A DNA stretch of 64,000 bases from Dictyobacter arantiisoli (GTDB lineage Bacteria; Chloroflexota; Ktedonobacteria; Ktedonobacterales; Ktedonobacteraceae). The notes below the pieces were generated by a model, which had not been told where the DNA came from, made no database searches, and worked only from the letters and a program-made list of their open reading frames with translations. The stretch spans positions 1-64,000 of the forward strand of contig NZ_BIXY01000024.1 of the NCBI RefSeq assembly GCF_008326305.1, given 5' to 3'. Numbering within the stretch: the first letter of the stretch is position 1; every line of letters starts with the position of its first letter. Shown piece by piece: positions 1 through 64,000 of the stretch. The position numbers and the translations under genes were made by a program.

Positions 1-105
1 GGATAGGCGGGCCGCTTGCCTGTCATGGCGACGCGATGCTGACTTCTTCTCATCTCTTTTGCTCCTTCTGCTTTGATCTTTCTCCTTTCTTTATCGGCAT
101 TCTGA

Positions 106-320
106 TGGGAATCAAACACTATCATACAAAGTGTTTGATTCCCACGACCAGCGGGATCTTGCTGTTTGACCTGCTGGCAGGCGCCTGCGCCCTTTATAGT
201 GTATGGTGCTGTAAATGTGTATAGCATATTTACAGCACCATACACTATAAATTAGTCTGAGCACCGTAGGTGCGTCGACACCCTTTTCCTGCACCACACA
301 ATAAAAACTGTTTGTTTCCT
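106..320 (+). repeat. Palindromic modular repeat, copy A
   Basis: Non-coding element. A 15-bp inverted repeat (106-120 and 130-144, containing GTGTTTGATTCCC) is followed by a conserved block with GCGGGATCTTGCTG, a GCAGGCGCCTGC palindrome (179-190), a 24-bp perfect hairpin (193-216 and 228-251, spacer 11) and a GCACC-GTA-GGTGC stem (261-273). The same modules in the same order recur at 4650-4862, and parts recur at 19455-19550, 28345-28523 and 52178-52273. Near 289-310 there is what looks like the right arm of a different payload hairpin (GCACCACACAATAAAAA), so this copy may be composite. Short ORFs across it are artefacts of the palindromes. Confidence 0.8.
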
Positions 321-339
321 CTTTTTGACCAATTGATCT

Positions 340-1083
340 TTAAATAAAGCCTCCATAGACGGCATGACCGGCTTGCATCCAGAAGCAATCAGCGATTTTG
401 AAGCCTGCTTCTTGTAACCATTGGAGTTGTGCGGGAAGCGAAGATGGGAGATCGTAGGAGGTCGGATCATTATAATCATACTGGAAATAGTTCCATTGCT
501 CTTCTTGAAATGCTGTAAAGCCGCTTAAATCGCCGCGTTGCTGGAGACTTTGCGCACGCACAATCTCATCATACTGGTGCGCAAAGAGAGCGGCAATCCG
601 GGCGTTGGCTGGCCGTACAATATCCGCTAATAGCAATGCTCCATTGGGTTCCAACTGCTGAGCCATATCCTGGAATAGCTGACGTTTGCCCTCGTCGCTG
701 AGATGGTGCACACAGAGCGATGAGACAATACAACGTGTCGCCTGCGGTAGTGTCGTACGCCACTCGCGGTCAGCTATTTCGAAGGACCGTACCTCCAGCC
801 GTGCGTTGAAGCGAGCCAGTTTCTTGCTCAAATGCTTGCGCATTACTTCCGAGCCATCGAGCGCCAGATAGTGGCAGTTGGGAAACGCTTCCAGCAACGC
901 TTCCGCTAATATTCCTTCGCCTGAGGCCAATTCTACGATTGTGAAGTGCTCATCGCGTTGCGCAGGCACTAATTGTAGCAGCGTCTCCGTTTGCTCGCTT
1001 CGCCCGGGTACAAAGATCGAACTGGTATCAATAAATGTCGCAGAGTCCTGTTCATTCCAACGTATACCACTATTCGTATTCAT
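340..1083 (-). CDS. Class I SAM-dependent methyltransferase
   Basis: Probably a cytosolic small-molecule methyltransferase; the substrate is unknown. From the chosen start it has 247 residues. Motif I is VELASGEG at about residues 50-57 and an acidic residue after the next strand (LALDGSE) would bind the SAM ribose. LLLADIVRP is the post-strand-5 motif. The C-terminal part, rich in Trp, Tyr and Phe, probably forms the substrate pocket. The frame is open further upstream, but ATG at 1083 has an AGGAG at 12 nt and begins just before the conserved domain. It stands alone on the minus strand, with a repeat element downstream. Family assignment is firm; specificity cannot be told. Confidence 0.85.
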   Translation of the reverse strand: MNTNSGIRWNEQDSATFIDTSSIFVPGRSEQTETLLQLVPAQRDEHFTIVELASGEGILAEALLEAFPNCHYLALDGSEVMRKHLSKKLARFNARLEVRSFEIADREWRTTLPQATRCIVSSLCVHHLSDEGKRQLFQDMAQQLEPNGALLLADIVRPANARIAALFAHQYDEIVRAQSLQQRGDLSGFTAFQEEQWNYFQYDYNDPTSYDLPSSLPAQLQWLQEAGFKIADCFWMQAGHAVYGGFI

Positions 1084-1458
1084 GGATTGATTATTCTCCT
1101 GGTTAAATCTCATGCTTGCGGTGAGAATGACATTTGCAAGGTTCTCCATCTTTGTGGGTGAAAGCGGGGTGCCCTCACAAACTCCCCCTCCTCTCAATCC
1201 CCAATAGAGAGCCTAATGCAAACGTGAAGATGCACGTATCAGGCATAATCATACTATTTACCAGTTCCTCACCGCAAGTTCTTTCTGCATATTTTCTTTT
1301 CAAGAGGCACTGACTCAATAAAAGGCACTAGCCTTTCCTTCTATTAAATAGCGTTCTGATACATTGAGATAATTGATGTTTTTATAGCTTGTCAACTTAA
1401 AGAATTCATGGCATACTAGATCGGCGCTGAGTTTATTTGTCAATATGGAGTTGATCGC
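1084..1458. other. Intergenic region between divergent genes
   Basis: 375 bp between two divergently transcribed genes, so it should hold both promoters. I see no convincing -35/-10 pair. Positions 1147-1172 resemble a stretch at 22031-22054 (shared GTGAAAGCGGGGTGC preceded by a CATC-TTT motif). No credible coding frame. Confidence 0.5.
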
Positions 1459-2481
1459 TTGAATAAAGAAGATGTCTGGCGGGCCTGGCCTTTAGCAGGC
1501 CCCTGTACACTCTCTCCTCTGACGGGTGGTACAAATAAGTCTGTATGGCGTATAGAGACTGCCGATGGTCAGTTCTTTGTGTTATATATATATAGCGATC
1601 TAGCTTTGCGGCCGCGTGTACGCTATGAGCAAGCTATCCTGGAGTGGCTTTCAACGCAGGATCTTCCTTATCAAGTAGCGCATTATCTCCCTTCCCAATC
1701 AGGAGATTACATTGTTCCGCTGGAGGGGGCTGGCTTCGCTACGCTCGCGCCTTTTTTGCCCGGTTCACAATCCAGACAAGATACTGTTGCGTGCGCTATG
1801 CAGGCCGGTCAGGCTCTGGCACAGTTGACACGAGCCTTGGCTAACTGTCCTGATATTCCTTTGAGCGTGGATAGAGTTGCCCCTACTATCTTTGGCGATC
1901 TCACGACCAGACATCCCCTGGCGACTGATCCTCTGGCAGCGCTAGTGCGCTCACCGGTTGAGCCGCAGCATATCAGGCAGCTACGCACGTATCTGATGGG
2001 TATCATGGAGGGTATAGCTGAGCTCTATGCTCGTTTGCCTCTGCAATTGGTCCATCGCGATGTCGATGCAAGCAATTTGTTAAGCGATCAGCAAGGCGTG
2101 CTGGCAGTGCTCGATTTTGAATTTGCGACCTGTGATATTCGAGCCCTGGATCTGGCAGTTATGCTCAGCTGGTGGCCTGTGGATCGGATGGGGACGGGCA
2201 GGGAGTGGGAGATTATCGATGCCGTGGGGCGGGCCTATCAATCGCTCTTTCCTTTGCAGGATAGTGAGTTGTTGGCGTTGCCGGAGCTCTTTCGGTTGCG
2301 CGATGCCGCATCCCTGGTCCATCGCATCGGCAGCTATCTGGCCGGTACCACCTCGGAGGCGCAGATTCAGGTTCGTGTGGCGCATTCTTTATGGCGTGAG
2401 AACTGGCTGCTAGCCAATCAGCAGCAGTTGTGTGAGCATGCTTTACGCTGGCATGATAGAGCCTATACGACCGCTAACTAA
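1459..2481 (+). CDS. APH-family phosphotransferase (aminoglycoside/homoserine kinase type)
   Basis: ATP-dependent small-molecule kinase of the APH/choline-kinase fold, 340 residues. The catalytic loop is HRDVDASNLL (HRD at 199-201) and the metal-binding DFE is at 219-221; both are intact. The N-terminal lobe (1-100) has the GGTNKSVWRI turn typical of APH proteins. The start is TTG at 1459 with GGAG 9 nt upstream; no ATG in this frame gives a full N-lobe. Family members phosphorylate aminoglycosides, homoserine, choline or fructosamines, and the sequence does not decide between them. No resistance genes are next to it, so calling it an antibiotic-resistance gene would go beyond the evidence. 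Confidence 0.8.
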   Translation: MNKEDVWRAWPLAGPCTLSPLTGGTNKSVWRIETADGQFFVLYIYSDLALRPRVRYEQAILEWLSTQDLPYQVAHYLPSQSGDYIVPLEGAGFATLAPFLPGSQSRQDTVACAMQAGQALAQLTRALANCPDIPLSVDRVAPTIFGDLTTRHPLATDPLAALVRSPVEPQHIRQLRTYLMGIMEGIAELYARLPLQLVHRDVDASNLLSDQQGVLAVLDFEFATCDIRALDLAVMLSWWPVDRMGTGREWEIIDAVGRAYQSLFPLQDSELLALPELFRLRDAASLVHRIGSYLAGTTSEAQIQVRVAHSLWRENWLLANQQQLCEHALRWHDRAYTTAN

Positions 2482-2600
2482 TACAATATCAAGCCAGTCC
2501 CGTCTTTTTTTATTGTTCCGTATAACAGAATATATGTATTTTTTCGTACAGTAATTTTTTATGGTAGTATAGTTGTATAAAAACATTGATTATCGCCTAT

Positions 2601-2638
2601 GTCAGGAAGGTTATTTAGAACTCAATAACCTTCCTGAC
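2601..2638. other. 15-bp perfect hairpin before kinase gene
   Basis: Arms at 2601-2615 and 2624-2638 (GTCAGGAAGGTTATT and its complement) with an 8-nt spacer, 66 bp before the downstream kinase start. No long T run follows, so it could be a leader hairpin or operator as easily as a terminator of the upstream gene. AT-rich sequence just upstream (around 2555-2580, TATAGT and TATAAA) could hold a promoter. Confidence 0.5.
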
Positions 2639-2703
2639 TTGAATGATCGATGCATTGCCGTGAACTGGTCGTTGATGGAAATAGTTGCAGCGGTGTCAGA
2701 GGT

Positions 2704-4575
2704 ATGACTATGATGGATCGAGTGGGCCAGCGGTTGGGGAATTATCAGCTCATTCGACAGCTTGGCAGTGGTGGCTTTGCCGATGTGTATCTTGGCGAAC
2801 ATGTTTTTTTGGATACGCAGGCTGCTATCAAAGTTATGCGGTCCGCTATGTCATCGCCTGAGATGGGCAATTTTGTGCGCGAGGCCCAGGCTATTGTGCA
2901 ACTGCGGCATTCCCATTTGCTACGTATTCTGGATGTAGGCGTGGAGGATGTCGCAGACCAGCGAGTCCCGTTTCTGGTTATGGATTTTGCACGTCGTGGG
3001 ACCCTGCGTAACCTGCATGCACGTGGGTCAATAGTAGATCTTGATCTCGTTTTGTCGTATTTACAGCAGATTGCGCCTGCGCTTTATTATGTACATAGTC
3101 AGGGAAGAGTGCATCACAATCTTAAGCCGGAAAACATCCTGGTCGGCGAGCAGCATCGGCTATTGTTAAGTGATTTTGGGGTGGTCGGGGATGTGCAGAA
3201 GCTCGCCTCTCTCTCGCGTTCCCAGGCGGTGGATACGGTTGCGTATATGGCTCCCGAACAAATTACCCGGCAGGCTGAGCCAGCTAGCGATCAATATGCA
3301 CTGGCTGTCCTGGTCTATGAATGGTTGAGTGGTACCCGTCCCTTCGAAGGCGATGATCCAATTGAGATTGCTCGTGGACATCGGTCTGATCCTCCTCCCG
3401 CGCTGGTGACACGTGTTCCTGAGCTCTCTCCCCTGGTTGAGCAAGTCTTGTTCAAGGCACTGGCAAAGAATCCACAGCGGCGTTTTCCCGATGTGCAAAT
3501 GTTCCTGACGGCTTTAGAGCAGGCTCAGCAGGGGAATCCTCTGGCTAGTTCTTTTGCTCCTTCTGGTATTCGGGAGCCTGCTTATGAGCCATCGACGCTG
3601 ATTATGCCCGCGATCGTGGTAGAGCAGCAGTCAACGCTGATTGTGCCCGATAGCCTCTCAAGCATCTCAGACGCCAACCGTTATTCAGCCTCGATCGGCA
3701 AGCTGTTGGTGACCTTTGGAGGGTATTCAGGGGTCCTGACGGCATTAGCCTGGTCGCCCGATAATCGAGATGTAGCGATTGGGGGATTGAATGGGCATGT
3801 GCATATCTGGTCTGTGCGTCAGGGTAATACACGGCTGCAACGGCCAGGAGGCGTGAGCGCAGTGAAGTCACTGCACTGGTCACCTGATGGTATGTATGTG
3901 GCGACAATTTCGCAAGCAGCGGTACTAGATGTATTTCATGCCGAGGGTAATCTGAGTATGATCACGCGCCGTGAGTGTGAAGATGTTGCCTGGTCGTCCG
4001 ATAGTAAATATCTGGCTCTTGCCCTCTCAGCGCAAGCACGTATTGTCATCATCTCTGCCTTACAAGGGCGCGAAGTATTTTCTTATAGTTCACATACGAC
4101 GCCTGTATATACCGTGGCCTGGTCGCCTGATGGTCGCTATCTTGCCTCAGCCAGCGAAGATGGGATGATCTATGTCTGGAACGCCCAGACAGGGCAAAAC
4201 ATTCATGTTGAGCAGTATGGCTATGACTTTATCGTGAGTCAATTGCGCTGGTCCCCTGATAGTACCCGCCTGGTCGCGATTAGTCTTCATAATCCGCACA
4301 TTCGGACCTGGCAGGCCTTGACCGGGGCACAACGCATGGTTTATACAGGACATACAGACAAGCTGCATGCCGTTACATGGTCGGCAAGCAGCGCCTTGAT
4401 TGCCTCAGCCAGTTCTGATCATACTGTACAGATCTGGCATGCCAGTAGCGGTGCCCACCTCTACACCTATACAGGGCATCGCGCCCCCGTCTACTGCGCG
4501 CAATGGTCGCCCGATGGCACTACTATTGCCTCCACCGGCACGGATGGCACCGTTCGTGTCTGGCAGGCATGCTAA
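2704..4575 (+). CDS. Ser/Thr kinase-like protein with WD40 propeller, probable pseudokinase
   Basis: Hanks-type kinase fold (about residues 8-275) followed by seven WD40 repeats (about 340-623), enough for one closed seven-blade propeller. Glycine loop LGSGGFADVYLG, ATP-anchoring lysine in AAIKVM (K43), DFG (D157) and APE (MAPEQ) are present. The catalytic loop reads VHHNLKPEN in place of HRDLKPEN, so the catalytic base is Asn139 (codon AAT at 3118-3120). Such proteins usually act as scaffolds or allosteric switches, with the propeller as a protein-binding platform. There is no membrane segment, so it is probably cytosolic. Start: ATG 2704; ATG codons at 2710 and 2713 are also possible because the only AGAGG is very close to 2704. 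A 30-bp hairpin follows the stop. Confidence 0.85.
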   Translation: MTMMDRVGQRLGNYQLIRQLGSGGFADVYLGEHVFLDTQAAIKVMRSAMSSPEMGNFVREAQAIVQLRHSHLLRILDVGVEDVADQRVPFLVMDFARRGTLRNLHARGSIVDLDLVLSYLQQIAPALYYVHSQGRVHHNLKPENILVGEQHRLLLSDFGVVGDVQKLASLSRSQAVDTVAYMAPEQITRQAEPASDQYALAVLVYEWLSGTRPFEGDDPIEIARGHRSDPPPALVTRVPELSPLVEQVLFKALAKNPQRRFPDVQMFLTALEQAQQGNPLASSFAPSGIREPAYEPSTLIMPAIVVEQQSTLIVPDSLSSISDANRYSASIGKLLVTFGGYSGVLTALAWSPDNRDVAIGGLNGHVHIWSVRQGNTRLQRPGGVSAVKSLHWSPDGMYVATISQAAVLDVFHAEGNLSMITRRECEDVAWSSDSKYLALALSAQARIVIISALQGREVFSYSSHTTPVYTVAWSPDGRYLASASEDGMIYVWNAQTGQNIHVEQYGYDFIVSQLRWSPDSTRLVAISLHNPHIRTWQALTGAQRMVYTGHTDKLHAVTWSASSALIASASSDHTVQIWHASSGAHLYTYTGHRAPVYCAQWSPDGTTIASTGTDGTVRVWQAC

Positions 4576-4586
4576 AGTCTTCTAAT

Positions 4587-4650
4587 CTCGACTTTGTACA
4601 TGGTTAGGCTTTTGAGCAGGCTCAAAAGCCTAACCATGTACAAAGTCGAG
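4587..4650. terminator. 30-bp perfect inverted repeat after kinase gene
   Basis: Perfect 30-bp arms (4587-4616 and 4621-4650) with a CAGG loop, starting 11 nt after the stop codon at 4575. The position suggests a terminator, but the stem is much longer than usual and no U tract follows. The right arm ends exactly where the terminal inverted repeat of the adjoining mobile-looking repeat begins. Confidence 0.6.
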
Positions 4651-4862
4651 CTAACAAAGTGTTTGATTCCCATCACTATCGGGATCTTACTGCTTCCCTG
4701 CTGGCAGGCGCGTGCGCGCCTGCACCCTTTTTATTATGTGATGTAGAAAAGGTTCTTCGAACCTTTTCTACATCACATAATAAAAATCTGTTTGAGCACC
4801 ATTGGTGCGAAAACTCATGCACAGAGATGGTGGAGAGCATGGGAATCAAACACCTTGTTAGC
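4650..4862 (+). repeat. Palindromic modular repeat, copy B (complete, MITE-like)
   Basis: The most complete copy. It is bounded by 23-bp terminal inverted repeats (4650-4672 and 4840-4862) differing at one base, with core GTGTTTGATTCCCA. Order inside: block with CGGGATCTTACTG; GC-rich palindrome GCAGGCGCG-TG-CGCGCCTGC; perfect hairpin with 28-bp arms (4728-4755, 4759-4786) and a 3-nt loop; GCACC-ATT-GGTGC stem; block GCGAAAACTCATGCACAGAG. It carries no gene. The right end lies 14 bp from the stop codon of the next minus-strand gene. No clear target-site duplication. Confidence 0.85.
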
Positions 4863-4875
4863 GCCTTTCAGCGAG

Positions 4876-5745
4876 TTAGCTGCGGTTTTGGGCTTCTGGG
4901 ATGGGCTGGCGTGTGCTATTCAGGATCTCGTGCTGCATCAGATGTAGTTGACGATGAATATCTCGAATTTCTTCTGCCATGGTCGTCATCTCGAATTCTG
5001 CTTTGACATCTATTTGATAGTCTAGATCAGCCTTGAGACGATCTTTGGCCCCCTGCCGATTCTGGCTGACGAGGACGAAGATAGAGAGGAAAATAGCTTC
5101 CAATGAGACGGACATGGTGAGGAATTGATAGGGATAGGGATCGAAACGCAGCATGGCCGGTCCCAGGGAATTGATCAGAATCCAGAGGGCAAATACGACG
5201 GCGTTGAGGAGCAGAAAAGGAATGGAGCCGCTCCATTCAGCGATAGCGTCGGCAAGACGTTGTCCATTGGAAATATGTTCATCTGCTGCATCGTTGGGAT
5301 TCTTGCTTACGCGGGTGCGGAGGATGTCGTCCGTGTGTTTGAGCCGTTCGGCCAGTTCTGTGAGTACGTCCAGGCTGGCGTCCGGTCGGCGTCGTAAGAA
5401 AGCAAAGAATTCTTCACGTTCCAGTGCCAGCGTGACCAGTTCTCCCTGGGAAGTTGCACTTGCGGAGCGCTGATCCCCTGAAAGCATGGAGAGTTCACCA
5501 AAAAATTTGCCTGGACCAATCAGGTCAAGCATGACCTTCTTTCCATCACTATCGGTGAGCCAGACCTCAGCTTCACCCGACTCGATGATATGAAAGGCTG
5601 AGCCAACTTCACCGGCTTTCATGGCAATCTGACCGGGTTGGAAGATTTGTTCCGTCATGATCGAGTGTAATTCCTGGAGTTCCTCTTCGTCCATGTTTGA
5701 AAAAAGTGGAATGCATTGGAGCTCATGAATAGTTGTACGCGTCAT
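4876..5745 (-). CDS. Cyclic-nucleotide-binding domain protein with DUF1003 membrane domain
   Basis: 289 residues. Residues 10-130 form a CRP-type cNMP-binding beta-roll; the phosphate-binding cassette FGELSMLSGDQRSASA keeps the Glu and Arg that contact cyclic nucleotides. Residues 155-260 match DUF1003: two membrane helices (about 178-198 and 211-232) and the conserved run SQNRQGAKDRLKADLDYQID. The C-terminus is a short amphipathic helix. Likely an inner-membrane sensor whose cytoplasmic roll responds to a cyclic nucleotide or dinucleotide; DUF1003 function is unknown. ATG 5745 has AGGAG upstream. It is transcribed alone, with a mobile-looking repeat just after its stop. Confidence 0.85.
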   Translation of the reverse strand: MTRTTIHELQCIPLFSNMDEEELQELHSIMTEQIFQPGQIAMKAGEVGSAFHIIESGEAEVWLTDSDGKKVMLDLIGPGKFFGELSMLSGDQRSASATSQGELVTLALEREEFFAFLRRRPDASLDVLTELAERLKHTDDILRTRVSKNPNDAADEHISNGQRLADAIAEWSGSIPFLLLNAVVFALWILINSLGPAMLRFDPYPYQFLTMSVSLEAIFLSIFVLVSQNRQGAKDRLKADLDYQIDVKAEFEMTTMAEEIRDIHRQLHLMQHEILNSTRQPIPEAQNRS

Positions 5746-5818
5746 ACATACCCTTTCTCCTCGTGGTAGTGTGGAAATAGCACGAGAAGTATTTAAACTG
5801 TTCAGTTTTTCTATTATC

Positions 5819-8800
5819 TCACATTAAGGTCTGTTTTGTTTGGTTTTCTTCCGTGTTTTCTTGTGCTCCGAGGGTGATGAGCATCGCTTTCTGTGTGGCG
5901 TTTAGCCCTCGCGCTCCTGTGATGTTCATGCGTTCATAGGGTCGATCGCTTTGCCATGTTTGCAGGCAGTTTCCACTCTGTGCATCCCATTGTTTGATCG
6001 TGCCGTCGTGGCTACCGCTTAAGAGCGTGGCATCTTGTGGATTGAAGATGACCGAGCGTATACGTTGTGTATGTCCCCGCAATGTGTGCAGACAATGCCA
6101 GTCGCTGGTATCCCATAGACGGATGGTATGGTCTTCACTGCCGCTGGCAAGCAGGCTGCCATCAGGACTAAAGGCCAGGCTGTAGATACGATCACTATGT
6201 CCACTGAGCGTCTTGATGGGATTATTGTGTTCCTGGTGAAGTTGCCAGAGGAAGATATCGTGATCGTCACCTCCGCTGACCAGTAGATTTCGTTGGGCAT
6301 CGAAGGCGAGGGCCTGGATCTTGCCCTTATGTCCTGGCAGGCGCTCACTACAGTGACGCGTCGTGAGATCCCAGAGGAAGATATCGCGTTCGTTGCCGCC
6401 GCTGGCGAGGGTTGTATCATTCAGAAAAGTCACAGCGCGGATGCGATCATGATGTCCCGTTAACACATAGAGGTGCCGGGCCGTCTGGACATCCCATAGA
6501 TGTATTTCCTGATCATCCCCGACACTTGCCAGTAGTTTGCTATTGGGACTGAAGGCGACGGCGCGTACTCGCCCTCCCTGGTTGGTGAGCTTGCGTAGAC
6601 TGTAATTGTCATGCACATTCCAGAAACCAACCATATGATCATCGCAACCAGTGGCAAACGTGCTCCCATCAGGGCTGAAGGCCATGCTATAGATCCAACT
6701 CTTGTGTTTATCTACGCTGTTCAGGCAACGTTTACTCGCTATCTCCCAGAATTTGACGGTGAGGTTCTCCCCATTCCCTGCCAGTACACGACCATCAGGA
6801 CTGGCAGCCACGGCATAGACCCAGCTACTATGTCCCTGTAAGGTCATGATGCATTGCCGATGTTTCACATCCCAGATACGAATGGCCTGATCGTCACCTC
6901 CGCTGACAATCAGCGAGCCATCGGCGCTATAGACAATGGCCCGTATGCGATTACGATGCCCTTCCAGGATCGCTAGATTGTGTCCGCTCTCTACATCCCA
7001 GATACGAATGGCATAGTTTTCGTCTCCACCGGCAATCTGCCTGCCATCAGGACTAAACGCGACCTCTCTAATCCGGCTGACCGGTTCGGTTGCTATATTC
7101 CTATATTTACCTGTTGCAACATCCCAGAAGCGCACAATCTGTTTATCACTACCGCTGGCGATTGTCTGTCCATCAGAACTGAGCGCAAGGGAATAGATAT
7201 GTCCTTGCGTATTTTGCAGATTATGTACAGGTTCCCTGGTAGCTAGATCCCAGACAATAACATTGGTCCCTTCGCTCCCGCTGATCAGGAGCAAGCTATC
7301 GGGACTGAAGATAACCGAGCGAATTAACTCGTTGTGGCCTGCGAATGTATGCAAACACTGTCCGCTGGCGATATCCCACAGGTAGACCAGTTGATCATCG
7401 CCACCGCTGGCGAGTAGTGTGCCATCGGGACTAAACGTGACGCTATAGATCCTGCCTTGTTGTCCCTGAAAAATTTTGATACACTGCTCGCTAGCAACAT
7501 CCCACAGACGAATTCCCTGATCATCGCTCCCGCTCGCCAGCCAGCGCCCATCGGGACTGAACGCAATCGTGCGAATCCAATCTGTATGCCCGGTCAGGCT
7601 CGAGAGCGGTGTCCCGGCGGGCAGTTGCCAGAGCTCAATCGTTCCATTCGCGGTGCCCGCAGCCAGCCAGGTCTGGTCTGGTGAGAGCGCCAGGCTGAGG
7701 ATATTTCCAAATGACTCGGTGAAGCTACAGGTTGCCAGATCGGTATCGGAAAAATCTATATCCTCTAGTCGGACATCTTGTAGAAATGCCTGTCGAATTA
7801 CGAGATGCGAGAAGTTGTAGCCTTGCAGAGAACCGCCTGTCTGGATGAGGAGATTGAGGATATTGCCTACGCCATAGCCAGTGTTGGAGATGGTGCTGAA
7901 GCGCCAATGATCGAGTAAACGTTCCCATTTGCGTTTGCTCTCCTCTGGTCCAAAGGTGATGTGCATATAGGAGGCCAGCGGTTCCAGAAGGAGTTTGATT
8001 TGCGTCCGGCGTAGATAATCTCTGCTTTCAGCCTTCATCAACGCATGGCTCTGAAAGAGCTGTGGCGTCTCACTGTGTAGCTCTTGTTGTATCTGGTGGA
8101 GCAGGCGTGCCGTTATATATTCCATAATCACGGCCTGGAGTGAAAAGAAGGCGTTGTTATGGCTCTCGACCAATGAACGCCGCCGCAGCGACTTGAGGGC
8201 TTCGATGAAAATGCCCGCAGGAATGACACGGATGATATCGGAGCGCAGCGTTTCCAGGCTGGTCTGCTCCCGCTCGATAGCCAGCCAGTAGAGGATCTCT
8301 TGTTCCAGGGGCGATGAGCGTTGAAATTGTTGATCCAATAATTCTTGCATATCGCCTACGATAAGCTCTGATTGGGCGAGGAACGCGGCAATATCGCCAT
8401 GGAATAGCTCACGCAGTGGCTCTGAGGCCAGCTTCATTGCCAATGGATTGCCCGAATAGAGATGGGTAAAACGCTGCCATGTCTCATCATTCCCAAACAG
8501 ATCCTCTCCTGAGAGAATGTTGCGCGCTTCACGTTGCGCTACCCCTTGCAATTGGAGCGAGCGTACCGCAAGCGCTTTCCCTTCCAGACGCGCCAGCTCA
8601 CGCGGTTTCTCCCGGCTCGTCAGCAACAGGCAGCTTTGATGCTGGGTACTGCCCACCAGTTCTAGCAAGCGACCAAATCCCTGATACTCGTCGCGGTAAT
8701 AGCCAGCATTATTGCCATCCTGTAAGACCGACTCAAAATTATCCAGTACCAGCAGGCAACGATAGCGACGTAAATAGTTGATCAGCAGCATAATTTGTGC

Positions 8801-9559
8801 ATCGATATGTTGTGGAATGGTGGGATGCATAGGATCGGGCCAGAGCTGAAAGAAGTGCGTTAAAATATCAATCAGGGGTGGCGTATTCTGCAATGTACGC
8901 CAGAAGATCATATCAAAGTGTGGGCTGACCTGTTGTGCCAGTGTCAGCGTCAGCGCAGTCTTGCCCACGCCGCCCAGTCCCTGGATGACGATCAGCCGGC
9001 AACGCTCCTGTTCAATCCATTGTTGCAAAGTTGCCAATTCATGCGTCCGACCATAGAAATGCTCGGCCGTGGGTGCCTCGCCCCAATCGCTCCGCGGAGG
9101 TTCCGTTCCCTTTTTAACGTCTGGCATCAGTAGTCCACTGGTCTGGCGTACCATCTGTGCTTCTGGCGGGCGTTCCTCCAACGTTGCCGTCATGGTAGAT
9201 GACGTGGCGAGCGCATTGATCTGTACTGGTTGTTCATATGGCAAGGGGGCAGTTTGCAGGGCTGGCTGCGCAGCCTCGCCTGTGGCAACTGTCGAGCTGT
9301 GCCATTGGAAGAAATTGACCAGTAGCGTGAGGATACTGACAACCATACCTACGACGAGCGCCAAAACTGATAGTGTTGTCCCACCCGTCAGCACTCCCTG
9401 CTGTTTAATGACCAGCAAGGCTACCAGCACTATAATAATCACGGCCATGACACAGATGCTCGCGATGAGCCAGGCCAGCCGCACACGCCGCCGATGCTTC
9501 GCCGTGTCGGATGATAAGGATTGCGTTTGTTGCTGTTGCGCTTGATGAGATGATGGCAT
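5819..9559 (-). CDS. Membrane-anchored NB-ARC/STAND ATPase with 14 WD40 repeats
   Basis: 1246 residues. A Gln-rich N-terminus is followed by two membrane helices (about 28-51 and 61-84), a low-complexity linker, an NB-ARC-type NTPase (about 160-440; Walker A GLGGVGKT at 194-201, Walker B LLVLDNFE), a helical region and 14 WD40 repeats, enough for two seven-blade propellers. This is sensor/ATPase architecture like that of STAND signalling proteins, here tethered to the membrane. It is the last gene of a six-gene minus-strand run, 39 nt after the previous stop. I chose ATG 9559 because AGGA lies 6 nt upstream; ATG 9577 (six residues longer) has no spaced ribosome site. No catalytic effector domain is visible, so the effector may be another protein of the locus. 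Confidence 0.88.
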   Translation of the reverse strand: MPSSHQAQQQQTQSLSSDTAKHRRRVRLAWLIASICVMAVIIIVLVALLVIKQQGVLTGGTTLSVLALVVGMVVSILTLLVNFFQWHSSTVATGEAAQPALQTAPLPYEQPVQINALATSSTMTATLEERPPEAQMVRQTSGLLMPDVKKGTEPPRSDWGEAPTAEHFYGRTHELATLQQWIEQERCRLIVIQGLGGVGKTALTLTLAQQVSPHFDMIFWRTLQNTPPLIDILTHFFQLWPDPMHPTIPQHIDAQIMLLINYLRRYRCLLVLDNFESVLQDGNNAGYYRDEYQGFGRLLELVGSTQHQSCLLLTSREKPRELARLEGKALAVRSLQLQGVAQREARNILSGEDLFGNDETWQRFTHLYSGNPLAMKLASEPLRELFHGDIAAFLAQSELIVGDMQELLDQQFQRSSPLEQEILYWLAIEREQTSLETLRSDIIRVIPAGIFIEALKSLRRRSLVESHNNAFFSLQAVIMEYITARLLHQIQQELHSETPQLFQSHALMKAESRDYLRRTQIKLLLEPLASYMHITFGPEESKRKWERLLDHWRFSTISNTGYGVGNILNLLIQTGGSLQGYNFSHLVIRQAFLQDVRLEDIDFSDTDLATCSFTESFGNILSLALSPDQTWLAAGTANGTIELWQLPAGTPLSSLTGHTDWIRTIAFSPDGRWLASGSDDQGIRLWDVASEQCIKIFQGQQGRIYSVTFSPDGTLLASGGDDQLVYLWDIASGQCLHTFAGHNELIRSVIFSPDSLLLISGSEGTNVIVWDLATREPVHNLQNTQGHIYSLALSSDGQTIASGSDKQIVRFWDVATGKYRNIATEPVSRIREVAFSPDGRQIAGGDENYAIRIWDVESGHNLAILEGHRNRIRAIVYSADGSLIVSGGDDQAIRIWDVKHRQCIMTLQGHSSWVYAVAASPDGRVLAGNGENLTVKFWEIASKRCLNSVDKHKSWIYSMAFSPDGSTFATGCDDHMVGFWNVHDNYSLRKLTNQGGRVRAVAFSPNSKLLASVGDDQEIHLWDVQTARHLYVLTGHHDRIRAVTFLNDTTLASGGNERDIFLWDLTTRHCSERLPGHKGKIQALAFDAQRNLLVSGGDDHDIFLWQLHQEHNNPIKTLSGHSDRIYSLAFSPDGSLLASGSEDHTIRLWDTSDWHCLHTLRGHTQRIRSVIFNPQDATLLSGSHDGTIKQWDAQSGNCLQTWQSDRPYERMNITGARGLNATQKAMLITLGAQENTEENQTKQTLM

Positions 9560-9598
9560 ATTATTTCCTGGCTCCATCTCTATACTATCTATAAAGTA

Positions 9599-11242
9599 TT
9601 AATCAATAAATTTCATTTTTTGGAGGGTATGGAGAGTAAATTGCGCGGCATTTCTAGCAGCCAGAAGCTGATCTTGCTCTTTATGTTGATTTCCCTTATT
9701 TCCATCTCCCCAGTCGCAGATTGCCTTAACCAGCATCCAGTTAATTTTATAACGTTGCGCGACCGAATACAAGCCTGAACCTTCCATCTCTCCACCGAGC
9801 GCTTCCGGCTCAATCTGTCGTAACCGAGCGCATAGCGCCTGATTATCGACCAGCTTCTCACCTGAGAAAAGTAAGCCTGTTTCTACGCGGGCCCCTTTCC
9901 AGCTTAATTGCGCACTTTTGAAGCGGTTAATCAGAAAGGTTGAGGTGGATGGTCTATCTCCACGCGGAATGATGACCTCCTGCGCAGGATTCTGAGGGTC
10001 GGTGCCTACACGTTGTTGATCATAGAGGCGAATCTTATGGGCAACCAGAATCGTTCCTAGCTGTTGTTTGTCTGGACGCAGACCAAAAGCAATCCCCACC
10101 ATAATGATCGATGATGGATGGAGCATGCGTATACCCTCTTCGATGGTTAACGTAGAGCCGCCCGGCCCGATGGCACCCATCTCGGTTTGTAGCAGAAAGA
10201 CGCGTGCCCCATTGATCATGCCCAGGTCGTGATAGACATTGTTGGCGATAGGATAGCTCTGTGGCTGGCGCTTCAGTCTCTTTTTGCATGTCTCAAAAAC
10301 CGCCTGCGTCTCTGTCTCTGTCACCGTCACCAACAATACATCTGCCCTTAACGGCTGATCGGCTCTTGTCTGGTCTATGGGTAATGTGACCATCTGCTCA
10401 GTAGTGCCTTTGGAACGCCGCGTTGTATCTGATTGCTTGTTTGAAAGCAGTTTTTCCAGGGTCGTAAAGAAGCTGGCAAACGCGCCATATGGCCCTGCGA
10501 TAGTAAATGCTTCCGTTTCCTGCGCTCGGTTGTCCAGCAAGTGAAGTATCAGATCATCCGCCACAGGTGGTTGCTCCACCACATAATAGGTGCTTGTTTG
10601 TTTGTGATTTTGATCGAATTGTTTATATATATCAATATCAAGCTCCAGCCCACCAACGATCAAGAGATCCTGGTTTAGCGTGCGCCTGATAGGCCCTTTC
10701 AGGGCAGGACGGGGTTCAAAAAATTCTGGAAACGTCTCGGGAAGCACCCTATCCTGCAAGCTGCCATGCAATTTCACAATACGCACCAATTGCGTCCCCT
10801 GTAAAGGCTCATCCAATTGCTGCGCAATATAGCCATCATTGTGTCGATCTACTATCAGAGTTTGAATTGTGTATGGATCTTTTCCCTCTTCTATGAGTAG
10901 CTCTTCGAGAGCATGTTCCAGTCGGGAGTCAAGGTTGGTGGTCAGGATGGTGCGGAAGTAGCCTTGTATGATCAGGCGCGCCAGGGCACGATAGCCGATT
11001 GCTTGCTGTTGATCCTGCTCCTCTGCCAGTGGCTTGAGTGCGATCAGACGATCGGGATAGCCACGATGGCGCAAATATTGGCAGAAGCCATGCCAGTTGG
11101 GGGTATGCGCGATCCGTTGTAACATGCCCGGTGTTAATGAGAGTGTGGACGATAAGAGCAGGTTGTATGGTCGAGGAGGGGATTCCTGAAGGCGCTGCAC
11201 CATGATTTGCGCCAATTCTGTCAACTGGTATGGTGGTTCCAT
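9599..11242 (-). CDS. SIR2-like domain fused to nucleoside phosphorylase/nucleosidase domain
   Basis: 547 residues in two parts. Residues 1-280 are SIR2-like: TTNLDSRLEHAL supplies the conserved Asn and VKLHGSLQ the catalytic His, so NAD binding and hydrolysis are plausible. Residues 300-547 match the PNP/MTA-SAH nucleosidase superfamily, with MGAIGPGGS, IIMVGIAFGLR, EALGGEMEGSGLYSVA (the ME/EME ribose-binding motif) and a CDWGDG segment. Related domain pairs act in prokaryotic conflict systems, where SIR2 depletes NAD and the nucleosidase-like part is a sensor or second effector; that role is inferred. ATG 11242 has AAGGAG at 7 nt. The frame stays open for 56 more codons upstream, overlapping the preceding gene. 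It sits 145 nt after the radical SAM gene. Confidence 0.85.
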   Translation of the reverse strand: MEPPYQLTELAQIMVQRLQESPPRPYNLLLSSTLSLTPGMLQRIAHTPNWHGFCQYLRHRGYPDRLIALKPLAEEQDQQQAIGYRALARLIIQGYFRTILTTNLDSRLEHALEELLIEEGKDPYTIQTLIVDRHNDGYIAQQLDEPLQGTQLVRIVKLHGSLQDRVLPETFPEFFEPRPALKGPIRRTLNQDLLIVGGLELDIDIYKQFDQNHKQTSTYYVVEQPPVADDLILHLLDNRAQETEAFTIAGPYGAFASFFTTLEKLLSNKQSDTTRRSKGTTEQMVTLPIDQTRADQPLRADVLLVTVTETETQAVFETCKKRLKRQPQSYPIANNVYHDLGMINGARVFLLQTEMGAIGPGGSTLTIEEGIRMLHPSSIIMVGIAFGLRPDKQQLGTILVAHKIRLYDQQRVGTDPQNPAQEVIIPRGDRPSTSTFLINRFKSAQLSWKGARVETGLLFSGEKLVDNQALCARLRQIEPEALGGEMEGSGLYSVAQRYKINWMLVKAICDWGDGNKGNQHKEQDQLLAARNAAQFTLHTLQKMKFID

Positions 11243-11387
11243 CCATTCACTCCTTGTAGCAAGATGAGGCGTCTCATATACAAAATTTTTGTTAGATAGG
11301 ATAGTTTTTATATTTATTGTCTTCGATCTATAGGATTGCAGGTGGGTAGCTTGTTGATAGTCTGGCCTGTTTTTCGATAGGGTATGT

Positions 11388-12956
11388 CTATATTTCGATT
11401 GGCGACACATATTTGAGTAAGCGTAGCGCCTCCAGGCGCAGGGCAGCGGGGAAAAGTGCCTTATAGATTGCGCAATTGGGTGACTTGATGTCGCTGCGTC
11501 CGGTCATGCGGTAGGTGAGCATTGCACAGCCGCCTGAACACCAGTTGCGCCACTCACAGTCCCGACAGCCCTCCTTTTCCTGGACTGCGACCGCTTGAAC
11601 GCCGCGTCGTTCAGCACGAATAACCCGTAAGGGATTCTCTGCTGCTATCGTGGTCAGCGGATTGGCGATTTCCATCTGACAACTGGCGATACCTCCTCGC
11701 TGGTTAATTGCCAGATAGTCCCGCCCTACACCGCAATGATACGTACGTGAACCGTACATCTTTGTCTTATCAACCAGCGCATCCAGCAGCGTGGATGCGG
11801 GTAAGTGTTTTTCAATATAGGTGAACGCCGCATGCATGCCCTGAATCATCTGGGTATCACTGAACTGGAGATCCGTCAGACGAGATGAGCAGTCATTATC
11901 CCGATAGTAGCTTAGTCCAAATGGCAGATCGCGTGCAAGAATATAGCCGAGCAACTCTGGGAGCCGGGCCAGATTGCGCTGTGTCACGGTCACATTGATG
12001 CTGGGCACCAATCCATGTTGTAGCAAGCGTGTAATCGTGCGATCCACTAACGCGAACGAGCCCGCACCATTGATCAATGGTCGCTGCTGATCATGGTCGG
12101 CAGCGATACCATCCAATGAAAGAGCGACATTGATATGGCGCTCTTTCAACTGCTCGATCATGCGTACTGGAAAGGCCGCGCCATTACTGATCATGCCCGC
12201 AACCAGTGTCAGGCCATGTATCTCAGTCTGCTGTAGAGCATAATCATGGGTTGCGATCACCTGTGGCAGGCGCAGTGTTGCTTCACCGCCCGCATAGGTA
12301 AGGTGAATGCCCTGATAACCATTCAGGAGAGCCGAGCGGATCACTGCATCAACCGAACGTCTCATCGTATCCTCAGCCATATGCTCGCTATCTTTTGCCA
12401 CATAACAATAATGACAACGTAAATTGCAGGCATTTGTCACATGCAGCCAGACCGCGAGCATTTGCTTATCATCCTGTAAAGAATGGGATGTGGCCTGTGT
12501 GGACGCTGCGCGAGCTGTAAGATCTTGTAAAAAGTCCAGTTCTGTCAGCAAGGATACCGCTCGTGCTACTCTTAGCGGCTCGATTGTTGCCTCTTCGCAT
12601 ACTTCCTGAAGCGTACGTGGAAGGGTAAAACGTTGGAGTAAAGCGAAGGCTGGCTCATCCAATACCGCTAGCTTGCCGGAGCCAGTGGGATTACAGATGA
12701 GCCAGCGCTTATCCTGATCATGCTGGATGTGCAATGCATTGGCGATGACGAAGGTATGTTGATATAACTGCATGAGCTCTGGTACGGTAGATGTCAGGGC
12801 TACTGGTACGCTCACCGCTGCATGGGTATTCGTGGCGTTATGGCCCAGGCCAGGCGTTGCGTTGTGGTTACTACATTCATTGGGACACATCATACTAGCA
12901 TTTCCCGCATGTGTGATCTGTGCCAGGAGCGCTGTGTCGAGCCAAATATGTATCAC
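11388..12956 (-). CDS. Radical SAM/SPASM domain protein
   Basis: 522 residues. Residues 80-140 look like a small helical N-domain of the kind that precedes SPASM maturases (a PqqD-like peptide-binding role is possible). Residues 165-390 are the radical SAM core with CNLRCHYC (C177, C181, C184) for the SAM-binding 4Fe-4S cluster and the YAGGEATL motif. Residues 400-505 carry SPASM-type cysteines for auxiliary clusters (CGVGRDYL, ASCQ, CRDCEWRNWCSGGC, NCAIYK). Such enzymes modify ribosomal peptides or proteins. No precursor peptide is visible beside it; its neighbours are STAND and SIR2 genes, which is unusual. The start is uncertain: GTG 12956, or the ATG pair 22-23 codons later. Confidence 0.85.
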   Translation of the reverse strand: MIHIWLDTALLAQITHAGNASMMCPNECSNHNATPGLGHNATNTHAAVSVPVALTSTVPELMQLYQHTFVIANALHIQHDQDKRWLICNPTGSGKLAVLDEPAFALLQRFTLPRTLQEVCEEATIEPLRVARAVSLLTELDFLQDLTARAASTQATSHSLQDDKQMLAVWLHVTNACNLRCHYCYVAKDSEHMAEDTMRRSVDAVIRSALLNGYQGIHLTYAGGEATLRLPQVIATHDYALQQTEIHGLTLVAGMISNGAAFPVRMIEQLKERHINVALSLDGIAADHDQQRPLINGAGSFALVDRTITRLLQHGLVPSINVTVTQRNLARLPELLGYILARDLPFGLSYYRDNDCSSRLTDLQFSDTQMIQGMHAAFTYIEKHLPASTLLDALVDKTKMYGSRTYHCGVGRDYLAINQRGGIASCQMEIANPLTTIAAENPLRVIRAERRGVQAVAVQEKEGCRDCEWRNWCSGGCAMLTYRMTGRSDIKSPNCAIYKALFPAALRLEALRLLKYVSPIEI

Positions 12957-12995
12957 TAACCTGTATCCTCATCCTTCTTTGATAATGGTACAGCC

Positions 12996-15713
12996 TTATA
13001 TAAACATCCAGTTACGCAGGTCGGTTACTCGTTTGATCAATGCTGGATATGTTTCCTCCAGCTGTTGAGATTGCCAGTAGTCCAACAATACCTGGACCGC
13101 CGCGGCCATAGCAGCTTGTGGCAGGCCCAGGAGAGCATCAATGGTTCTTTGAATGGCATTGATAAACTCGTTCTGATTGTATTCAGCCATGTGATGACAA
13201 TAGTGAGAAAAATGTTGAAAAGCCTGCTCATATTGCCCCTGTTGATATTGAATTTCCGCCCGCTCTTTTTCGATATTTCCCAGCAAAGCCACATAGTTTT
13301 CATTTGTCGCTAATTCTTCAGCCTCTTGCAGATAGAACGTATTCTGTTCTAATTGTCCCAGCGCCCTGGCGGTAATCCCTTGATCGATCAAGCTCTCCGT
13401 CTGTTGAAAGTAATCAGGCACGAGGGCGGCCTCTGTAATGGCGCGCTCAAAGAGCTTCTGAGCGCGTTTCATCTGAACTACTGCCTGCTCATGCTCATGC
13501 TCCTCCAGGAGTTGTTGGCCCCAGGCGAGATAGATGCGACCCTGTTTATTTAAACTATTAATATACTGTTCTTGATCAACTCCCCTGGCTGCCTCTTCGC
13601 CCTGCTCGAACCATTGCAGCGCTTTCTGGAGGTCGTTTTTTTGGAGCTCAACCTGACCAAAACGATTATAAATCATGGCAAATCGGATATAGTAATTGTT
13701 ACGTACAAAAATATCTTGCGCGGCATGCAGAGCCCTTTCTGCCTCGACAGTGTTACCGGCGGCCAGATAAATTTGTCCCAGGGTGTGCAGGCTCAGGCCG
13801 ACGATTGGTTCGCCCGCTTCACCGGCCTGTGCTAATTGTTGACGCAAATGCCAGGCAATTTTACAATCCTGCAATGCCTCTTCGATTCTGCCCTGACGCA
13901 GATAAATGACGGAGATGTTTGAGAGCACAGTTGCATAGTCATAGCGATAATTTATCTTCCGAAAGAGTTCAATGCCTTTTTGATAGTAATCCAGCGCGGT
14001 GGCCCATTGTCCACGCCGTTGATGGATTCTTCCCAGGCTCGTAAAGATATTAGCGATTTGATAGTCGTTGTTGGGCAGGGAGCGTTCCAATTCCAGGCAG
14101 GCCAGATAGCTATCGGTAGCGGCTTTCAGCTTGCTTTGCGCGATATAACAGACCCCCTGTTCGCGGTACAACTCTGATCTGTTGCTCTCTAACCAGAGCG
14201 CATCCGCTTCCTGAAACAGTTTTTCGATCAGTTCCAGGGCAGCAGCATAATTGTCTTCTGAACGCAGCAGTTTGACGATGCGTAACTGTAAGGTATTGTA
14301 TTGTGCTGGTGAAAGTTCAGCAGTGAATTTCTGGATCTCCTGGACCAGTAGATGAGAAAAAGCCATCTTAAAGACAAAACTTGCTTCACGCACGTTTTCA
14401 ATGAAGTAATTCATGCCGTCGTCCAGATCGACAAACAGGCGATGATAGAGTTCCTCGATAATATACTCCTGGCGCTTCTGTTCATTCTTTTCCTGGGATA
14501 GTTTATGCTCAAAGTACTTGATCATAGAGCTGCTGATCGTTTTACGAAAGCGCCGATCACTATCCTGCATACCCCAGCAATATTGATTGACCAGGCGGCG
14601 CATCTCATCGTGCAGCACAAAATCAGCGCCAGAATTGGGTTTGCGGACAAAGGTGAGCGTTGGTAGTTTAGTGATCAGTTCTTCCTGACTGATGGTACGT
14701 ATTTCCTGCTTCATATTGAGTTGATTTAACAGCCATTCCAGGATGGACATATTGAAGCGATGATAAACATGCGCCATGAAGAGAATATCCCAGTTGATGG
14801 GATTCTCTATCTGTTGAACCTGCGTGACAAGAAAGCGTTCAAATTCGTCGCCAGGGATTGTAAGGAGTTTATCAATGGTTAAAATGCGCCGATTCAGTAT
14901 ATCGAGCGCCAGACCCAGGATGATCGGACGTCCTTCAGTGCGTTCGTAGAGTTCTCTGGCGGTTGTCTCATCGGAGGTCAGGTCATAGATGGATTCGATT
15001 TCAAGATATTCTAACATTTCGGACTGGTTAAAGGGTGCCAGTTCAATAACCTGGACCTCGTCTGTGCGCCCTTGCCAGTTTGCTTGCATCCAGTCCAGGC
15101 TATTGCGACCGGCGACCACGCTTCGCATATGTTTAAAAGTGTAGCTATCAGGAAATTGCTGGGTGCGCCGTAAGACGGCCATCTCAGGGGTTGCCTCAAT
15201 TTCTTCGAAGGTGTCAAAGATGACCAGCAATGTTTTCTGCTCGTCTGAATGCTCCAATTGGATATCCAGGCGTCGTAAATCGTCGAGCAGGGCAGCATTG
15301 GCACTTTCGCGAAGCTCAGTTGTTGCGCGAAGCGTGCCAGAGGTAGCTGTATTCTGCGCCTGCTTGTCACGATGGTGGCGGATGGTTTCACGAAATTCCG
15401 TGGCTCTCCAGGAAGGATACAGTTCCTCGATCCCTTGCACGATCTTTTCAGCCAGGAACACACGGTCACGATCGCCGATATTAAAGAAATCGACCATCAC
15501 GACCACGATGTCTTTCGCATACAGTTCTTCGATCAGTTCGACATAACGGCGCAATAGCCAGGTCTTGCCGACGCCTCCTTTTCTTTCCGTTTCTTTTGCC
15601 GCATCATGGATATACAAGGTCGCGGGCCCATTTGGATCTGCGAGCCAGCCGAGAAAGGTTTCTATTTCTGCGCTACGACCAATGAAATGGCTCGCGCCTT
15701 GTGTCTGAGACAT
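12996..15713 (-). CDS. STAND-type ATPase with C-terminal TPR repeats
   Basis: 905 residues. The N-terminal NTPase (about 8-330) starts with FIGRSAEIETFLGWL, has Walker A GGVGKT (46-51) and Walker B LLVIFDTFEEIE (about 157-168), then a winged-helix-like region. Residues from about 470 to 860 contain at least eight tetratricopeptide repeats (for example SLGRIHQRRGQWATALDYY and TLGQIYLAAGNTVEAERAL). No membrane segment. STAND proteins of this shape oligomerise when the repeats sense a ligand. ATG 15713 has AGAGGTGG just upstream. It follows the small ATPase gene by 33 nt and precedes the radical SAM gene by 39 nt, which fits one operon. Confidence 0.88.
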   Translation of the reverse strand: MSQTQGASHFIGRSAEIETFLGWLADPNGPATLYIHDAAKETERKGGVGKTWLLRRYVELIEELYAKDIVVVMVDFFNIGDRDRVFLAEKIVQGIEELYPSWRATEFRETIRHHRDKQAQNTATSGTLRATTELRESANAALLDDLRRLDIQLEHSDEQKTLLVIFDTFEEIEATPEMAVLRRTQQFPDSYTFKHMRSVVAGRNSLDWMQANWQGRTDEVQVIELAPFNQSEMLEYLEIESIYDLTSDETTARELYERTEGRPIILGLALDILNRRILTIDKLLTIPGDEFERFLVTQVQQIENPINWDILFMAHVYHRFNMSILEWLLNQLNMKQEIRTISQEELITKLPTLTFVRKPNSGADFVLHDEMRRLVNQYCWGMQDSDRRFRKTISSSMIKYFEHKLSQEKNEQKRQEYIIEELYHRLFVDLDDGMNYFIENVREASFVFKMAFSHLLVQEIQKFTAELSPAQYNTLQLRIVKLLRSEDNYAAALELIEKLFQEADALWLESNRSELYREQGVCYIAQSKLKAATDSYLACLELERSLPNNDYQIANIFTSLGRIHQRRGQWATALDYYQKGIELFRKINYRYDYATVLSNISVIYLRQGRIEEALQDCKIAWHLRQQLAQAGEAGEPIVGLSLHTLGQIYLAAGNTVEAERALHAAQDIFVRNNYYIRFAMIYNRFGQVELQKNDLQKALQWFEQGEEAARGVDQEQYINSLNKQGRIYLAWGQQLLEEHEHEQAVVQMKRAQKLFERAITEAALVPDYFQQTESLIDQGITARALGQLEQNTFYLQEAEELATNENYVALLGNIEKERAEIQYQQGQYEQAFQHFSHYCHHMAEYNQNEFINAIQRTIDALLGLPQAAMAAAVQVLLDYWQSQQLEETYPALIKRVTDLRNWMFI

Positions 15714-15746
15714 GTGACCACCTCTTACTTGTTTAGAATAGATGGG

Positions 15747-17048
15747 CTATAAACGTTCGCCGATCAGCGCTTGAAGTGTTGCTAAATGATCCCCTAATTC
15801 TTCCCGCAGTTCTTCATCTTGTGCAAACTCTGTGGCGAACTGCATGATCTCTTCCGGTGTTTCCTGCATGACAATTTTGAGTGCTTGTTCCAGCAAGGCA
15901 TCTTTTTCTGGCGTTTCTGGCAAGCAGGCAGTGTGATAAAAGCATTCGCGTACGTAACGTACGCGATCAAAGCTCCGTTCAGGAACTTTAATGTCCGTTG
16001 CCAGTTGCAAATTGGTGTGCGCAAGAAACTCCTGAATTGTGCGATACCAGTCTGGCCGTTCCATTTTTACCAGCAGAAGAAAGATAAAGCGCAGCGGCTC
16101 GTCAATGCAGTAGCCAGCCCGCGCCATATCCCAATGCAAAATATTATCCGCCTCGTCATTAATTTCTCGTAACAGGGGAATATAATCCATGGTATTGTCG
16201 CGCCGTTGCTCGTTGGCAAAATTTTCAATAAGATCCTGCATCAAAACAAGATTAAAGCGCCTTGGTATAGAAAATAGCTGTAAAATAATGTGATAACGCT
16301 GTTTATCTTCTTCGCTACTCTGAGCCAGCACACCTTCATTGATGACTTTTTCTTGTAAGAGCGTCAAAATATCCTGCTTGCCTTGTGGGGTACGTGGATC
16401 AGAGCCGCTATCAATGGCCTGGGCCATCACGTTCATCGCGCGCGGATATCCACGTGTCCAGTCAAAGACCATGTCGCGCACTTCGGGATCGACCTGATGC
16501 TTCAATTTTGTGACATACATATTGCAATCTTTGCGTTCAATTGCTTTCAACGAATGTGAGGTAAGCTTGCGGGCGACTGAGCGTTCCTGTCCAAAGGTAA
16601 GCAACTGTTTACTGGTCAAAATAACAAAAAATTTCTCATCATCGAGTAAAGCACGCAACATGGCTGTGATTTGTTTTTGCTGTCTGTCATCGGCTGTGTC
16701 AACCGCATCCAGCAGCATCACAACTGGTTCCTCCCGTAAAAGCATCCTGGTTGCATTGATCGCTGATATATCAGTTGTCTCGTCGATTGAAGGAAGATGT
16801 GTTCTGACCTGCTTGATAATTTCTTGCCCAATCGTGTCAGGATTTTTGCCGACATCGATCAGCAGCGGTTTGATATTTTGCGCACGACAATGTTCCAGTA
16901 TCTTCTGTAAGAGGAATGTTTTGCCGATTCCTCCGATACCCTGGAATTCGATAATTGGAGTGCGTAGGAGACGATCTCCATCGAGCAGTGTCTGAAAAGC
17001 CTCGTCGACGAGTCGTAACTCAGGTTCTCTATTCACAAAAGGTTCCAT
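15747..17048 (-). CDS. AAA/STAND-type ATPase, stand-alone
   Basis: 433 residues: an ATPase module with no repeats. It opens with FVNREPELRLVDEAF, has Walker A GIGGIGKT (about 36-43), Walker B VVMLLDAVD (about 108-116) and the arrangement RGYPRAMNVMAQAI typical of the GxP motif in STAND helical domains. The C-terminal 150 residues are helical and unrecognised. It is the second gene of the minus-strand run, 40 nt after the SIR2-like gene, with a strong GGAGGTGAC before ATG 17048. It may co-assemble with the TPR ATPase encoded next, whose NTPase domain begins in a similar way. Confidence 0.82.
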   Translation of the reverse strand: MEPFVNREPELRLVDEAFQTLLDGDRLLRTPIIEFQGIGGIGKTFLLQKILEHCRAQNIKPLLIDVGKNPDTIGQEIIKQVRTHLPSIDETTDISAINATRMLLREEPVVMLLDAVDTADDRQQKQITAMLRALLDDEKFFVILTSKQLLTFGQERSVARKLTSHSLKAIERKDCNMYVTKLKHQVDPEVRDMVFDWTRGYPRAMNVMAQAIDSGSDPRTPQGKQDILTLLQEKVINEGVLAQSSEEDKQRYHIILQLFSIPRRFNLVLMQDLIENFANEQRRDNTMDYIPLLREINDEADNILHWDMARAGYCIDEPLRFIFLLLVKMERPDWYRTIQEFLAHTNLQLATDIKVPERSFDRVRYVRECFYHTACLPETPEKDALLEQALKIVMQETPEEIMQFATEFAQDEELREELGDHLATLQALIGERL

Positions 17049-17088
17049 GTCACCTCCACTAAGGACCGATGTGAGCGCACTATGGGTG

Positions 17089-18141
17089 CTATCCCGCCGG
17101 GGGAATATCGGGTCCTTGTCTTTCTTTTAAATTGGGAGCCCCGTTTTCTGCTTGTATAGCCTGCTGCGTGTACACTTCTTGTAAAGACCGCTTTAATTCA
17201 TGACGCATTTCAGTGAGGAATTTTTCGACGGTTGAATCTATAATTTCACGAGTTTTTTGCTGTTCATCCCGGATCTGTTCCAGTAGTGCCATAATTTCGA
17301 AGGTTGTTTTATGATGAATGGGAATGACGCTCGGCCCGAGATAGCGATAGAGTATATTGATAAAGTTTTCATAGCTGCCCCTGGGTCCTGTGAGATAGCT
17401 GACGGTTCTATGTGCAAAGAGATGAGCAATCAACGGTTTATCCTGTAAATCTTCTTCGTTGATAAACCAGATGGTGCCGGCTTTTTCGGGAAAGAGGCTG
17501 AGGATATCGGCGTCCCAACTGGGATCGATGCCAATCATTAGAATATTCTGGGCCAGAGCGCGGCGCAGATATGTTTCTAATTCATGACGATGCTCCCCAT
17601 CCAGGAAATCAAGCCTTACCTTTATATCATAGCGCCGCGACAAAAGGTCTCCATACACTTTGGTAATACGATATTTCGAGGTATATTGTGTTGCCTGTAT
17701 GTCTTTGTCGGGTAGTATTACTTTTACATCAAATGGTTCACGTAAGCCAGCTTGCTGGAAGGCTTTTTCAAGTTGATCATCAATGTTGGTGGTAATGATT
17801 TCGCTGAAATAGCCTTGCTGGACAAGTTCAACCAGACCGACATCTCCTTTTGAAATCTCTAAATCTTTGACGGATGCCTGTAAGAGAGCATGGATGCTCG
17901 TTTCACTGGACTGACGCATGTACTTATGAAAAAGGTTATAGCATTCTTTGAATTTTTCATGAGGCGAAAGATTGGCATAACCAGGATCGCCAAAGGAAAG
18001 AAAGACAGTATAGAAATGTGCGCTCCTAAATAATCCTCCTGCCCGCGAACCGAGCAGTAGCGTGGTTGGATTGCCGTTCAATTTCTCCATATCCAGCCGT
18101 TTTACTATTTCCTCGATTGTAATGGGTTGTGGATCTGGCAT
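17089..18141 (-). CDS. SIR2-like domain protein lacking the catalytic histidine
   Basis: 350 residues. Residues 20-270 resemble the SIR2_2 family: glycine turn TLLLGSRAGGLF, helix, and ITTNIDDQLEKAF with the conserved Asn. At the position of the KLHGD catalytic motif it reads TKVYGDLL, so the His is Tyr (codon complement at 17653-17655). NAD binding may remain while hydrolysis is doubtful. The C-terminus (about 280-350) is a charged helix, possibly a coiled coil for oligomerisation, ending in a Pro/Gly tail. It is first in the six-gene run, with an extended -10 promoter 42 nt upstream. The other SIR2 protein of the locus keeps its His, so the two may have split roles (inference). Confidence 0.75.
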   Translation of the reverse strand: MPDPQPITIEEIVKRLDMEKLNGNPTTLLLGSRAGGLFRSAHFYTVFLSFGDPGYANLSPHEKFKECYNLFHKYMRQSSETSIHALLQASVKDLEISKGDVGLVELVQQGYFSEIITTNIDDQLEKAFQQAGLREPFDVKVILPDKDIQATQYTSKYRITKVYGDLLSRRYDIKVRLDFLDGEHRHELETYLRRALAQNILMIGIDPSWDADILSLFPEKAGTIWFINEEDLQDKPLIAHLFAHRTVSYLTGPRGSYENFINILYRYLGPSVIPIHHKTTFEIMALLEQIRDEQQKTREIIDSTVEKFLTEMRHELKRSLQEVYTQQAIQAENGAPNLKERQGPDIPPAG

Positions 18142-18182
18142 AGCTCTAAAGCACTTTCTACTGATATTATCTAGCGTTATCC

Positions 18183-18191
18183 ATTATAACA
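18183..18191 (-). promoter_or_regulatory. Extended -10 promoter of the SIR2/STAND run
   Basis: On the minus strand the sequence reads TGTTATAAT, a full extended -10 element (TGn plus TATAAT), about 42 nt upstream of ATG 18141. The -35 is weak, as is common with extended -10 promoters. Since gaps between the following genes are 21-145 nt, it could drive all six. Confidence 0.6.
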
Positions 18192-18245
18192 TAGTCCCAT
18201 GCCATTTATAGCATTCATTACAGGAATATAGCGAGAGTGCTTGTG

Positions 18246-18277
18246 GAAAGGCTTTGGTGTCGAGCACAAAGCCTTTC
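18246..18277 (-). terminator. Hairpin terminator downstream of BNR-propeller gene
   Basis: 11-bp perfect arms GAAAGGCTTTG and complement (18246-18256, 18267-18277), 9 bp beyond the stop of the minus-strand gene at 18286. No long U tract, so efficiency is uncertain. It also separates that gene from the promoter of the downstream run. Confidence 0.6.
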
Positions 18278-18285
18278 GTTGGATG

Positions 18286-19299
18286 CTAACAGGCGTAGGC
18301 GGCGAGATTGATTTGATGGTTCACAATCCCTGACCAGGCGATAATGATTTTGTCGTGATAGCTGAGCAGGGCCGGAGCCTGATCACTGGTGTCATTGAAG
18401 ATAATGTGCTGGCCGGGATGGTTAAAGTCGGGCGTTTCAGCGGGACAGAGCAGGAGGTTGAGGGTTGGATTCCAGTCGTTGGAGCCGCTCCAGGCGAGGA
18501 TAACCTGTCCTCGATGGATTGCCAGGGCCGGGGTTGTATGGCTGCTTTGCCCCCTGATGGTAGTTTTGGTGGAGCTCTCAAAAGAAATACTGTTATCAGT
18601 AGCACACATAAGATTGAGAAGGCGCTCCTGACTAATCCATGTCATAAAGAGGTGTTCATTATATACTGCGAGTCCTGGCCCTGGATGATAACTCTTGATG
18701 ACGCGACCGGGCCGAGGGGAATTGAGTGTTCTCGCTCTTTCTATAGATGAATAGCTGCTTTCCGGGGAGGTATATTTCGTGCTGCTGTCAAAGCTGTGTC
18801 CGCCATCCAGGGAACGCATCAGGTTGAGATGTTGGTCCTGTCCCGTCCAGGCTACCACGAGCTGTTGATTGCAAACTGCCAGGATCGGGCCTGCATAGTT
18901 CTCGCTTCGCATGGCAGAGAAGGCGGCGAAGAATACTGAATAGGTGGTCTCATGGGAGATATATTTCGTGAGTTTATGAAAGATGGTTCCATCACTATTT
19001 GTATGCATCAGGCAGATATGTCCATTGATATCGATCCAGGAAAGAAAGAGTTGATGTTGGTAGACAGCCAGCGTGGGTCGATTATAGCTTCGCTCAGGTA
19101 GGATCATTTTTGAGTGTGTATCGAAAGTTTTTCCACCATCTCTGGAGGCCATCAGATTGAGATGGTGATCCCGCCCGGTCCAGGCCATGTAAATCTGATC
19201 TTGATAGTTTGCCAGGGCCACACCGCCCAGACAGGTTTCAGTGGAGCTATATTTGTACTGAAACGCCTGCCCTATACTGGCCGCATAGTGCTTCGCCAT
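18286..19299 (-). CDS. BNR/Asp-box beta-propeller protein (sialidase-like fold)
   Basis: 337 residues, made almost wholly of repeats of the form W-x-G-x-D-x-x-LNLM-x-S-x-DGG-x-x-F, for example LNLMASRDGGKTFDT and LNLMRSLDGGHSFDSS. These are Asp-box (BNR) motifs, and five or six units suggest a sialidase-like propeller. I see no signal peptide and not the Arg triad/Tyr-Glu pair needed to claim sialidase activity, so it is better read as a binding propeller of unknown ligand. ATG 19299 has AAGGAT upstream. It is alone between a hairpin-rich gap and its terminator. Confidence 0.7.
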   Translation of the reverse strand: MAKHYAASIGQAFQYKYSSTETCLGGVALANYQDQIYMAWTGRDHHLNLMASRDGGKTFDTHSKMILPERSYNRPTLAVYQHQLFLSWIDINGHICLMHTNSDGTIFHKLTKYISHETTYSVFFAAFSAMRSENYAGPILAVCNQQLVVAWTGQDQHLNLMRSLDGGHSFDSSTKYTSPESSYSSIERARTLNSPRPGRVIKSYHPGPGLAVYNEHLFMTWISQERLLNLMCATDNSISFESSTKTTIRGQSSHTTPALAIHRGQVILAWSGSNDWNPTLNLLLCPAETPDFNHPGQHIIFNDTSDQAPALLSYHDKIIIAWSGIVNHQINLAAYAC

Positions 19300-19378
19300 A
19301 CTATTTTTATCCTTCTCTATAGTCCTGATTACTTTGGACGTGATAGACAGTGAAAGATGTTCTAAAGGTAGTATAGCA

Positions 19379-19427
19379 CAGGATTCCAGCTAGAAAGAGT
19401 CAACGTCTCTTTCTAGCTGGAATCCTG
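19379..19427. other. 21-bp perfect hairpin
   Basis: Arms at 19379-19399 and 19407-19427 (CAGGATTCCAGCTAGAAAGA core) with a 7-nt spacer, in the gap between two co-directional minus-strand genes. It could terminate the L,D-transpeptidase transcript, but no U tract follows on that strand. Confidence 0.55.
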
Positions 19428-19454
19428 TTTGCCGTACAAGGCGGGGATTTTAAG

Positions 19455-19550
19455 TTGAGGTTGGAGGCAGGCCGGGCCTGCCTCCAACCTCAACGAGAAG
19501 AAGAGCATCTGTCAGCCAGTGAGCAGCAAGATCCCGCTGGTACTGGGCGT
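19455..19550 (-). repeat. Palindromic modular repeat, copy E (partial, inverted)
   Basis: An 18-bp perfect hairpin (19455-19472, 19476-19493; GGAGGCAGGC core, 3-nt loop) followed by AGCAGCAAGATCCCGCTGGT, the conserved end block seen inverted in copies A and B and in the same orientation in copy C. The opposite half and the terminal repeat are absent. The hairpin differs in sequence from those of the other copies. Confidence 0.7.
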
Positions 19551-19560
19551 CTGATACATT

Positions 19561-20343
19561 CTAATAAGAAAGTTGTACGGTTGTGCCAATATCTGCCCAG
19601 TTATAGAGCCAGGACATGGTACTGTAGGGGACATTGACACAGCCATGTGAGCCGGATTCCGTGCCATAGCCGGCGACATAATGGGGCGTGTTGGAGCCAG
19701 GGCCATAGACATTGCGCCAGAGCGAGTCATGAATAAAGTAGCCGGGATTTAAAAACTCCAGGGCGAAGTTGATATACGTTGGTGCAAAGTAGTTGGGCGA
19801 CCCAGGAGGCCACATCGAAACAAAGGTCGTAGGACTGGCTTTATTGAAGATATGAAACGTGCCGATAGGTGTATCCAGTCCGGGACGTCCCGTTGTAATC
19901 GGCGTATTGGCAATCTGTGCACCATCCTGATACACATACATCCATTGATTTGTGATATTGATGAGAATGAATTTCACCGCATCAGTTGGTAGCGCATCGG
20001 GAGGGATGGTGAGATCCTGTTGTTGTTGTTGTGCTTGATTCTCAGATGTGGCCGGCGTAGCTGTCGCGACCGGCGTGCGTTGGTTTTTCCCCAGCCTGCT
20101 ATCCTCTATCGCCTGCTTGATCATCTGCATATGTCCGCTCGTGTTATCAGCAACACGAGCGAGCATCCTTTGTGATTGCCGGGGGGCCTGTGTCCTGGAT
20201 TGGGCTATGGAATGATATGGCTGTAAAAGCGCCGCTGGTGCAGCTTGATGTTGCAAACTGATACTACCTACACCACTCACCGCTGCCATGAGCATCAAAA
20301 TGAGTACACTCCACATAAAAAGTGTTTTCACCCGTTGTCGCAT
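19561..20343 (-). CDS. L,D-transpeptidase (YkuD domain)
   Basis: Peptidoglycan-modifying enzyme acting outside the membrane: it forms 3-3 crosslinks or attaches proteins. 260 residues: a basic N-terminus and one membrane helix (about 7-27), a Ser/Gln/Thr-rich linker, and a YkuD domain in the last 130 residues. The active-site motif GTESGSHGCVNV supplies the catalytic His and Cys. The frame is open 21 codons further upstream, but ATG 20343 has AAGAGG 6 nt upstream, and starting here puts the membrane helix right at the N-terminus. Single gene with hairpins downstream. Confidence 0.88.
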   Translation of the reverse strand: MRQRVKTLFMWSVLILMLMAAVSGVGSISLQHQAAPAALLQPYHSIAQSRTQAPRQSQRMLARVADNTSGHMQMIKQAIEDSRLGKNQRTPVATATPATSENQAQQQQQDLTIPPDALPTDAVKFILINITNQWMYVYQDGAQIANTPITTGRPGLDTPIGTFHIFNKASPTTFVSMWPPGSPNYFAPTYINFALEFLNPGYFIHDSLWRNVYGPGSNTPHYVAGYGTESGSHGCVNVPYSTMSWLYNWADIGTTVQLSY

Positions 20344-20555
20344 AGGCATCCTCTTATGTTGAGAAACACATACATAATAACTTTTAAGGATACCTATCGA
20401 CTTCAACTATAAATGCTGAATCCTCCTTCATTGATTGCGAACAAATCCCCATAGAAGCATCCTTCACGAGCAATAAAACTAAAATAAGGATAATCATGTT
20501 CCATCATTTGTGATTTTCCCCTGCATTCTTTTTATTTGCCCGTGGAGGATGGTTT

Positions 20556-21401
20556 CTATTTATTGTAGATCAGGCGGCGGCCGTGGGTGGGGATATAACA
20601 GGTCAGTTCGGGATGATGGCCTACGATGTAGTCGACAAAGAAGCCGGGACGACCGACATTGGTGGAAAATGCCTCGTAGTGCGCAGGGATAACAGCCATG
20701 ATGTTGGCGGCGGCGGCCAGGTCAGCGGCTTCGCGTTCATCCATATTGCCGATCAGACTCTGTTGTTCCCGGAAGTAGCTACGGCCATTGATGGGCAACA
20801 AGCCCAGGTCAATCTGGAAGCCGCGCAATCTCTCGCTCAAGCCATCAAAGACCAGCGTATCGCCCGCGTGATAAATGCGCACGCCATTGAGCTCAACAAC
20901 ATAGCCCAGATAGCGATACAGACCGTTACTGATCTCTTTGCCAAAACTATACTCCACGGGTGGAAAGCTCAATCCATGCCAGGCAGGCACTGGATAGATG
21001 GTGGCTGCGCCAATCTTTATCTCTTCATCGGGCTGCACGCCTTGCAAGCTTTCAGGATCGACGCCTGCTCGTAATAGCTGATCCAGGATCGGGCGTGGGG
21101 CCAGAATACGCGGCTTTGTGGGTTGCTTTGCTAATACTTCAAGCGTCGGAATATCTAAATGATCGATATGCTCATGCGTATAAAGTATCAGATCAACCGG
21201 GGGACATTCTGCGGCTGTGAAGGGGGGCGGCACAGCCCGATTTTCCATCTCACGTAGAAAAGGATCGATCAGGATCGTCATTCCATCCGCACGGAGTACA
21301 AATCCTGCCTGACCCAACCACCAGAGCGCGACCGCTCCCCGCGGTAATGCGGATGTCGTTTGAATTTCTTGTACCGTATTTGTAGGATGCTTCAGCTCCA
21401 T
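20556..21401 (-). CDS. MBL-fold metal-dependent hydrolase (UlaG-like)
   Basis: 281 residues of the metallo-beta-lactamase superfamily. THEHIDHLD is the HxHxDH metal motif (about residues 75-83); further ligands are in YHAGDT and in the late PAHYEAF. The spacing resembles UlaG/YtnP-type single-domain hydrolases, which act on phosphodiester or lactone-like substrates. The N-terminal 25 residues lead into WWLGQAGFVLRADG, the usual first strand. ATG 21401 has AAGGAG at 10 nt. No neighbour suggests the substrate. Confidence 0.82.
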   Translation of the reverse strand: MELKHPTNTVQEIQTTSALPRGAVALWWLGQAGFVLRADGMTILIDPFLREMENRAVPPPFTAAECPPVDLILYTHEHIDHLDIPTLEVLAKQPTKPRILAPRPILDQLLRAGVDPESLQGVQPDEEIKIGAATIYPVPAWHGLSFPPVEYSFGKEISNGLYRYLGYVVELNGVRIYHAGDTLVFDGLSERLRGFQIDLGLLPINGRSYFREQQSLIGNMDEREAADLAAAANIMAVIPAHYEAFSTNVGRPGFFVDYIVGHHPELTCYIPTHGRRLIYNK

Positions 21402-21639
21402 TGGTAAGTATCTCCTTGAAATAAAGATAGAGTGAAACCATTCGTTGGTTATATGGGAGTAGGTAGAGACGGCATAGATACAGCCGACTGCATTTTATCA
21501 CGCCTGCATCTGTGACCGTTCTCTCCAGAAGTTGCCTATTTTATAGAGGTACTTTTTTGAGATGGTTGTCAGGTAGGCATATCAATAGTGCCATTGTTAT
21601 ATACTTTCAATGTAAGTTGTTATTGCTAGATATAAATGA

Positions 21640-21933
21640 TTGAAGGAGTATGTTATTCTGTCTACCACTCACTATGTCTATATTGTGCGTTGCAGCGATA
21701 CTACTTTTTATACGGGCTACACTACCGACGTGACGCGCCGCCTGGCTATGCACAATGCTGGCAAAGGAGCGCGCTATACTCGCGCCCGTCTGCCGGTCGT
21801 CCTTATGCACTCCTGGACTTTTCCTACCAAAAGCGAGGCGCTACGCGTTGAATATGCTGTGAAGCAATGGACGCGTGCCCAGAAACTCCGCCTGCTCGCC
21901 GCCCCTGAACTTATCCAGCAGCTATCATGGTAG
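21640..21933 (+). CDS. GIY-YIG nuclease domain protein (YhbQ/UPF0213 type)
   Basis: 97 residues, a stand-alone GIY-YIG domain. YVYIVRCSD and [20 protein letters not shown] correspond to the paired GIY/YIG strands and the conserved Arg helix; [16 protein letters not shown] is the C-terminal helix. Small proteins of this group may act in DNA repair, though activity of most is not shown. The frame lacks an ATG: AAGGAG overlaps the TTG at 21640, so translation may start there or at CTG 21658, 9 nt after the Shine-Dalgarno. Confidence 0.8.
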
Positions 21934-22028
21934 CGCAAGGATAGTGATCTTGAGGTTTTGCATGTCAGATTTACATTCTTCGCGTAGATGGCGTAGAATA
22001 GTAGTAGAAGCAGACGGTATAGGGTCTA

Positions 22029-22125
22029 CATCCTTTCGAGTGAAAGCGGGGTGCAGGGGCAGCAGTCCCAGACGGAGCGCGAGGTGTCCTCGCCCCTTCC
22101 CTCTTCCACCACCCGGAAGGACGGA
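22029..22125 (+). repeat. Possible second dispersed repeat
   Basis: The stretch CATCCTTTCGAGTGAAAGCG and following GGGGTGC resembles 1147-1172, and GCGAGGTGT-CCCC resembles 27060-27110. All three sites are intergenic. The shared blocks are short (15 nt exact at most), so the relationship is tentative. Confidence 0.3.
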
Positions 22126-22193
22126 GAGCCACGGTATAGCGATGGAACAAAAGCAATGAGCTAAAAATAATGGTATGGGAGCTGTAAAGCAAT

Positions 22194-24125
22194 ATGCAGG
22201 GAAATACTGATAATCTGATTGGTCGTACCCTTGGCACATGCACGTTGCAAAAGTTGATCGGTCGCGGTGGTATGGGGGCCGTGTATCTGGCACAGCAGGA
22301 GCGGCCTTCCCGCAAGGTAGCGGTCAAAATTTTGCGCTCGGATCTGGGCAATCTCGATCAGGTGGAGACACAGGAGTTTCTGGCACGTTTTCGACGTGAA
22401 GCCAATGTGATCGCCCGTCTTGAGCATATGAATATTATGCCCCTCTATGAATATGGTGAAGAGGATGGCCTGGCTTATCTGGTGATGCCCTATCTGTCTG
22501 GAGGTAGCCTGAGTGCGTTGTTGCAGAGCGAAGGACCTTTGCCCTTACCTCAAGTGATGACTTATATGGATCAGGCGGCGTCCGCGCTGGATTATGCGCA
22601 TGCGCAGGGCGTCATCCATCGGGATTTGAAGCCAGCTAACTTTTTGTTGCATGCTGATGGCCGCTTGATCCTGACGGATTTTGGAATTGCACGCTTGATT
22701 GAAGATACTACACCCGGTATGACCCTGACACAGACTGGTATGCTGCTAGGCACGCCTGATTATATGGCTCCTGAGATGGCGAGCGGCGATCCCGTGGATT
22801 ATCGTGTTGATATTTATGAATTAGGCGTGGTACTTTTTACCCTCTTGAGTGGTCATGTTCCTTTTAGTGGGGCGCCTCTGACTGTACTCACCAAACATTT
22901 GAGTGAACCTCTGCCAGCGCTCCATGCATTGCAAGCGGAGATCCCTGCTGCCGTGGATGCTGTGATTCAGAAAGCTACCGCCAAGCAGCGCGAGATGCGC
23001 TATAGTTCTGTCCATGACATGAGCCAGGCCCTGGCCCTGCATGCAGCTCTTACTGCTCCGCGTGATCAACCACCATTGGTACTGCCCGCCTATCAGCAAG
23101 AAACAGTACGTGTCCTCCCTCCATCACCACCGCCTCAGCCGCAAGTTTATGCCACGCCAATCCAGAATAATGCCGCGCCCCCGCGCTATCCGACCGCTCC
23201 CTCAAACACCGAAACACCTTACTATCCTTATGCCACCCGTGGCCCCATACAGCCGCCCACCAGGAACGAGCCGCGCAGAAGCCCTACAGGCTGGATTATC
23301 TTGAGCGGCTTGCTGGTGATTTTGTTGCTTTTTGGTGGTGTTTTTGCTGCCATCAGATTTGAAGGCAATCATTCACAAACAACCGGGGGCCCTTCAACCA
23401 CTCCATCCGCCACTGCCAATCAGACACCAGCAACCGCTACTCCAGTCAGTACGCCAACGGCAACGGCAACCGCGAAAGCAACCGCAACGGCAACGGCAAC
23501 CGCGGCTGCTACTCCCTCGGTCACGGCTACAACTGCACCAGCTACTCCTCTCCAAACGGGAACTTTACTCTATCAGGCGACCGCTCCTGGTCCTACCTGC
23601 GATACGGGAAGCGCTACGTGGCATACTTATAATACTGTCAGTATTACCTGCCTGACCAACAAAACCCAACTGACCAGCACCGCGCAAAGTCTGGTCTTGC
23701 AGGGCCTCTTTCTCACCGCGCTGCCTGATGGAAAAGACTATCCCAGCGATTATGTGCTTGAGGCAGAGTTGCAGCAGAGTTCTGGTTCAACCGGTAAATT
23801 TGGGCTGTATTTTCGTAATCAACCAGGTAGCAATCAAAAAGGGACGTATACCTTACTCATCCAACCCGATGGGACCTGGATCGTTTCGGTGTATACTAAT
23901 GATACAGGTGCCGAGAAGGAGCTTACCAAAGGGACGCTTTCCGATATGCAAGCTACTCTCAAGCTGGCTGTCGTCGTCAAGGGTGGGCAATTTAGCTTTT
24001 ATGCAAATGGAAAGGCATTTGGCTCCGTGAGCGATACCACTTATGCCAGTGGAACCGCAGGGATTGTGGTTGATCAGGGAGCCAGTATCCTTGCTCGTAA
24101 CTTTGCACTCTACGCAACGGCCTGA
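22194..24125 (+). CDS. Membrane Ser/Thr protein kinase with extracellular lectin-like domain
   Basis: 643 residues. The kinase domain (about 12-275) has LIGRGGMGAVYLA, K45, HRD at 142-144, DFG at 162-164 and YMAPEM, all intact. A Pro-rich linker leads to a membrane helix (about 366-388), then a Thr/Ala low-complexity stalk (about 400-445) and an extracellular domain of about 190 residues resembling LamG/concanavalin-like beta-sandwiches (FGLYFRNQ, GTYTLLIQPDG, SFYANGKAFGSV). This is the PknB layout: an outside sensor controlling an inside kinase, with the ligand perhaps a glycan. ATG 22194. It is followed by threonine synthase after 111 bp. Confidence 0.9.
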   Translation: MQGNTDNLIGRTLGTCTLQKLIGRGGMGAVYLAQQERPSRKVAVKILRSDLGNLDQVETQEFLARFRREANVIARLEHMNIMPLYEYGEEDGLAYLVMPYLSGGSLSALLQSEGPLPLPQVMTYMDQAASALDYAHAQGVIHRDLKPANFLLHADGRLILTDFGIARLIEDTTPGMTLTQTGMLLGTPDYMAPEMASGDPVDYRVDIYELGVVLFTLLSGHVPFSGAPLTVLTKHLSEPLPALHALQAEIPAAVDAVIQKATAKQREMRYSSVHDMSQALALHAALTAPRDQPPLVLPAYQQETVRVLPPSPPPQPQVYATPIQNNAAPPRYPTAPSNTETPYYPYATRGPIQPPTRNEPRRSPTGWIILSGLLVILLLFGGVFAAIRFEGNHSQTTGGPSTTPSATANQTPATATPVSTPTATATAKATATATATAAATPSVTATTAPATPLQTGTLLYQATAPGPTCDTGSATWHTYNTVSITCLTNKTQLTSTAQSLVLQGLFLTALPDGKDYPSDYVLEAELQQSSGSTGKFGLYFRNQPGSNQKGTYTLLIQPDGTWIVSVYTNDTGAEKELTKGTLSDMQATLKLAVVVKGGQFSFYANGKAFGSVSDTTYASGTAGIVVDQGASILARNFALYATA

Positions 24126-24236
24126 AGTCAGTCCTTGCATCAAACTCTACCTATACTCGTCAATTGGAGAGCAGAAGTGTCTTCATAGAATGCATGTTGA
24201 TGTTTCTGCATCTCTTTATACTGGAAATCAGGAACT

Positions 24237-25457
24237 ATGACTGTACCTTTTAGTTTTCTTCATCATCTCGCTTGCCCGCGCTGTCAGACAGTATATGATG
24301 CTGATACGCAGGCACATCTCTGCCAGTGTGGATCGCCGTTGCTGGTCCACTATGATCTGGAGGCTGCGGGCAAGCAAATGTCAAAAGAGCAGTTGCGGCA
24401 ACGCGAGCCATCGCTCTGGCGTTATCATGAGTTATTGCCTGTACGTTCGCCCGAACATGTTGTCACCCTGGGTGAAGGGATGACTCCCTTGCTACCATTG
24501 CCCCGTATTGGGGCCAGGATGGATCTGCCACAGCTTTATGTCAAGGATGAAGGTACTATCCCTACGGGATCATTTAAGGCGCGTGGAGCTGCTGTGGGTG
24601 TCTCGCGGGCGAAAGAGCTGGGCGTCAAGACGCTGGCAATGCCAACCAATGGGAATGCTGGCGGGGCTTGGGCCACATATTCTGCTCGTGCAGGCCTGGC
24701 TGCATATATCGTGATGCCAGAGGCGGCTCCCTTGATTACCCGGAACGAATGTGCGATCAGTGGTGCGCATCTCTTCCTGGTCAATGGCCTGATCAGCGAT
24801 GCCGGTGCGATTGTCGGTCGTGCAGTCAAGCAGTATCAATGGTATGATGCTTCGACCTTGAAAGAGCCTTATCGTATCGAGGGCAAAAAGACGATGGGCT
24901 ATGAGATTGCTGAACAGTTTGGCTGGCAGGTGCCCGATGTGATTCTCTATCCCACCGGCGGTGGCGTGGGCATTATTGGTATCTATAAAGCGCTGCGCGA
25001 GTTGCAGCAACTGGGCTGGATTGGTGAGCATTTGCCACGTCTGGTTGCGGTGCAGGCCGAAGAATGTGCACCAATTGTGAAGGCCTGGCAGGAAGGGAAG
25101 GATGTGTCCGAGCCCTGGGCGAATTCGCACACGATTGCCTTTGGCATCAATGTCCCGAAAGCCCTGGGAGACTTCCTTGTCCTGGATGCTATCCGTCAGA
25201 CCAACGGTTGCGCGCTGTCCATCAGCGATACTGATCTCCTGGCGGCCCAGGCCGATCTGGCGCGTGAGGAAGGACTTTTTGTCTGCCCGGAAGGGGCCGC
25301 GACTCTGGTTGCCGCACGTCAGCTTCGTCAATCCGGTTGGATCAAGGCTACTGAACGTGTGGTATTATTGAACACTGGCAGCGGTATCAAATATCCCAAT
25401 ACTGTTCAGGTCTCGGTTCCCGTGCTCCAGCCGCAGGAAGAACTACCCATCTCCTGA
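24237..25457 (+). CDS. thrC: Threonine synthase
   Basis: PLP enzyme converting O-phosphohomoserine to threonine in the cytosol; 406 residues. The N-terminus has a Cys4 zinc-ribbon-like motif (CPRCQ and CQCG, residues 13-36), as in the shorter archaeal/actinobacterial-like class. GSFKARGA holds the PLP lysine, and GGGVGIIG is the phosphate-binding turn. ATG 24237 has CAGGA just upstream. The stop is 4 bp from the end of the convergent histidine kinase gene, with no terminator between them, so the transcripts probably overlap. No other threonine-pathway gene is near. Confidence 0.92.
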   Translation: MTVPFSFLHHLACPRCQTVYDADTQAHLCQCGSPLLVHYDLEAAGKQMSKEQLRQREPSLWRYHELLPVRSPEHVVTLGEGMTPLLPLPRIGARMDLPQLYVKDEGTIPTGSFKARGAAVGVSRAKELGVKTLAMPTNGNAGGAWATYSARAGLAAYIVMPEAAPLITRNECAISGAHLFLVNGLISDAGAIVGRAVKQYQWYDASTLKEPYRIEGKKTMGYEIAEQFGWQVPDVILYPTGGGVGIIGIYKALRELQQLGWIGEHLPRLVAVQAEECAPIVKAWQEGKDVSEPWANSHTIAFGINVPKALGDFLVLDAIRQTNGCALSISDTDLLAAQADLAREEGLFVCPEGAATLVAARQLRQSGWIKATERVVLLNTGSGIKYPNTVQVSVPVLQPQEELPIS

Positions 25458-25461
25458 TCAG

Positions 25462-26673
25462 CTATCCTTTATTGAGATCCAGTGGCAGGCTGAACCAGAA
25501 GGTTGAGCCTGCACCGGGCTGGCTGGTGACACCGAGCTGTCCCTGATGATCCCTGATAATAGCCTTGCAGATATACAGTCCCAGCCCCAGATTAACATGT
25601 GAGACACCATCCTGTGCTACCGGCATGATATCTTTAGCGCGATAGAAGCGCTCCCAGATATTTTTCTGTTCCTCTTCATTTAATCCCGGACCCTCATCCT
25701 GTACCGCGACGCATGCTGACTCGCCTTCTCTGTACAGGGATACATGAATTGGTTTCTCTAAAGGAGCATATTTCAAGGCATTGCTCAGATAATTGTTCAA
25801 TACCTGTCCAATCCGATCCGCATCCGCTCGGATGATTGCTTTCTCCTGTATATCCACCTCAAGCTTAATGCAGCGCTGTGGATTGGTCAGGCGGGCGCTC
25901 TGGACCGTATCTTGCACGATCTCTGTGAGATTGCAGATTTTCATGGTATAGCTGACACGATTGGTATGAATACGGGAGGCGTCGAGCAGATCATTGATGA
26001 GGCGGTGTTGGATCATCGTCTGTTTCTGAGCCTGCTCGAGGCTTCTATAGACTCTCTGTATGATCTGGCGGTCTGGATGCTCCTCATCTAGCAGGGCTGG
26101 AAGGTTTTTGAGTTTCCGTTTTGCCAGTTGAATATGCCCCTGCGTGCCAGTGAGCGGCGTTTTTAACTCATGGCTGATCACACTTAAATAGTTTTCAAGC
26201 TGCTGATGTGCTTCGCAGATCGTTTTTTCACGCTGAGCTGCCAGACGGAGCGCCTTTTCACGCTGGGCGAACAGGGCCGCGATCAGCAACGCGAAGCCAG
26301 CAAACGTGATGAATTGCAGCGTGACATCGAGACTATGCGCCGCGAAGAGCGAGGAGAGGTCAGAAATAAAGAAAGCATCAATCACAATTAACCCCAGGCA
26401 AAGCATGAGCAGCGCGGGCAAAAATCCCCAGAGATAGGCGACCAGTGCGATTTGTATCACTAATTGTCCACCAGGCAGAATGATATTGATTGCCATATGC
26501 TGCTCAGCCAGGACTAGCAGCACATTCAAAATAGTCAGAAGGATACAGGCAATATACCCAACCCAGGGGCGTCGCAAGAACGTGTACAGCCGTTGGCATT
26601 GTGGAAACTGTTCTGGTCTGAGACAGACTTCCTTTGCTTGCCAATTTTGTTGATAGACGCTCTTATTGTACAT
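25462..26673 (-). CDS. Membrane sensor histidine kinase
   Basis: 404 residues. Residues 25-150 have three or four membrane helices resembling the KdpD-type DUF4118 domain. A short coiled segment leads to the HisKA helix with ISHELKTPLTG (phospho-accepting His) and an HATPase domain with NALKYAP (N box), VQDEGPGL (G1) and GLGLYICKAI (G2). No response regulator is adjacent, so it is an orphan kinase. ATG 26673 has GGGAG at 7 nt; the frame is open 39 codons upstream, but without a ribosome site or conserved sequence. It converges on thrC. Confidence 0.88.
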   Translation of the reverse strand: MYNKSVYQQNWQAKEVCLRPEQFPQCQRLYTFLRRPWVGYIACILLTILNVLLVLAEQHMAINIILPGGQLVIQIALVAYLWGFLPALLMLCLGLIVIDAFFISDLSSLFAAHSLDVTLQFITFAGFALLIAALFAQREKALRLAAQREKTICEAHQQLENYLSVISHELKTPLTGTQGHIQLAKRKLKNLPALLDEEHPDRQIIQRVYRSLEQAQKQTMIQHRLINDLLDASRIHTNRVSYTMKICNLTEIVQDTVQSARLTNPQRCIKLEVDIQEKAIIRADADRIGQVLNNYLSNALKYAPLEKPIHVSLYREGESACVAVQDEGPGLNEEEQKNIWERFYRAKDIMPVAQDGVSHVNLGLGLYICKAIIRDHQGQLGVTSQPGAGSTFWFSLPLDLNKG

Positions 26674-27135
26674 AAAGATCTCCCGCCGTGTCATGATACT
26701 CGTTGATAACCAAAGATAAAAATGGAGGACTGTGCTGTGGCCGTTGGCTGCCGGTTTATTAGCGACTATTGAATCAGATCTCTGGAGCAAACTCTTACGA
26801 GTGCATAATACGCGGCAATGCGCAAATCATCTATGAGGCACTGATGGTTCGTTGTCCGTTGTATTGTTTTATTTATGTGTACGACATTATTGTATTTTGC
26901 CTATAGATGAGTGTCAACTTACAATGTCCTCACGATTAGAGGCCAGAAGGCGCTTGAGCGTAGTCGCGCACAGATTCTTGATCACATATCATCATAGTAC
27001 TATCTGGCACTATTGGCGGACCCTCCTCTCACACATAGAATGCCCATCCTTTACGGTGAGGCCCCCTGAATCGTACGAGGGAGAGAGCTCAGCCGCGAGG
27101 TGTACTGTCCCCCCGACACAGATGGAGGGGGAATG
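26674..27135. other. Intergenic region with possible repeat
   Basis: 462 bp between two minus-strand genes. It should hold the promoter of the histidine kinase. Positions 27052-27130 (CATCCTTTACGGTGAGGC, GCGAGGTGT, C-runs) weakly resemble 22031-22110. Short ORFs here have no recognisable product. Confidence 0.4.
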
Positions 27136-28269
27136 TTAGCTATGGAGGGGTTCACGTTCAGGTTGCAGGAAAAATTTCTGTATGATGGGGATGAGTATTT
27201 TGGCTTGCAAAAAGAAGGTGGCATGATTGCCTTTGAGCATAGGAACTAGCCTGCCGCGTGCCACTTTCGCGAGTAGCAATTCAGCGTCACTAAAAGGCAC
27301 ATCCTCGTCATGAGTGCCATGTACTATCAAGGTCGGGGCCACAATCTGCTCCAGAGGATACTCCTCCATGGCCGCGAAATGCTTTTGGTCGTTCTCATAG
27401 CCTGCCTTGCGTAGATGATAGATAGTTCCTGAACAGAGCATTCCCGCCATGATATGTCCAAAGGGCAAGAGACGGATTAGCGGCAGAATACAATAGAGGA
27501 AGAGATCAGACACTAATAAATATTCGGTGAGGCGAGCGAGGTGCTGTTGCCAGAATGGCTGTGCTTGCAGGGTTTCTTGTGGGCAATAGCGTCGCACAAT
27601 CGCGCCAATCATCACCAGATGGCTACAGCGTTCGGGATAGCGTAAGGCAAACTGGAGTGCTGAAGGGCCGCCGCCCGAAAAACCAATCATACCTGCCTGT
27701 TCGATTCCCAATGCATCCAGCAAGGCCGCATAGAGATCCGCCTGTTCCTCAGGAGAGGCACCTGAAGTCAGGGGCGTACGCAAATAGCCGGGACGTGAAG
27801 GCGAGATCAGCATACATTTGCTGGTATCGAAAAATTGGGAAAACGCGCATCCCTGATCATACCCGCCGGGAGTACCATGTGCATACAGGATAGCTGGCCC
27901 CTGGCCCACAACCTGATACTCAACCAGGCCAACCGCTGTTTCAATTATCCTGCCATCCTGCTCGATACGCTGTTGCTCTCCACGCTGCCAGACACGGAAT
28001 GACTGCCTGGTTCCCAGAAATGCGCTTGTCAGCAATGTCAGACTACCGGACAAGCAGAACAGACGCCAGATTTTAGGCAGAATATCTGCTACGCTCATCT
28101 GCTTTACCGTATCAGTGGATGACTGTATTTGCGGAGCCTTTGCAGTGGGCACAAAAAAACGTTTGGGCACAGTTATCAGGTCCTTTGTTGTTTTGTTATA
28201 GAAGTTCATTAGAGGGCTGATCATCCTGCCATTATCCCTACATGGCACATGCAGGTAGCAAAACTGCAT
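27136..28269 (-). CDS. Alpha/beta hydrolase
   Basis: Up to 377 residues. A hydrophobic N-terminal helix (about 74-92) suggests a membrane anchor. The catalytic fold follows: GFSGGGPSALQFAL has the nucleophile Ser in the elbow, HGTHDEDVPF the acid and GNHATFF the His; HGTPGGYDQG is the oxyanion-hole loop. The substrate is unknown; esterases, haloperoxidase-like enzymes and lipases share these motifs. The start is uncertain: 28269 lacks a ribosome site, and ATG codons 16 and 21 residues later are also possible. Confidence 0.82.
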   Translation of the reverse strand: MQFCYLHVPCRDNGRMISPLMNFYNKTTKDLITVPKRFFVPTAKAPQIQSSTDTVKQMSVADILPKIWRLFCLSGSLTLLTSAFLGTRQSFRVWQRGEQQRIEQDGRIIETAVGLVEYQVVGQGPAILYAHGTPGGYDQGCAFSQFFDTSKCMLISPSRPGYLRTPLTSGASPEEQADLYAALLDALGIEQAGMIGFSGGGPSALQFALRYPERCSHLVMIGAIVRRYCPQETLQAQPFWQQHLARLTEYLLVSDLFLYCILPLIRLLPFGHIMAGMLCSGTIYHLRKAGYENDQKHFAAMEEYPLEQIVAPTLIVHGTHDEDVPFSDAELLLAKVARGRLVPMLKGNHATFFLQAKILIPIIQKFFLQPEREPLHS

Positions 28270-28344
28270 AAAATGAGATCAGGCATTGAGAATACTGTAC
28301 CAGAGCCTTTTCTGATTGGCAATAATCTTCGTCTTGTATAGCCC

Positions 28345-28523
28345 GGTTGGGCGGGTAGCATATTTGTTTTCGCACCTGCGGTGCTCAAACAGATTTTTAT
28401 TATGTGATGTAGAAAAGGTTCTTCGAACCTTTTCTACATCACATAATAAAAAGGGCGCAGGCGCGTGCGCGCCTGCCAGCCAGGGAGCAGCAAGATCCCG
28501 CTGGTATTGGGAGGCTGGCACTC
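28345..28523 (-). repeat. Palindromic modular repeat, copy C (inverted)
   Basis: On the minus strand it has the same order as copy B: GCGGGATCTTGCTG block, GCAGGCGCG palindrome, long hairpin, GCACC-N3-GGTGC stem, GCGAAAAC. The 28-bp arms (28394-28421, 28425-28452) are identical to those at 4728-4786. The 3-nt loop reads TTC on the plus strand in both copies although the flanks are inverted, so the hairpin is flipped relative to its flanks. Terminal GTGTTTGATTCCCA repeats are missing. Confidence 0.82.
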
Positions 28524-28533
28524 TCTGAGAGCT

Positions 28534-29493
28534 TCAGGATTGGGTGTTCAGGAAGTGGATAAGTTCGTCGCGTGTCGGTGGATTGGCTCCTGTACGGGTA
28601 CAATTGATGGCGGCAGCGGCGGCTGCGAAGCGTAAGATAGAGGTTAACTCGTCCTGCTGTAGTTCTGTCAGGGCATCATGGGTCACAAGATTACGATCCG
28701 CCAACTGCGTTAATAAGCCAGCGCAAAATGTATCACCCGCGCCAACCGTATCCTTGACCGGGACCGCGAAACCAGGGACGTGAAACAGCTCGCCACCTTG
28801 CTTGATTGCTGAAGACCCCTGTGCTCCTCTGGTAACGACTACCAGGGCAGGGCCCTGTTGCAGCAAGGACTGCAGCGCGTCCTCTAGCGAACGATTGGGG
28901 AGTAGCCAGGAGAGATCCTCATCGCTCAATTTCAAGACATCGGTCAATGAGATCAAATGCTGGAGTAGCGCACGATAGGCCGGTTCATCCTTGACCAGTG
29001 GCGGGCGGAGATTAGGATCGAGCGATAGCAAGGCCTTGCCTTTGAGTTGCTCAAACGTGGCGCGAATCGTGGCTGGAGTCGAGCCGCGTAAGAGGCTAAT
29101 ACAGCCGATATGCAGGATGCGTGTCTCTTCAAATAAAGCGGCAGGCACATCAGCGGGTGTCAGCAATGCATCAGCCGTCCCCTCGCCATAGAAGGTAAAG
29201 GCTGGATGGCCGTTTTCCGTTGCCACAAAGGCCAGCGTACTCAAGCCTTCAACCGTCGTCAAATAGCGTGTATCAATCTTATTTTGCTCTATATAGGAGC
29301 GTAGAAAGTGTCCGAAATAATCATCGGCCATCTTGCAAGCAAAGGCTGAAGCCTGGCCCAATCGCGCCACACCGACCGCCACATTTAAATGCGAGCCAGC
29401 GGGAAACATCTGGAAGCCAGGAATCCCAGCATTCTCAGGCAACGGCAAAAAATCAATCAAGCACTCGCCCATACAAGTAATAAAAGTACGCAC
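28534..29493 (-). CDS. PfkB-family carbohydrate kinase
   Basis: About 320 residues of the ribokinase fold; phosphorylates a sugar, most likely fructose or a keto-acid sugar. CMGECLIDFLP is the N-terminal strand, AGSHLNVAVGVARLG the first PfkB signature and DTVGAGDTFCAGLL the second, with the catalytic Asp. The frame has no ATG at its 5' end. I chose GTG 29493, 9 nt after AGGA; TTG 29502 and GTG 29499 are alternatives too close to it. Alone, with repeat copy C beyond its stop. Confidence 0.88.
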   Translation of the reverse strand: MRTFITCMGECLIDFLPLPENAGIPGFQMFPAGSHLNVAVGVARLGQASAFACKMADDYFGHFLRSYIEQNKIDTRYLTTVEGLSTLAFVATENGHPAFTFYGEGTADALLTPADVPAALFEETRILHIGCISLLRGSTPATIRATFEQLKGKALLSLDPNLRPPLVKDEPAYRALLQHLISLTDVLKLSDEDLSWLLPNRSLEDALQSLLQQGPALVVVTRGAQGSSAIKQGGELFHVPGFAVPVKDTVGAGDTFCAGLLTQLADRNLVTHDALTELQQDELTSILRFAAAAAAINCTRTGANPPTRDELIHFLNTQS

Positions 29494-29640
29494 CTTCACC
29501 AATCCTTTTCTGTTCTATGCTTCCAGATGAGGCCAGAGCCAGCTTGAACCATCCTGTAAGGTCCCATTACTTCCACTACTATATCGCATCGCGAAGAGAT
29601 CGCCAACCTTGCACAGGTCAGAGCGTGGGTATGTCAGTGT

Positions 29641-31107
29641 TTATGACGTAGCGAGTTCCTGAATGATATGGATAAGTTCGCGTTGGGCGTGGGCAACATC
29701 GCCAGCAAAAATTACTCCTAATGGATTTTTTGGCATGCGGCAAATGATCCTGGTGCCATGATATTTCAATTTCTCATCTGCTTCGGCGATGCGATCACGC
29801 AGGCGGCGTGGATCAACTGTCGCGGGTAATTCATATTTGTCGAAGGCCTGTAGTTCTCTTTGAATGGTTGCTCGCATGGTATTAATCGTGGGTATTTCTC
29901 GGTTGGCACCCAGTATGCTCATAATGGCATCGGTATAATTGGTCCAGCGGGGATTGCATTCGGCGATATAGAGCGTGGCTTTTTGACCGCGTTGCTTCAG
30001 TAACTCCTCTTCCAGTGGGCCAGGTAGCATGATATCGATATTGGCGAGACCACACAGGCTGTTGAATTCAACCTGGCACTTGCGAGCGGTCAGGCGGAGC
30101 AGTTGTTCAAAGCAGGCAATGGTCTGATCCTCATATTCCTGCCGTAGTTGCGCGATCAGCGCGTTTTGGGGCTGATAGGTGGTGGTACCGACGCAGGCTT
30201 TACTGCCCTCTTTTTGGATCTGCCCATTCCAGCGTAAAGACGCGATTTGTCCCTGCATGATTACCATTGACATGCCCGGCGAATCGGCGAACTCAATATA
30301 GCGGCTCAGCACGATACGTGTCTCTTTGCTGATATCCATCGTTGCCAGGAGGTGTTGTTGGGCAGCCGCCAGGGCGGCAGGCCACCTCATATAGTCACTC
30401 GTCAGGCTGACATCCCCGTTGGGGACGAGGGTGATGACGGCTCCACGTTGATAGAGCAAGCAGCAACCGTAATTGCCATCGGACTCGGCGGCGCGCAGCA
30501 TGATGCCCAGTGGATACTGTGTCAGGTTGGTCTCTCTGTATAGTTCTGCGATTTCTTTTAAAAAGTCGCTTGCTTGTTGGATAAGATTTGTGATCGGGGC
30601 AATACGATAATCAGGCGCCTGAAAGTCTGGTAGAGCATAATCATCGAGCAGGCAATAAAAGTCGGCTTTGTTCTTGAGAATGGATACCATCTGGCCGGGC
30701 AGTCCCCAGCTTTCCGCAGGTAGCATCTGCTGCAGCCAGCTCTCATCTTCGGGTACATTGATGTAGGGAACGATCAGCGCGGCCTGCTCTAGTGACAGGT
30801 CCTGTTGATCTCGGATGAGTTCCTCGATTGTCGCGGCCTGCATCTGCTTGCCGAAGAGCTGGCTCTGATAGGCGATCTGCTCCTGAGCAGCGGGTGTATG
30901 TTCTGTTACCAGCAGCCGTACATGGTCACATTGCCAGGGAATATGCCCACAGCGTTCGCCGTAATGCGCCTTGATCTTCAGGATTATCTCTGGATTGGAG
31001 GCACGCAAGACGCCGCTGCCAATATTGTGAAAGGCGATGCCAAGCTGTCGCGGCAAGGCTGTAGCGAATAACGACGTATCGTTGATCTGTACGCTCAACT
31101 GTTCCAT
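29641..31107 (-). CDS. ATP-grasp-like ligase, function unknown
   Basis: 488 residues, not confidently recognised. The central and C-terminal parts look like an ATP-grasp fold: LCGLANIDIML followed by YIAECNPRWTNYTDAI resembles the final metal-binding E-x-NPR motif. The N-terminal 130 residues may be a pre-ATP-grasp domain (CDHVRLLVTEHTPAAQ). Such proteins join an acid to an amine, as in peptide ligases of natural-product pathways. ATG 31107 has GGGGA upstream. It is divergent from the MFS exporter gene, which hints at a shared export or biosynthesis role, but this is inference. Confidence 0.5.
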   Translation of the reverse strand: MEQLSVQINDTSLFATALPRQLGIAFHNIGSGVLRASNPEIILKIKAHYGERCGHIPWQCDHVRLLVTEHTPAAQEQIAYQSQLFGKQMQAATIEELIRDQQDLSLEQAALIVPYINVPEDESWLQQMLPAESWGLPGQMVSILKNKADFYCLLDDYALPDFQAPDYRIAPITNLIQQASDFLKEIAELYRETNLTQYPLGIMLRAAESDGNYGCCLLYQRGAVITLVPNGDVSLTSDYMRWPAALAAAQQHLLATMDISKETRIVLSRYIEFADSPGMSMVIMQGQIASLRWNGQIQKEGSKACVGTTTYQPQNALIAQLRQEYEDQTIACFEQLLRLTARKCQVEFNSLCGLANIDIMLPGPLEEELLKQRGQKATLYIAECNPRWTNYTDAIMSILGANREIPTINTMRATIQRELQAFDKYELPATVDPRRLRDRIAEADEKLKYHGTRIICRMPKNPLGVIFAGDVAHAQRELIHIIQELATS

Positions 31108-31294
31108 ATGTGCTCATCCCCTACACTCGGCAAAAATCCCTTGTTGGTAGAGACAATAAATATGCTTATCGTACAATATCCAGATTTTTGATGTCCAGCC
31201 CAGCCCGCCCGTGTCTATCATTTCTTCCTGTGCATTATGGCATTACATGTGTAGATAGTTCAAGAGAGGTGAGAAAGAAGTCCCTCGCTTAATG

Positions 31295-31374
31295 TAACCT
31301 CACGGTGAAGATCTCACCTTCACCGTGAGGTTATATCCCGCAACGAAGACCTCACGGTGAAGGTGAGGTCTTTT
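31295..31374 (+). promoter_or_regulatory. Attenuator-like leader with competing hairpins
   Basis: Segment 1 (31295-31310) pairs with segment 2 (31318-31333), 16 bp perfect. Segment 3 (AGACCTCAC, 31347-31355) pairs with segment 4 (GTGAGGTCT, 31363-31371), followed by TTTT, an intrinsic terminator shape. ACCTTCACCGTGAGGT in segment 2 is also the exact complement of ACCTCACGGTGAAGGT across segments 3-4, so a 2:3 pairing would prevent the terminator. It lies 165 bp before the MFS start. Confidence 0.6.
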
Positions 31375-31535
31375 GTTACATGAAAGGGATGTTGAACGTG
31401 AATAAAGGTGTCGACGGTAATCAATATACGTCGTATTCTTTTTTCTACACAATGTTCACTTTTTATATCATTGTATCGCAGGATGAGTCGCGTTACCTGG
31501 CAGGGAGGTCGCCTTAATTATAAGGAGATCATGCT

Positions 31536-33305
31536 ATGGGTAAGCAAAATTTTCAATCTGATCGTGATGCTATTTCTTCAACTGGCGCTGTCTCTTTAAA
31601 CACATCCCCTTACGATTATTCTCAGCGTACGAAATTATTGACGATGCTGGGTGTGTTACTGGTGATGTTCCTCTCTTCACTGGATTCTACTATCGTTTCA
31701 ACGGCGATGCCGAGTATTATCGCTGACCTGCATGGCTTCGATCGCTATACCTGGGCCTCAACTGCCTATTTGTTGACATCGACGGTAACGGTGCCCATTT
31801 ATGGCAAGCTTTCTGATCAGCTTGGGCGCAAGCCAGTTTTTATCTTTGGCTTGATCTTATTCCTGCTGGGTTCGGCATTGTCAGGCTTTTCGCAATCCAT
31901 GGATCAGTTGATAGGCTTTCGGGCTTTCCAGGGCATTGGTGCGGGCGCATTGCTTTCGCTGGCCATCGCGATTGTTGGTGATCTCTTTACGCCGCGTGAA
32001 CGTGGCAAGTGGCAGGGGGCGACCGGTTCCGTGTTTGGTATCTCGGCCATTGTTGGCCCGCTTGTAGGTGGCTGGCTAACACAATATGTTTCCTGGCATT
32101 GGGTCTTTTATGTCAATCTGCCAATTGGCCTGATTGCTTTGCTGGTGCTGATCTTTGTGATGCCGCCGATTGCCGCCAGTAGTAGGCGTACCACGATTGA
32201 TTATCTGGGCGCGCTCCTCCTGATCCTTGGCTTTGTCCCGCTCTTACTGGCCTTTTCGCTGGGTGGTTCTGATTTTGCCTGGCTCTCGCCGCAAATTATC
32301 GCTATGCTAGCCTTTGCGGTAATTTTCTTGCTCGGTTTTGTCTGGTATGAGGCGCGTCTATCCAGCCGTGCTGGCGAGCCAATTCTCGATCCCGTGTTGT
32401 TTAAGAATCGCATCTTTTCCATCTCTACCGTGATCACGATGGTGACAAATATGGCGCTCTATGGCAGTGTTTTCTTTGTCCCGCTCTATATGCAGGGCGT
32501 GCTGGGACTGACTGCGACGGGTAGTGGCGCGACCCTGACTCCTTTAATGCTGGCCTCGGTCTGTACCAGCATTTTGGCGGGCCAACTTGTCTCGCGTAGC
32601 GGGCGTTACAAATGGGCGGTAATTAGCGGCGCAATCCTGGCGCTGCTTGGTCAGGGACTCCTGGTCTTGCTCAACATCCATTCATCCAGCCAACAGGTTT
32701 TTGTAGCTATGATCGTGCTGGGGCTCGGGTTAGGTTCCAGTATGTCCCTCTACTCGTTGATTGTGCAGAATGCGCTGCCTACGCGGATCGGACAGGCGTC
32801 TGCGGCCCTGATCTTTTTCCGCTCGATTGGTGGCACATTGGCATTGGGCTTGATGGGCTCGGTTTTAAATGCTACCTATCTGCCATCTTTTTCGCAGCAT
32901 ATCCCCGCCGCTGCTCGTACGGTATTACCCGCTAATCTGGCTCCCTTCAATAATCCAGAGGTATTACTATCAACAGATGCGTTGTCGAAGGCGGAAGGAC
33001 TGTTTGCGAGTCAGGGACCACAGGGTCAGGACCTCTTTAATCAGATCATTACGGCCGTAAAAGGGGGTTTAATCCAGGGTATTCACAATGGATTTATGAT
33101 CAGCCTGATCCTGCTCATCGTTGGTCTGGTACTGGTTTTCTGGTTGCCTGAGATCCCTTTGTGGGGGGAGCACGCCAGGCTGTTGAAAGAGGTTTCGCCC
33201 ATGAATGATGCTACATCTGATCTGTCCTCAACGCGTTCATCCTTTATCAAACAACGGGATGGATCTTCTCAGCAGGAGAACCGGGAGAATTTCAATGCGG
33301 GATGA
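31536..33305 (+). CDS. MFS drug/H+ antiporter, DHA2 (EmrB/QacA) family
   Basis: 589 residues with about 14 membrane helices, the DHA2 topology. SLDSTIVSTAMPSI in helix 1 is the DHA2 motif D1-type sequence, GKLSDQLGRKPVF is motif A, and RAFQGIGAGALL is motif B. It exports lipophilic compounds across the inner membrane by proton exchange. ATG 31536 has AAGGAG at 8 nt. The C-terminal 50 residues are polar and overlap the next gene by 11 nt. An attenuator-like leader lies upstream, so expression may be inducible. Confidence 0.92.
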   Translation: MGKQNFQSDRDAISSTGAVSLNTSPYDYSQRTKLLTMLGVLLVMFLSSLDSTIVSTAMPSIIADLHGFDRYTWASTAYLLTSTVTVPIYGKLSDQLGRKPVFIFGLILFLLGSALSGFSQSMDQLIGFRAFQGIGAGALLSLAIAIVGDLFTPRERGKWQGATGSVFGISAIVGPLVGGWLTQYVSWHWVFYVNLPIGLIALLVLIFVMPPIAASSRRTTIDYLGALLLILGFVPLLLAFSLGGSDFAWLSPQIIAMLAFAVIFLLGFVWYEARLSSRAGEPILDPVLFKNRIFSISTVITMVTNMALYGSVFFVPLYMQGVLGLTATGSGATLTPLMLASVCTSILAGQLVSRSGRYKWAVISGAILALLGQGLLVLLNIHSSSQQVFVAMIVLGLGLGSSMSLYSLIVQNALPTRIGQASAALIFFRSIGGTLALGLMGSVLNATYLPSFSQHIPAAARTVLPANLAPFNNPEVLLSTDALSKAEGLFASQGPQGQDLFNQIITAVKGGLIQGIHNGFMISLILLIVGLVLVFWLPEIPLWGEHARLLKEVSPMNDATSDLSSTRSSFIKQRDGSSQQENRENFNAG

Positions 33306-34038
33306 TCACCTACAATTGGTGGCGCAGATGAAGGCGGTAACTGTGTCGCGTGAATATGGGAGTGGTGGTGGTGAGATCGCGGCACGTCTGGCGCAACGAC
33401 TAAACTGGACGCTCTTTGATCATGCGGTTGTGCAGCAGGTAGCTCACAAGCTTGGTATCAGCCTGTCCGAGGCGGAGGAGCATGATGAAAATGAGGAGAG
33501 TCTGGGTGATGCGTTACTGCGAGCCTGCCAGTTGATTCAACCAACCATGTCGGCGACGATACCAGGCATTCCGCAGGGTATGGATGACAAGATCTATCGT
33601 ACCGCTTTCAGGCAGGTGATCGCCGCAGCTTTTGCTGCCGGCCATGTTGTGATTGTGGGACGTGGAGCACAGTTCTTGTTGGCCTCCCAGCGCGATGTAC
33701 TGCATGTCCGTATTATCTGTCCGTTCGAGCAGCGTGTGATCTATGTCATGCGCCGCGAACAACTTTCCCGCAGTGATGCTGTGGATCGCATTCATTATAT
33801 CGAGCAAGGGCGCAAGCGTGCTGTGCAACATCAATATCATCAAGACCTCAGTAATCCTTTGCTGTATGATTTCACCGTCAATACCCATGTTCTGACGCTG
33901 GAGCGTGCGGTTGATCTTCTCCAATTCGCACTGTTGAGCAAGGCTGAACGCCTGTCAGTACCAGACGACCAGCTTGGACCGGGGATGAATGTCACTCCTT
34001 ATCTCCAGGAATTGAAAGATTTCCCTTTCCCGCCATAG
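33295..34038 (+). CDS. Cytidylate kinase-like family protein
   Basis: 247 residues of the Cytidylate_kin2 family. Instead of a classical P-loop it has TVSREYGSGGGEIAARLA near the N-terminus, as expected in this group. VVIVGRGAQFLL and the Arg-rich segment YVMRREQLSRSDAVDRI (lid) follow. Nucleotide or another phosphotransfer substrate is uncertain. ATG 33295 has GGGAG at 7 nt and overlaps the MFS stop by 11 nt, so translation is probably coupled. Its stop is 22 bp from the convergent kinase gene. Confidence 0.82.
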   Translation: MRDDHLQLVAQMKAVTVSREYGSGGGEIAARLAQRLNWTLFDHAVVQQVAHKLGISLSEAEEHDENEESLGDALLRACQLIQPTMSATIPGIPQGMDDKIYRTAFRQVIAAAFAAGHVVIVGRGAQFLLASQRDVLHVRIICPFEQRVIYVMRREQLSRSDAVDRIHYIEQGRKRAVQHQYHQDLSNPLLYDFTVNTHVLTLERAVDLLQFALLSKAERLSVPDDQLGPGMNVTPYLQELKDFPFPP

Positions 34039-34060
34039 TCGCCAACTGACATGCTCAGTT

Positions 34061-36469
<2,409 letters not shown>

Positions 36470-36678
36470 GGGACATTCCTCATTCTGTGCAAATACGAAA
36501 TGTTCAAAACCTCATAGCAATGCAATACGCTATTTCATATTACACGTTCATGCTAGAGATGTCAAAGGGCAAAATGACCTATATTAGGATGTGAAACACG
36601 TGTTGCGCACAGGATAAACGCCCAGGGCTATCTTTTTTGGTGTTCGCCTTTGGCATGTGTTTGAAGCAAATGAGCGCG

Positions 36679-38610
36679 TTAGAGGAGCGCCAGGGAAATG
36701 GATTTTGCCATGGCCTGGGTGCGGCTCTGGACGCCAAGTTTGCTACAAATGTTAGAGACATGCTTTTTGACGGTGCCTTCACTGATGATAAGGGATTGAG
36801 CGATCTCGCGATTGGAGGCCCCTCGCAAGAGTTGTTGCAGAACATCCCGTTCGCGGCGGGTGAGCGGCTCTAAGAGCGTATCATCCTCCGCTTCCTCGGC
36901 TGATCGAATAGCCATACTAGATTTCTGCAGGATGGCCCGGTCGGGATCAAGCAGTATCAGGGAGGTGTGCGGCGTGGTGACATAGTCGAGCGGTGGCGTG
37001 ATAGTCTGTTCGGGTACAGCGATAAAGTCGATCCAATGAGTTGTTGTCTGCTTGCGTTGGCTGGCTGTTTTGACTTCATCTGCACTGATTTTCAGGTCGA
37101 GTAAACGTTTGACATTCTCGCTATCCGCCACCTGTGTGGCGTGATAAATGGCGCTAACCAATTGTCCCTGGACTTCATACCAGCGGCTGGCGCGGCGGTG
37201 TAGATCGCGCACGAGCGTAGCCTGCGTACGTTGGAGACGATGGCGTAATGCCTCGGCAAAGAGCGTATGATAGCGATAGCACTGACCCTCTTCATCCAGC
37301 GGGACAATAAAGAGATTCAATTGCTCGATTGTTTCCAGGAGCAATTGACTATTATCCTGCTCACGAAGTGCATCGCAGAGCGGCGCCTGCAAACGTTCCA
37401 AAATTGAGGTTTGTAACAAGAACTGCTGTATCTCTGGTGTTTGTTTAAGCAAGACCTCTTCGATCAAGTATTCTTGTAGATAGCGATTTTTGGTAAATGT
37501 GGTACCCTCACCCTCATTGAGATGGCGCGCGGCAAGCTGAATGCCAGCGATCCAGCCTTCAGTCTGTGCGGTAAGCTGGATGTATTCTTTCTGAGCGGTG
37601 GCGGCATCATGTTGTTTGGTCAGCAGGAATTCAGTCTCGCTGGCGTTAAAGCGTAAATCGGCATGCCGCAACTCGGTCAGGACACCCTCTACCCGCAGGC
37701 GTGCCAGGGGCAGTGGTGGATCTGTGCGACCCGCCAGGACCAGATGGAGGCGTGCCGGAAGATGATCCAGCAGAAAGGTCAGTTCTTGTTGCAATTCATC
37801 TGCCTGGATGGTGTGATAGTTATCAAGTAGCAATACTATGTCTCGTGTGAGTTGTTGGCAGGCGTTGAGCAATGTTTTGATGACATAGAGCATGCCGGTC
37901 GTTTTAATGCGAGAAGCGTGTAGTAAGGCCAATGCTGAAGCAGCCAGGCCAGGCTGAGCCATGTTCAGGGCGGTCAGGATATGGGTCCAGAATACGCGAG
38001 GATCATTATCTAGTATGTCTAGCGAGACCCAGGCGTGTGCTGCGTTGGAGGTGCGACCCTGTTGCTGACACCAACTGCTCAGCAGGCTGGTCTTACCATA
38101 ACCAGCGGACGCCGAGAGGATAACCAGCTTACTCTGTGTGCCTGCTGTCATGCGTGCATATAAATGAGGACGTGGGATAGTTGCGGCTGTGACCGGGATA
38201 ATGAATTTTTCTGCCAATAATGGCTCAGACAAAGAATGCAGGGTGTTCTGCGTGATCTGTCCCTGTGACGCTTGCAGGCTCAGTATATCGTTGTCAGCTT
38301 TCTGCCCCAGCATGGTCGCAGCCTCAATCAAGCGCTGCAATGTTATTTCGGCTGGACGGCCCAGATAGGCTTTATAGATGCGCCCGGCGGGTTTGCGATA
38401 GGCATACCAGTACCAGCCATTGCGTTGGCGCTCATGGCGTACCGTCATCGTCGCACCATCTTGTCTGAATGAAAAAGACTTATTCTGCTCATCAGCCAGC
38501 CAGCGAAACCACTCATGTGAAGCTACAGCGATAGAGCGAGTCTCCTCGGATGCTTGATCCGAGAGCCATAAATATGTGTCAACAACGACTGGAATATTTC
38601 TACGAACCAT
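36679..38610 (-). CDS. LuxR-family (MalT-like) ATPase regulator with novel N-terminal module
   Basis: 643 residues. Residues 28-105 hold a module with [18 protein letters not shown] and [14 protein letters not shown] that also starts the next regulator upstream. Then a STAND ATPase (P-loop SAGYGKT 168-174; Walker [10 protein letters not shown]), a helical region, and a C-terminal LuxR helix-turn-helix (about 577-640, [23 protein letters not shown]). MalT-type proteins bind DNA after ligand- and ATP-driven oligomerisation. It is shorter than MalT and lacks an obvious sensor-TPR array. ATG 38610 has AAAGGA upstream. The target genes are not evident. Confidence 0.87.
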
Positions 38611-38812
38611 GTACTGAGATCCTTTTCTGCGTCTTCTGCGTCGAAATGAAAAGTGTGTATCTGGTATTGTACTGAATTACCTGGAGTAATACATCGGCGA
38701 AAAAGCGTATGTTTTTGTGTTATAGAAGAGGTCTTATAGAGCGAGGTTACCAGGTATATAGGTTATTTTACCTACGCATAGCTTTGATTGGCGCCTGTAA
38801 ATAAGCGTTGCG

Positions 38813-41800
38813 TCAGGTGAGTCCATGTTCAAGCGCATAACGAGTGGCTGCGCTACGCGAACTGACCTCTAGCTTGTGATAAATCGTGCGTAAGTGCGTC
38901 TGTACGGTGCGCGGGCTGATGATGAGTTGGGCAGCGATTTGCGTATCTGGCAGGCCACTGGCGAGAAGTTGGAGCACTTCTTTTTCGCGTCCTGTGAGGA
39001 CCGGTGGCTTCTCTAACGGCTTCTCATTCACGACGACATCTGTGGAGGGAGGTGTTTGGGCTGGCATTGAGGCAGTTTTCGCGTCATAAAAGCGCAGTAT
39101 CTGTTCCAAAGACATCTCTCTACCAGCCTGCCAGGCAGCATTAAATTGGGTTATATCCAGTTGTTGACGTGCGCTTGCCAGTGAGTGTTGGTAGAGTTGG
39201 TCTTCGATGGGAGGTATAGGGGCACCGATCTCTTCACGCAATGTCGTCGCGGCCCCCCATAGTTGAACAGCGCGTGCGGCCGCGTTCTGGTTCACGATCA
39301 CCTCTCCCAGGCGTTCCAGGCAGGATGGAATAAACCAACGGTCGCCGGTACGCTGGCAGAGTATCAGGCTCTCCTCGATTAATTGACTCGCCTTTTTGAA
39401 ATCATGCTGGTGAATAGCTAGCAGACCGAAATCTGCCAGCAAATAGGCTCTGGTCAAACCGCTACGCATCTCGCTTTGCATTGCCAGAGACTCATCCAGC
39501 AACCTCTGTGCGCTGGCGTAGTCACCTTCATAAAGAGCCAGTAATCCCATAAGATGCAAGGCTTCGGCAATATAGCGTGGATCGCCAATTTTCTTTGCTA
39601 CCCGTACGCTCTCTTCTATCAATGTACGGGCCTGCGCATTTTGGCCCTCGTTGAGCGCTACCAGGCCAAGCTGTGTCAGGCGTGAGGATAATGTCCAGTG
39701 ATCGCCCATCTCACGTGTCAGCGTTAGACTCTCCCCCATCAAGCTATGCGCCGTAGCGTAGTGCCCCTGATGGGCTGCCAGATGGCCCTGTATACTGAAT
39801 ACAGCAGCGATCATGACACGGTTATCCAACTGCTGAAAGAGGTCCATACTCTCAGCCAGAGATTGTTGGGCGTCGGCGAATTTACCCTGGGTAAATTCGA
39901 TACAGCCAAGGGTAAACAGACGAGTCGCCATCCCTTCATCGTCGCCTGCTTCATAGGCAATGGTGCTACTCCCCTCCGTTGTGAGTGAGGTTGGCAGCGG
40001 CTGCCATTGATCATAAAAAGGAGCATTGGTATTAAATTTCTTTAAATAATGCACGACCTTATGCTGGTTGCCCAATTCTTTTGAGACAATCAGGCATTCC
40101 TCTAACAGGAAATCAGCAGTAGCATAGTCGCCTTGATAGAGGGTCACGATGGCTAAAGGCAGGAGTACCAGCATAATGCCTACCCGGTCCCCCACCTCAC
40201 GATGAAGTGTCAGGCTGCCCTGAAACAGTTCGCAGGCGCGGGGATAATCACCCTGATTAGCGGCGATCTGTCCCAGACTATCCAGGCAATAGGCGCTACT
40301 ACGCTTATCCTCCAGTTGTTGCGCAATACTGAGCCGTTCCTCAAAGAAGGCCCGGGCTTCGCTCAAAAAGCCCTGTGCAAAGGCTTCATCGCCCAATGTG
40401 CCCAGCGCATCGGCGATCCCATAGAGATCCTGCTGCTGGCGTGCCAGTTGCAGGCTTTGTTCAAACAGTGCATGCGCCTCGACCGGAGTCGTGCGCGCGT
40501 AGGCCGTGCCCAATCTATTGAGGGTTGCCACAATGCCCGCTTGATCGTCTATCGCCTGGTAGAGTGCCAGACTCTCTTGCAAGAGTTCGATGCTACGTTG
40601 ATAGTGCCCCTGGCTATCAGCGAGAGTTGCGGTTGCGAAGCAGGCTTTGGCGCGGATAGGGATCTCAATCTGGTCCTGCTTGCTCTGGCGCAACGCTTTT
40701 TCCGCCCATTGATAGCCTTCACGGTGGCGATTGCGAATTCGCCAGAAGCGCCATAATCCTCCACAGAAACGCAGTGCGGCTGCTCGTGCGGGCAATTCTG
40801 GCTGCTCAATCAGCCAGCCCAATGCTCCACGCAGATTGTCATAATCCTCTTCCAGCCGCTGGAGCCAGAGGGCCTGTTCTCCCTTTCTTAATTGTGGCTC
40901 GGCCCTTTCTACCAGGGCCAGATAATACATGGCATATGCCTGTCGTACCTGTGTATCCTCGCCCTCCGTGCGTAAACACTCTTCTCCATATTCTCGAATA
41001 GTTTCAAGCATGCGCAGGCGGAGCGAACCATCTATTTGTTCTGCTTGTTGTAATAAACTCTTATCGATCAAGGAGCTAATGACGTCTAATGCCTGTACAT
41101 CCGTTCCGAACAGTGTGGCGCAGAGTTCTTCTGCTGCCTCTAACGTACAGCCGCGGATAAAGACGGAGAGGGCTCGAAAGACTTTTTGTTCCTGGGTTGT
41201 GAGCAGCTCGTAGCTCCAGGTGAGCGCATCGCGCAGCGTCTGCTGGCGTGTCGGGAGATCACGGGGGCCGCCGGTCAGAACTTGCAGCCGATGTTCCAGG
41301 CGTGTCAGTAGCATCTGTGGAGGCAGATGTTTGATGCGGGCCGCAGCCAGCTCTAGCGCCAGCGGCAAACCATCCAATTGGATGCAAATCTCGGCGATGA
41401 TAGCGGCATTGGTTGGCGTGAGCGCAAAATCAGCCTTCATCGCGGTTGCGCGTTGGGTAAAAAGGGCAATGGCTGGATAATGCAGGAGGGTCTCATTATC
41501 AGGCAACTGTTGCAGATCGGGCAAGGCCAGGGGCGGCACTATCAGCTCATATTCTCCCCGTAGATGGAGCACCTCGCGGCTGGTAACCAGCAACTTGAGC
41601 TGTGGACAGGATGACAAAAGATCGGCCAGCAAGGGGCTGGCAGTCATAAGCTGTTCAAAATTATCCAGTACAAGCAGGATCTGTTTGGAGTGCAAATAGG
41701 CTTTGACACGCGCCAGTAGTGGTTCTTCACCAGCTTCCATAAAGCCCAGTTCTTGAGCAATTGTTGGTACAACCAGGGCGTGATCAGTGATGGGGCCTAA

Positions 41801-42364
41801 AGAAACGAAGAAGATACCATCAAGGAAATCTTCTCTCAGAATTTGCGCACTCTCCAGTGCCAACCGTGTCTTGCCTACTCCACCCGGACCAGTAATCGTC
41901 AGCAGGCGTGTCGTCTCGTGCAGTAAGGTACAGGCGGTCTCAATCTCCTGCTCACGCCCAATCAAGACGGTAGGCAGCGCGGGAATATTCCCTGTCAGCG
42001 TGCCTGGCACTGTTCCTGGGATCGGTGTAGTCGCCCCATGTGTGCTCAGATGGACCTGCTGTTGCGTCAATTCAGCCGCGACGCTTTGCAGGCGTTCCAG
42101 CGACAATGTTTCTGATTTGCCCAGATACGCATGCAAAAGTTTTCCCTGACGCCGGCAATACGCCTTCCAGTACCAGCCGCCGCGTTGATTGCTTATCTGC
42201 TCTTTGCGAGCCGTAAAACTGCCTGCTGCGCTGCTGAATGCAAACGTTGTTGCCGTCATAAGCCAGGAATACCAGTCCGCTGAATCTACTGCCAGATGAT
42301 ACTCTTGATCTTGTTCTCGATAGGAGAGGATATTAGTCCGTACGGTGGGCGTTGAGCGTGCCAT
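38813..42364 (-). CDS. Large LuxR-family regulator with NB-ARC ATPase and TPR array
   Basis: 1183 residues. Order: N-terminal module (about 25-100; SADWYSWLM, GGWYWKAYC, AYLGKSETLSLERL), NB-ARC ATPase (P-loop GPGGVGKT 159-166; ILLVLDNFEQL), winged helix, about 12 TPR-like repeats (480-1080) and a LuxR helix-turn-helix at the C-terminus (LTGREKEVLQLLASGLPDTQIA). A signal sensed by the repeats would drive ATP-dependent assembly and DNA binding. ATG 42364 has GAGGAG just upstream. It precedes the related regulator at 36679-38610 by 202 bp on the same strand. Confidence 0.9.
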   Translation of the reverse strand: MARSTPTVRTNILSYREQDQEYHLAVDSADWYSWLMTATTFAFSSAAGSFTARKEQISNQRGGWYWKAYCRRQGKLLHAYLGKSETLSLERLQSVAAELTQQQVHLSTHGATTPIPGTVPGTLTGNIPALPTVLIGREQEIETACTLLHETTRLLTITGPGGVGKTRLALESAQILREDFLDGIFFVSLGPITDHALVVPTIAQELGFMEAGEEPLLARVKAYLHSKQILLVLDNFEQLMTASPLLADLLSSCPQLKLLVTSREVLHLRGEYELIVPPLALPDLQQLPDNETLLHYPAIALFTQRATAMKADFALTPTNAAIIAEICIQLDGLPLALELAAARIKHLPPQMLLTRLEHRLQVLTGGPRDLPTRQQTLRDALTWSYELLTTQEQKVFRALSVFIRGCTLEAAEELCATLFGTDVQALDVISSLIDKSLLQQAEQIDGSLRLRMLETIREYGEECLRTEGEDTQVRQAYAMYYLALVERAEPQLRKGEQALWLQRLEEDYDNLRGALGWLIEQPELPARAAALRFCGGLWRFWRIRNRHREGYQWAEKALRQSKQDQIEIPIRAKACFATATLADSQGHYQRSIELLQESLALYQAIDDQAGIVATLNRLGTAYARTTPVEAHALFEQSLQLARQQQDLYGIADALGTLGDEAFAQGFLSEARAFFEERLSIAQQLEDKRSSAYCLDSLGQIAANQGDYPRACELFQGSLTLHREVGDRVGIMLVLLPLAIVTLYQGDYATADFLLEECLIVSKELGNQHKVVHYLKKFNTNAPFYDQWQPLPTSLTTEGSSTIAYEAGDDEGMATRLFTLGCIEFTQGKFADAQQSLAESMDLFQQLDNRVMIAAVFSIQGHLAAHQGHYATAHSLMGESLTLTREMGDHWTLSSRLTQLGLVALNEGQNAQARTLIEESVRVAKKIGDPRYIAEALHLMGLLALYEGDYASAQRLLDESLAMQSEMRSGLTRAYLLADFGLLAIHQHDFKKASQLIEESLILCQRTGDRWFIPSCLERLGEVIVNQNAAARAVQLWGAATTLREEIGAPIPPIEDQLYQHSLASARQQLDITQFNAAWQAGREMSLEQILRFYDAKTASMPAQTPPSTDVVVNEKPLEKPPVLTGREKEVLQLLASGLPDTQIAAQLIISPRTVQTHLRTIYHKLEVSSRSAATRYALEHGLT

Positions 42365-42824
42365 TGCTCCTCATTCTAAATTTAAAGAATAGGTTATCTC
42401 AGTAAAAGTTCCACAACACCAACGTTGGTGTCAATAAGTAAGTTCGGTAACTTTTGGTGCCTCATTCTGCCAGACCGCTTCTATCCTTGCGTACTCCATG
42501 CTTTACGATAAAGGTGCAGACAATCCCACAATCAGAGATCCTTTAGCAGGTTACCTAACCATAGTATACAATAGATCCTTTTCTATCACCACACTATTTC
42601 CGGTAAAAATGAACCATCTATGGCTAAACACGCCTGCAACCGAACTTTCCACTGCCTGTTTGCTCCTGGGACTTTTTGTTTTTTGTGGCCTGTTAGGTAA
42701 CCGGGCGGTACTTGAAACGGATCAGGTTAAGTATGAGAAGGTAAAAAAAGAAGAGAAAATAAACCAGGTAAATACAACTTTCGTCATCTTTAAAAAAACG
42801 GTTCTGAGATTAAACTTCATCTAT

Positions 42825-42867
42825 GAAAACGTTACCGAAACCGCTAACGGTATCGAAAACGGTAGGG
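42825..42867. promoter_or_regulatory. Putative LacI operator cluster
   Basis: A run of CG-centred half-sites just upstream of the LacI gene: GAAAACGTTACCG, ACCGCTAACGGT (palindromic, within TACCG-N10-CGGTA) and CGAAAACGGT. Spacing and CG centres suit LacI-family operators, so autoregulation, and control of the ABC genes, is likely. The rest of 42365-42938 shows nothing else I can support. Confidence 0.5.
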
Positions 42868-42938
42868 TTTTCAACAGTGGTTGCTTCATCGCAAGAAGCA
42901 GGATCTGTATTCCGTAAATCTGTTGAAGAAGGACTTTG

Positions 42939-44072
42939 ATGGCTGGAAAGATCACCATACAAGATATCGCGCAAATGGCAGGTGTGAGCAAAACGACCGT
43001 GTCTCGGGTGCTCAATCATCGACCGGACGTCAACCCTGAGACGCGCGAACGTATCTTACACATTATGGACGAGCAGGGGTTTTTTCCTAGCCTTGCTGCA
43101 GCCGGGCTTGCTGGCGGGCGCAGTCGCTTGATTGGTGCACTCGTTTCTGTCTCACATTGGCCACTCATTCCAGAAATCATGCGTGGTATTGCGGAAGTGG
43201 TAGACCAGACTCCGTACGAACTCGTTCTGTATAGCAGTAATGCTGGCAATGATGCGAAGAACTATGGTGAAGTAATTGACCGTATCCAGGCAACCAAACT
43301 CACCGCTGGCCTGCTGGCGATTTATCCAGGGCAGGCCACACCGCATCTGGCCGATTTATGTCGGCAAGGCTTTCCAGTGGTGATGTTTGATGACCAGGGA
43401 GTGCCGCCGGATGATGTTTCCTGGGTTGGTGCAGACCAACGTACAGGAGCTTATCAGGCAACGCGCCATTTACTTCAGCAAGGTCATCGGCGCATTGCGC
43501 ATATCCAGGGGCCCTTGAAATATCAAGTGTCATTGGATCGCTATCAGGGATATTGCGATGCCCTGGCCGAAGAGCAGGTCGAGATTGAGCCGGAGTTTGT
43601 TCTGCAAGGAGACTTTACCACTCCTGGCGGAAAGGAGTGTGCAAGTCAATTTTTTGCGCAGATAGGATGTCGTCCTACCGCGATCTTTGCCAGCAATGAC
43701 TTAATGGCCTATGGCGCATTGTCAGCTGTCGTTGAAAGCGGCTTACGGGTTCCTGAAGATGTCGCGGTTGTTGGCTTTGATGATATTTCATTTTCGGTTC
43801 ATTCGCAACCACCGTTGACCACCGTCAGGCAGCCATTGTATGAAATGGGCAAGCGTTCGATTGAAGTGCTCTTGAGCATGATTGATCCACCCGAGCCACA
43901 AACTCGGCCCTGGAATCATAAATCGGCGCCGAGAATACAGGGAGTAAATGCGCTCCCTGTGGCACCTGTACATGTCAGACTGGCGACCAATCTGGTTATG
44001 CGTGCCTCGTCTGGCTGTGCCCCTTCCCCCACTCATACCTATGGCAGCGTAGGAGTGGATCAGGCGCAATAG
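42939..44072 (+). CDS. LacI-family transcriptional regulator of beta-glucoside locus
   Basis: 378 residues. N-terminal helix-turn-helix TIQDIAQMAGVSKTTVSRVL with hinge helix, then a periplasmic-binding-protein-like effector domain ending near residue 330. The last 40 residues are an unusual extension. ATG 42939 (just after an in-frame TTG) has AGAAGGA upstream. It lies 91 bp before the substrate-binding-protein gene and beyond a cluster of CG-centred palindromes, so it most likely represses the importer and beta-glucosidase until a sugar binds. Confidence 0.9.
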   Translation: MAGKITIQDIAQMAGVSKTTVSRVLNHRPDVNPETRERILHIMDEQGFFPSLAAAGLAGGRSRLIGALVSVSHWPLIPEIMRGIAEVVDQTPYELVLYSSNAGNDAKNYGEVIDRIQATKLTAGLLAIYPGQATPHLADLCRQGFPVVMFDDQGVPPDDVSWVGADQRTGAYQATRHLLQQGHRRIAHIQGPLKYQVSLDRYQGYCDALAEEQVEIEPEFVLQGDFTTPGGKECASQFFAQIGCRPTAIFASNDLMAYGALSAVVESGLRVPEDVAVVGFDDISFSVHSQPPLTTVRQPLYEMGKRSIEVLLSMIDPPEPQTRPWNHKSAPRIQGVNALPVAPVHVRLATNLVMRASSGCAPSPTHTYGSVGVDQAQ

Positions 44073-44163
44073 CATGGTTGCATTGCCTGATACCGGGTAT
44101 CTCGTTCGAGATAGTTCTTATTAATCATTGGAGATTTGAATTTTCCATTGCTAGGAGGTTTGT

Positions 44164-45891
44164 ATGACTTTCCTTAAACAGGAGTCTTACACCAGGAATC
44201 ATCGTCGTTCCGGCAAGCATATTGGGTTGCTGACTCTGTCAGCGTTGCTTGCCCTGATGGTATTATTGTCCGCCTGTGGTGGCACTACCAACACGGATAC
44301 AGGGACAAATAGCGCCAAGAAAAGTATTCTCACTGTCAACCAGGCCCCAAAGGGTGACAATCCAAATAACTTTAACCCTCTCGTCAATAACCAGACATCG
44401 GCTTATGGAACACAGGGTTTCTTGTATGAGACACTGCTTTACACAAACCGCTATACTGGAAAGCCACAGGGTTGGCTAGCTGACTCCTGGACCCAGTCTG
44501 ATGACCTGAAGACCCTGACCTTCCACATTCGCCCGAATGTCAAATGGTCTGATGGCAAAGATTTTACCGCCAATGATGTGGCCTTCACCTTTAACGAGCT
44601 GAAGACCTATCCTGATGTGGACCTGAGTAGCCTGTGGTTGAACTATATCCAGGATGTGACTGCGACAAATGATAGCACAGTAACATTCCACTTCAAGACA
44701 ACATCGACCACCACACTCTGGTATATTGGATCTCAGACCTTCATCGTTCCACAGCATATCTGGTCGACGATCAGTGGCGATCCTGCTAAATACACTAATA
44801 CCAATCCAGTTGTGACCGGACCTTTTGTCCTGAGTAAATTCTCTGCTGCGCAGATCACGTATGACAAGAATCCTAAAGCCTGGACTGCCAGTCAGGATAA
44901 GGTTGATGAGATTCGCGTTCCTGCTATTGCCGACAACGCTACAGCTACTTTGGAGCTGGCTAAAGGTGATCTCGACTGGTTGGGTGTCGCGTGGGATCCT
45001 AAATTCGATACCAGTTATACCAAGAAAGATCCTGCTCACAACCACTACTGGTTTACTCCTAGCAACACCGTTATGCTCTATCTGAACACTGCGAAAGCAC
45101 CGTTCAACGATGTGAATGTTCGTAAAGCTATCAGCGATGCTATTGACCGCCAGGAACTGCAGGCTAAAGCTACTCCTTATGCTCCTCCTGCCAATCCAAC
45201 CGGTCTGGTCTTGCCAGCTGGCAAGGCACAATTGACTCCTGCCTATGCCAATGCAACCTTTACTAAGGACACGGCTACCGCTCAGTCCCTGCTGGCCCAG
45301 GCTGGTTATACCAAAGGGAGCGATGGTTTCGTCCATGACAAGTCCGGCAAGAAACTCTCGATGACCTTGATCGATGTGACTGGCTGGAATGACTGGGTTT
45401 CCGATACGCAGTTGATTGTCGCCGACCTGAAAGCTATCGGTATCGATGCTTCACAGAGCTCACTTTCACAGACTGCTTATCAGACTGACCTGCAAACAGG
45501 TAACTATGATGCAGGTGTGAGCTGGACAGACTCTGGCCCTACCCCTTACTACGCTTACTCTGACCTGTTGGATAGCAGCAAAACTGCCCCAATTGGCAAG
45601 GTTGCACCAACCAACTGGGAGCGTTGGAGTGATCCTACAACTGATACGTTGTTGAAGCAGTACAACTCTTCCAAAGATCCTGCCGTACAGCAGCGGGCTC
45701 TGGATGGCCTGGAGAAGATCATGGTTGAGCAATTGCCTTCCATTCCTCTGAGCTACAATCCATACTGGTATGAGTACACCTCAAACCACTTCACCGGCTG
45801 GCCTGCTCAGGACAATTCCTTTGCCTTTGGTTACTCTGGTAACTATCCTGACGATGAGTATGTTGTTCTGCATCTGACACCAGTGAAGTAG
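44164..45891 (+). CDS. ABC importer substrate-binding lipoprotein, family 5
   Basis: 575 residues. Signal peptide with lipobox LLSAC (Cys about 38), then an SBP_bac_5 (DppA/OppA-type) fold with WSDGKDFTANDVAFTF and VRKAISDAIDRQEL. It sits outside the membrane and delivers ligand to the two permeases encoded downstream. Family 5 proteins bind peptides, but in soil and thermophilic bacteria also cello- and other oligosaccharides; the LacI regulator and GH1 enzyme here favour a beta-glucoside. Strong ribosome site AGGAGG before ATG 44164. A hairpin after the stop probably limits read-through to the permeases. Confidence 0.92.
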   Translation: MTFLKQESYTRNHRRSGKHIGLLTLSALLALMVLLSACGGTTNTDTGTNSAKKSILTVNQAPKGDNPNNFNPLVNNQTSAYGTQGFLYETLLYTNRYTGKPQGWLADSWTQSDDLKTLTFHIRPNVKWSDGKDFTANDVAFTFNELKTYPDVDLSSLWLNYIQDVTATNDSTVTFHFKTTSTTTLWYIGSQTFIVPQHIWSTISGDPAKYTNTNPVVTGPFVLSKFSAAQITYDKNPKAWTASQDKVDEIRVPAIADNATATLELAKGDLDWLGVAWDPKFDTSYTKKDPAHNHYWFTPSNTVMLYLNTAKAPFNDVNVRKAISDAIDRQELQAKATPYAPPANPTGLVLPAGKAQLTPAYANATFTKDTATAQSLLAQAGYTKGSDGFVHDKSGKKLSMTLIDVTGWNDWVSDTQLIVADLKAIGIDASQSSLSQTAYQTDLQTGNYDAGVSWTDSGPTPYYAYSDLLDSSKTAPIGKVAPTNWERWSDPTTDTLLKQYNSSKDPAVQQRALDGLEKIMVEQLPSIPLSYNPYWYEYTSNHFTGWPAQDNSFAFGYSGNYPDDEYVVLHLTPVK

Positions 45892-45913
45892 TCTCTGTTC
45901 ACTCTGGTCTGTT

Positions 45914-45963
45914 CCTCCACTTCTCCCATTGCAGGAAGAGGTGGAGGACTCCCCACATTTTTT
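45914..45963 (+). terminator. Intra-operon hairpin between binding protein and permease genes
   Basis: 11-bp stem (CCTCCACTTCT with AGAGGTGGAGG, one G-U pair), 12-nt loop, then TTTTTT at 45958-45963, ten bases on. Partial termination here would give more binding protein than permease. Confidence 0.6.
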
Positions 45964-46043
45964 CGACTCGGCTGCTTGTGTATTCCAGTCGTGTGCTGCT
46001 ATCAAAAAATACTGTAAAAAAGAAATTATAAAGGAGGGGTGAC

Positions 46044-47033
46044 ATGCGCCGTATGATCAGCCGTTTGGGCTTCTATGTGGTTGCATTGTGGGCCTCCGTA
46101 ACGCTCAATTTCATCATTCCACGTTTGATGCCAGGGAGCCCGATTGAGGCATATCTGGTGAAAATGCAAGGGCAGAACGTAAGCCTGCATACGATTGATG
46201 CGTTACGAGCGCAGTTTGGTCTGAGCAATGCGCCGATCTTTGTACAATATTTGCAATATCTCGGCAATTTGTTACATGGAGATCTGGGTATCTCTATCTC
46301 TAATTATCCCTACTCTGTCTGGGAGGTGCTCTCAAGCCATATTCCATGGACTATTGGCCTGGTTGGTATCTCCGTCGTTTTGAGCTTTGCTATCGGGACA
46401 TTGATTGGAATTGTCATTGCATGGCGACGTGGGGGCGCGTTGGATTCAACCGTTCCACCCATCTTGACCTTCATCTCATCAATTCCTTATTTCTGGATGG
46501 CCCTGGCTCTGCTGTATTTCTGTGGTTTCCTGCATAGCTGGTTCCCCATCAGCGGTGGCTATGATATCAACAACGTTGATCCAGGTTTCTCTTTTGACTT
46601 TCTGATGAGTGCGTTGCACTACGGAACCTTACCGGCTGTGACGATTATTCTGGGTTCGCTCTCCGGCTGGGTGCTGGTGATGCGTAATACGATGGTAACA
46701 ACCCTTTCAGAAGATTATGTATTGATGGCGCAGGCCAAGGGTCTGTCGTATCGTCGGGTGATCATGACCTATGCCGCACGGAATGCGATTTTACCCAGTA
46801 TTACCAGCTTCTCGATCTCGTTGGCCCAGGTCGTGGGTGGTTCACTGCTGACGGAAATGGTGTTCAACTATCCTGGCATTGGTTATGTGTTTTATAATGC
46901 CGTAAATAATCTGGATTATAGCCTGGTTGAAGGTTGTTTCTTAATAATCGCCCTGGCTGTGCTGGCTGCCAACCTGATTGCCGATGTCGTTTATAACTTG
47001 CTTGATCCACGAGTACGGCAAGGGGAGGCATAA
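46044..47033 (+). CDS. ABC importer permease (DppB/OppB type)
   Basis: 329 residues with six membrane helices. The N-terminus carries LNFIIPRLMPGSPIEA, typical of DppB-type permeases; the EAA loop appears as EDYVLMAQAKGLSYRRVIM, which docks on the ATPase. ATG 46044 has AAGGAGGGG upstream. It starts 3 bp before the second permease, forming with it the membrane channel. Confidence 0.92.
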   Translation: MRRMISRLGFYVVALWASVTLNFIIPRLMPGSPIEAYLVKMQGQNVSLHTIDALRAQFGLSNAPIFVQYLQYLGNLLHGDLGISISNYPYSVWEVLSSHIPWTIGLVGISVVLSFAIGTLIGIVIAWRRGGALDSTVPPILTFISSIPYFWMALALLYFCGFLHSWFPISGGYDINNVDPGFSFDFLMSALHYGTLPAVTIILGSLSGWVLVMRNTMVTTLSEDYVLMAQAKGLSYRRVIMTYAARNAILPSITSFSISLAQVVGGSLLTEMVFNYPGIGYVFYNAVNNLDYSLVEGCFLIIALAVLAANLIADVVYNLLDPRVRQGEA

Positions 47034-47036
47034 ATA

Positions 47037-47987
47037 ATGGCAACTGCTCTGCAACCTGTTACTCCCGAGCAGCAAAATCCTGTGGCGGGAATTACTATCG
47101 TGCACAATATATTGAAATGGTTGACCTCGAACTGGAAAATGACGACGGGCACTTGCATCCTGGTCTTTTTCATCTTGATGGCAATCTTCGGTCCCTTATT
47201 AGCGCATATGTCTCCGACCGCTTTTTCCAATGATCTATTTCAGCCACCTTCGGCTGCGCACTGGTTAGGCACCACTTCCAAGGGCGAGGACATCTTCGCA
47301 CAACTGGTGTATGGGGCGCGTATCTCACTGCTGGTTGGCTTTATCGCCGCCATTGGTTCGACGATCCTCCAAATCCTGTTTGGATTACTCTCTGGTTACT
47401 TTGGTGGGCTGGTAGATAATATCCTCTCATTTGTGATCAATGTCTTCCTGATCTTGCCTGGCCTTCCGCTGGGTATCGCGATTGCATCTTTCGCGCCTAA
47501 TAATATCAAAGGTCCTATCCTGATTACCATCCTGTTGACGTTCACCTCCTGGAGTTATGGAGCGCGGGTGCTGCGAGCACAGACGCTCTCAATGCGCTCA
47601 CGAGACTTTGTAGAGTCTGCGCGTTCCTCGGGTGAGTGGCCGTTGCGCATTATCTTCTTTGAGATTTTGCCCAATATTATTTCAGTGGTCGCTTCGAGCT
47701 TCGTGGGCACCTTCGTCTATACTATTGGCGCTGATGTGGCCTTTGAATTCCTGGGCCTGGGAAATGTATCCCAGTCGACCTGGGGGACGATGCTCTTCTG
47801 GGCTCAGAGTCAGCAGGCCATGCTGGCAGGCGGCTGGTGGTGGTTCATTCCCCCTGGCGTCTGTGTGAGCTTGTTGTGCGCAGGATTGGCCTTTTTGAAT
47901 AACGGTATTGATGAAGTGGCAAATCCTCGTTTGCGCGTGGAATCCAAACGGAAGCTTGCGCGTCGTAAGAAGGAAGTGGTGGCATAA
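47037..47987 (+). CDS. ABC importer permease (DppC/OppC type)
   Basis: 316 residues. N-terminal OppC_N segment with one helix (about 40-62), then five helices; the EAA loop is SRDFVESARSSGEWPLRIIF. LGTTSKGEDIFAQLVYGARIS is the conserved DppC motif after helix 1. ATG 47037 has GGGGAGG at 8 nt. The stop overlaps the next start by one base (TAATG). Confidence 0.92.
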   Translation: MATALQPVTPEQQNPVAGITIVHNILKWLTSNWKMTTGTCILVFFILMAIFGPLLAHMSPTAFSNDLFQPPSAAHWLGTTSKGEDIFAQLVYGARISLLVGFIAAIGSTILQILFGLLSGYFGGLVDNILSFVINVFLILPGLPLGIAIASFAPNNIKGPILITILLTFTSWSYGARVLRAQTLSMRSRDFVESARSSGEWPLRIIFFEILPNIISVVASSFVGTFVYTIGADVAFEFLGLGNVSQSTWGTMLFWAQSQQAMLAGGWWWFIPPGVCVSLLCAGLAFLNNGIDEVANPRLRVESKRKLARRKKEVVA

Positions 47988-49162
47988 TGGTAGCTCCTCA
48001 TACGGAGACGTTGCTGGACGTGCGGCACGTCAACGTTGATTATCTGGCAGGCAGTGGGGCCGTGCATGCGGTGCGCGATGTCAGCTTTCAGCTGAAACGT
48101 GGTGAGATCATGGGCCTGGCGGGCGAAAGTGGCAGCGGCAAATCGACGCTGGCCTTTGCGATTGCACGTTTGCTTCGCCCACCTGCCGAAATTATCGGCG
48201 GACAGGTTCTCTACTATCCCGATGCCGCTAGAACTGGCCAGTTCACATCCTTGATGCAAAAAGTAAAATTAAAGGATGCATCCCATCAGGCAAAGAATGC
48301 AACGGAGATAGTGCCGGAAGATGGCATCAATGTCTTTGGTTTGACCCCCACCCAGTTACGTCTCTTCCGCTGGAATGAGCTCTCGGTGGTCTTCCAGAGC
48401 GCCATGAATGCGTTGAATCCGGTGATGAATATCGGCAAGCAGATTATGGATGTCCTGGCGGCGCATCAGCCTGAGAAAAGTGCTAAGGAGCGCCACGAAC
48501 GCGCCCAGGACCTTTTGAAGATGGTTGGTATCGCCCCTGATCGCTTAAGCAGCTATCCCCATGAGTTGAGTGGTGGGATGCGGCAGAGGGTGACCATTGC
48601 GATTGCGCTGGCCCTTCAGCCGGATCTGATCATCATGGATGAGCCGACAACCGCTTTGGATGTGGTGGTGCAGCGCGAGATTCTCGATCTAATCAGCTCA
48701 TTATGTAAAGAAACAGGCACGGCTTTGATCTTCATCACCCACGACCTCTCGCTCCTGTTGGAGCTGGTTGACCGGGTGGCTGTGATGTATGCTGGAAAAT
48801 TGATTGAAGTGGCGGGACGTAATGCGTTCTATCAACATCCACGGCATCCCTATAGCTATGGCCTGATGCACTCTTTCCCTACCTTGCATGGTCCACGCAT
48901 CAAGATGATTGGTATCCCTGGCACTCCCCCGGATTTGCGGAATGTGCCTGCTGGATGTCCTTTTGCCCAGCGTTGTCCCATGGCCTTTGATGCCTGCCGG
49001 AAGATAGTGCCGGAATTGCGTACGATTGTGGCCGATATTCCAGAGCAAGTTGCCGCTTGCCATCTCTATGATCCGACCATAATTGGGAGTAGGAATATTC
49101 CCCAGCCTGCTGACCTGGCAAAGGGATTCGAGGTGAAACCAGAAAGGAGTGTTGTTCGATGA
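47987..49162 (+). CDS. ABC importer ATPase (DppD/OppD type)
   Basis: 391 residues. Walker A GESGSGKS, signature LSGGMRQRVTIA, Walker B LIIMDEPTTALD and switch His (FITHD) are intact. The C-terminal oligopeptide-HPY region has the Cys pattern GCPFAQRCPMAFDAC, seen in this family and possibly binding an Fe-S cluster. It contains an insertion (about 75-115) between Walker A and the Q-loop. Translationally coupled to both neighbours (1-base and 4-base overlaps). Confidence 0.92.
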   Translation: MVAPHTETLLDVRHVNVDYLAGSGAVHAVRDVSFQLKRGEIMGLAGESGSGKSTLAFAIARLLRPPAEIIGGQVLYYPDAARTGQFTSLMQKVKLKDASHQAKNATEIVPEDGINVFGLTPTQLRLFRWNELSVVFQSAMNALNPVMNIGKQIMDVLAAHQPEKSAKERHERAQDLLKMVGIAPDRLSSYPHELSGGMRQRVTIAIALALQPDLIIMDEPTTALDVVVQREILDLISSLCKETGTALIFITHDLSLLLELVDRVAVMYAGKLIEVAGRNAFYQHPRHPYSYGLMHSFPTLHGPRIKMIGIPGTPPDLRNVPAGCPFAQRCPMAFDACRKIVPELRTIVADIPEQVAACHLYDPTIIGSRNIPQPADLAKGFEVKPERSVVR

Positions 49163-50265
49163 ACAATTTCATGGATCATGAGCAACAGCCGGTGCTAGAA
49201 GCAGTGCATCTGCATAAAGAATTTCCGATCAATCAAATGAAGCTTGGTAGCCGTTCCGCCTCAGTGCATGCGGTAGAGGATACGACGCTGGCACTCTATC
49301 CTGGTCGGGCCACGGCCCTGGTGGGTGAGAGCGGCAGTGGTAAAACGACGGTCGCACGTATGCTGGCGCGGGTCTACGATCCGACCTCTGGCGAGATCCG
49401 TTTCCGTGGGAACGATGTGAACTACAAGAAGCGTGGAGCGGCGTTGCGAGACTATCGACGCCACATCCAATTGGTCTTCCAGGATCCCTTCTCTTCTTTA
49501 AATCCAGTACATAATGTGCGCTATCATCTCAGTCGTCCGCTGCGTGTCTTCGGCCATGCAAAAAATGAGCGCGAAGTGACTGAACAAGTGATAGAACTAT
49601 TAAATAAGGTTAGCCTGACACCTGCCGAACAGTTTATCACGAAGTATCCGCACCAATTGAGTGGCGGTCAGCGCCAGCGCGTCGCAATTGCGCGTGCTCT
49701 GGCGGCCCGTCCTGAAGTTGTACTGGCTGATGAGCCTGTTTCGATGCTGGATGTCTCGATCCGTCTGGATATCCTGAATCTGATGGAGCGGCTGAAGATT
49801 GAGGAACGCCTGGCTTTCCTGTTCATCACTCATGATATTGCCAGCGCACGCTATTTTGCTGAAGATATCCTGGTGATGTATGCTGGTCAAATGGTTGAAG
49901 GCGGACTTAGCGATGATGTCATCCAGGCGCCGAAGCATCCCTATACTCAGCTCTTGCTTTCTGTCGCACCTGATCCACAGCGTGTTGAGCAAGTAATGAA
50001 TGAGGGGGCCAATGATGCTGTTCCGGCACGTGGTGAGATCCCGAGTTTAATTCGACCCCCGCAAGGATGTCGTTTCCATCCTCGCTGTCCACATGCGATG
50101 GCGATTTGTAAAGAGAAGGTTCCAGGCCGCACTGAGGTAGCTCCAGGCCATTGGACAAACTGTTTCTTGTATGATCAATCCGAAGCAGATAGGAAACCTG
50201 CTTCCTTTATTCAAGCTGATGCCATCCATAATGCAAAAGCTCTACAAAAAGAAGAGGCCAAATGA
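49159..50265 (+). CDS. ABC importer ATPase (DppF/OppF type)
   Basis: 368 residues. Walker A GESGSGKT, signature LSGGQRQRVAIA, Walker B VVLADEPVSMLD and FITHD. C-terminal HPY region with GCRFHPRCPHAMAIC. Starts at ATG 49159 within ATGA of the preceding gene, with AAAGGAG 11 nt upstream, and ends in another ATGA overlap with the beta-glucosidase gene. Expected to form a heterodimer with the preceding ATPase. Confidence 0.92.
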   Translation: MNNFMDHEQQPVLEAVHLHKEFPINQMKLGSRSASVHAVEDTTLALYPGRATALVGESGSGKTTVARMLARVYDPTSGEIRFRGNDVNYKKRGAALRDYRRHIQLVFQDPFSSLNPVHNVRYHLSRPLRVFGHAKNEREVTEQVIELLNKVSLTPAEQFITKYPHQLSGGQRQRVAIARALAARPEVVLADEPVSMLDVSIRLDILNLMERLKIEERLAFLFITHDIASARYFAEDILVMYAGQMVEGGLSDDVIQAPKHPYTQLLLSVAPDPQRVEQVMNEGANDAVPARGEIPSLIRPPQGCRFHPRCPHAMAICKEKVPGRTEVAPGHWTNCFLYDQSEADRKPASFIQADAIHNAKALQKEEAK

Positions 50266-51665
50266 GCGACTTAATTATTGGAAATACGCAAGTGAGTACA
50301 GATGAGGCGCTGGCAGCCCAGTTCCCGACAGATTTTCTCTGGGGGGCAGCGACTTCATCCTATCAAATTGAGGGTGCAACTCGGGAAGATGGGCGTGGCC
50401 CTTCGATCTGGGATCGTTTTGCGGCCACGCCGGGTAAAATCTATCAGGGGGATACCGGCGATATCGCGGTCGATCACTATCATTTGATGGAACAAGATGT
50501 TGCCTTGATGGCGGAGTTGGGCTTAAAAGCGTATCGTTTTTCTATCTCCTGGCCTCGTATCTTGCCGACTGGTACTGGTACCGTCAATCAACGTGGACTC
50601 GATTTTTATAGCCGTCTGGTGGATAACCTGCTGGCAAAGAATATTCGGCCTCTGGTGACTCTGTATCACTGGGACCTGCCGACCGCCCTGGAAGATCGTG
50701 GTGGCTGGTTGAATCGTGAGACCGCATATGCATTTGCCGATTATGCTGAGATTGTGGCGCGCCATCTGGGTGATCGCGTCGAGCATTGGATCACTCATAA
50801 CGAACCCTGGTGCGCGGCCTATCTGGGCTATGGCAACGGCCTCCACGCTCCGGGTATCAAGGATGAGCAGTCCGCCATTAATGCGGGACACAATCTGCTC
50901 TTATCCCATGGCCTGGCGCTGCCACGTCTGCGCTCGGTTCTCAAGGATAGCGCTAAAATTGGTATCGCCCCCAATCTTTTCCCGACCTACGCCATGGATG
51001 AGGCCCCTGAGACAGCAGCCAGGGTTGAGCATGAGTTAGATTTCAGAAACCGCTGGTTCCTGGATCCTCTCTTCAAAGGACATTATCCAGAGCACTTCTT
51101 TGCCAATATGAAATGTCAGGCACCCGATATCCGGGAAGGGGATCTGGCTTTGATCAGCGCTCCGATCGATTTCCTGGGTATTAACTACTACAATCCTGTC
51201 CGTGTTGGTGTGGTGCAGACAGAAAATGCACAGGGTGAGCCACAGATCATCAGTGATATTTTACCGAATCCTTCCGATGCCGTCATCACCGAGATGAACT
51301 GGGAGGTGTATCCCCAGGGCTTATCAGATCTCTTTGCCTGGTTGAAACAAAACTATGCCGAGGTCCCTGCTATACTCATTACAGAGAACGGTTCTGCTTT
51401 CAATGATGAGTTGGATGAGAATGGACATGTCGCAGATACACAACGCACCCAGTATCTACAGGGACATATTGCGGCCATCGGACGCAGTCTGACCCAGGGA
51501 ACCAGCGCACCTGTAATCGGCTATTGCGCCTGGTCATTAATGGATAATTTTGAATGGGCCGAAGGCTATAACAAACGCTTTGGCCTCGTGTATGTTGATT
51601 ATGCTACCCAGAAACGCACTATCAAAGATAGTGGCCGTTGGTATGCTTCCTTTCTGTCGTTATAA
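50262..51665 (+). CDS. GH1 beta-glucosidase
   Basis: 467 residues, normal length for family 1. The N-terminal signature WGAATSSYQIEGA is present; the acid/base Glu is in THNEPW and the nucleophile Glu in ITENGSAF. No signal peptide, so it acts in the cytosol on beta-glucosides or cello-oligosaccharides brought in by the coupled ABC importer. GH1 members also hydrolyse 6-phospho-sugars, but ABC uptake delivers unphosphorylated substrate. ATGA overlap with the preceding ATPase shows it is the last major gene of the operon. Confidence 0.94.
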   Translation: MSDLIIGNTQVSTDEALAAQFPTDFLWGAATSSYQIEGATREDGRGPSIWDRFAATPGKIYQGDTGDIAVDHYHLMEQDVALMAELGLKAYRFSISWPRILPTGTGTVNQRGLDFYSRLVDNLLAKNIRPLVTLYHWDLPTALEDRGGWLNRETAYAFADYAEIVARHLGDRVEHWITHNEPWCAAYLGYGNGLHAPGIKDEQSAINAGHNLLLSHGLALPRLRSVLKDSAKIGIAPNLFPTYAMDEAPETAARVEHELDFRNRWFLDPLFKGHYPEHFFANMKCQAPDIREGDLALISAPIDFLGINYYNPVRVGVVQTENAQGEPQIISDILPNPSDAVITEMNWEVYPQGLSDLFAWLKQNYAEVPAILITENGSAFNDELDENGHVADTQRTQYLQGHIAAIGRSLTQGTSAPVIGYCAWSLMDNFEWAEGYNKRFGLVYVDYATQKRTIKDSGRWYASFLSL

Positions 51666-51738
51666 GCCAGTCTGGAAAGATGCTGAAAAGAGCTGGTAGA
51701 TATAAGCAGGCAAGGAATGGATAATAAGGATATCGGAG

Positions 51739-51978
51739 ATGAGTGAAGTAGAACAACTGCGTCGACAGATTGCTCTGGAATGCGAAGCTATGCAACGTCT
51801 GATGCATGACTTTGCGGCAGTCGCGAAACACGAGGTTATCACCCATCATTATGCTGTCATTGCTGACTGCCAGAGCCAGCTTGAAACGCTGGTAGGCAAT
51901 GACGAAGCATCGATTATCACGGTCGAAACATACAAGCATGCCATGGAAACTATGGAAGCTCCATATGTGTCTCTATAA
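51739..51978 (+). CDS. Small hypothetical helical protein
   Basis: 79 residues, almost wholly helical by composition (MSEVEQLRRQIALECEAMQR), with three His around position 40 and two Cys. I recognise no family. It follows the beta-glucosidase by 73 bp on the same strand, has AAGGAT at 10 nt, and codon use like its neighbours, so it is probably real and maybe cotranscribed. Function unknown. Confidence 0.6.
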   Translation: MSEVEQLRRQIALECEAMQRLMHDFAAVAKHEVITHHYAVIADCQSQLETLVGNDEASIITVETYKHAMETMEAPYVSL

Positions 51979-52031
51979 GAGAGGCTCAGCCTCCCGTGGT
52001 CTCTCTTTGTGCATGAAGTTTCGCACCTACT

Positions 52032-52166
52032 ACTCTGTCATCCTTCATTTGATGGGTTGCCCGCTACGCGGGCAGGTGGGGGGAAGAGGCCAGGGCGCAG
52101 CCCTGGAACCCAGTCAGGGGATTGCATCCCCTGCACCCCTGCCCTTCAAATGAAGCTTGACAGAGT
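52032..52166 (+). repeat. Closed-stem element with three internal hairpins
   Basis: Outer inverted repeat of 21 bp with 2 mismatches (52032-52052, 52146-52166; ACTCTGTCA and TTCATTTGA blocks). Inside are three hairpins: 7 bp with loop TAC (52058-52074), 7 bp with loop GCA (52090-52106) and 8 bp with loop TGC (52115-52133). The layout folds like a multibranch RNA or a mobile element end structure. No coding potential. Confidence 0.75.
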
Positions 52167-52177
52167 ATTACGGTGCT

Positions 52178-52273
52178 TGCACCCCTGCGCCCTTTTTATT
52201 GTATGGTGCACCGTAGGTGCGAAAACTCATGTACAGAGATCATGGAGGGCATAGGAATCAAACACTTTGTAAC
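52178..52273 (+). repeat. Palindromic modular repeat, copy D (right half)
   Basis: It has GCGCCCTTTTTATTGTATGG, then GCACC-GTA-GGTGC, GCGAAAACTCATG, ACAGAGAT and the terminal repeat GGAATCAAACACTTTGT. The long hairpin is absent: only a left-arm stub remains. The left terminal repeat is missing and the three-hairpin element lies in its place. Confidence 0.75.
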
Positions 52274-52349
52274 TAAATTCGTGATACAATAACCATCTCA
52301 TGTATGTATTGATGTTCATGGATATATCCATGAAAGAAGAGACTGTGTG

Positions 52350-52655
52350 ATGGATTGTCGCGTTGGTTGTGGCGCTTGTTGTATCGCCCCTTCAATTTCA
52401 TCTGCCATTCCTGGTATGCCGCATGGCAAGCCAGCCGGTGTACGTTGTGTTCATTTGAGCAGTGATAATCGTTGCCAGATTTTTGGCCGGCCTGAACGTC
52501 CACAGGTCTGCCGGGCATTCCAGGCCAGTGTAGAGACCTGTGGACAATCCGCGTCGGAAGCGCTCATCCTGATCACCAATCTGGAGCGCGCCACTGCTCC
52601 GATCCCAAAACTCCAAGCTTCAGTAGCGCAATCCCAGACCAGTCAGGAAGATTGA
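52350..52655 (+). CDS. YkgJ-family cysteine cluster protein
   Basis: 101 residues. CRVGCGACC and the later CVHL, RCQIF, CRAF cysteines match the CxxxCxxCC pattern of the YkgJ/UPF0153 family, thought to bind zinc or an Fe-S cluster; its function is not established. ATG 52350 follows GTG 52347; AGAAGAG lies upstream. It stands alone after the repeat region. Confidence 0.85.
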   Translation: MDCRVGCGACCIAPSISSAIPGMPHGKPAGVRCVHLSSDNRCQIFGRPERPQVCRAFQASVETCGQSASEALILITNLERATAPIPKLQASVAQSQTSQED

Positions 52656-52674
52656 TACCTATGGCTATTGTGGG

Positions 52675-53139
52675 TCAGGATGCAGCGACTGGCGTCAGAA
52701 GTACCACTGGTATTTCACGTGTGGTGCGTGCTTGATAGTCGGCAAAATTCTGGAAATGACCTGTAATGATAGGCCAGATGCGGCTACGCTCTTCTGGATT
52801 TGCTTTGTGAGCGGTCACTACGATAATTTGTTTGCCAACCTGGATTCTGGCTTCGGGATGAGCTTCAATGTTGCGAAACCACTGTGGATCACTGGGCGCG
52901 CCGCCATTGGATGCGACCAGGACATATTGTTCTCCATCCTGTATATACAGAAGCGGGGTATGGCGTTCCTGCCCACTTTTGCGACCGATAGTTGTTAAGA
53001 TCAACAAGTTCCTTCCACCCATTCGTCCACCAATTGCCCCACCCGTACGGCGATAGAGACCGACATGAAGTTCCGTGAAGTAATGTTGCAGACGATTGCC
53101 CTTCTTCCTGGGCTGAGTTGCTGGCTTGTTTGTGGACAT
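52675..53139 (-). CDS. Deazaflavin (F420)-type nitroreductase family protein
   Basis: 154 residues, split-barrel fold of the DDN family. ILTTIGRKSGQERHTPLLYI and ASNGGAPSDPQWFRNI are the cofactor-binding signatures. Members reduce quinones or nitro compounds using F420 or bind other deazaflavins/flavins; heme or FMN binding cannot be excluded. ATG 53139 has a strong AGGAGG. It converges with the YkgJ gene, 19 bp apart. Confidence 0.85.
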   Translation of the reverse strand: MSTNKPATQPRKKGNRLQHYFTELHVGLYRRTGGAIGGRMGGRNLLILTTIGRKSGQERHTPLLYIQDGEQYVLVASNGGAPSDPQWFRNIEAHPEARIQVGKQIIVVTAHKANPEERSRIWPIITGHFQNFADYQARTTREIPVVLLTPVAAS

Positions 53140-53266
53140 TGCGCACCTCCTGTGGCATTATTCGAGTAGAAAATAATCTGGCATCGTGCATGATCAAACA
53201 GAAAAAGGCAATAATAGTATCTTAACGAATTCAAGTGCAGTGAATGCAGTGAATGACGAACAAACT

Positions 53267-53315
53267 ATATCCTCACTATTGTAGCACATTACCAGTGGCA
53301 AGCCAGTGAGGATAT
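53267..53315. other. 11-bp inverted repeat
   Basis: ATATCCTCACT and its complement (53267-53277, 53305-53315) with 27 bp between. It lies between two co-directional minus-strand genes and could be a weak terminator or a binding site. The rest of 53140-53366 shows nothing. Confidence 0.4.
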
Positions 53316-53366
53316 GGTGAATGTTCGGTAGGCTTATGAGGAAATGAAAGCAGTTTTTGGGCCTGG

Positions 53367-53639
53367 CTAGCTAAAATCGAGTTCAACCTCATCAATATAG
53401 CACCAGCCCCAATCCTCGCCCGGCTCAAATGAGCTTATAATGGGATGTTGGGTGGCATGAAAATGTTTCGTTGCATGCTTGTTTTTCGATGAATCACAAC
53501 AGCCCACATGTCCACAGGTGAGGCAGGCACGCAGGTGAACCCAGCTATCGCCTGACTTCAAACATTCCTCACAGCCTTCTGTCTTTGGCGTGACATCTTT
53601 AATCTGGTTAAGATGTGTACAATCAACGGTCGTTGACAT
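53367..53639 (-). CDS. UBP-type zinc finger protein
   Basis: 90 residues, a single ZnF-UBP domain: CTHLNQI, CEECLKSGDSWVHLRACLTC, GHVGCCDSSKNKHATKHF, HPIISSFEPGEDWGWCYID. All zinc-binding Cys and His are present. In eukaryotes the domain binds the ubiquitin C-terminus; bacterial stand-alone copies have unknown roles. ATG 53639 with AAGGA at 8 nt is preferred over a longer start at 53660. Confidence 0.9.
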   Translation of the reverse strand: MSTTVDCTHLNQIKDVTPKTEGCEECLKSGDSWVHLRACLTCGHVGCCDSSKNKHATKHFHATQHPIISSFEPGEDWGWCYIDEVELDFS

Positions 53640-53846
53640 CGGCTCATCCTTTTCTCTCACAACGTGTCTTGAGCGTGTTTATCAGCTAACGATAGAGCTG
53701 GCAAGCGCTATTAATAACGCCGCTTCATTGCTACTATAGCATATTCTCTCGTGTCACGTTTCTCTTTAACCCATCAATCGAGATCCATGACCTATGGCTG
53801 TACATGAGCTGGATGAGCCGGAATGCGTACATTATTATGATCCGAC

Positions 53847-54473
53847 CTAGCTAACAGGTGTCCTGGTTGGCTCGGCTACCGGTGTGGTTGTTTTGCGGGC
53901 ACCTCTGGCGCCGAATCCTGCTCCAGCTCCTACCAGTAAGGCGACAACACCGGTAGCAATAGTGACCCAGAGCGGTGTGCCGTTGCTGGTAGTAGTGGTT
54001 GTGGAGGTGCTGGCAGGTTTGGGGGTAGCTGTTGGCTGGGTCTGCGTTGAGCTGGCGCCCGCTGCGGATGTGCCAACGGTAAAGACAAACGCGCCCTGAG
54101 CGGGATCGCCATCATCAGACGAGACGGTTGTCCAACGCACGATATAGGTGCCATTTGCCTTTTCTGGCTTGATGGCGACAGACATCTGCATAGGATTGTT
54201 CAGGCTGACTTTGGCGTTGCCATCGTTAACCAGCTTCCCATCCGGGCCATAGACCTGGAGATTACTATTTGCGGCCCCTGGCTTCATATTTTCGAGAGCC
54301 GTCACGGTGATGGTCGTGGGAGCTTTGGCAATGACCGAATTAATCGCTGGATTGGATTGATGAACAATCGCGTGCAATGATTGCGCCATCGATGTCCCGG
54401 CCAGGGCGAAAAATAGTCCCAGGCTGAATATTACTGCGCCCAGCAGGCGGAAACGTTGCTGTGATAAAGCCAT
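53847..54473 (-). CDS. CopC-domain copper resistance-like membrane protein
   Basis: 208 residues. Signal peptide (1-32) is cut before the CopC domain, which starts with HAIVHQSNPAINSVI, where an N-terminal His usually binds copper; the domain ends near VSSDDGDPAQGAFVFTVG. A Thr/Pro linker and one C-terminal membrane helix (about 170-192) anchor it outside the cell. CopC proteins carry copper in the envelope. It is divergent from a cupredoxin lipoprotein gene across 467 bp, so both may belong to copper handling. Confidence 0.85.
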   Translation of the reverse strand: MALSQQRFRLLGAVIFSLGLFFALAGTSMAQSLHAIVHQSNPAINSVIAKAPTTITVTALENMKPGAANSNLQVYGPDGKLVNDGNAKVSLNNPMQMSVAIKPEKANGTYIVRWTTVSSDDGDPAQGAFVFTVGTSAAGASSTQTQPTATPKPASTSTTTTTSNGTPLWVTIATGVVALLVGAGAGFGARGARKTTTPVAEPTRTPVS

Positions 54474-54940
54474 AATAAGCGCTCATTCCTTTCTCTACTT
54501 TGAAAGTTATAACCGTATGGGGCGTACCATAGGCAAGCAAACCATGTTACTGATAGAATCTGCTGTCAATAGCATACGTCCTTTGTCGGCATCTGTCTAT
54601 CGGGATACATCCCTATTTTTCTCCTAAGGTTTTGCAGCAAATTATGCCAGGTAGTCATGTGTTGCCTTTTGCTACTGGTAGCCGCGAGTAGCTCTTATTG
54701 CTTACGATCGGAACAAGAAGGAGATAAATAAGGGTAGCTGTTTTTGGGGCCGGGGAGGTTGAGTATAGCCGTAAAATAGGTATAGTTAAATACATGCGTT
54801 ATAATCAAAAGAGGAAAATGGCTACCTGCCTGACCGAGAAGATCTCAGCTTCCGATAAATAGTAGAGAAGCAAGCTATAAAGAGCTGTGTCTTTATACAA
54901 ACAATTCTGTTTAAGAAGGAACGTTAAGAAGGAACGCGTT
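54474..54940. other. Divergent intergenic region
   Basis: 467 bp between the CopC and cupredoxin genes. On the plus strand TATAAT at 54800-54805 (GCGTTATAATC) is a good -10; the -35 is poor. No repeats or convincing ORFs are seen. Confidence 0.45.
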
Positions 54941-55330
54941 GTGCATAAAACAGGTTATCAACGGTATCAACAAGTAATCTTAATACTGTATTGTATGGGA
55001 TTGTTCAGTATATTATTTACTGCCTGTGGTACGACAAATGCCAATGTGGTACATATGGGTGAAACCAATTTTGACCAGTCTTCCATCACGATGAAGAAAG
55101 GTGATTCTATTATTCTAGTCAACGATAACGGTCAGATCATTCATACCATTCAAAATGGCATCTGGTCCAACGGTGAGCCGCGCCCAAAACTAGAGCCCGG
55201 TGCACCATCTGTAGATTTAAGTGTTACGGATGGTACTCAGCATCTCATCGGTCCTTTTAATACTGATGGCACCTTTCACCTTTACTGTACCGTTCATCCT
55301 GGCATGAATCTGACTGTTATTGTGAAATAA
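54941..55330 (+). CDS. Cupredoxin-like copper-binding lipoprotein
   Basis: About 129 residues. Signal peptide with lipobox LFTAC, then a plastocyanin-like domain. The type 1 copper ligands are visible: His in QIIHTIQ and Cys, His and Met in YCTVHPGM. It should be a membrane-attached electron carrier or copper-binding protein outside the cell. GTG 54941 has AAGGAA upstream and leads directly into the signal peptide; GTG 54887 (18 residues longer) is an alternative. Confidence 0.85.
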   Translation: MHKTGYQRYQQVILILYCMGLFSILFTACGTTNANVVHMGETNFDQSSITMKKGDSIILVNDNGQIIHTIQNGIWSNGEPRPKLEPGAPSVDLSVTDGTQHLIGPFNTDGTFHLYCTVHPGMNLTVIVK

Positions 55331-55374
55331 TAAATATTGGTCGAGGGGTGTTTTGCAATCTTCTGGAGTAGCGT

Positions 55375-55421
55375 CTATGGATTGAAGAACAGGATGTATT
55401 CTCATATACTTCAATCCATAG
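55375..55421. terminator. Bidirectional hairpin between convergent genes
   Basis: 13-bp perfect arms CTATGGATTGAAG and complement (55375-55387, 55409-55421) with 21 nt between, sitting between the ends of two convergent genes. No U tract on either side. Confidence 0.55.
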
Positions 55422-55437
55422 GTGTTACGCGAACAAA

Positions 55438-56958
55438 TTACTCCTGTATAAATGGGCGTATATGGCGCAGGAAATGTGCTTTGAGATCTGCGGCGTAAGC
55501 TTGAGGATTGCTGCGCAGATTATGCATGAGACGATTATAGAACAGGTAGGTTCCGTCGGCTTTTTTCTCGGTGAGTACCGAGCCGAAGGTGACATGGAGA
55601 ATCTCGCGGGCGTCAAACTGTTCTAAGAGTTCAGGGAGCGTTTCGTTGTTTAAACTTTCAAGTTCAGGAGCGCGCTCCAGGCTGGCTGAGACGTGATAGC
55701 TGGTTCGATCTGTGGTGTAGCGTTGCCGGGCGAACGCATAGATCTCTTTTAAAAGTTCGGGATCAAGCGTGGCGATAGTGCGCAGGGCTTCAAGATAGCT
55801 GGTGCCAGCGGTTTTGAGGTGGACAACTCCTCGTGTCTGACGAGCGGCTGGCGCGTAGATGCTGAATTTATCCGAGCCTGAGTGCAGGCTGATCTTATAA
55901 GGACCGAGCGTGCGGGCAATGGCGGCATGGACACGGATATCATCCTCAAAGGCCGCAATGTCGCCGATATAGTCAACACCTTTTTCAAATTGGCCTACAA
56001 AGCGTGGCGCAAGGCTGATCCACTGTACTCCCAGGCGTCGCAGTTCGCTGGCGATATAGACATGTTCAGCGTGGGTGGTGGGCTCCGTGGTCTCGTCAAC
56101 CGATATCTCTACCTCCCAGTTTCCAGCCGTGCCTACCTGTGCAAGATGACGATACATGCGGGCGACATGGGAGACCGCTCGACCATATTTGGCGGCGGCG
56201 CGTAGCAAGCTGGTTTCATCGAAGCTGATCGTGTAGTCTTCACATTGGACGGGCTGCGCAAGATAGCGTGCCGCCAGCTCTGTCACTGTATCTTCGAGAT
56301 GCTGCCAGGGCAACTGATCGGCCAGTTGTTTGAGTTCGTCCAGAGATGCTTGTATAGCCCGATCATCGACATATTCGCCGGGATCAAAGGTATAGAAAGT
56401 ATAACCGGCTGCCAGGCAGGTATCGATATCCTGTGGTGTTTTCAGGTGATCTGCGTCCGCTCCGAAGCCAGCGCGCCAGCCTTCGGCAAAGATTCCCCAC
56501 AGTGCATCATCCATGACCTGCTGCGCGGTACGGCTGGTGCGGCTCATCTCGCGAATGGATTGCTGAGCTGGAAAAGGAACCAATCCATGTCCAACTTCGC
56601 GGACTGCGCGCAGGTGTCCAGGTGTCGCTAATCCCAGACGATCTCCCAATCCAATCCCCGTACGTAGTCCCTGCACGCTGGGACGAAGCCAGTCGAAGCT
56701 ATTGCGGAGCGCCTGCGCATTGTGAGCGTTTAAAGGACCAAGCAGGAGCGTCGTTTGTCCATCCTCACTGGGAGTGGATGTGCCTTCAAATTGCGCTAAC
56801 TGGGATGCTCCTATCGGTGCGTTAATGGCTAGCTGGCGTGATCCATCCTCCCTCCCGACCAGAAAGTAGCTGATGTTGTCCTGCTGCACAATCGATGATG
56901 GATAGATATCAAAGCCAGGCAAAGGTGGAAGCGTTACATCATTGTGATAACTTGCCAT
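55438..56958 (-). CDS. uxaE: Tagaturonate epimerase
   Basis: Interconverts D-tagaturonate and D-fructuronate in hexuronate (pectin/galacturonate) breakdown. 506 residues; motifs match the Thermotoga-type UxaE: GLGDRLGLATPGH, AQQSIREMSRT, MDDALWGIFAEGW, GADADHLKTPQDI, SLHSGSDKFS and TAGTSYLEA. Conserved Asp/His residues in these would bind the metal. ATG 56958 with AGAGG at 7 nt replaces a longer open frame to 57024. It lies 102 bp after the dehydrogenase gene on the same strand, so cotranscription is likely. Confidence 0.9.
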   Translation of the reverse strand: MASYHNDVTLPPLPGFDIYPSSIVQQDNISYFLVGREDGSRQLAINAPIGASQLAQFEGTSTPSEDGQTTLLLGPLNAHNAQALRNSFDWLRPSVQGLRTGIGLGDRLGLATPGHLRAVREVGHGLVPFPAQQSIREMSRTSRTAQQVMDDALWGIFAEGWRAGFGADADHLKTPQDIDTCLAAGYTFYTFDPGEYVDDRAIQASLDELKQLADQLPWQHLEDTVTELAARYLAQPVQCEDYTISFDETSLLRAAAKYGRAVSHVARMYRHLAQVGTAGNWEVEISVDETTEPTTHAEHVYIASELRRLGVQWISLAPRFVGQFEKGVDYIGDIAAFEDDIRVHAAIARTLGPYKISLHSGSDKFSIYAPAARQTRGVVHLKTAGTSYLEALRTIATLDPELLKEIYAFARQRYTTDRTSYHVSASLERAPELESLNNETLPELLEQFDAREILHVTFGSVLTEKKADGTYLFYNRLMHNLRSNPQAYAADLKAHFLRHIRPFIQE

Positions 56959-57060
56959 AATCAATCCTCTATCTGCTATGGAAGCTAGCTGCTTTGCTAT
57001 AGAACTTTTCCTGTCACCACGCATGTGGAGGCAGGTCTATATATCGTAATATTTGCAATT

Positions 57061-58083
57061 TTAAGCGAAGTTTATAACCGCTTTAATAATGCCACTGTTC
57101 TTGTCGAACCAGCCAGGAAATTCTTCAACGACTGTTTCTGCAGTAGCACGATGCGTAATCCAGGGGTCCAGATTGATACGACCCTCTTCCAGATAGTGGA
57201 TAATACGCTGAAAGTCCGCGCTTGTAGCGTTGCGGCTACTCAATAAGGTCATCTCATGACTGTGGAAGGTCGGATCATGAAATGAGAGATCGCCTTGAAA
57301 CAGCCCGACAAAGATCAGACGTCCACCATAAGCGACATAGTTGAAGGCATTGCGCATCGAATGGGGATTGCCAGTGGCATCAAAAACTGCCGTCGGAAGA
57401 TCATCCCCGACGATGCTTTGCAGGGCCGCAAGTGGATCAGCAGAACCATCCAGGCAGGTGATGTCAGGCCACTGGCTCTGGCAAAAGGCCAGACGGCTGG
57501 GACTGATATCAACGACAAATATTTTAGCCTCAGCGAGCAGGGCAAATTGCACGACTGCCAGACCGATGGGACCGGCGCCGATCACCAGCACGCGCTCACC
57601 AGCCGTGATTTGAGCTCGTGATACAGCATGTGCTCCAATCGCCAATGGCTCAACCAGGGCCAGTTGCTCATAAGAGAGAGTCTGCGCTGGATGCAGATAA
57701 GCAGCGGGGAGCAGGGCGTAATCGCTCATGCCTCCGTCAATATGGACCCCGAAGACGCGTATGTTGAGGCAGCAGTTTGGCTTGCCACGCTTGCAGGGGG
57801 GACACTCTCCGCAATGGAAATAGGGTTCAACGGCACAGTGTGCTCCCACTGTGACAGTGTCAACCTGCTCACCAACAGCAACCACCTCGACACCTAATTC
57901 ATGGCCGAGGATACGTGGATACGTGAAGAATGGTTGATTGCCATGAAATGCATGTTGATCAGTACCGCACACCCCGACGCTATGGATGCGTATCAGCGCT
58001 TCCGTGGGTCCCGGAAGCGGCGGATTGGCCGTTTGTGTCAAACGTAATTGCCCCGGAGCCTCTAAAATAATTGTCCTTGTCAT
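57061..58083 (-). CDS. Zinc-dependent medium-chain dehydrogenase
   Basis: 340 residues of the sorbitol/threonine dehydrogenase branch. Catalytic zinc ligands Cys (GVCGTDQHA) and His-Glu (GHELGVE); structural zinc cysteines CGECPPCKRGKPNCC; Rossmann VIGAGPIGLAVVQ with an acidic residue (VVDISPSR) favouring NAD. With the neighbouring uxaE it probably oxidises or reduces a uronate-derived polyol or aldonate; the substrate is not decidable. Two regulators follow upstream. Confidence 0.88.
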   Translation of the reverse strand: MTRTIILEAPGQLRLTQTANPPLPGPTEALIRIHSVGVCGTDQHAFHGNQPFFTYPRILGHELGVEVVAVGEQVDTVTVGAHCAVEPYFHCGECPPCKRGKPNCCLNIRVFGVHIDGGMSDYALLPAAYLHPAQTLSYEQLALVEPLAIGAHAVSRAQITAGERVLVIGAGPIGLAVVQFALLAEAKIFVVDISPSRLAFCQSQWPDITCLDGSADPLAALQSIVGDDLPTAVFDATGNPHSMRNAFNYVAYGGRLIFVGLFQGDLSFHDPTFHSHEMTLLSSRNATSADFQRIIHYLEEGRINLDPWITHRATAETVVEEFPGWFDKNSGIIKAVINFA

Positions 58084-58295
58084 GTTGTTCTATTTTCCTC
58101 TATCCTACCTCGTGCCACAAGCAGTTCTACCCTGTACAGCTAAGCACTTTCCTGTGACTAAACAGATTTCTACTCTTTCTCTTGTAATTGTACCATCTAT
58201 CACTTGCAAATCTTTGAGAAAGCGCGTTCTCAGTTAAGCCTGCTAGAAAAGCTGCTTATTTGTCAAGTAATGTATCTTTTTTCATGTAAATAACC

Positions 58296-59336
58296 TCATG
58301 GATTGGATGGAGCCGAAGACTCACGGACAATTAATTGATACTTTAAGATGATTTCCTGGGCGGGGGCATCTGGATATTTGATATGATGAAAGAGACGTTC
58401 GGTGGCGATGCGGCCTAGCTCATAGGCAGGTTGCGTGACGGTAGTGATGGTGATCAGATGAGAGGTAGTCCAGCCAACTTCATCAAAGCCGACGATCGCA
58501 ATATCCTCTGGAATACGTTTTTGTTGTGTATAGAGAGCTCGTAAGGCACCGATAGTCAGTTGATTGTTAGCGGTTAGCAGTGCGTCGATGGGTGGATCAA
58601 CTGTGAGAAGTTGGTGTGTGAGTTGTTCGCCACTCTCTTCGCGATAGGGGCCGCGTTGCTGAAGTTCTAATGCTGGTGCGATGCCAGCCTCCTGCAATGC
58701 CTGTTCATAGCCGCTCAGGCGTTCATTTGCTGTCATTGTGGAGGATGGGCCGGTAATGATGCCGATACGGCGATGTCCTGTGGCGAGCAAGTGAGTAGTT
58801 GCTTCATGTGCCGCCGCGACATTGTCAATCAGGACAGTATCAATAGAACTATCCTGGATGCGCCGATCCACCGTCACAATCGGGATATTGCGTATTTTGA
58901 GGATATCCAGCGAATGAGCTTGCTCCTGAGTTGGAACCACAATCGCTCCTGCCACCGACTCCGCAGCCAGAATCTCCAGATATTGTTCTTCGCGGTGAAC
59001 GTTTTCCATGGTATTGCCTATAATGAGGAGATAGCCATGTTTTTGTGCCACCTCTTCAACTCCGCGCATCAGTTCCATAAAAAAAGGATTCTGCAGGTCT
59101 GTGACAAGTAATCCCAGCAATGTCGAGCGGCTCCCGGCGAGGGTTCGCGCTACACGATTCGGCTGATATTTGAGTTGTGAGATAGCTGCCTGCACATTCT
59201 CTGTCATCTCAGCATCAACCTTCGAAGAATTATTGAGGACGCGCGAAACAGTCGCCATCGAAACGCCCGCCAGATTAGCGACATCTTTCATGGTCACAGG
59301 CTTCAGGCGTCGGGCATCATCCAACGTATCAGACAT
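58296..59336 (-). CDS. LacI-family transcriptional regulator
   Basis: 346 residues: helix-turn-helix VTMKDVANLAGVSMATVSRV, hinge helix, and a periplasmic-binding-like effector domain (VAIVGFDEVGW near the C-terminus). Same strand as the dehydrogenase and epimerase, 212 bp upstream of them, so it most likely controls uronate use. ATG 59336. Confidence 0.9.
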   Translation of the reverse strand: MSDTLDDARRLKPVTMKDVANLAGVSMATVSRVLNNSSKVDAEMTENVQAAISQLKYQPNRVARTLAGSRSTLLGLLVTDLQNPFFMELMRGVEEVAQKHGYLLIIGNTMENVHREEQYLEILAAESVAGAIVVPTQEQAHSLDILKIRNIPIVTVDRRIQDSSIDTVLIDNVAAAHEATTHLLATGHRRIGIITGPSSTMTANERLSGYEQALQEAGIAPALELQQRGPYREESGEQLTHQLLTVDPPIDALLTANNQLTIGALRALYTQQKRIPEDIAIVGFDEVGWTTSHLITITTVTQPAYELGRIATERLFHHIKYPDAPAQEIILKYQLIVRESSAPSNP

Positions 59337-59522
59337 GTATACTCAGTATCTTCCTTTGTGTGTGATTGTGTTTGATTTGTAGCTCAAGGTCAGGTATATT
59401 TCGTCAGACATTAACATACAGGATCGAAGAGAAGCTTGTCAAGCATGGACAGCGTGCGCGGGCTCATGTATCCATTGTTTATGCGGCTGGTCTGGATGAG
59501 GTATTTCTGGATGCACGTTGGC

Positions 59523-60203
59523 TTAGAAGTAGGTAGCTCCAAGGCGAGTGGAGATCTGGCGCGCATGATCGGCGATAAGGATACCAAATTGGGTGAGTTG
59601 TTCGTCGGAGATACGGTAGGTGGGACCGATGATATTGATCGCTCCGATAATCTCGTGGTTCTGGTCATAAATAGGGGCTGCCACCGATGAGACGTCTGGT
59701 TCGATGGTGTGCCGGGTTGCTGTATAGCCTGCTGGCAGGATCTTTCCCTGGATGGCTGTGCCAATGGCGGTGTCCGCTAATGGAACGCTCCGTCCCACCC
59801 AGGTGGCTGTCTGGACAGTATGATGGCTGGAGACTTGATCCACATACAGGACATTGCTCTCCCCCACCAGGATGCCGAGATGGGCACTCTCTCCAGTCTC
59901 TTCGGCCAGGCTGCGCAGATGGGGCCGGGCAATCTCATAGAGGGACATATCCCGTAACGCTCCCAGCCCCAACTGGATCAGCTGTGGTCCCAGGCGATAT
60001 AAGCGGTCGCTCCCCCGGCGCACAAAACCATAACGTTCCAACACTTTGAGGAGACGGGTAGTCGTTGAGGGGGCCAGATCAGCCATACGTGCCAGTTCAG
60101 TGAGGGAAACTCCATCCATATGTGTGTGGAAACAGATAAGTAGATGCAAGGCACGCTCAACTGGACCCACCGCACTCTGTGTTGGCTCAAGAGAATCGTT
60201 CAA
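59523..60203 (-). CDS. IclR-family transcriptional regulator
   Basis: 226 residues from the chosen start. Winged helix-turn-helix (VSLTELARMADLAPSTTTRLL) followed by the IclR effector domain (SAHLGILVGESNVLYVDQV, PLADTAIGTAIQGK, INIIGP). Start: TTG 60203 has GAGGAG at 6 nt and gives a normal N-terminus; the frame stays open to GTG 60347. A second regulator of the neighbouring uronate genes is likely, as IclR proteins often control aromatic or sugar-acid catabolism. Confidence 0.85.
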   Translation of the reverse strand: MNDSLEPTQSAVGPVERALHLLICFHTHMDGVSLTELARMADLAPSTTTRLLKVLERYGFVRRGSDRLYRLGPQLIQLGLGALRDMSLYEIARPHLRSLAEETGESAHLGILVGESNVLYVDQVSSHHTVQTATWVGRSVPLADTAIGTAIQGKILPAGYTATRHTIEPDVSSVAAPIYDQNHEIIGAINIIGPTYRISDEQLTQFGILIADHARQISTRLGATYF

Positions 60204-60421
60204 CGTCCACTCCTCGTCGATTGCATGTGACAGATGAAGATGATGGTGGATGCCAGCGCTGACCTCCCCGTTCTTGCTGTTCCCGCTAACAGTTTTAATG
60301 ACGTTTTTACAATCTTTGCTTATTAAATAGTTTAGCCAATATAGCACAAGCCTATTAGAGCGTCAAGTTAACATCCTACCCCGATTTTAAAGCGATCAGG
60401 TGGGTAGATACTTTGCCTATA

Positions 60422-60571
60422 GCGCTATTAGGAGTACAACTGGAAGATCAGATCGGCAGTCTCGAAATTGGCAAACGTTGCGAACTCGCTCTCTGGTCCA
60501 TTCAAGACTATCGTGAAATCGGCTATCATTTCGGAGTCAACCTTTTGGCATCCACCCTTGTGCTGGCATAA
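60422..60571 (+). pseudogene. hutI: 3' relic of imidazolonepropionase gene
   Basis: Plus-strand frame 60422-60571 (stop TAA) codes a 49-residue stretch including QIGSLEIGKRCELALW and YREIGYHFGVN, which match the C-terminus of imidazolonepropionase (histidine degradation, usual length about 400). Only the last tenth is left; there is no start codon or ribosome site, and the next plus-strand gene is unrelated. The frame is open a little further upstream, but I see no homology there. No other hut gene is in the window. Confidence 0.8.
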
Positions 60572-60731
60572 AACACCATTTAGGATTGGGGACATTGCGT
60601 GCGTAGCTTGCCATCGCAGGATACGCCCGCTTTCTAAACACCTCTGATGAGAATAGAAACGGTTTTGCTATCTGATACGTACCTGGAGAAGAAGCAGTCT
60701 TATTCTATGCAGTTGAAAGGAAGGCAAACTG

Positions 60732-61343
60732 ATGGCATTTGAACTTCCCCCGCTTCCTTATGGCTACGATGCTCTGGAGCCATATATTGATGCTCAAACA
60801 ATGCAGATTCATCATGATAAGCATCATGGAACGTATGTCACAAATTTAAATAAAGCTCTCGCCGATGATCTCGGGCTGACGGAGCGTTCCCTTGAGCAGC
60901 TATTAATGAATCTGGAGGAGATACCAGAGGCGATCCGTACAGCCGTTCGGAACAATGGTGGTGGACATGCGAATCATAGCCTCTTCTGGCGGATCTTGAA
61001 GCCTGCCGGTGGTGGGGAACCCACGGGAGAATTAGGACATCAGATTGAGCATACCTTCGGTTCTTTTGATGAATTTAAGCAGCGTTTTACTGAAGCTGCT
61101 ACGAAACGTTTTGGTTCAGGCTGGGCCTGGCTCGCCAGCGACCGCAATGGTAATATCCTGATTACGTCAACAGCCAACCAGGACAGTCCCTATATGGATA
61201 GTCTGTATCCATTGTTGGGCTTGGATGTCTGGGAGCATGCTTATTATCTCAAATATCAGAATCGCCGCCCAGAATATATCAGTGCTTTCTGGAATTTAGT
61301 GAACTGGGATGAGGTGGCACGTCATTATGCGTTGGCACGCTAG
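60732..61343 (+). CDS. Superoxide dismutase, Fe/Mn type
   Basis: 203 residues, normal length. Metal ligands: His in MQIHHDKHH, His in NHSLFWR, Asp and His in DVWEHAYYL. Manganese is more likely, given the GSGWAWLA motif, but iron or cambialistic use is possible. No signal peptide, so cytosolic. ATG 60732 has AAAGGAAGG upstream. Stands alone after the hutI relic. Confidence 0.95.
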
Positions 61344-61501
61344 TGGCTGCGTGATACACAATACCTACTCAAAATAGTGAGATAAGCGCCTGCGCAGATA
61401 CAAAGTGTGAGGGCTACGTGATCTCTTGTCGTATAGTGATGAGATTGCGTAGCCCTCTGTGTTGGAGGGAGAATTTCTACCCGACGGTGCGTCGCAAGCT
61501 G

Positions 61502-61774
61502 TTAGCGGCGATGTCCGAAGCGGCGATGTCCGAAGCGGCGATGTCCGAAGCGGCGATGTCCGAAGCGGCGGTGCCAGAAGCGTCGATGCCCAAAGCCAAA
61601 CCCGAAGCCAAAGCCATAGCCTGTGCCACAACCGCCACCGCCACCTCCCCAACCACCTTCGACCGCTGCTAACTCATTATCGGTCAATTCAATAGCAGCC
61701 AGGGAAATCTCAGGAACATCCTGACGTGTGTCGTTGAGTACGCGCTCCGTGGAGCGGGCAAAACCGAAGCTCAT
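61502..61774 (-). CDS. Double-glycine-leader peptide with FGHRR repeats (RiPP/bacteriocin-like)
   Basis: 90 residues. The first 41 form a leader ending ELTDNELAAVEGG, the helix plus Gly-Gly site cut by C39-type transporters. The core (42-90) begins WGGGGGGCGTGYGFGFGF, has one Cys, and ends in six HRR units, mostly FGHRR, giving about 12 Arg and 6 His. Secreted cationic Gly-rich peptides can be antimicrobial. GAAAGGAT lies 6 nt before ATG 61774. No transporter, immunity or modifying gene is adjacent; the radical SAM/SPASM gene is 49 kb away. A structural or metal-binding role is possible. Confidence 0.75.
   Translation of the reverse strand: MSFGFARSTERVLNDTRQDVPEISLAAIELTDNELAAVEGGWGGGGGGCGTGYGFGFGFGFGHRRFWHRRFGHRRFGHRRFGHRRFGHRR
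61505..61594 (-). repeat. 15-bp tandem repeat in peptide gene
   Basis: Four perfect copies of GCGGCGATGTCCGAA (plus-strand reading) at 61505-61564, then two diverged copies to 61594. Each codes FGHRR on the minus strand. Unit length is a multiple of three, so copy number can change in frame. Confidence 0.92.
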
Positions 61775-62175
61775 AGGATTATCCTTTCACTGGATAGTGA
61801 TTACTTGACTATGATGAATAATAGTCTACCCCGATAATAGCTGGCGAGCGTGAAAGAAACCGTGATGACAGCGTGATACGACAACCACTTTTCGCCCCTT
61901 TTTGAATCTTGCTTGCTTCCCACTACTGCCATACAGGATGCTTCTGTCATTCAGTTCAGGAGAAAAATAAGTGGCTGTCCCTCCCAATAGAGACGCGTGC
62001 AGAGGCTAGCTATGGGAGGATTAGCAGCTTGCTTGTGCTTGTTATGTTCTCTATCGGATGGTTATATTTAGGATACGAATGTTTGTGGTCCGTGAAAATA
62101 GAGCGGAATGGATTCGTGAAATGGGAGTGTATGACGTATGACAAGAGGTGATCTGGAAAGGAGTTGTGTGGGAAG
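61775..62175. other. Intergenic region before SARP regulator
   Basis: About 400 bp. It should contain the promoter of the FGHRR peptide gene (minus) and of the regulator (plus). I see no convincing promoter, repeat or coding frame. Confidence 0.45.
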
Positions 62176-64000
62176 ATGAGCAGGCTACATATTACTATGT
62201 TAGGTCAGCCGGAGGTGCATTACGACAGCAGGACAGTCACGTTCGCAACACGCAAGGCACTGGCGCTGATTGCCTATCTGGTAGTTGAAGGTGGCAAGCA
62301 TTCTCGCACCCATTTATCTGAACTCTTCTGGCCCGATAGTGATGCGCAGCATGGGCATATGTCCTTGCGCAGTATTATCCACGATCTTCGTTGTGCCTTG
62401 ACCAGTGAGGATGTTGCAGGACAGGCGTATCTGTTCAGTGATCGTACGACAGTGGGTATGAATCCCACCGCCGATCTTACTGTGGATCTCTTTACTTTTC
62501 AAGATGGATGGACTGTGGCGAATAAGCTGGCTCAGCTTCAGATCACTTCACCGACCGAGATAACGCCGGATGCGTTGATGCAATTGCAGCAAGCCTCACA
62601 ATTGTATCGTGGTGATTTTCTGACTGGTTTTACCTTGCCCGATGCGCCAGAGTTTGATGTCTGGGCACGTTATCAGCGGGAACAATGGCGTCTGCGGATG
62701 CATCAAGTTTTTGGACAATTGGTCCATTTGTACGAGCTTGTTGGACAACCTGAGCAGGCTTTAGCGACGAGCCTGAGTTGGGTAACGCTGGACCCATTCT
62801 ATGAAGAGGCGCATATGGCATTGATGCGTGCTCATATGTTGATGGGCCATCGGGTTGCAGCTTTGCGTACATATGACGATTATCGCGCCCGCCTCTGGGA
62901 TGAACAACAGGTGTATCCTACTGCTGATATGAGCACGCTGGCGGAAAGCATTCGAGCGGCTACCCAGTCACCACGTACAACTGGCTCTTCAGTTGTCCCA
63001 TCATGCTCTTCCTCTTCCCTCTCTGCTTCCTCAGCGCGTCTGGAGAGTCCTTTATTGGGACGCAAGCGCGAATTTCAGGGCTTGATGGAATGCTTTCAAC
63101 ACGCTACTCATGGGCAACCGTGCGTCGTTGTGCTGGAAGGTGAGGCAGGTATTGGCAAGACCCGTCTGGCCCTCGAATGGTTGCAGAGAGTCTCCGGGCA
63201 AGGAGCCACCGTCCTGACCGGACGTGCCTATAAAGCAGGTGGTCGTTTACCCTATCAACCGGTCATCGAGTTGCTGCGCCGACGGATGGAGGAAGAAAAT
63301 GCCCCGGATGATTTATTGACGGATGTCTGGTTGACTGAAATCAGCCGTTTATTACCTGAACTGCGTGAGCGCTATCCCGACCTGCCCTCCCCGGATGGGG
63401 ATGGGCTACTGGCTCAGACGCATTTATTTGAGGCTATTGCCCGTCTCATGCAGGCGTGGGCATATCATGGGTCACTGGTAATATTTGTGGATGATATGCA
63501 ATGGGTTGATACCTCAACACTCAATTTGTTTCATTATCTGGCCCGTTTCTGGATGGGGCAGCATACCACCGTTTGTCTGGTCCTCACGCAGCGTAGTGAT
63601 GAGTTTGCCGAACCCGCGCAAGTGTCTGACCGCCAGGATTGGTATCAAGAATTGGAGCGCGTTATTCCTGTGACGCATTTCCTCTTGCAGCCTCTCTCCT
63701 TAGAGGATACGCTTCATCTTCTGGGAGCGATGATGAAGCTTGATCTGACAACCCCATCAGCATCTTTGCCGGATACTGCAACCTGTTGTCCACGAAAGAT
63801 GGGACAGTGGTTGTTTGATTATACGGGTGGGCAACCATTTTATCTGCTTGAAACATTGAATGCCCTGGTCGATCTGGGCGTGCTCAAGCTCTCTTTATCC
63901 TCCACTGGTGCCAGGCAGGTGATGCTGGGCAATATTCGTCAGCCAGCGGAGATGATCCGACAAATCGTTCCCGCTAACATACGCCAGTTGTTAGATGGAC
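62176..64000 (+). CDS. SARP/BTAD-AAA ATPase transcriptional regulator (3' truncated by window)
   Basis: 608 codons to the window edge, no stop reached. Residues 1-95 are an OmpR-like winged helix of the SARP type (KALALIAYLVVEGGKHSRTH, ELFWPDSD, RSIIHDLR). Residues 105-250 are the bacterial transcriptional activator domain (BTAD), with YRGDFLTGF and ALRTYDDYRARL. An ATPase follows: Walker A GEAGIGKT (about 322-329), Walker B IFVDDMQWVD. Such regulators often end in TPRs or a LuxR domain, which would lie outside. ATG 62176 has AAGGAG 12 nt upstream. Likely a signal-dependent activator, perhaps of secondary metabolism. Confidence 0.9.
   Translation, partial: MSRLHITMLGQPEVHYDSRTVTFATRKALALIAYLVVEGGKHSRTHLSELFWPDSDAQHGHMSLRSIIHDLRCALTSEDVAGQAYLFSDRTTVGMNPTADLTVDLFTFQDGWTVANKLAQLQITSPTEITPDALMQLQQASQLYRGDFLTGFTLPDAPEFDVWARYQREQWRLRMHQVFGQLVHLYELVGQPEQALATSLSWVTLDPFYEEAHMALMRAHMLMGHRVAALRTYDDYRARLWDEQQVYPTADMSTLAESIRAATQSPRTTGSSVVPSCSSSSLSASSARLESPLLGRKREFQGLMECFQHATHGQPCVVVLEGEAGIGKTRLALEWLQRVSGQGATVLTGRAYKAGGRLPYQPVIELLRRRMEEENAPDDLLTDVWLTEISRLLPELRERYPDLPSPDGDGLLAQTHLFEAIARLMQAWAYHGSLVIFVDDMQWVDTSTLNLFHYLARFWMGQHTTVCLVLTQRSDEFAEPAQVSDRQDWYQELERVIPVTHFLLQPLSLEDTLHLLGAMMKLDLTTPSASLPDTATCCPRKMGQWLFDYTGGQPFYLLETLNALVDLGVLKLSLSSTGARQVMLGNIRQPAEMIRQIVPANIRQLLDG

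What the first reader, a model, noticed from the sequence alone, without database searches (positions are those of the whole stretch)
61502..61774. Gly-Gly-leader peptide with tandem FGHRR core
A bacteriocin-type leader (ELTDNELAAVEGG) is joined to a core of Gly/Phe and Arg/His repeats coded by a 15-bp tandem repeat. I know of no described family with this core. It could be an antimicrobial, nucleic-acid-binding or metal-binding secreted peptide.
Basis: partly seen in the sequence, partly recalled or inferred. Interest (0 to 1): 0.75.

Follow-up and report, generated by a model that had tools for sequence, protein, structure and literature searches.

The report
Secreted Gly-Gly-leader peptide, FGHRR repeats
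This bacterium encodes a small peptide with a typical bacteriocin export leader fused to a Gly/Phe and His/Arg repeat; it belongs to a large, undescribed set of such secreted peptides in its bacterial family, probably antimicrobial, metal-binding or self-assembling, but untested.

Summary
It has a double-glycine leader (AIELTDNELAAVEGG) and a 49-aa core, WGGGGGGCGTGYGFGFGFGFG followed by six HRR units, the last four identical at DNA level. NCBIfam's bacteriocin-signal model scores it above its cut-off. A leader profile built without this peptide finds it at E 5e-8 in its own genome, and has no match in two sister families of the order.

It is not alone. The loci read from five genomes of its genus hold 31 distinct such peptides: short GG leader, and a Gly/aromatic plus His/Arg core poor in Ser, Thr and Lys. 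HRR repeats recur in three of them. In three sister genomes such peptides sit directly before an HlyD-type adaptor and a C39-peptidase ABC exporter, with no LanM. The window peptide is an orphan: no exporter or maturase was found near it.

Best reading: a C39-cleaved, probably unmodified, strongly basic secreted peptide (net charge about +12), working like a class II bacteriocin or a Gly/His-rich antimicrobial peptide. Export is supported by homology; the activity is inferred. New variant of a known kind.

The parts
61502..61774 (-). precursor peptide gene, 90 aa, ATG to TAA
   Evidence: leader homologues
61652..61774 (-). leader, residues 1-41, ending in the double glycine (GG at residues 40-41)
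   Evidence: TIGR01847 on residues 29-41, 17.2 bits, cut-off 15.7; profile A3 35.8 bits
61505..61651 (-). predicted exported core, residues 42-90 (49 aa, calculated 5749 Da, pI 12, about +12 at pH 7)
   Evidence: calculated; cleavage site inferred from the leader family
61504..61596 (-). 15-bp tandem repeat, 6.2 copies, coding FGHRR/FWHRR
   Evidence: codon table
61775..61795 (-). ribosome-binding site GAAAGGA upstream of the ATG
   Evidence: same site before most relatives checked
61409..61460 (.). strong hairpin between the convergent SodA and peptide genes, possible two-way terminator
   Evidence: RNA fold -39.0 and -30.7 kcal/mol for the two strands; no T-run terminator by the consensus scan

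Best explanation
The gene encodes the precursor of a secreted, ribosomally made, probably linear peptide. Inferred steps: the leader is recognised by the C39 peptidase domain of an ABC exporter encoded elsewhere in the genome, it is cut after the double glycine, and the 49-aa core leaves the cell. The core has a flexible Gly/Phe stretch and an Arg/His repeat tail carrying about +12 charge. It most likely acts outside the cell by binding anionic surfaces (membranes, cell walls), perhaps with Zn or Cu bound through His: a bacteriocin-like antimicrobial peptide. Shown by sequence: coding, and membership of the double-glycine leader group. Suggested by relatives: C39 export without LanM. Inferred only: the activity.
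For: Leader above the curated cut-off for bacteriocin_sig. The profile without this peptide finds it at E 5e-8 in its own genome and has no match in families f2 and f4 of the order. Leaders of paralogues in two sister genomes show pN/pS 0.20-0.54. Peptides of the same type lie directly upstream of an HlyD-type adaptor and a C39 ABC exporter without LanM in G002, G003 and G004, and similarly in G008 and G009. The own genome has four C39 exporters, only one of them beside a LanM. HRR repeats recur in relatives: GHRRFFHRRFFHRRRWW and GHRRWGWGHRRW in G003, NDHRRY x4 in G002. Ser+Thr is 3.2% of type-B cores against 13.3% in the LanM-type cores, so lanthionine rings are unlikely to be the point.
Against: No exporter, immunity or maturation gene was recognised near the window peptide, and the C39 and LanM searches gave no hit on its contig. 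No syntenic copy was found in the genus. No activity, transcript or peptide data exist. The profiles were built from sequences first found with the window peptide, so their support is not wholly independent. Some relatives have acidic cores, so a cationic membrane-active role cannot hold for all.
Confidence: 0.5

Rival explanations
1. Exported self-assembling or matrix peptide: the Gly/aromatic stretch and the FGHRR pentapeptides condense or form fibrils outside the cell, controlled by pH or metal, as a surface coat or glue rather than a weapon.
For: 31 type-B cores of the genus share Gly 37%, aromatic 21%, His 11.6%, Arg 6.9%, with Lys 7 against Arg 118 residues. Four tandem GHGLY pentapeptides of squid beak protein suffice for phase separation (PMC6884462); shepherin I forms fibrils with Zn (PMC10698721).
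Against: Analogy of composition only; bacteriocin-type leaders usually carry signals or antimicrobials; no gene for matrix or spore coat was recognised nearby.
Confidence: 0.22
2. RiPP modified in trans: LanM of C4 or C29, or another maturase, modifies the core before export, as one ProcM serves many scattered prochlorosin genes.
For: Leader end resembles that of the C4 peptides, which pass TIGR03898 and lie beside LanM; the own genome has two LanM.
Against: TIGR03898 not passed (12.3 against 23.5 bits); the core has one Thr and one Cys, Cys first, two residues apart; related peptides sit with C39 exporters without LanM. Maturases other than LanM were not searched for genome-wide.
Confidence: 0.13
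3. Metal-handling or signalling peptide: His-rich tail buffers or scavenges Zn/Cu/Ni, or the cleaved peptide is a pheromone.
For: His-rich tails are common in the set, some with Cys and Asp.
Against: Arg outnumbers His two to one in this core; no metal transporter or sensor was recognised beside it.
Confidence: 0.1
4. Decaying or silent precursor: a real former GG-leader gene whose core is drifting by repeat slippage.
For: Orphan locus without synteny; last four repeats identical in DNA.
Against: Open frame intact, ribosome-binding site present, older repeat units differ from the consensus mainly at synonymous sites.
Confidence: 0.05

Closest known systems
Double-glycine-leader bacteriocin precursors (TIGR01847) with C39/HlyD export, as mined in cyanobacteria (PMC3140520)
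   Same: Leader motif with EL...EL..V.GG; C39 ABC exporter and HlyD in related loci; many precursors with little core conservation
   Different: The window gene has no adjacent exporter; the core is Gly/aromatic then His/Arg repeats, not reported in the papers found
Mersacidin/lichenicidin-type lanthipeptide precursors (TIGR03898), including the Ktedonobacter racemifer cluster with ten precursors, two LanM and a LanT (PMC3951391)
   Same: Similar ELTDxEL..V.G(G/A) leader end; the own genome has such a locus (C4)
   Different: No RAWKD half-leader, score below cut-off, one Thr and one Cys in the core, no LanM on the contig
Shepherin I and other Gly/His-rich antimicrobial peptides (PMC10698721)
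   Same: Gly-rich with regularly spaced His; a sister peptide with GGHGGHGGHGGHGGHHH looks very alike
   Different: Plant origin, no GG leader; the window core also uses Phe and Arg. Likeness of composition, not descent
Squid beak histidine-rich proteins with GHGLY repeats (PMC6884462)
   Same: Tandem pentapeptides of Gly, His and an aromatic residue
   Different: Animal proteins; the window unit FGHRR carries two Arg. Analogy only

Membership tests
Double-glycine-leader (bacteriocin-type) precursors | Leader with the conserved GG motif over the curated cut-off | tested here: met
   TIGR01847 17.2 bits, cut-off 15.7; profile without the window sequence E 5e-8
Double-glycine-leader (bacteriocin-type) precursors | C39 peptidase exporter present in the genome | tested here: met
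   four C39 ABC exporters, none on the window's contig
Double-glycine-leader (bacteriocin-type) precursors | Cognate exporter beside the gene (usual, not required for orphan precursors) | tested here: not met
   none on the contig; met for relatives in G002, G003, G004, G008, G009
Double-glycine-leader (bacteriocin-type) precursors | Cleavage after GG and export | not testable with these tools
   needs biochemistry or mass spectrometry
Class II bacteriocin (unmodified antimicrobial) | Antimicrobial activity and an immunity gene | tested here: inconclusive
   no immunity-like neighbour recognised by eye and by Pfam on two neighbours; activity not testable here
Mersacidin/lichenicidin lanthipeptide precursors | TIGR03898 over cut-off | tested here: not met
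   12.3 bits against 23.5; the C4 peptides do pass with 61 and 62 bits
Mersacidin/lichenicidin lanthipeptide precursors | Core with several Ser/Thr and Cys, LanM nearby | tested here: not met
   one Thr, one Cys; no LanM on the contig
Microcin B17 family TOMM | NF041037 match over cut-off | tested here: not met
   not listed for the window peptide; a Gly-rich relative scores 15.1 against a cut-off of 70

The most novel reading that the evidence does not exclude
This bacterial family has turned the GG-leader/C39 export route into a production line for secreted low-complexity peptides (Gly/aromatic plus His/Arg repeats, nearly Lys-free) that phase-separate or form metal-triggered fibrils outside the cell, as matrix or as weapon: a bacterial counterpart of shepherins or squid beak proteins.
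Probability: 0.2. Interest if true: 0.85.

Novelty: new variant of a known kind. Interest (0 to 1): 0.5.

Why it matters
The leader and export route are known; the cores are not. Loci of five genomes hold 31 distinct peptides with shared chemistry (Gly, aromatic, His, Arg; little Lys, Ser, Thr) but little shared sequence. That makes a cheap test possible: synthesise a few cores and ask whether they kill, bind metal or condense. If they do, the group is a natural library of secreted Arg/His-aromatic peptides, with its own exporters already identified.

Tried and rejected
Plus-strand reading of the repeat (AAMSE frame, 61418-61672): rejected, because leader homology and the ribosome-binding site are on the minus strand. 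Lanthipeptide membership: tested, not met. FGHRR matches in genome contigs: the two opened (L091, L094) are antisense of PVAEP repeats inside long genes; the other six were not opened. Synteny through SodA: the SodA genes of three sister genomes, and the second copy on C67 of the own genome, lie beside an MFS gene; no leader peptide was seen near any of them. Pfam: only sub-threshold keratin-head and DUF5714 matches. Two region requests failed for length. No structure was predicted: a low-complexity core with a shallow alignment would give an uninformative model.

Full report
What is there. The finding's coordinates hold an ORF on the minus strand, 61774 to 61502, 90 aa: leader MSFGFARSTERVLNDTRQDVPEISLAAIELTDNELAAVEGG, core WGGGGGGCGTGYGFGFGFGFGHRRFWHRRFGHRRFGHRRFGHRRFGHRR. 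Tandem Repeats Finder gives 6.2 copies of a 15-bp unit. In codons, unit 1 (TTT GGG CAT CGA CGC) differs from unit 3 (TTC GGA CAT CGC CGC) at three synonymous sites; unit 2 changes Gly to Trp and has one synonymous change; units 3 to 6 are identical. So the tail has expanded recently, while the older units kept most of the amino-acid pattern. A GAAAGGA ribosome-binding site precedes the ATG, as it does for most relatives checked. A strong hairpin lies between this gene and the convergent SodA gene.

Is the leader real? NCBIfam's bacteriocin_sig (TIGR01847) matches residues 29-41 at 17.2 bits, over its cut-off of 15.7; no other family passes its cut-off. Profile A3, built from 12 relatives without the window peptide, scores it 35.8 bits; shuffles of the peptide reach at most 11.3, and the next of 700 ORFs in the window 5.9. 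In its own genome that profile gives E 5e-8. Over 47 genomes of the order it matches in 25: 24 of the 29 in the peptide's own family and one of family f3, while families f2 and f4 give none. Caution: most of the relatives were first found by similarity to the window peptide, so the test is not fully independent. Leaders of six paralogues in two sister genomes show pN/pS 0.20-0.54, which fits purifying selection on protein.

The wider set. Leader searches in the own genome find seven peptides at E below 1e-6, the window's included, and an eighth at 0.003; 24 of 29 family genomes have matches. Two kinds appear. Type A has the RAWKD...SL half-leader of mersacidin-type lanthipeptides (TIGR03898, 61-65 bits for the three tested) and is found in LanM loci. 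Type B, to which the window peptide belongs, lacks it. In the loci read from the five genomes of the genus, 31 distinct type-B cores (1722 aa) are 37% Gly, 21% Phe/Tyr/Trp, 11.6% His, 6.9% Arg and 3.2% Ser+Thr; Lys is 7 residues against 118 Arg, whereas Lys is 34% of Lys+Arg in long ORFs of the window. Of 14 cores looked at more closely, four have two or more HRR, mean 0.08 in shuffles, none of 20000 reaching four: the window's, two in G003 (L087) and one in G002 (L162, NDHRRY four times). The 14 were chosen by eye, partly for such tails, so this figure is descriptive.

Export. In G002 (L100), G003 (L099) and G004 (L101), type-B peptides lie directly upstream of a short HlyD-type adaptor and a C39 ABC exporter, with Ser/Thr-kinase-like genes around and no LanM in the stretch; G008 (L154) and G009 (L148) show similar arrangements. 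The adaptor and kinase labels rest on similarity between loci and on reading the sequences; the own-genome adaptor at C4, cut at the end of the fetched stretch, had no Pfam match. The own genome has C39 exporters at C4 (two), C46 and C87, of which only C4:62109 is beside a LanM. The window gene's contig has neither. Hence the inference: a type-B orphan served in trans by one of these exporters, most likely without lanthionine modification. Maturases other than LanM were not searched for genome-wide.

Function. Not shown. The calculated core is 5.75 kDa, pI 12, +12 at pH 7 and +17 at pH 5. By make-up it works most like Gly/His-rich antimicrobial peptides such as shepherin I, which becomes antifungal with Zn through fibrils (PMC10698721), or like squid beak proteins, where four tandem GHGLY pentapeptides phase-separate (PMC6884462). 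These are analogies of composition, not membership. I put 0.5 on a secreted bacteriocin-like antimicrobial and 0.22 on a material-forming role.

Known work. A cluster with ten precursors, two LanM and a LanT is described in Ktedonobacter racemifer (PMC3951391), and LanM clusters with GG cleavage sites in the class Ktedonobacteria (PMC6497799). C39/HlyD bacteriocin clusters with little core conservation are described in cyanobacteria (PMC3140520). None of the passages read mentions this core type; the library holds open-licence papers only.

Verdict. A real member of the double-glycine-leader group with an unusual core, part of an undescribed local expansion. New variant of a known kind; interest 0.5.

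Noticed in passing
L155 (G008), 9345-12774, minus strand: Nine GG-leader peptides in a row, most with near-identical HTHKVxGSGKANFGGKG cores, next to an HlyD-type adaptor and a C39 exporter: a local amplification.
   Followed up: no
L099, L100, L101, L158: PknB-like Ser/Thr kinase genes lie around C39 export cassettes without LanM in several genomes; role unknown.
   Followed up: no
G004:C2:955272-956396; G002:C1:8479948-8480835: LanM (DUF4135) matches broken into pieces, some with stops: likely decayed lanthipeptide synthetases, or assembly errors.
   Followed up: no
L153 (G004:C1), 8590-10869, minus strand: Three GG-leader peptides with Asp/Cys-rich then poly-His cores (DYDYDDCDHDDDDCDYDC...HHHHHHH), which look metal-binding.
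   Followed up: no
window 60732-61343: The SodA gene beside the peptide is one of two copies; the other (C67) has the MFS neighbour seen beside SodA in three sister genomes.
   Followed up: partly
L081 (own C13), L071 (G004), L087 (G003): The C13 peptide and the G003/G004 clusters share neighbours (sigma-70 factor, calcineurin-like phosphoesterase), so that peptide locus is conserved in the genus.
   Followed up: partly
31 type-B cores of the genus: Near absence of Lys (7 residues) beside 118 Arg; Lys is a third of Lys+Arg in long ORFs of the window. Cause unknown: selection for Arg, or repeat expansion from few codons.
   Followed up: partly
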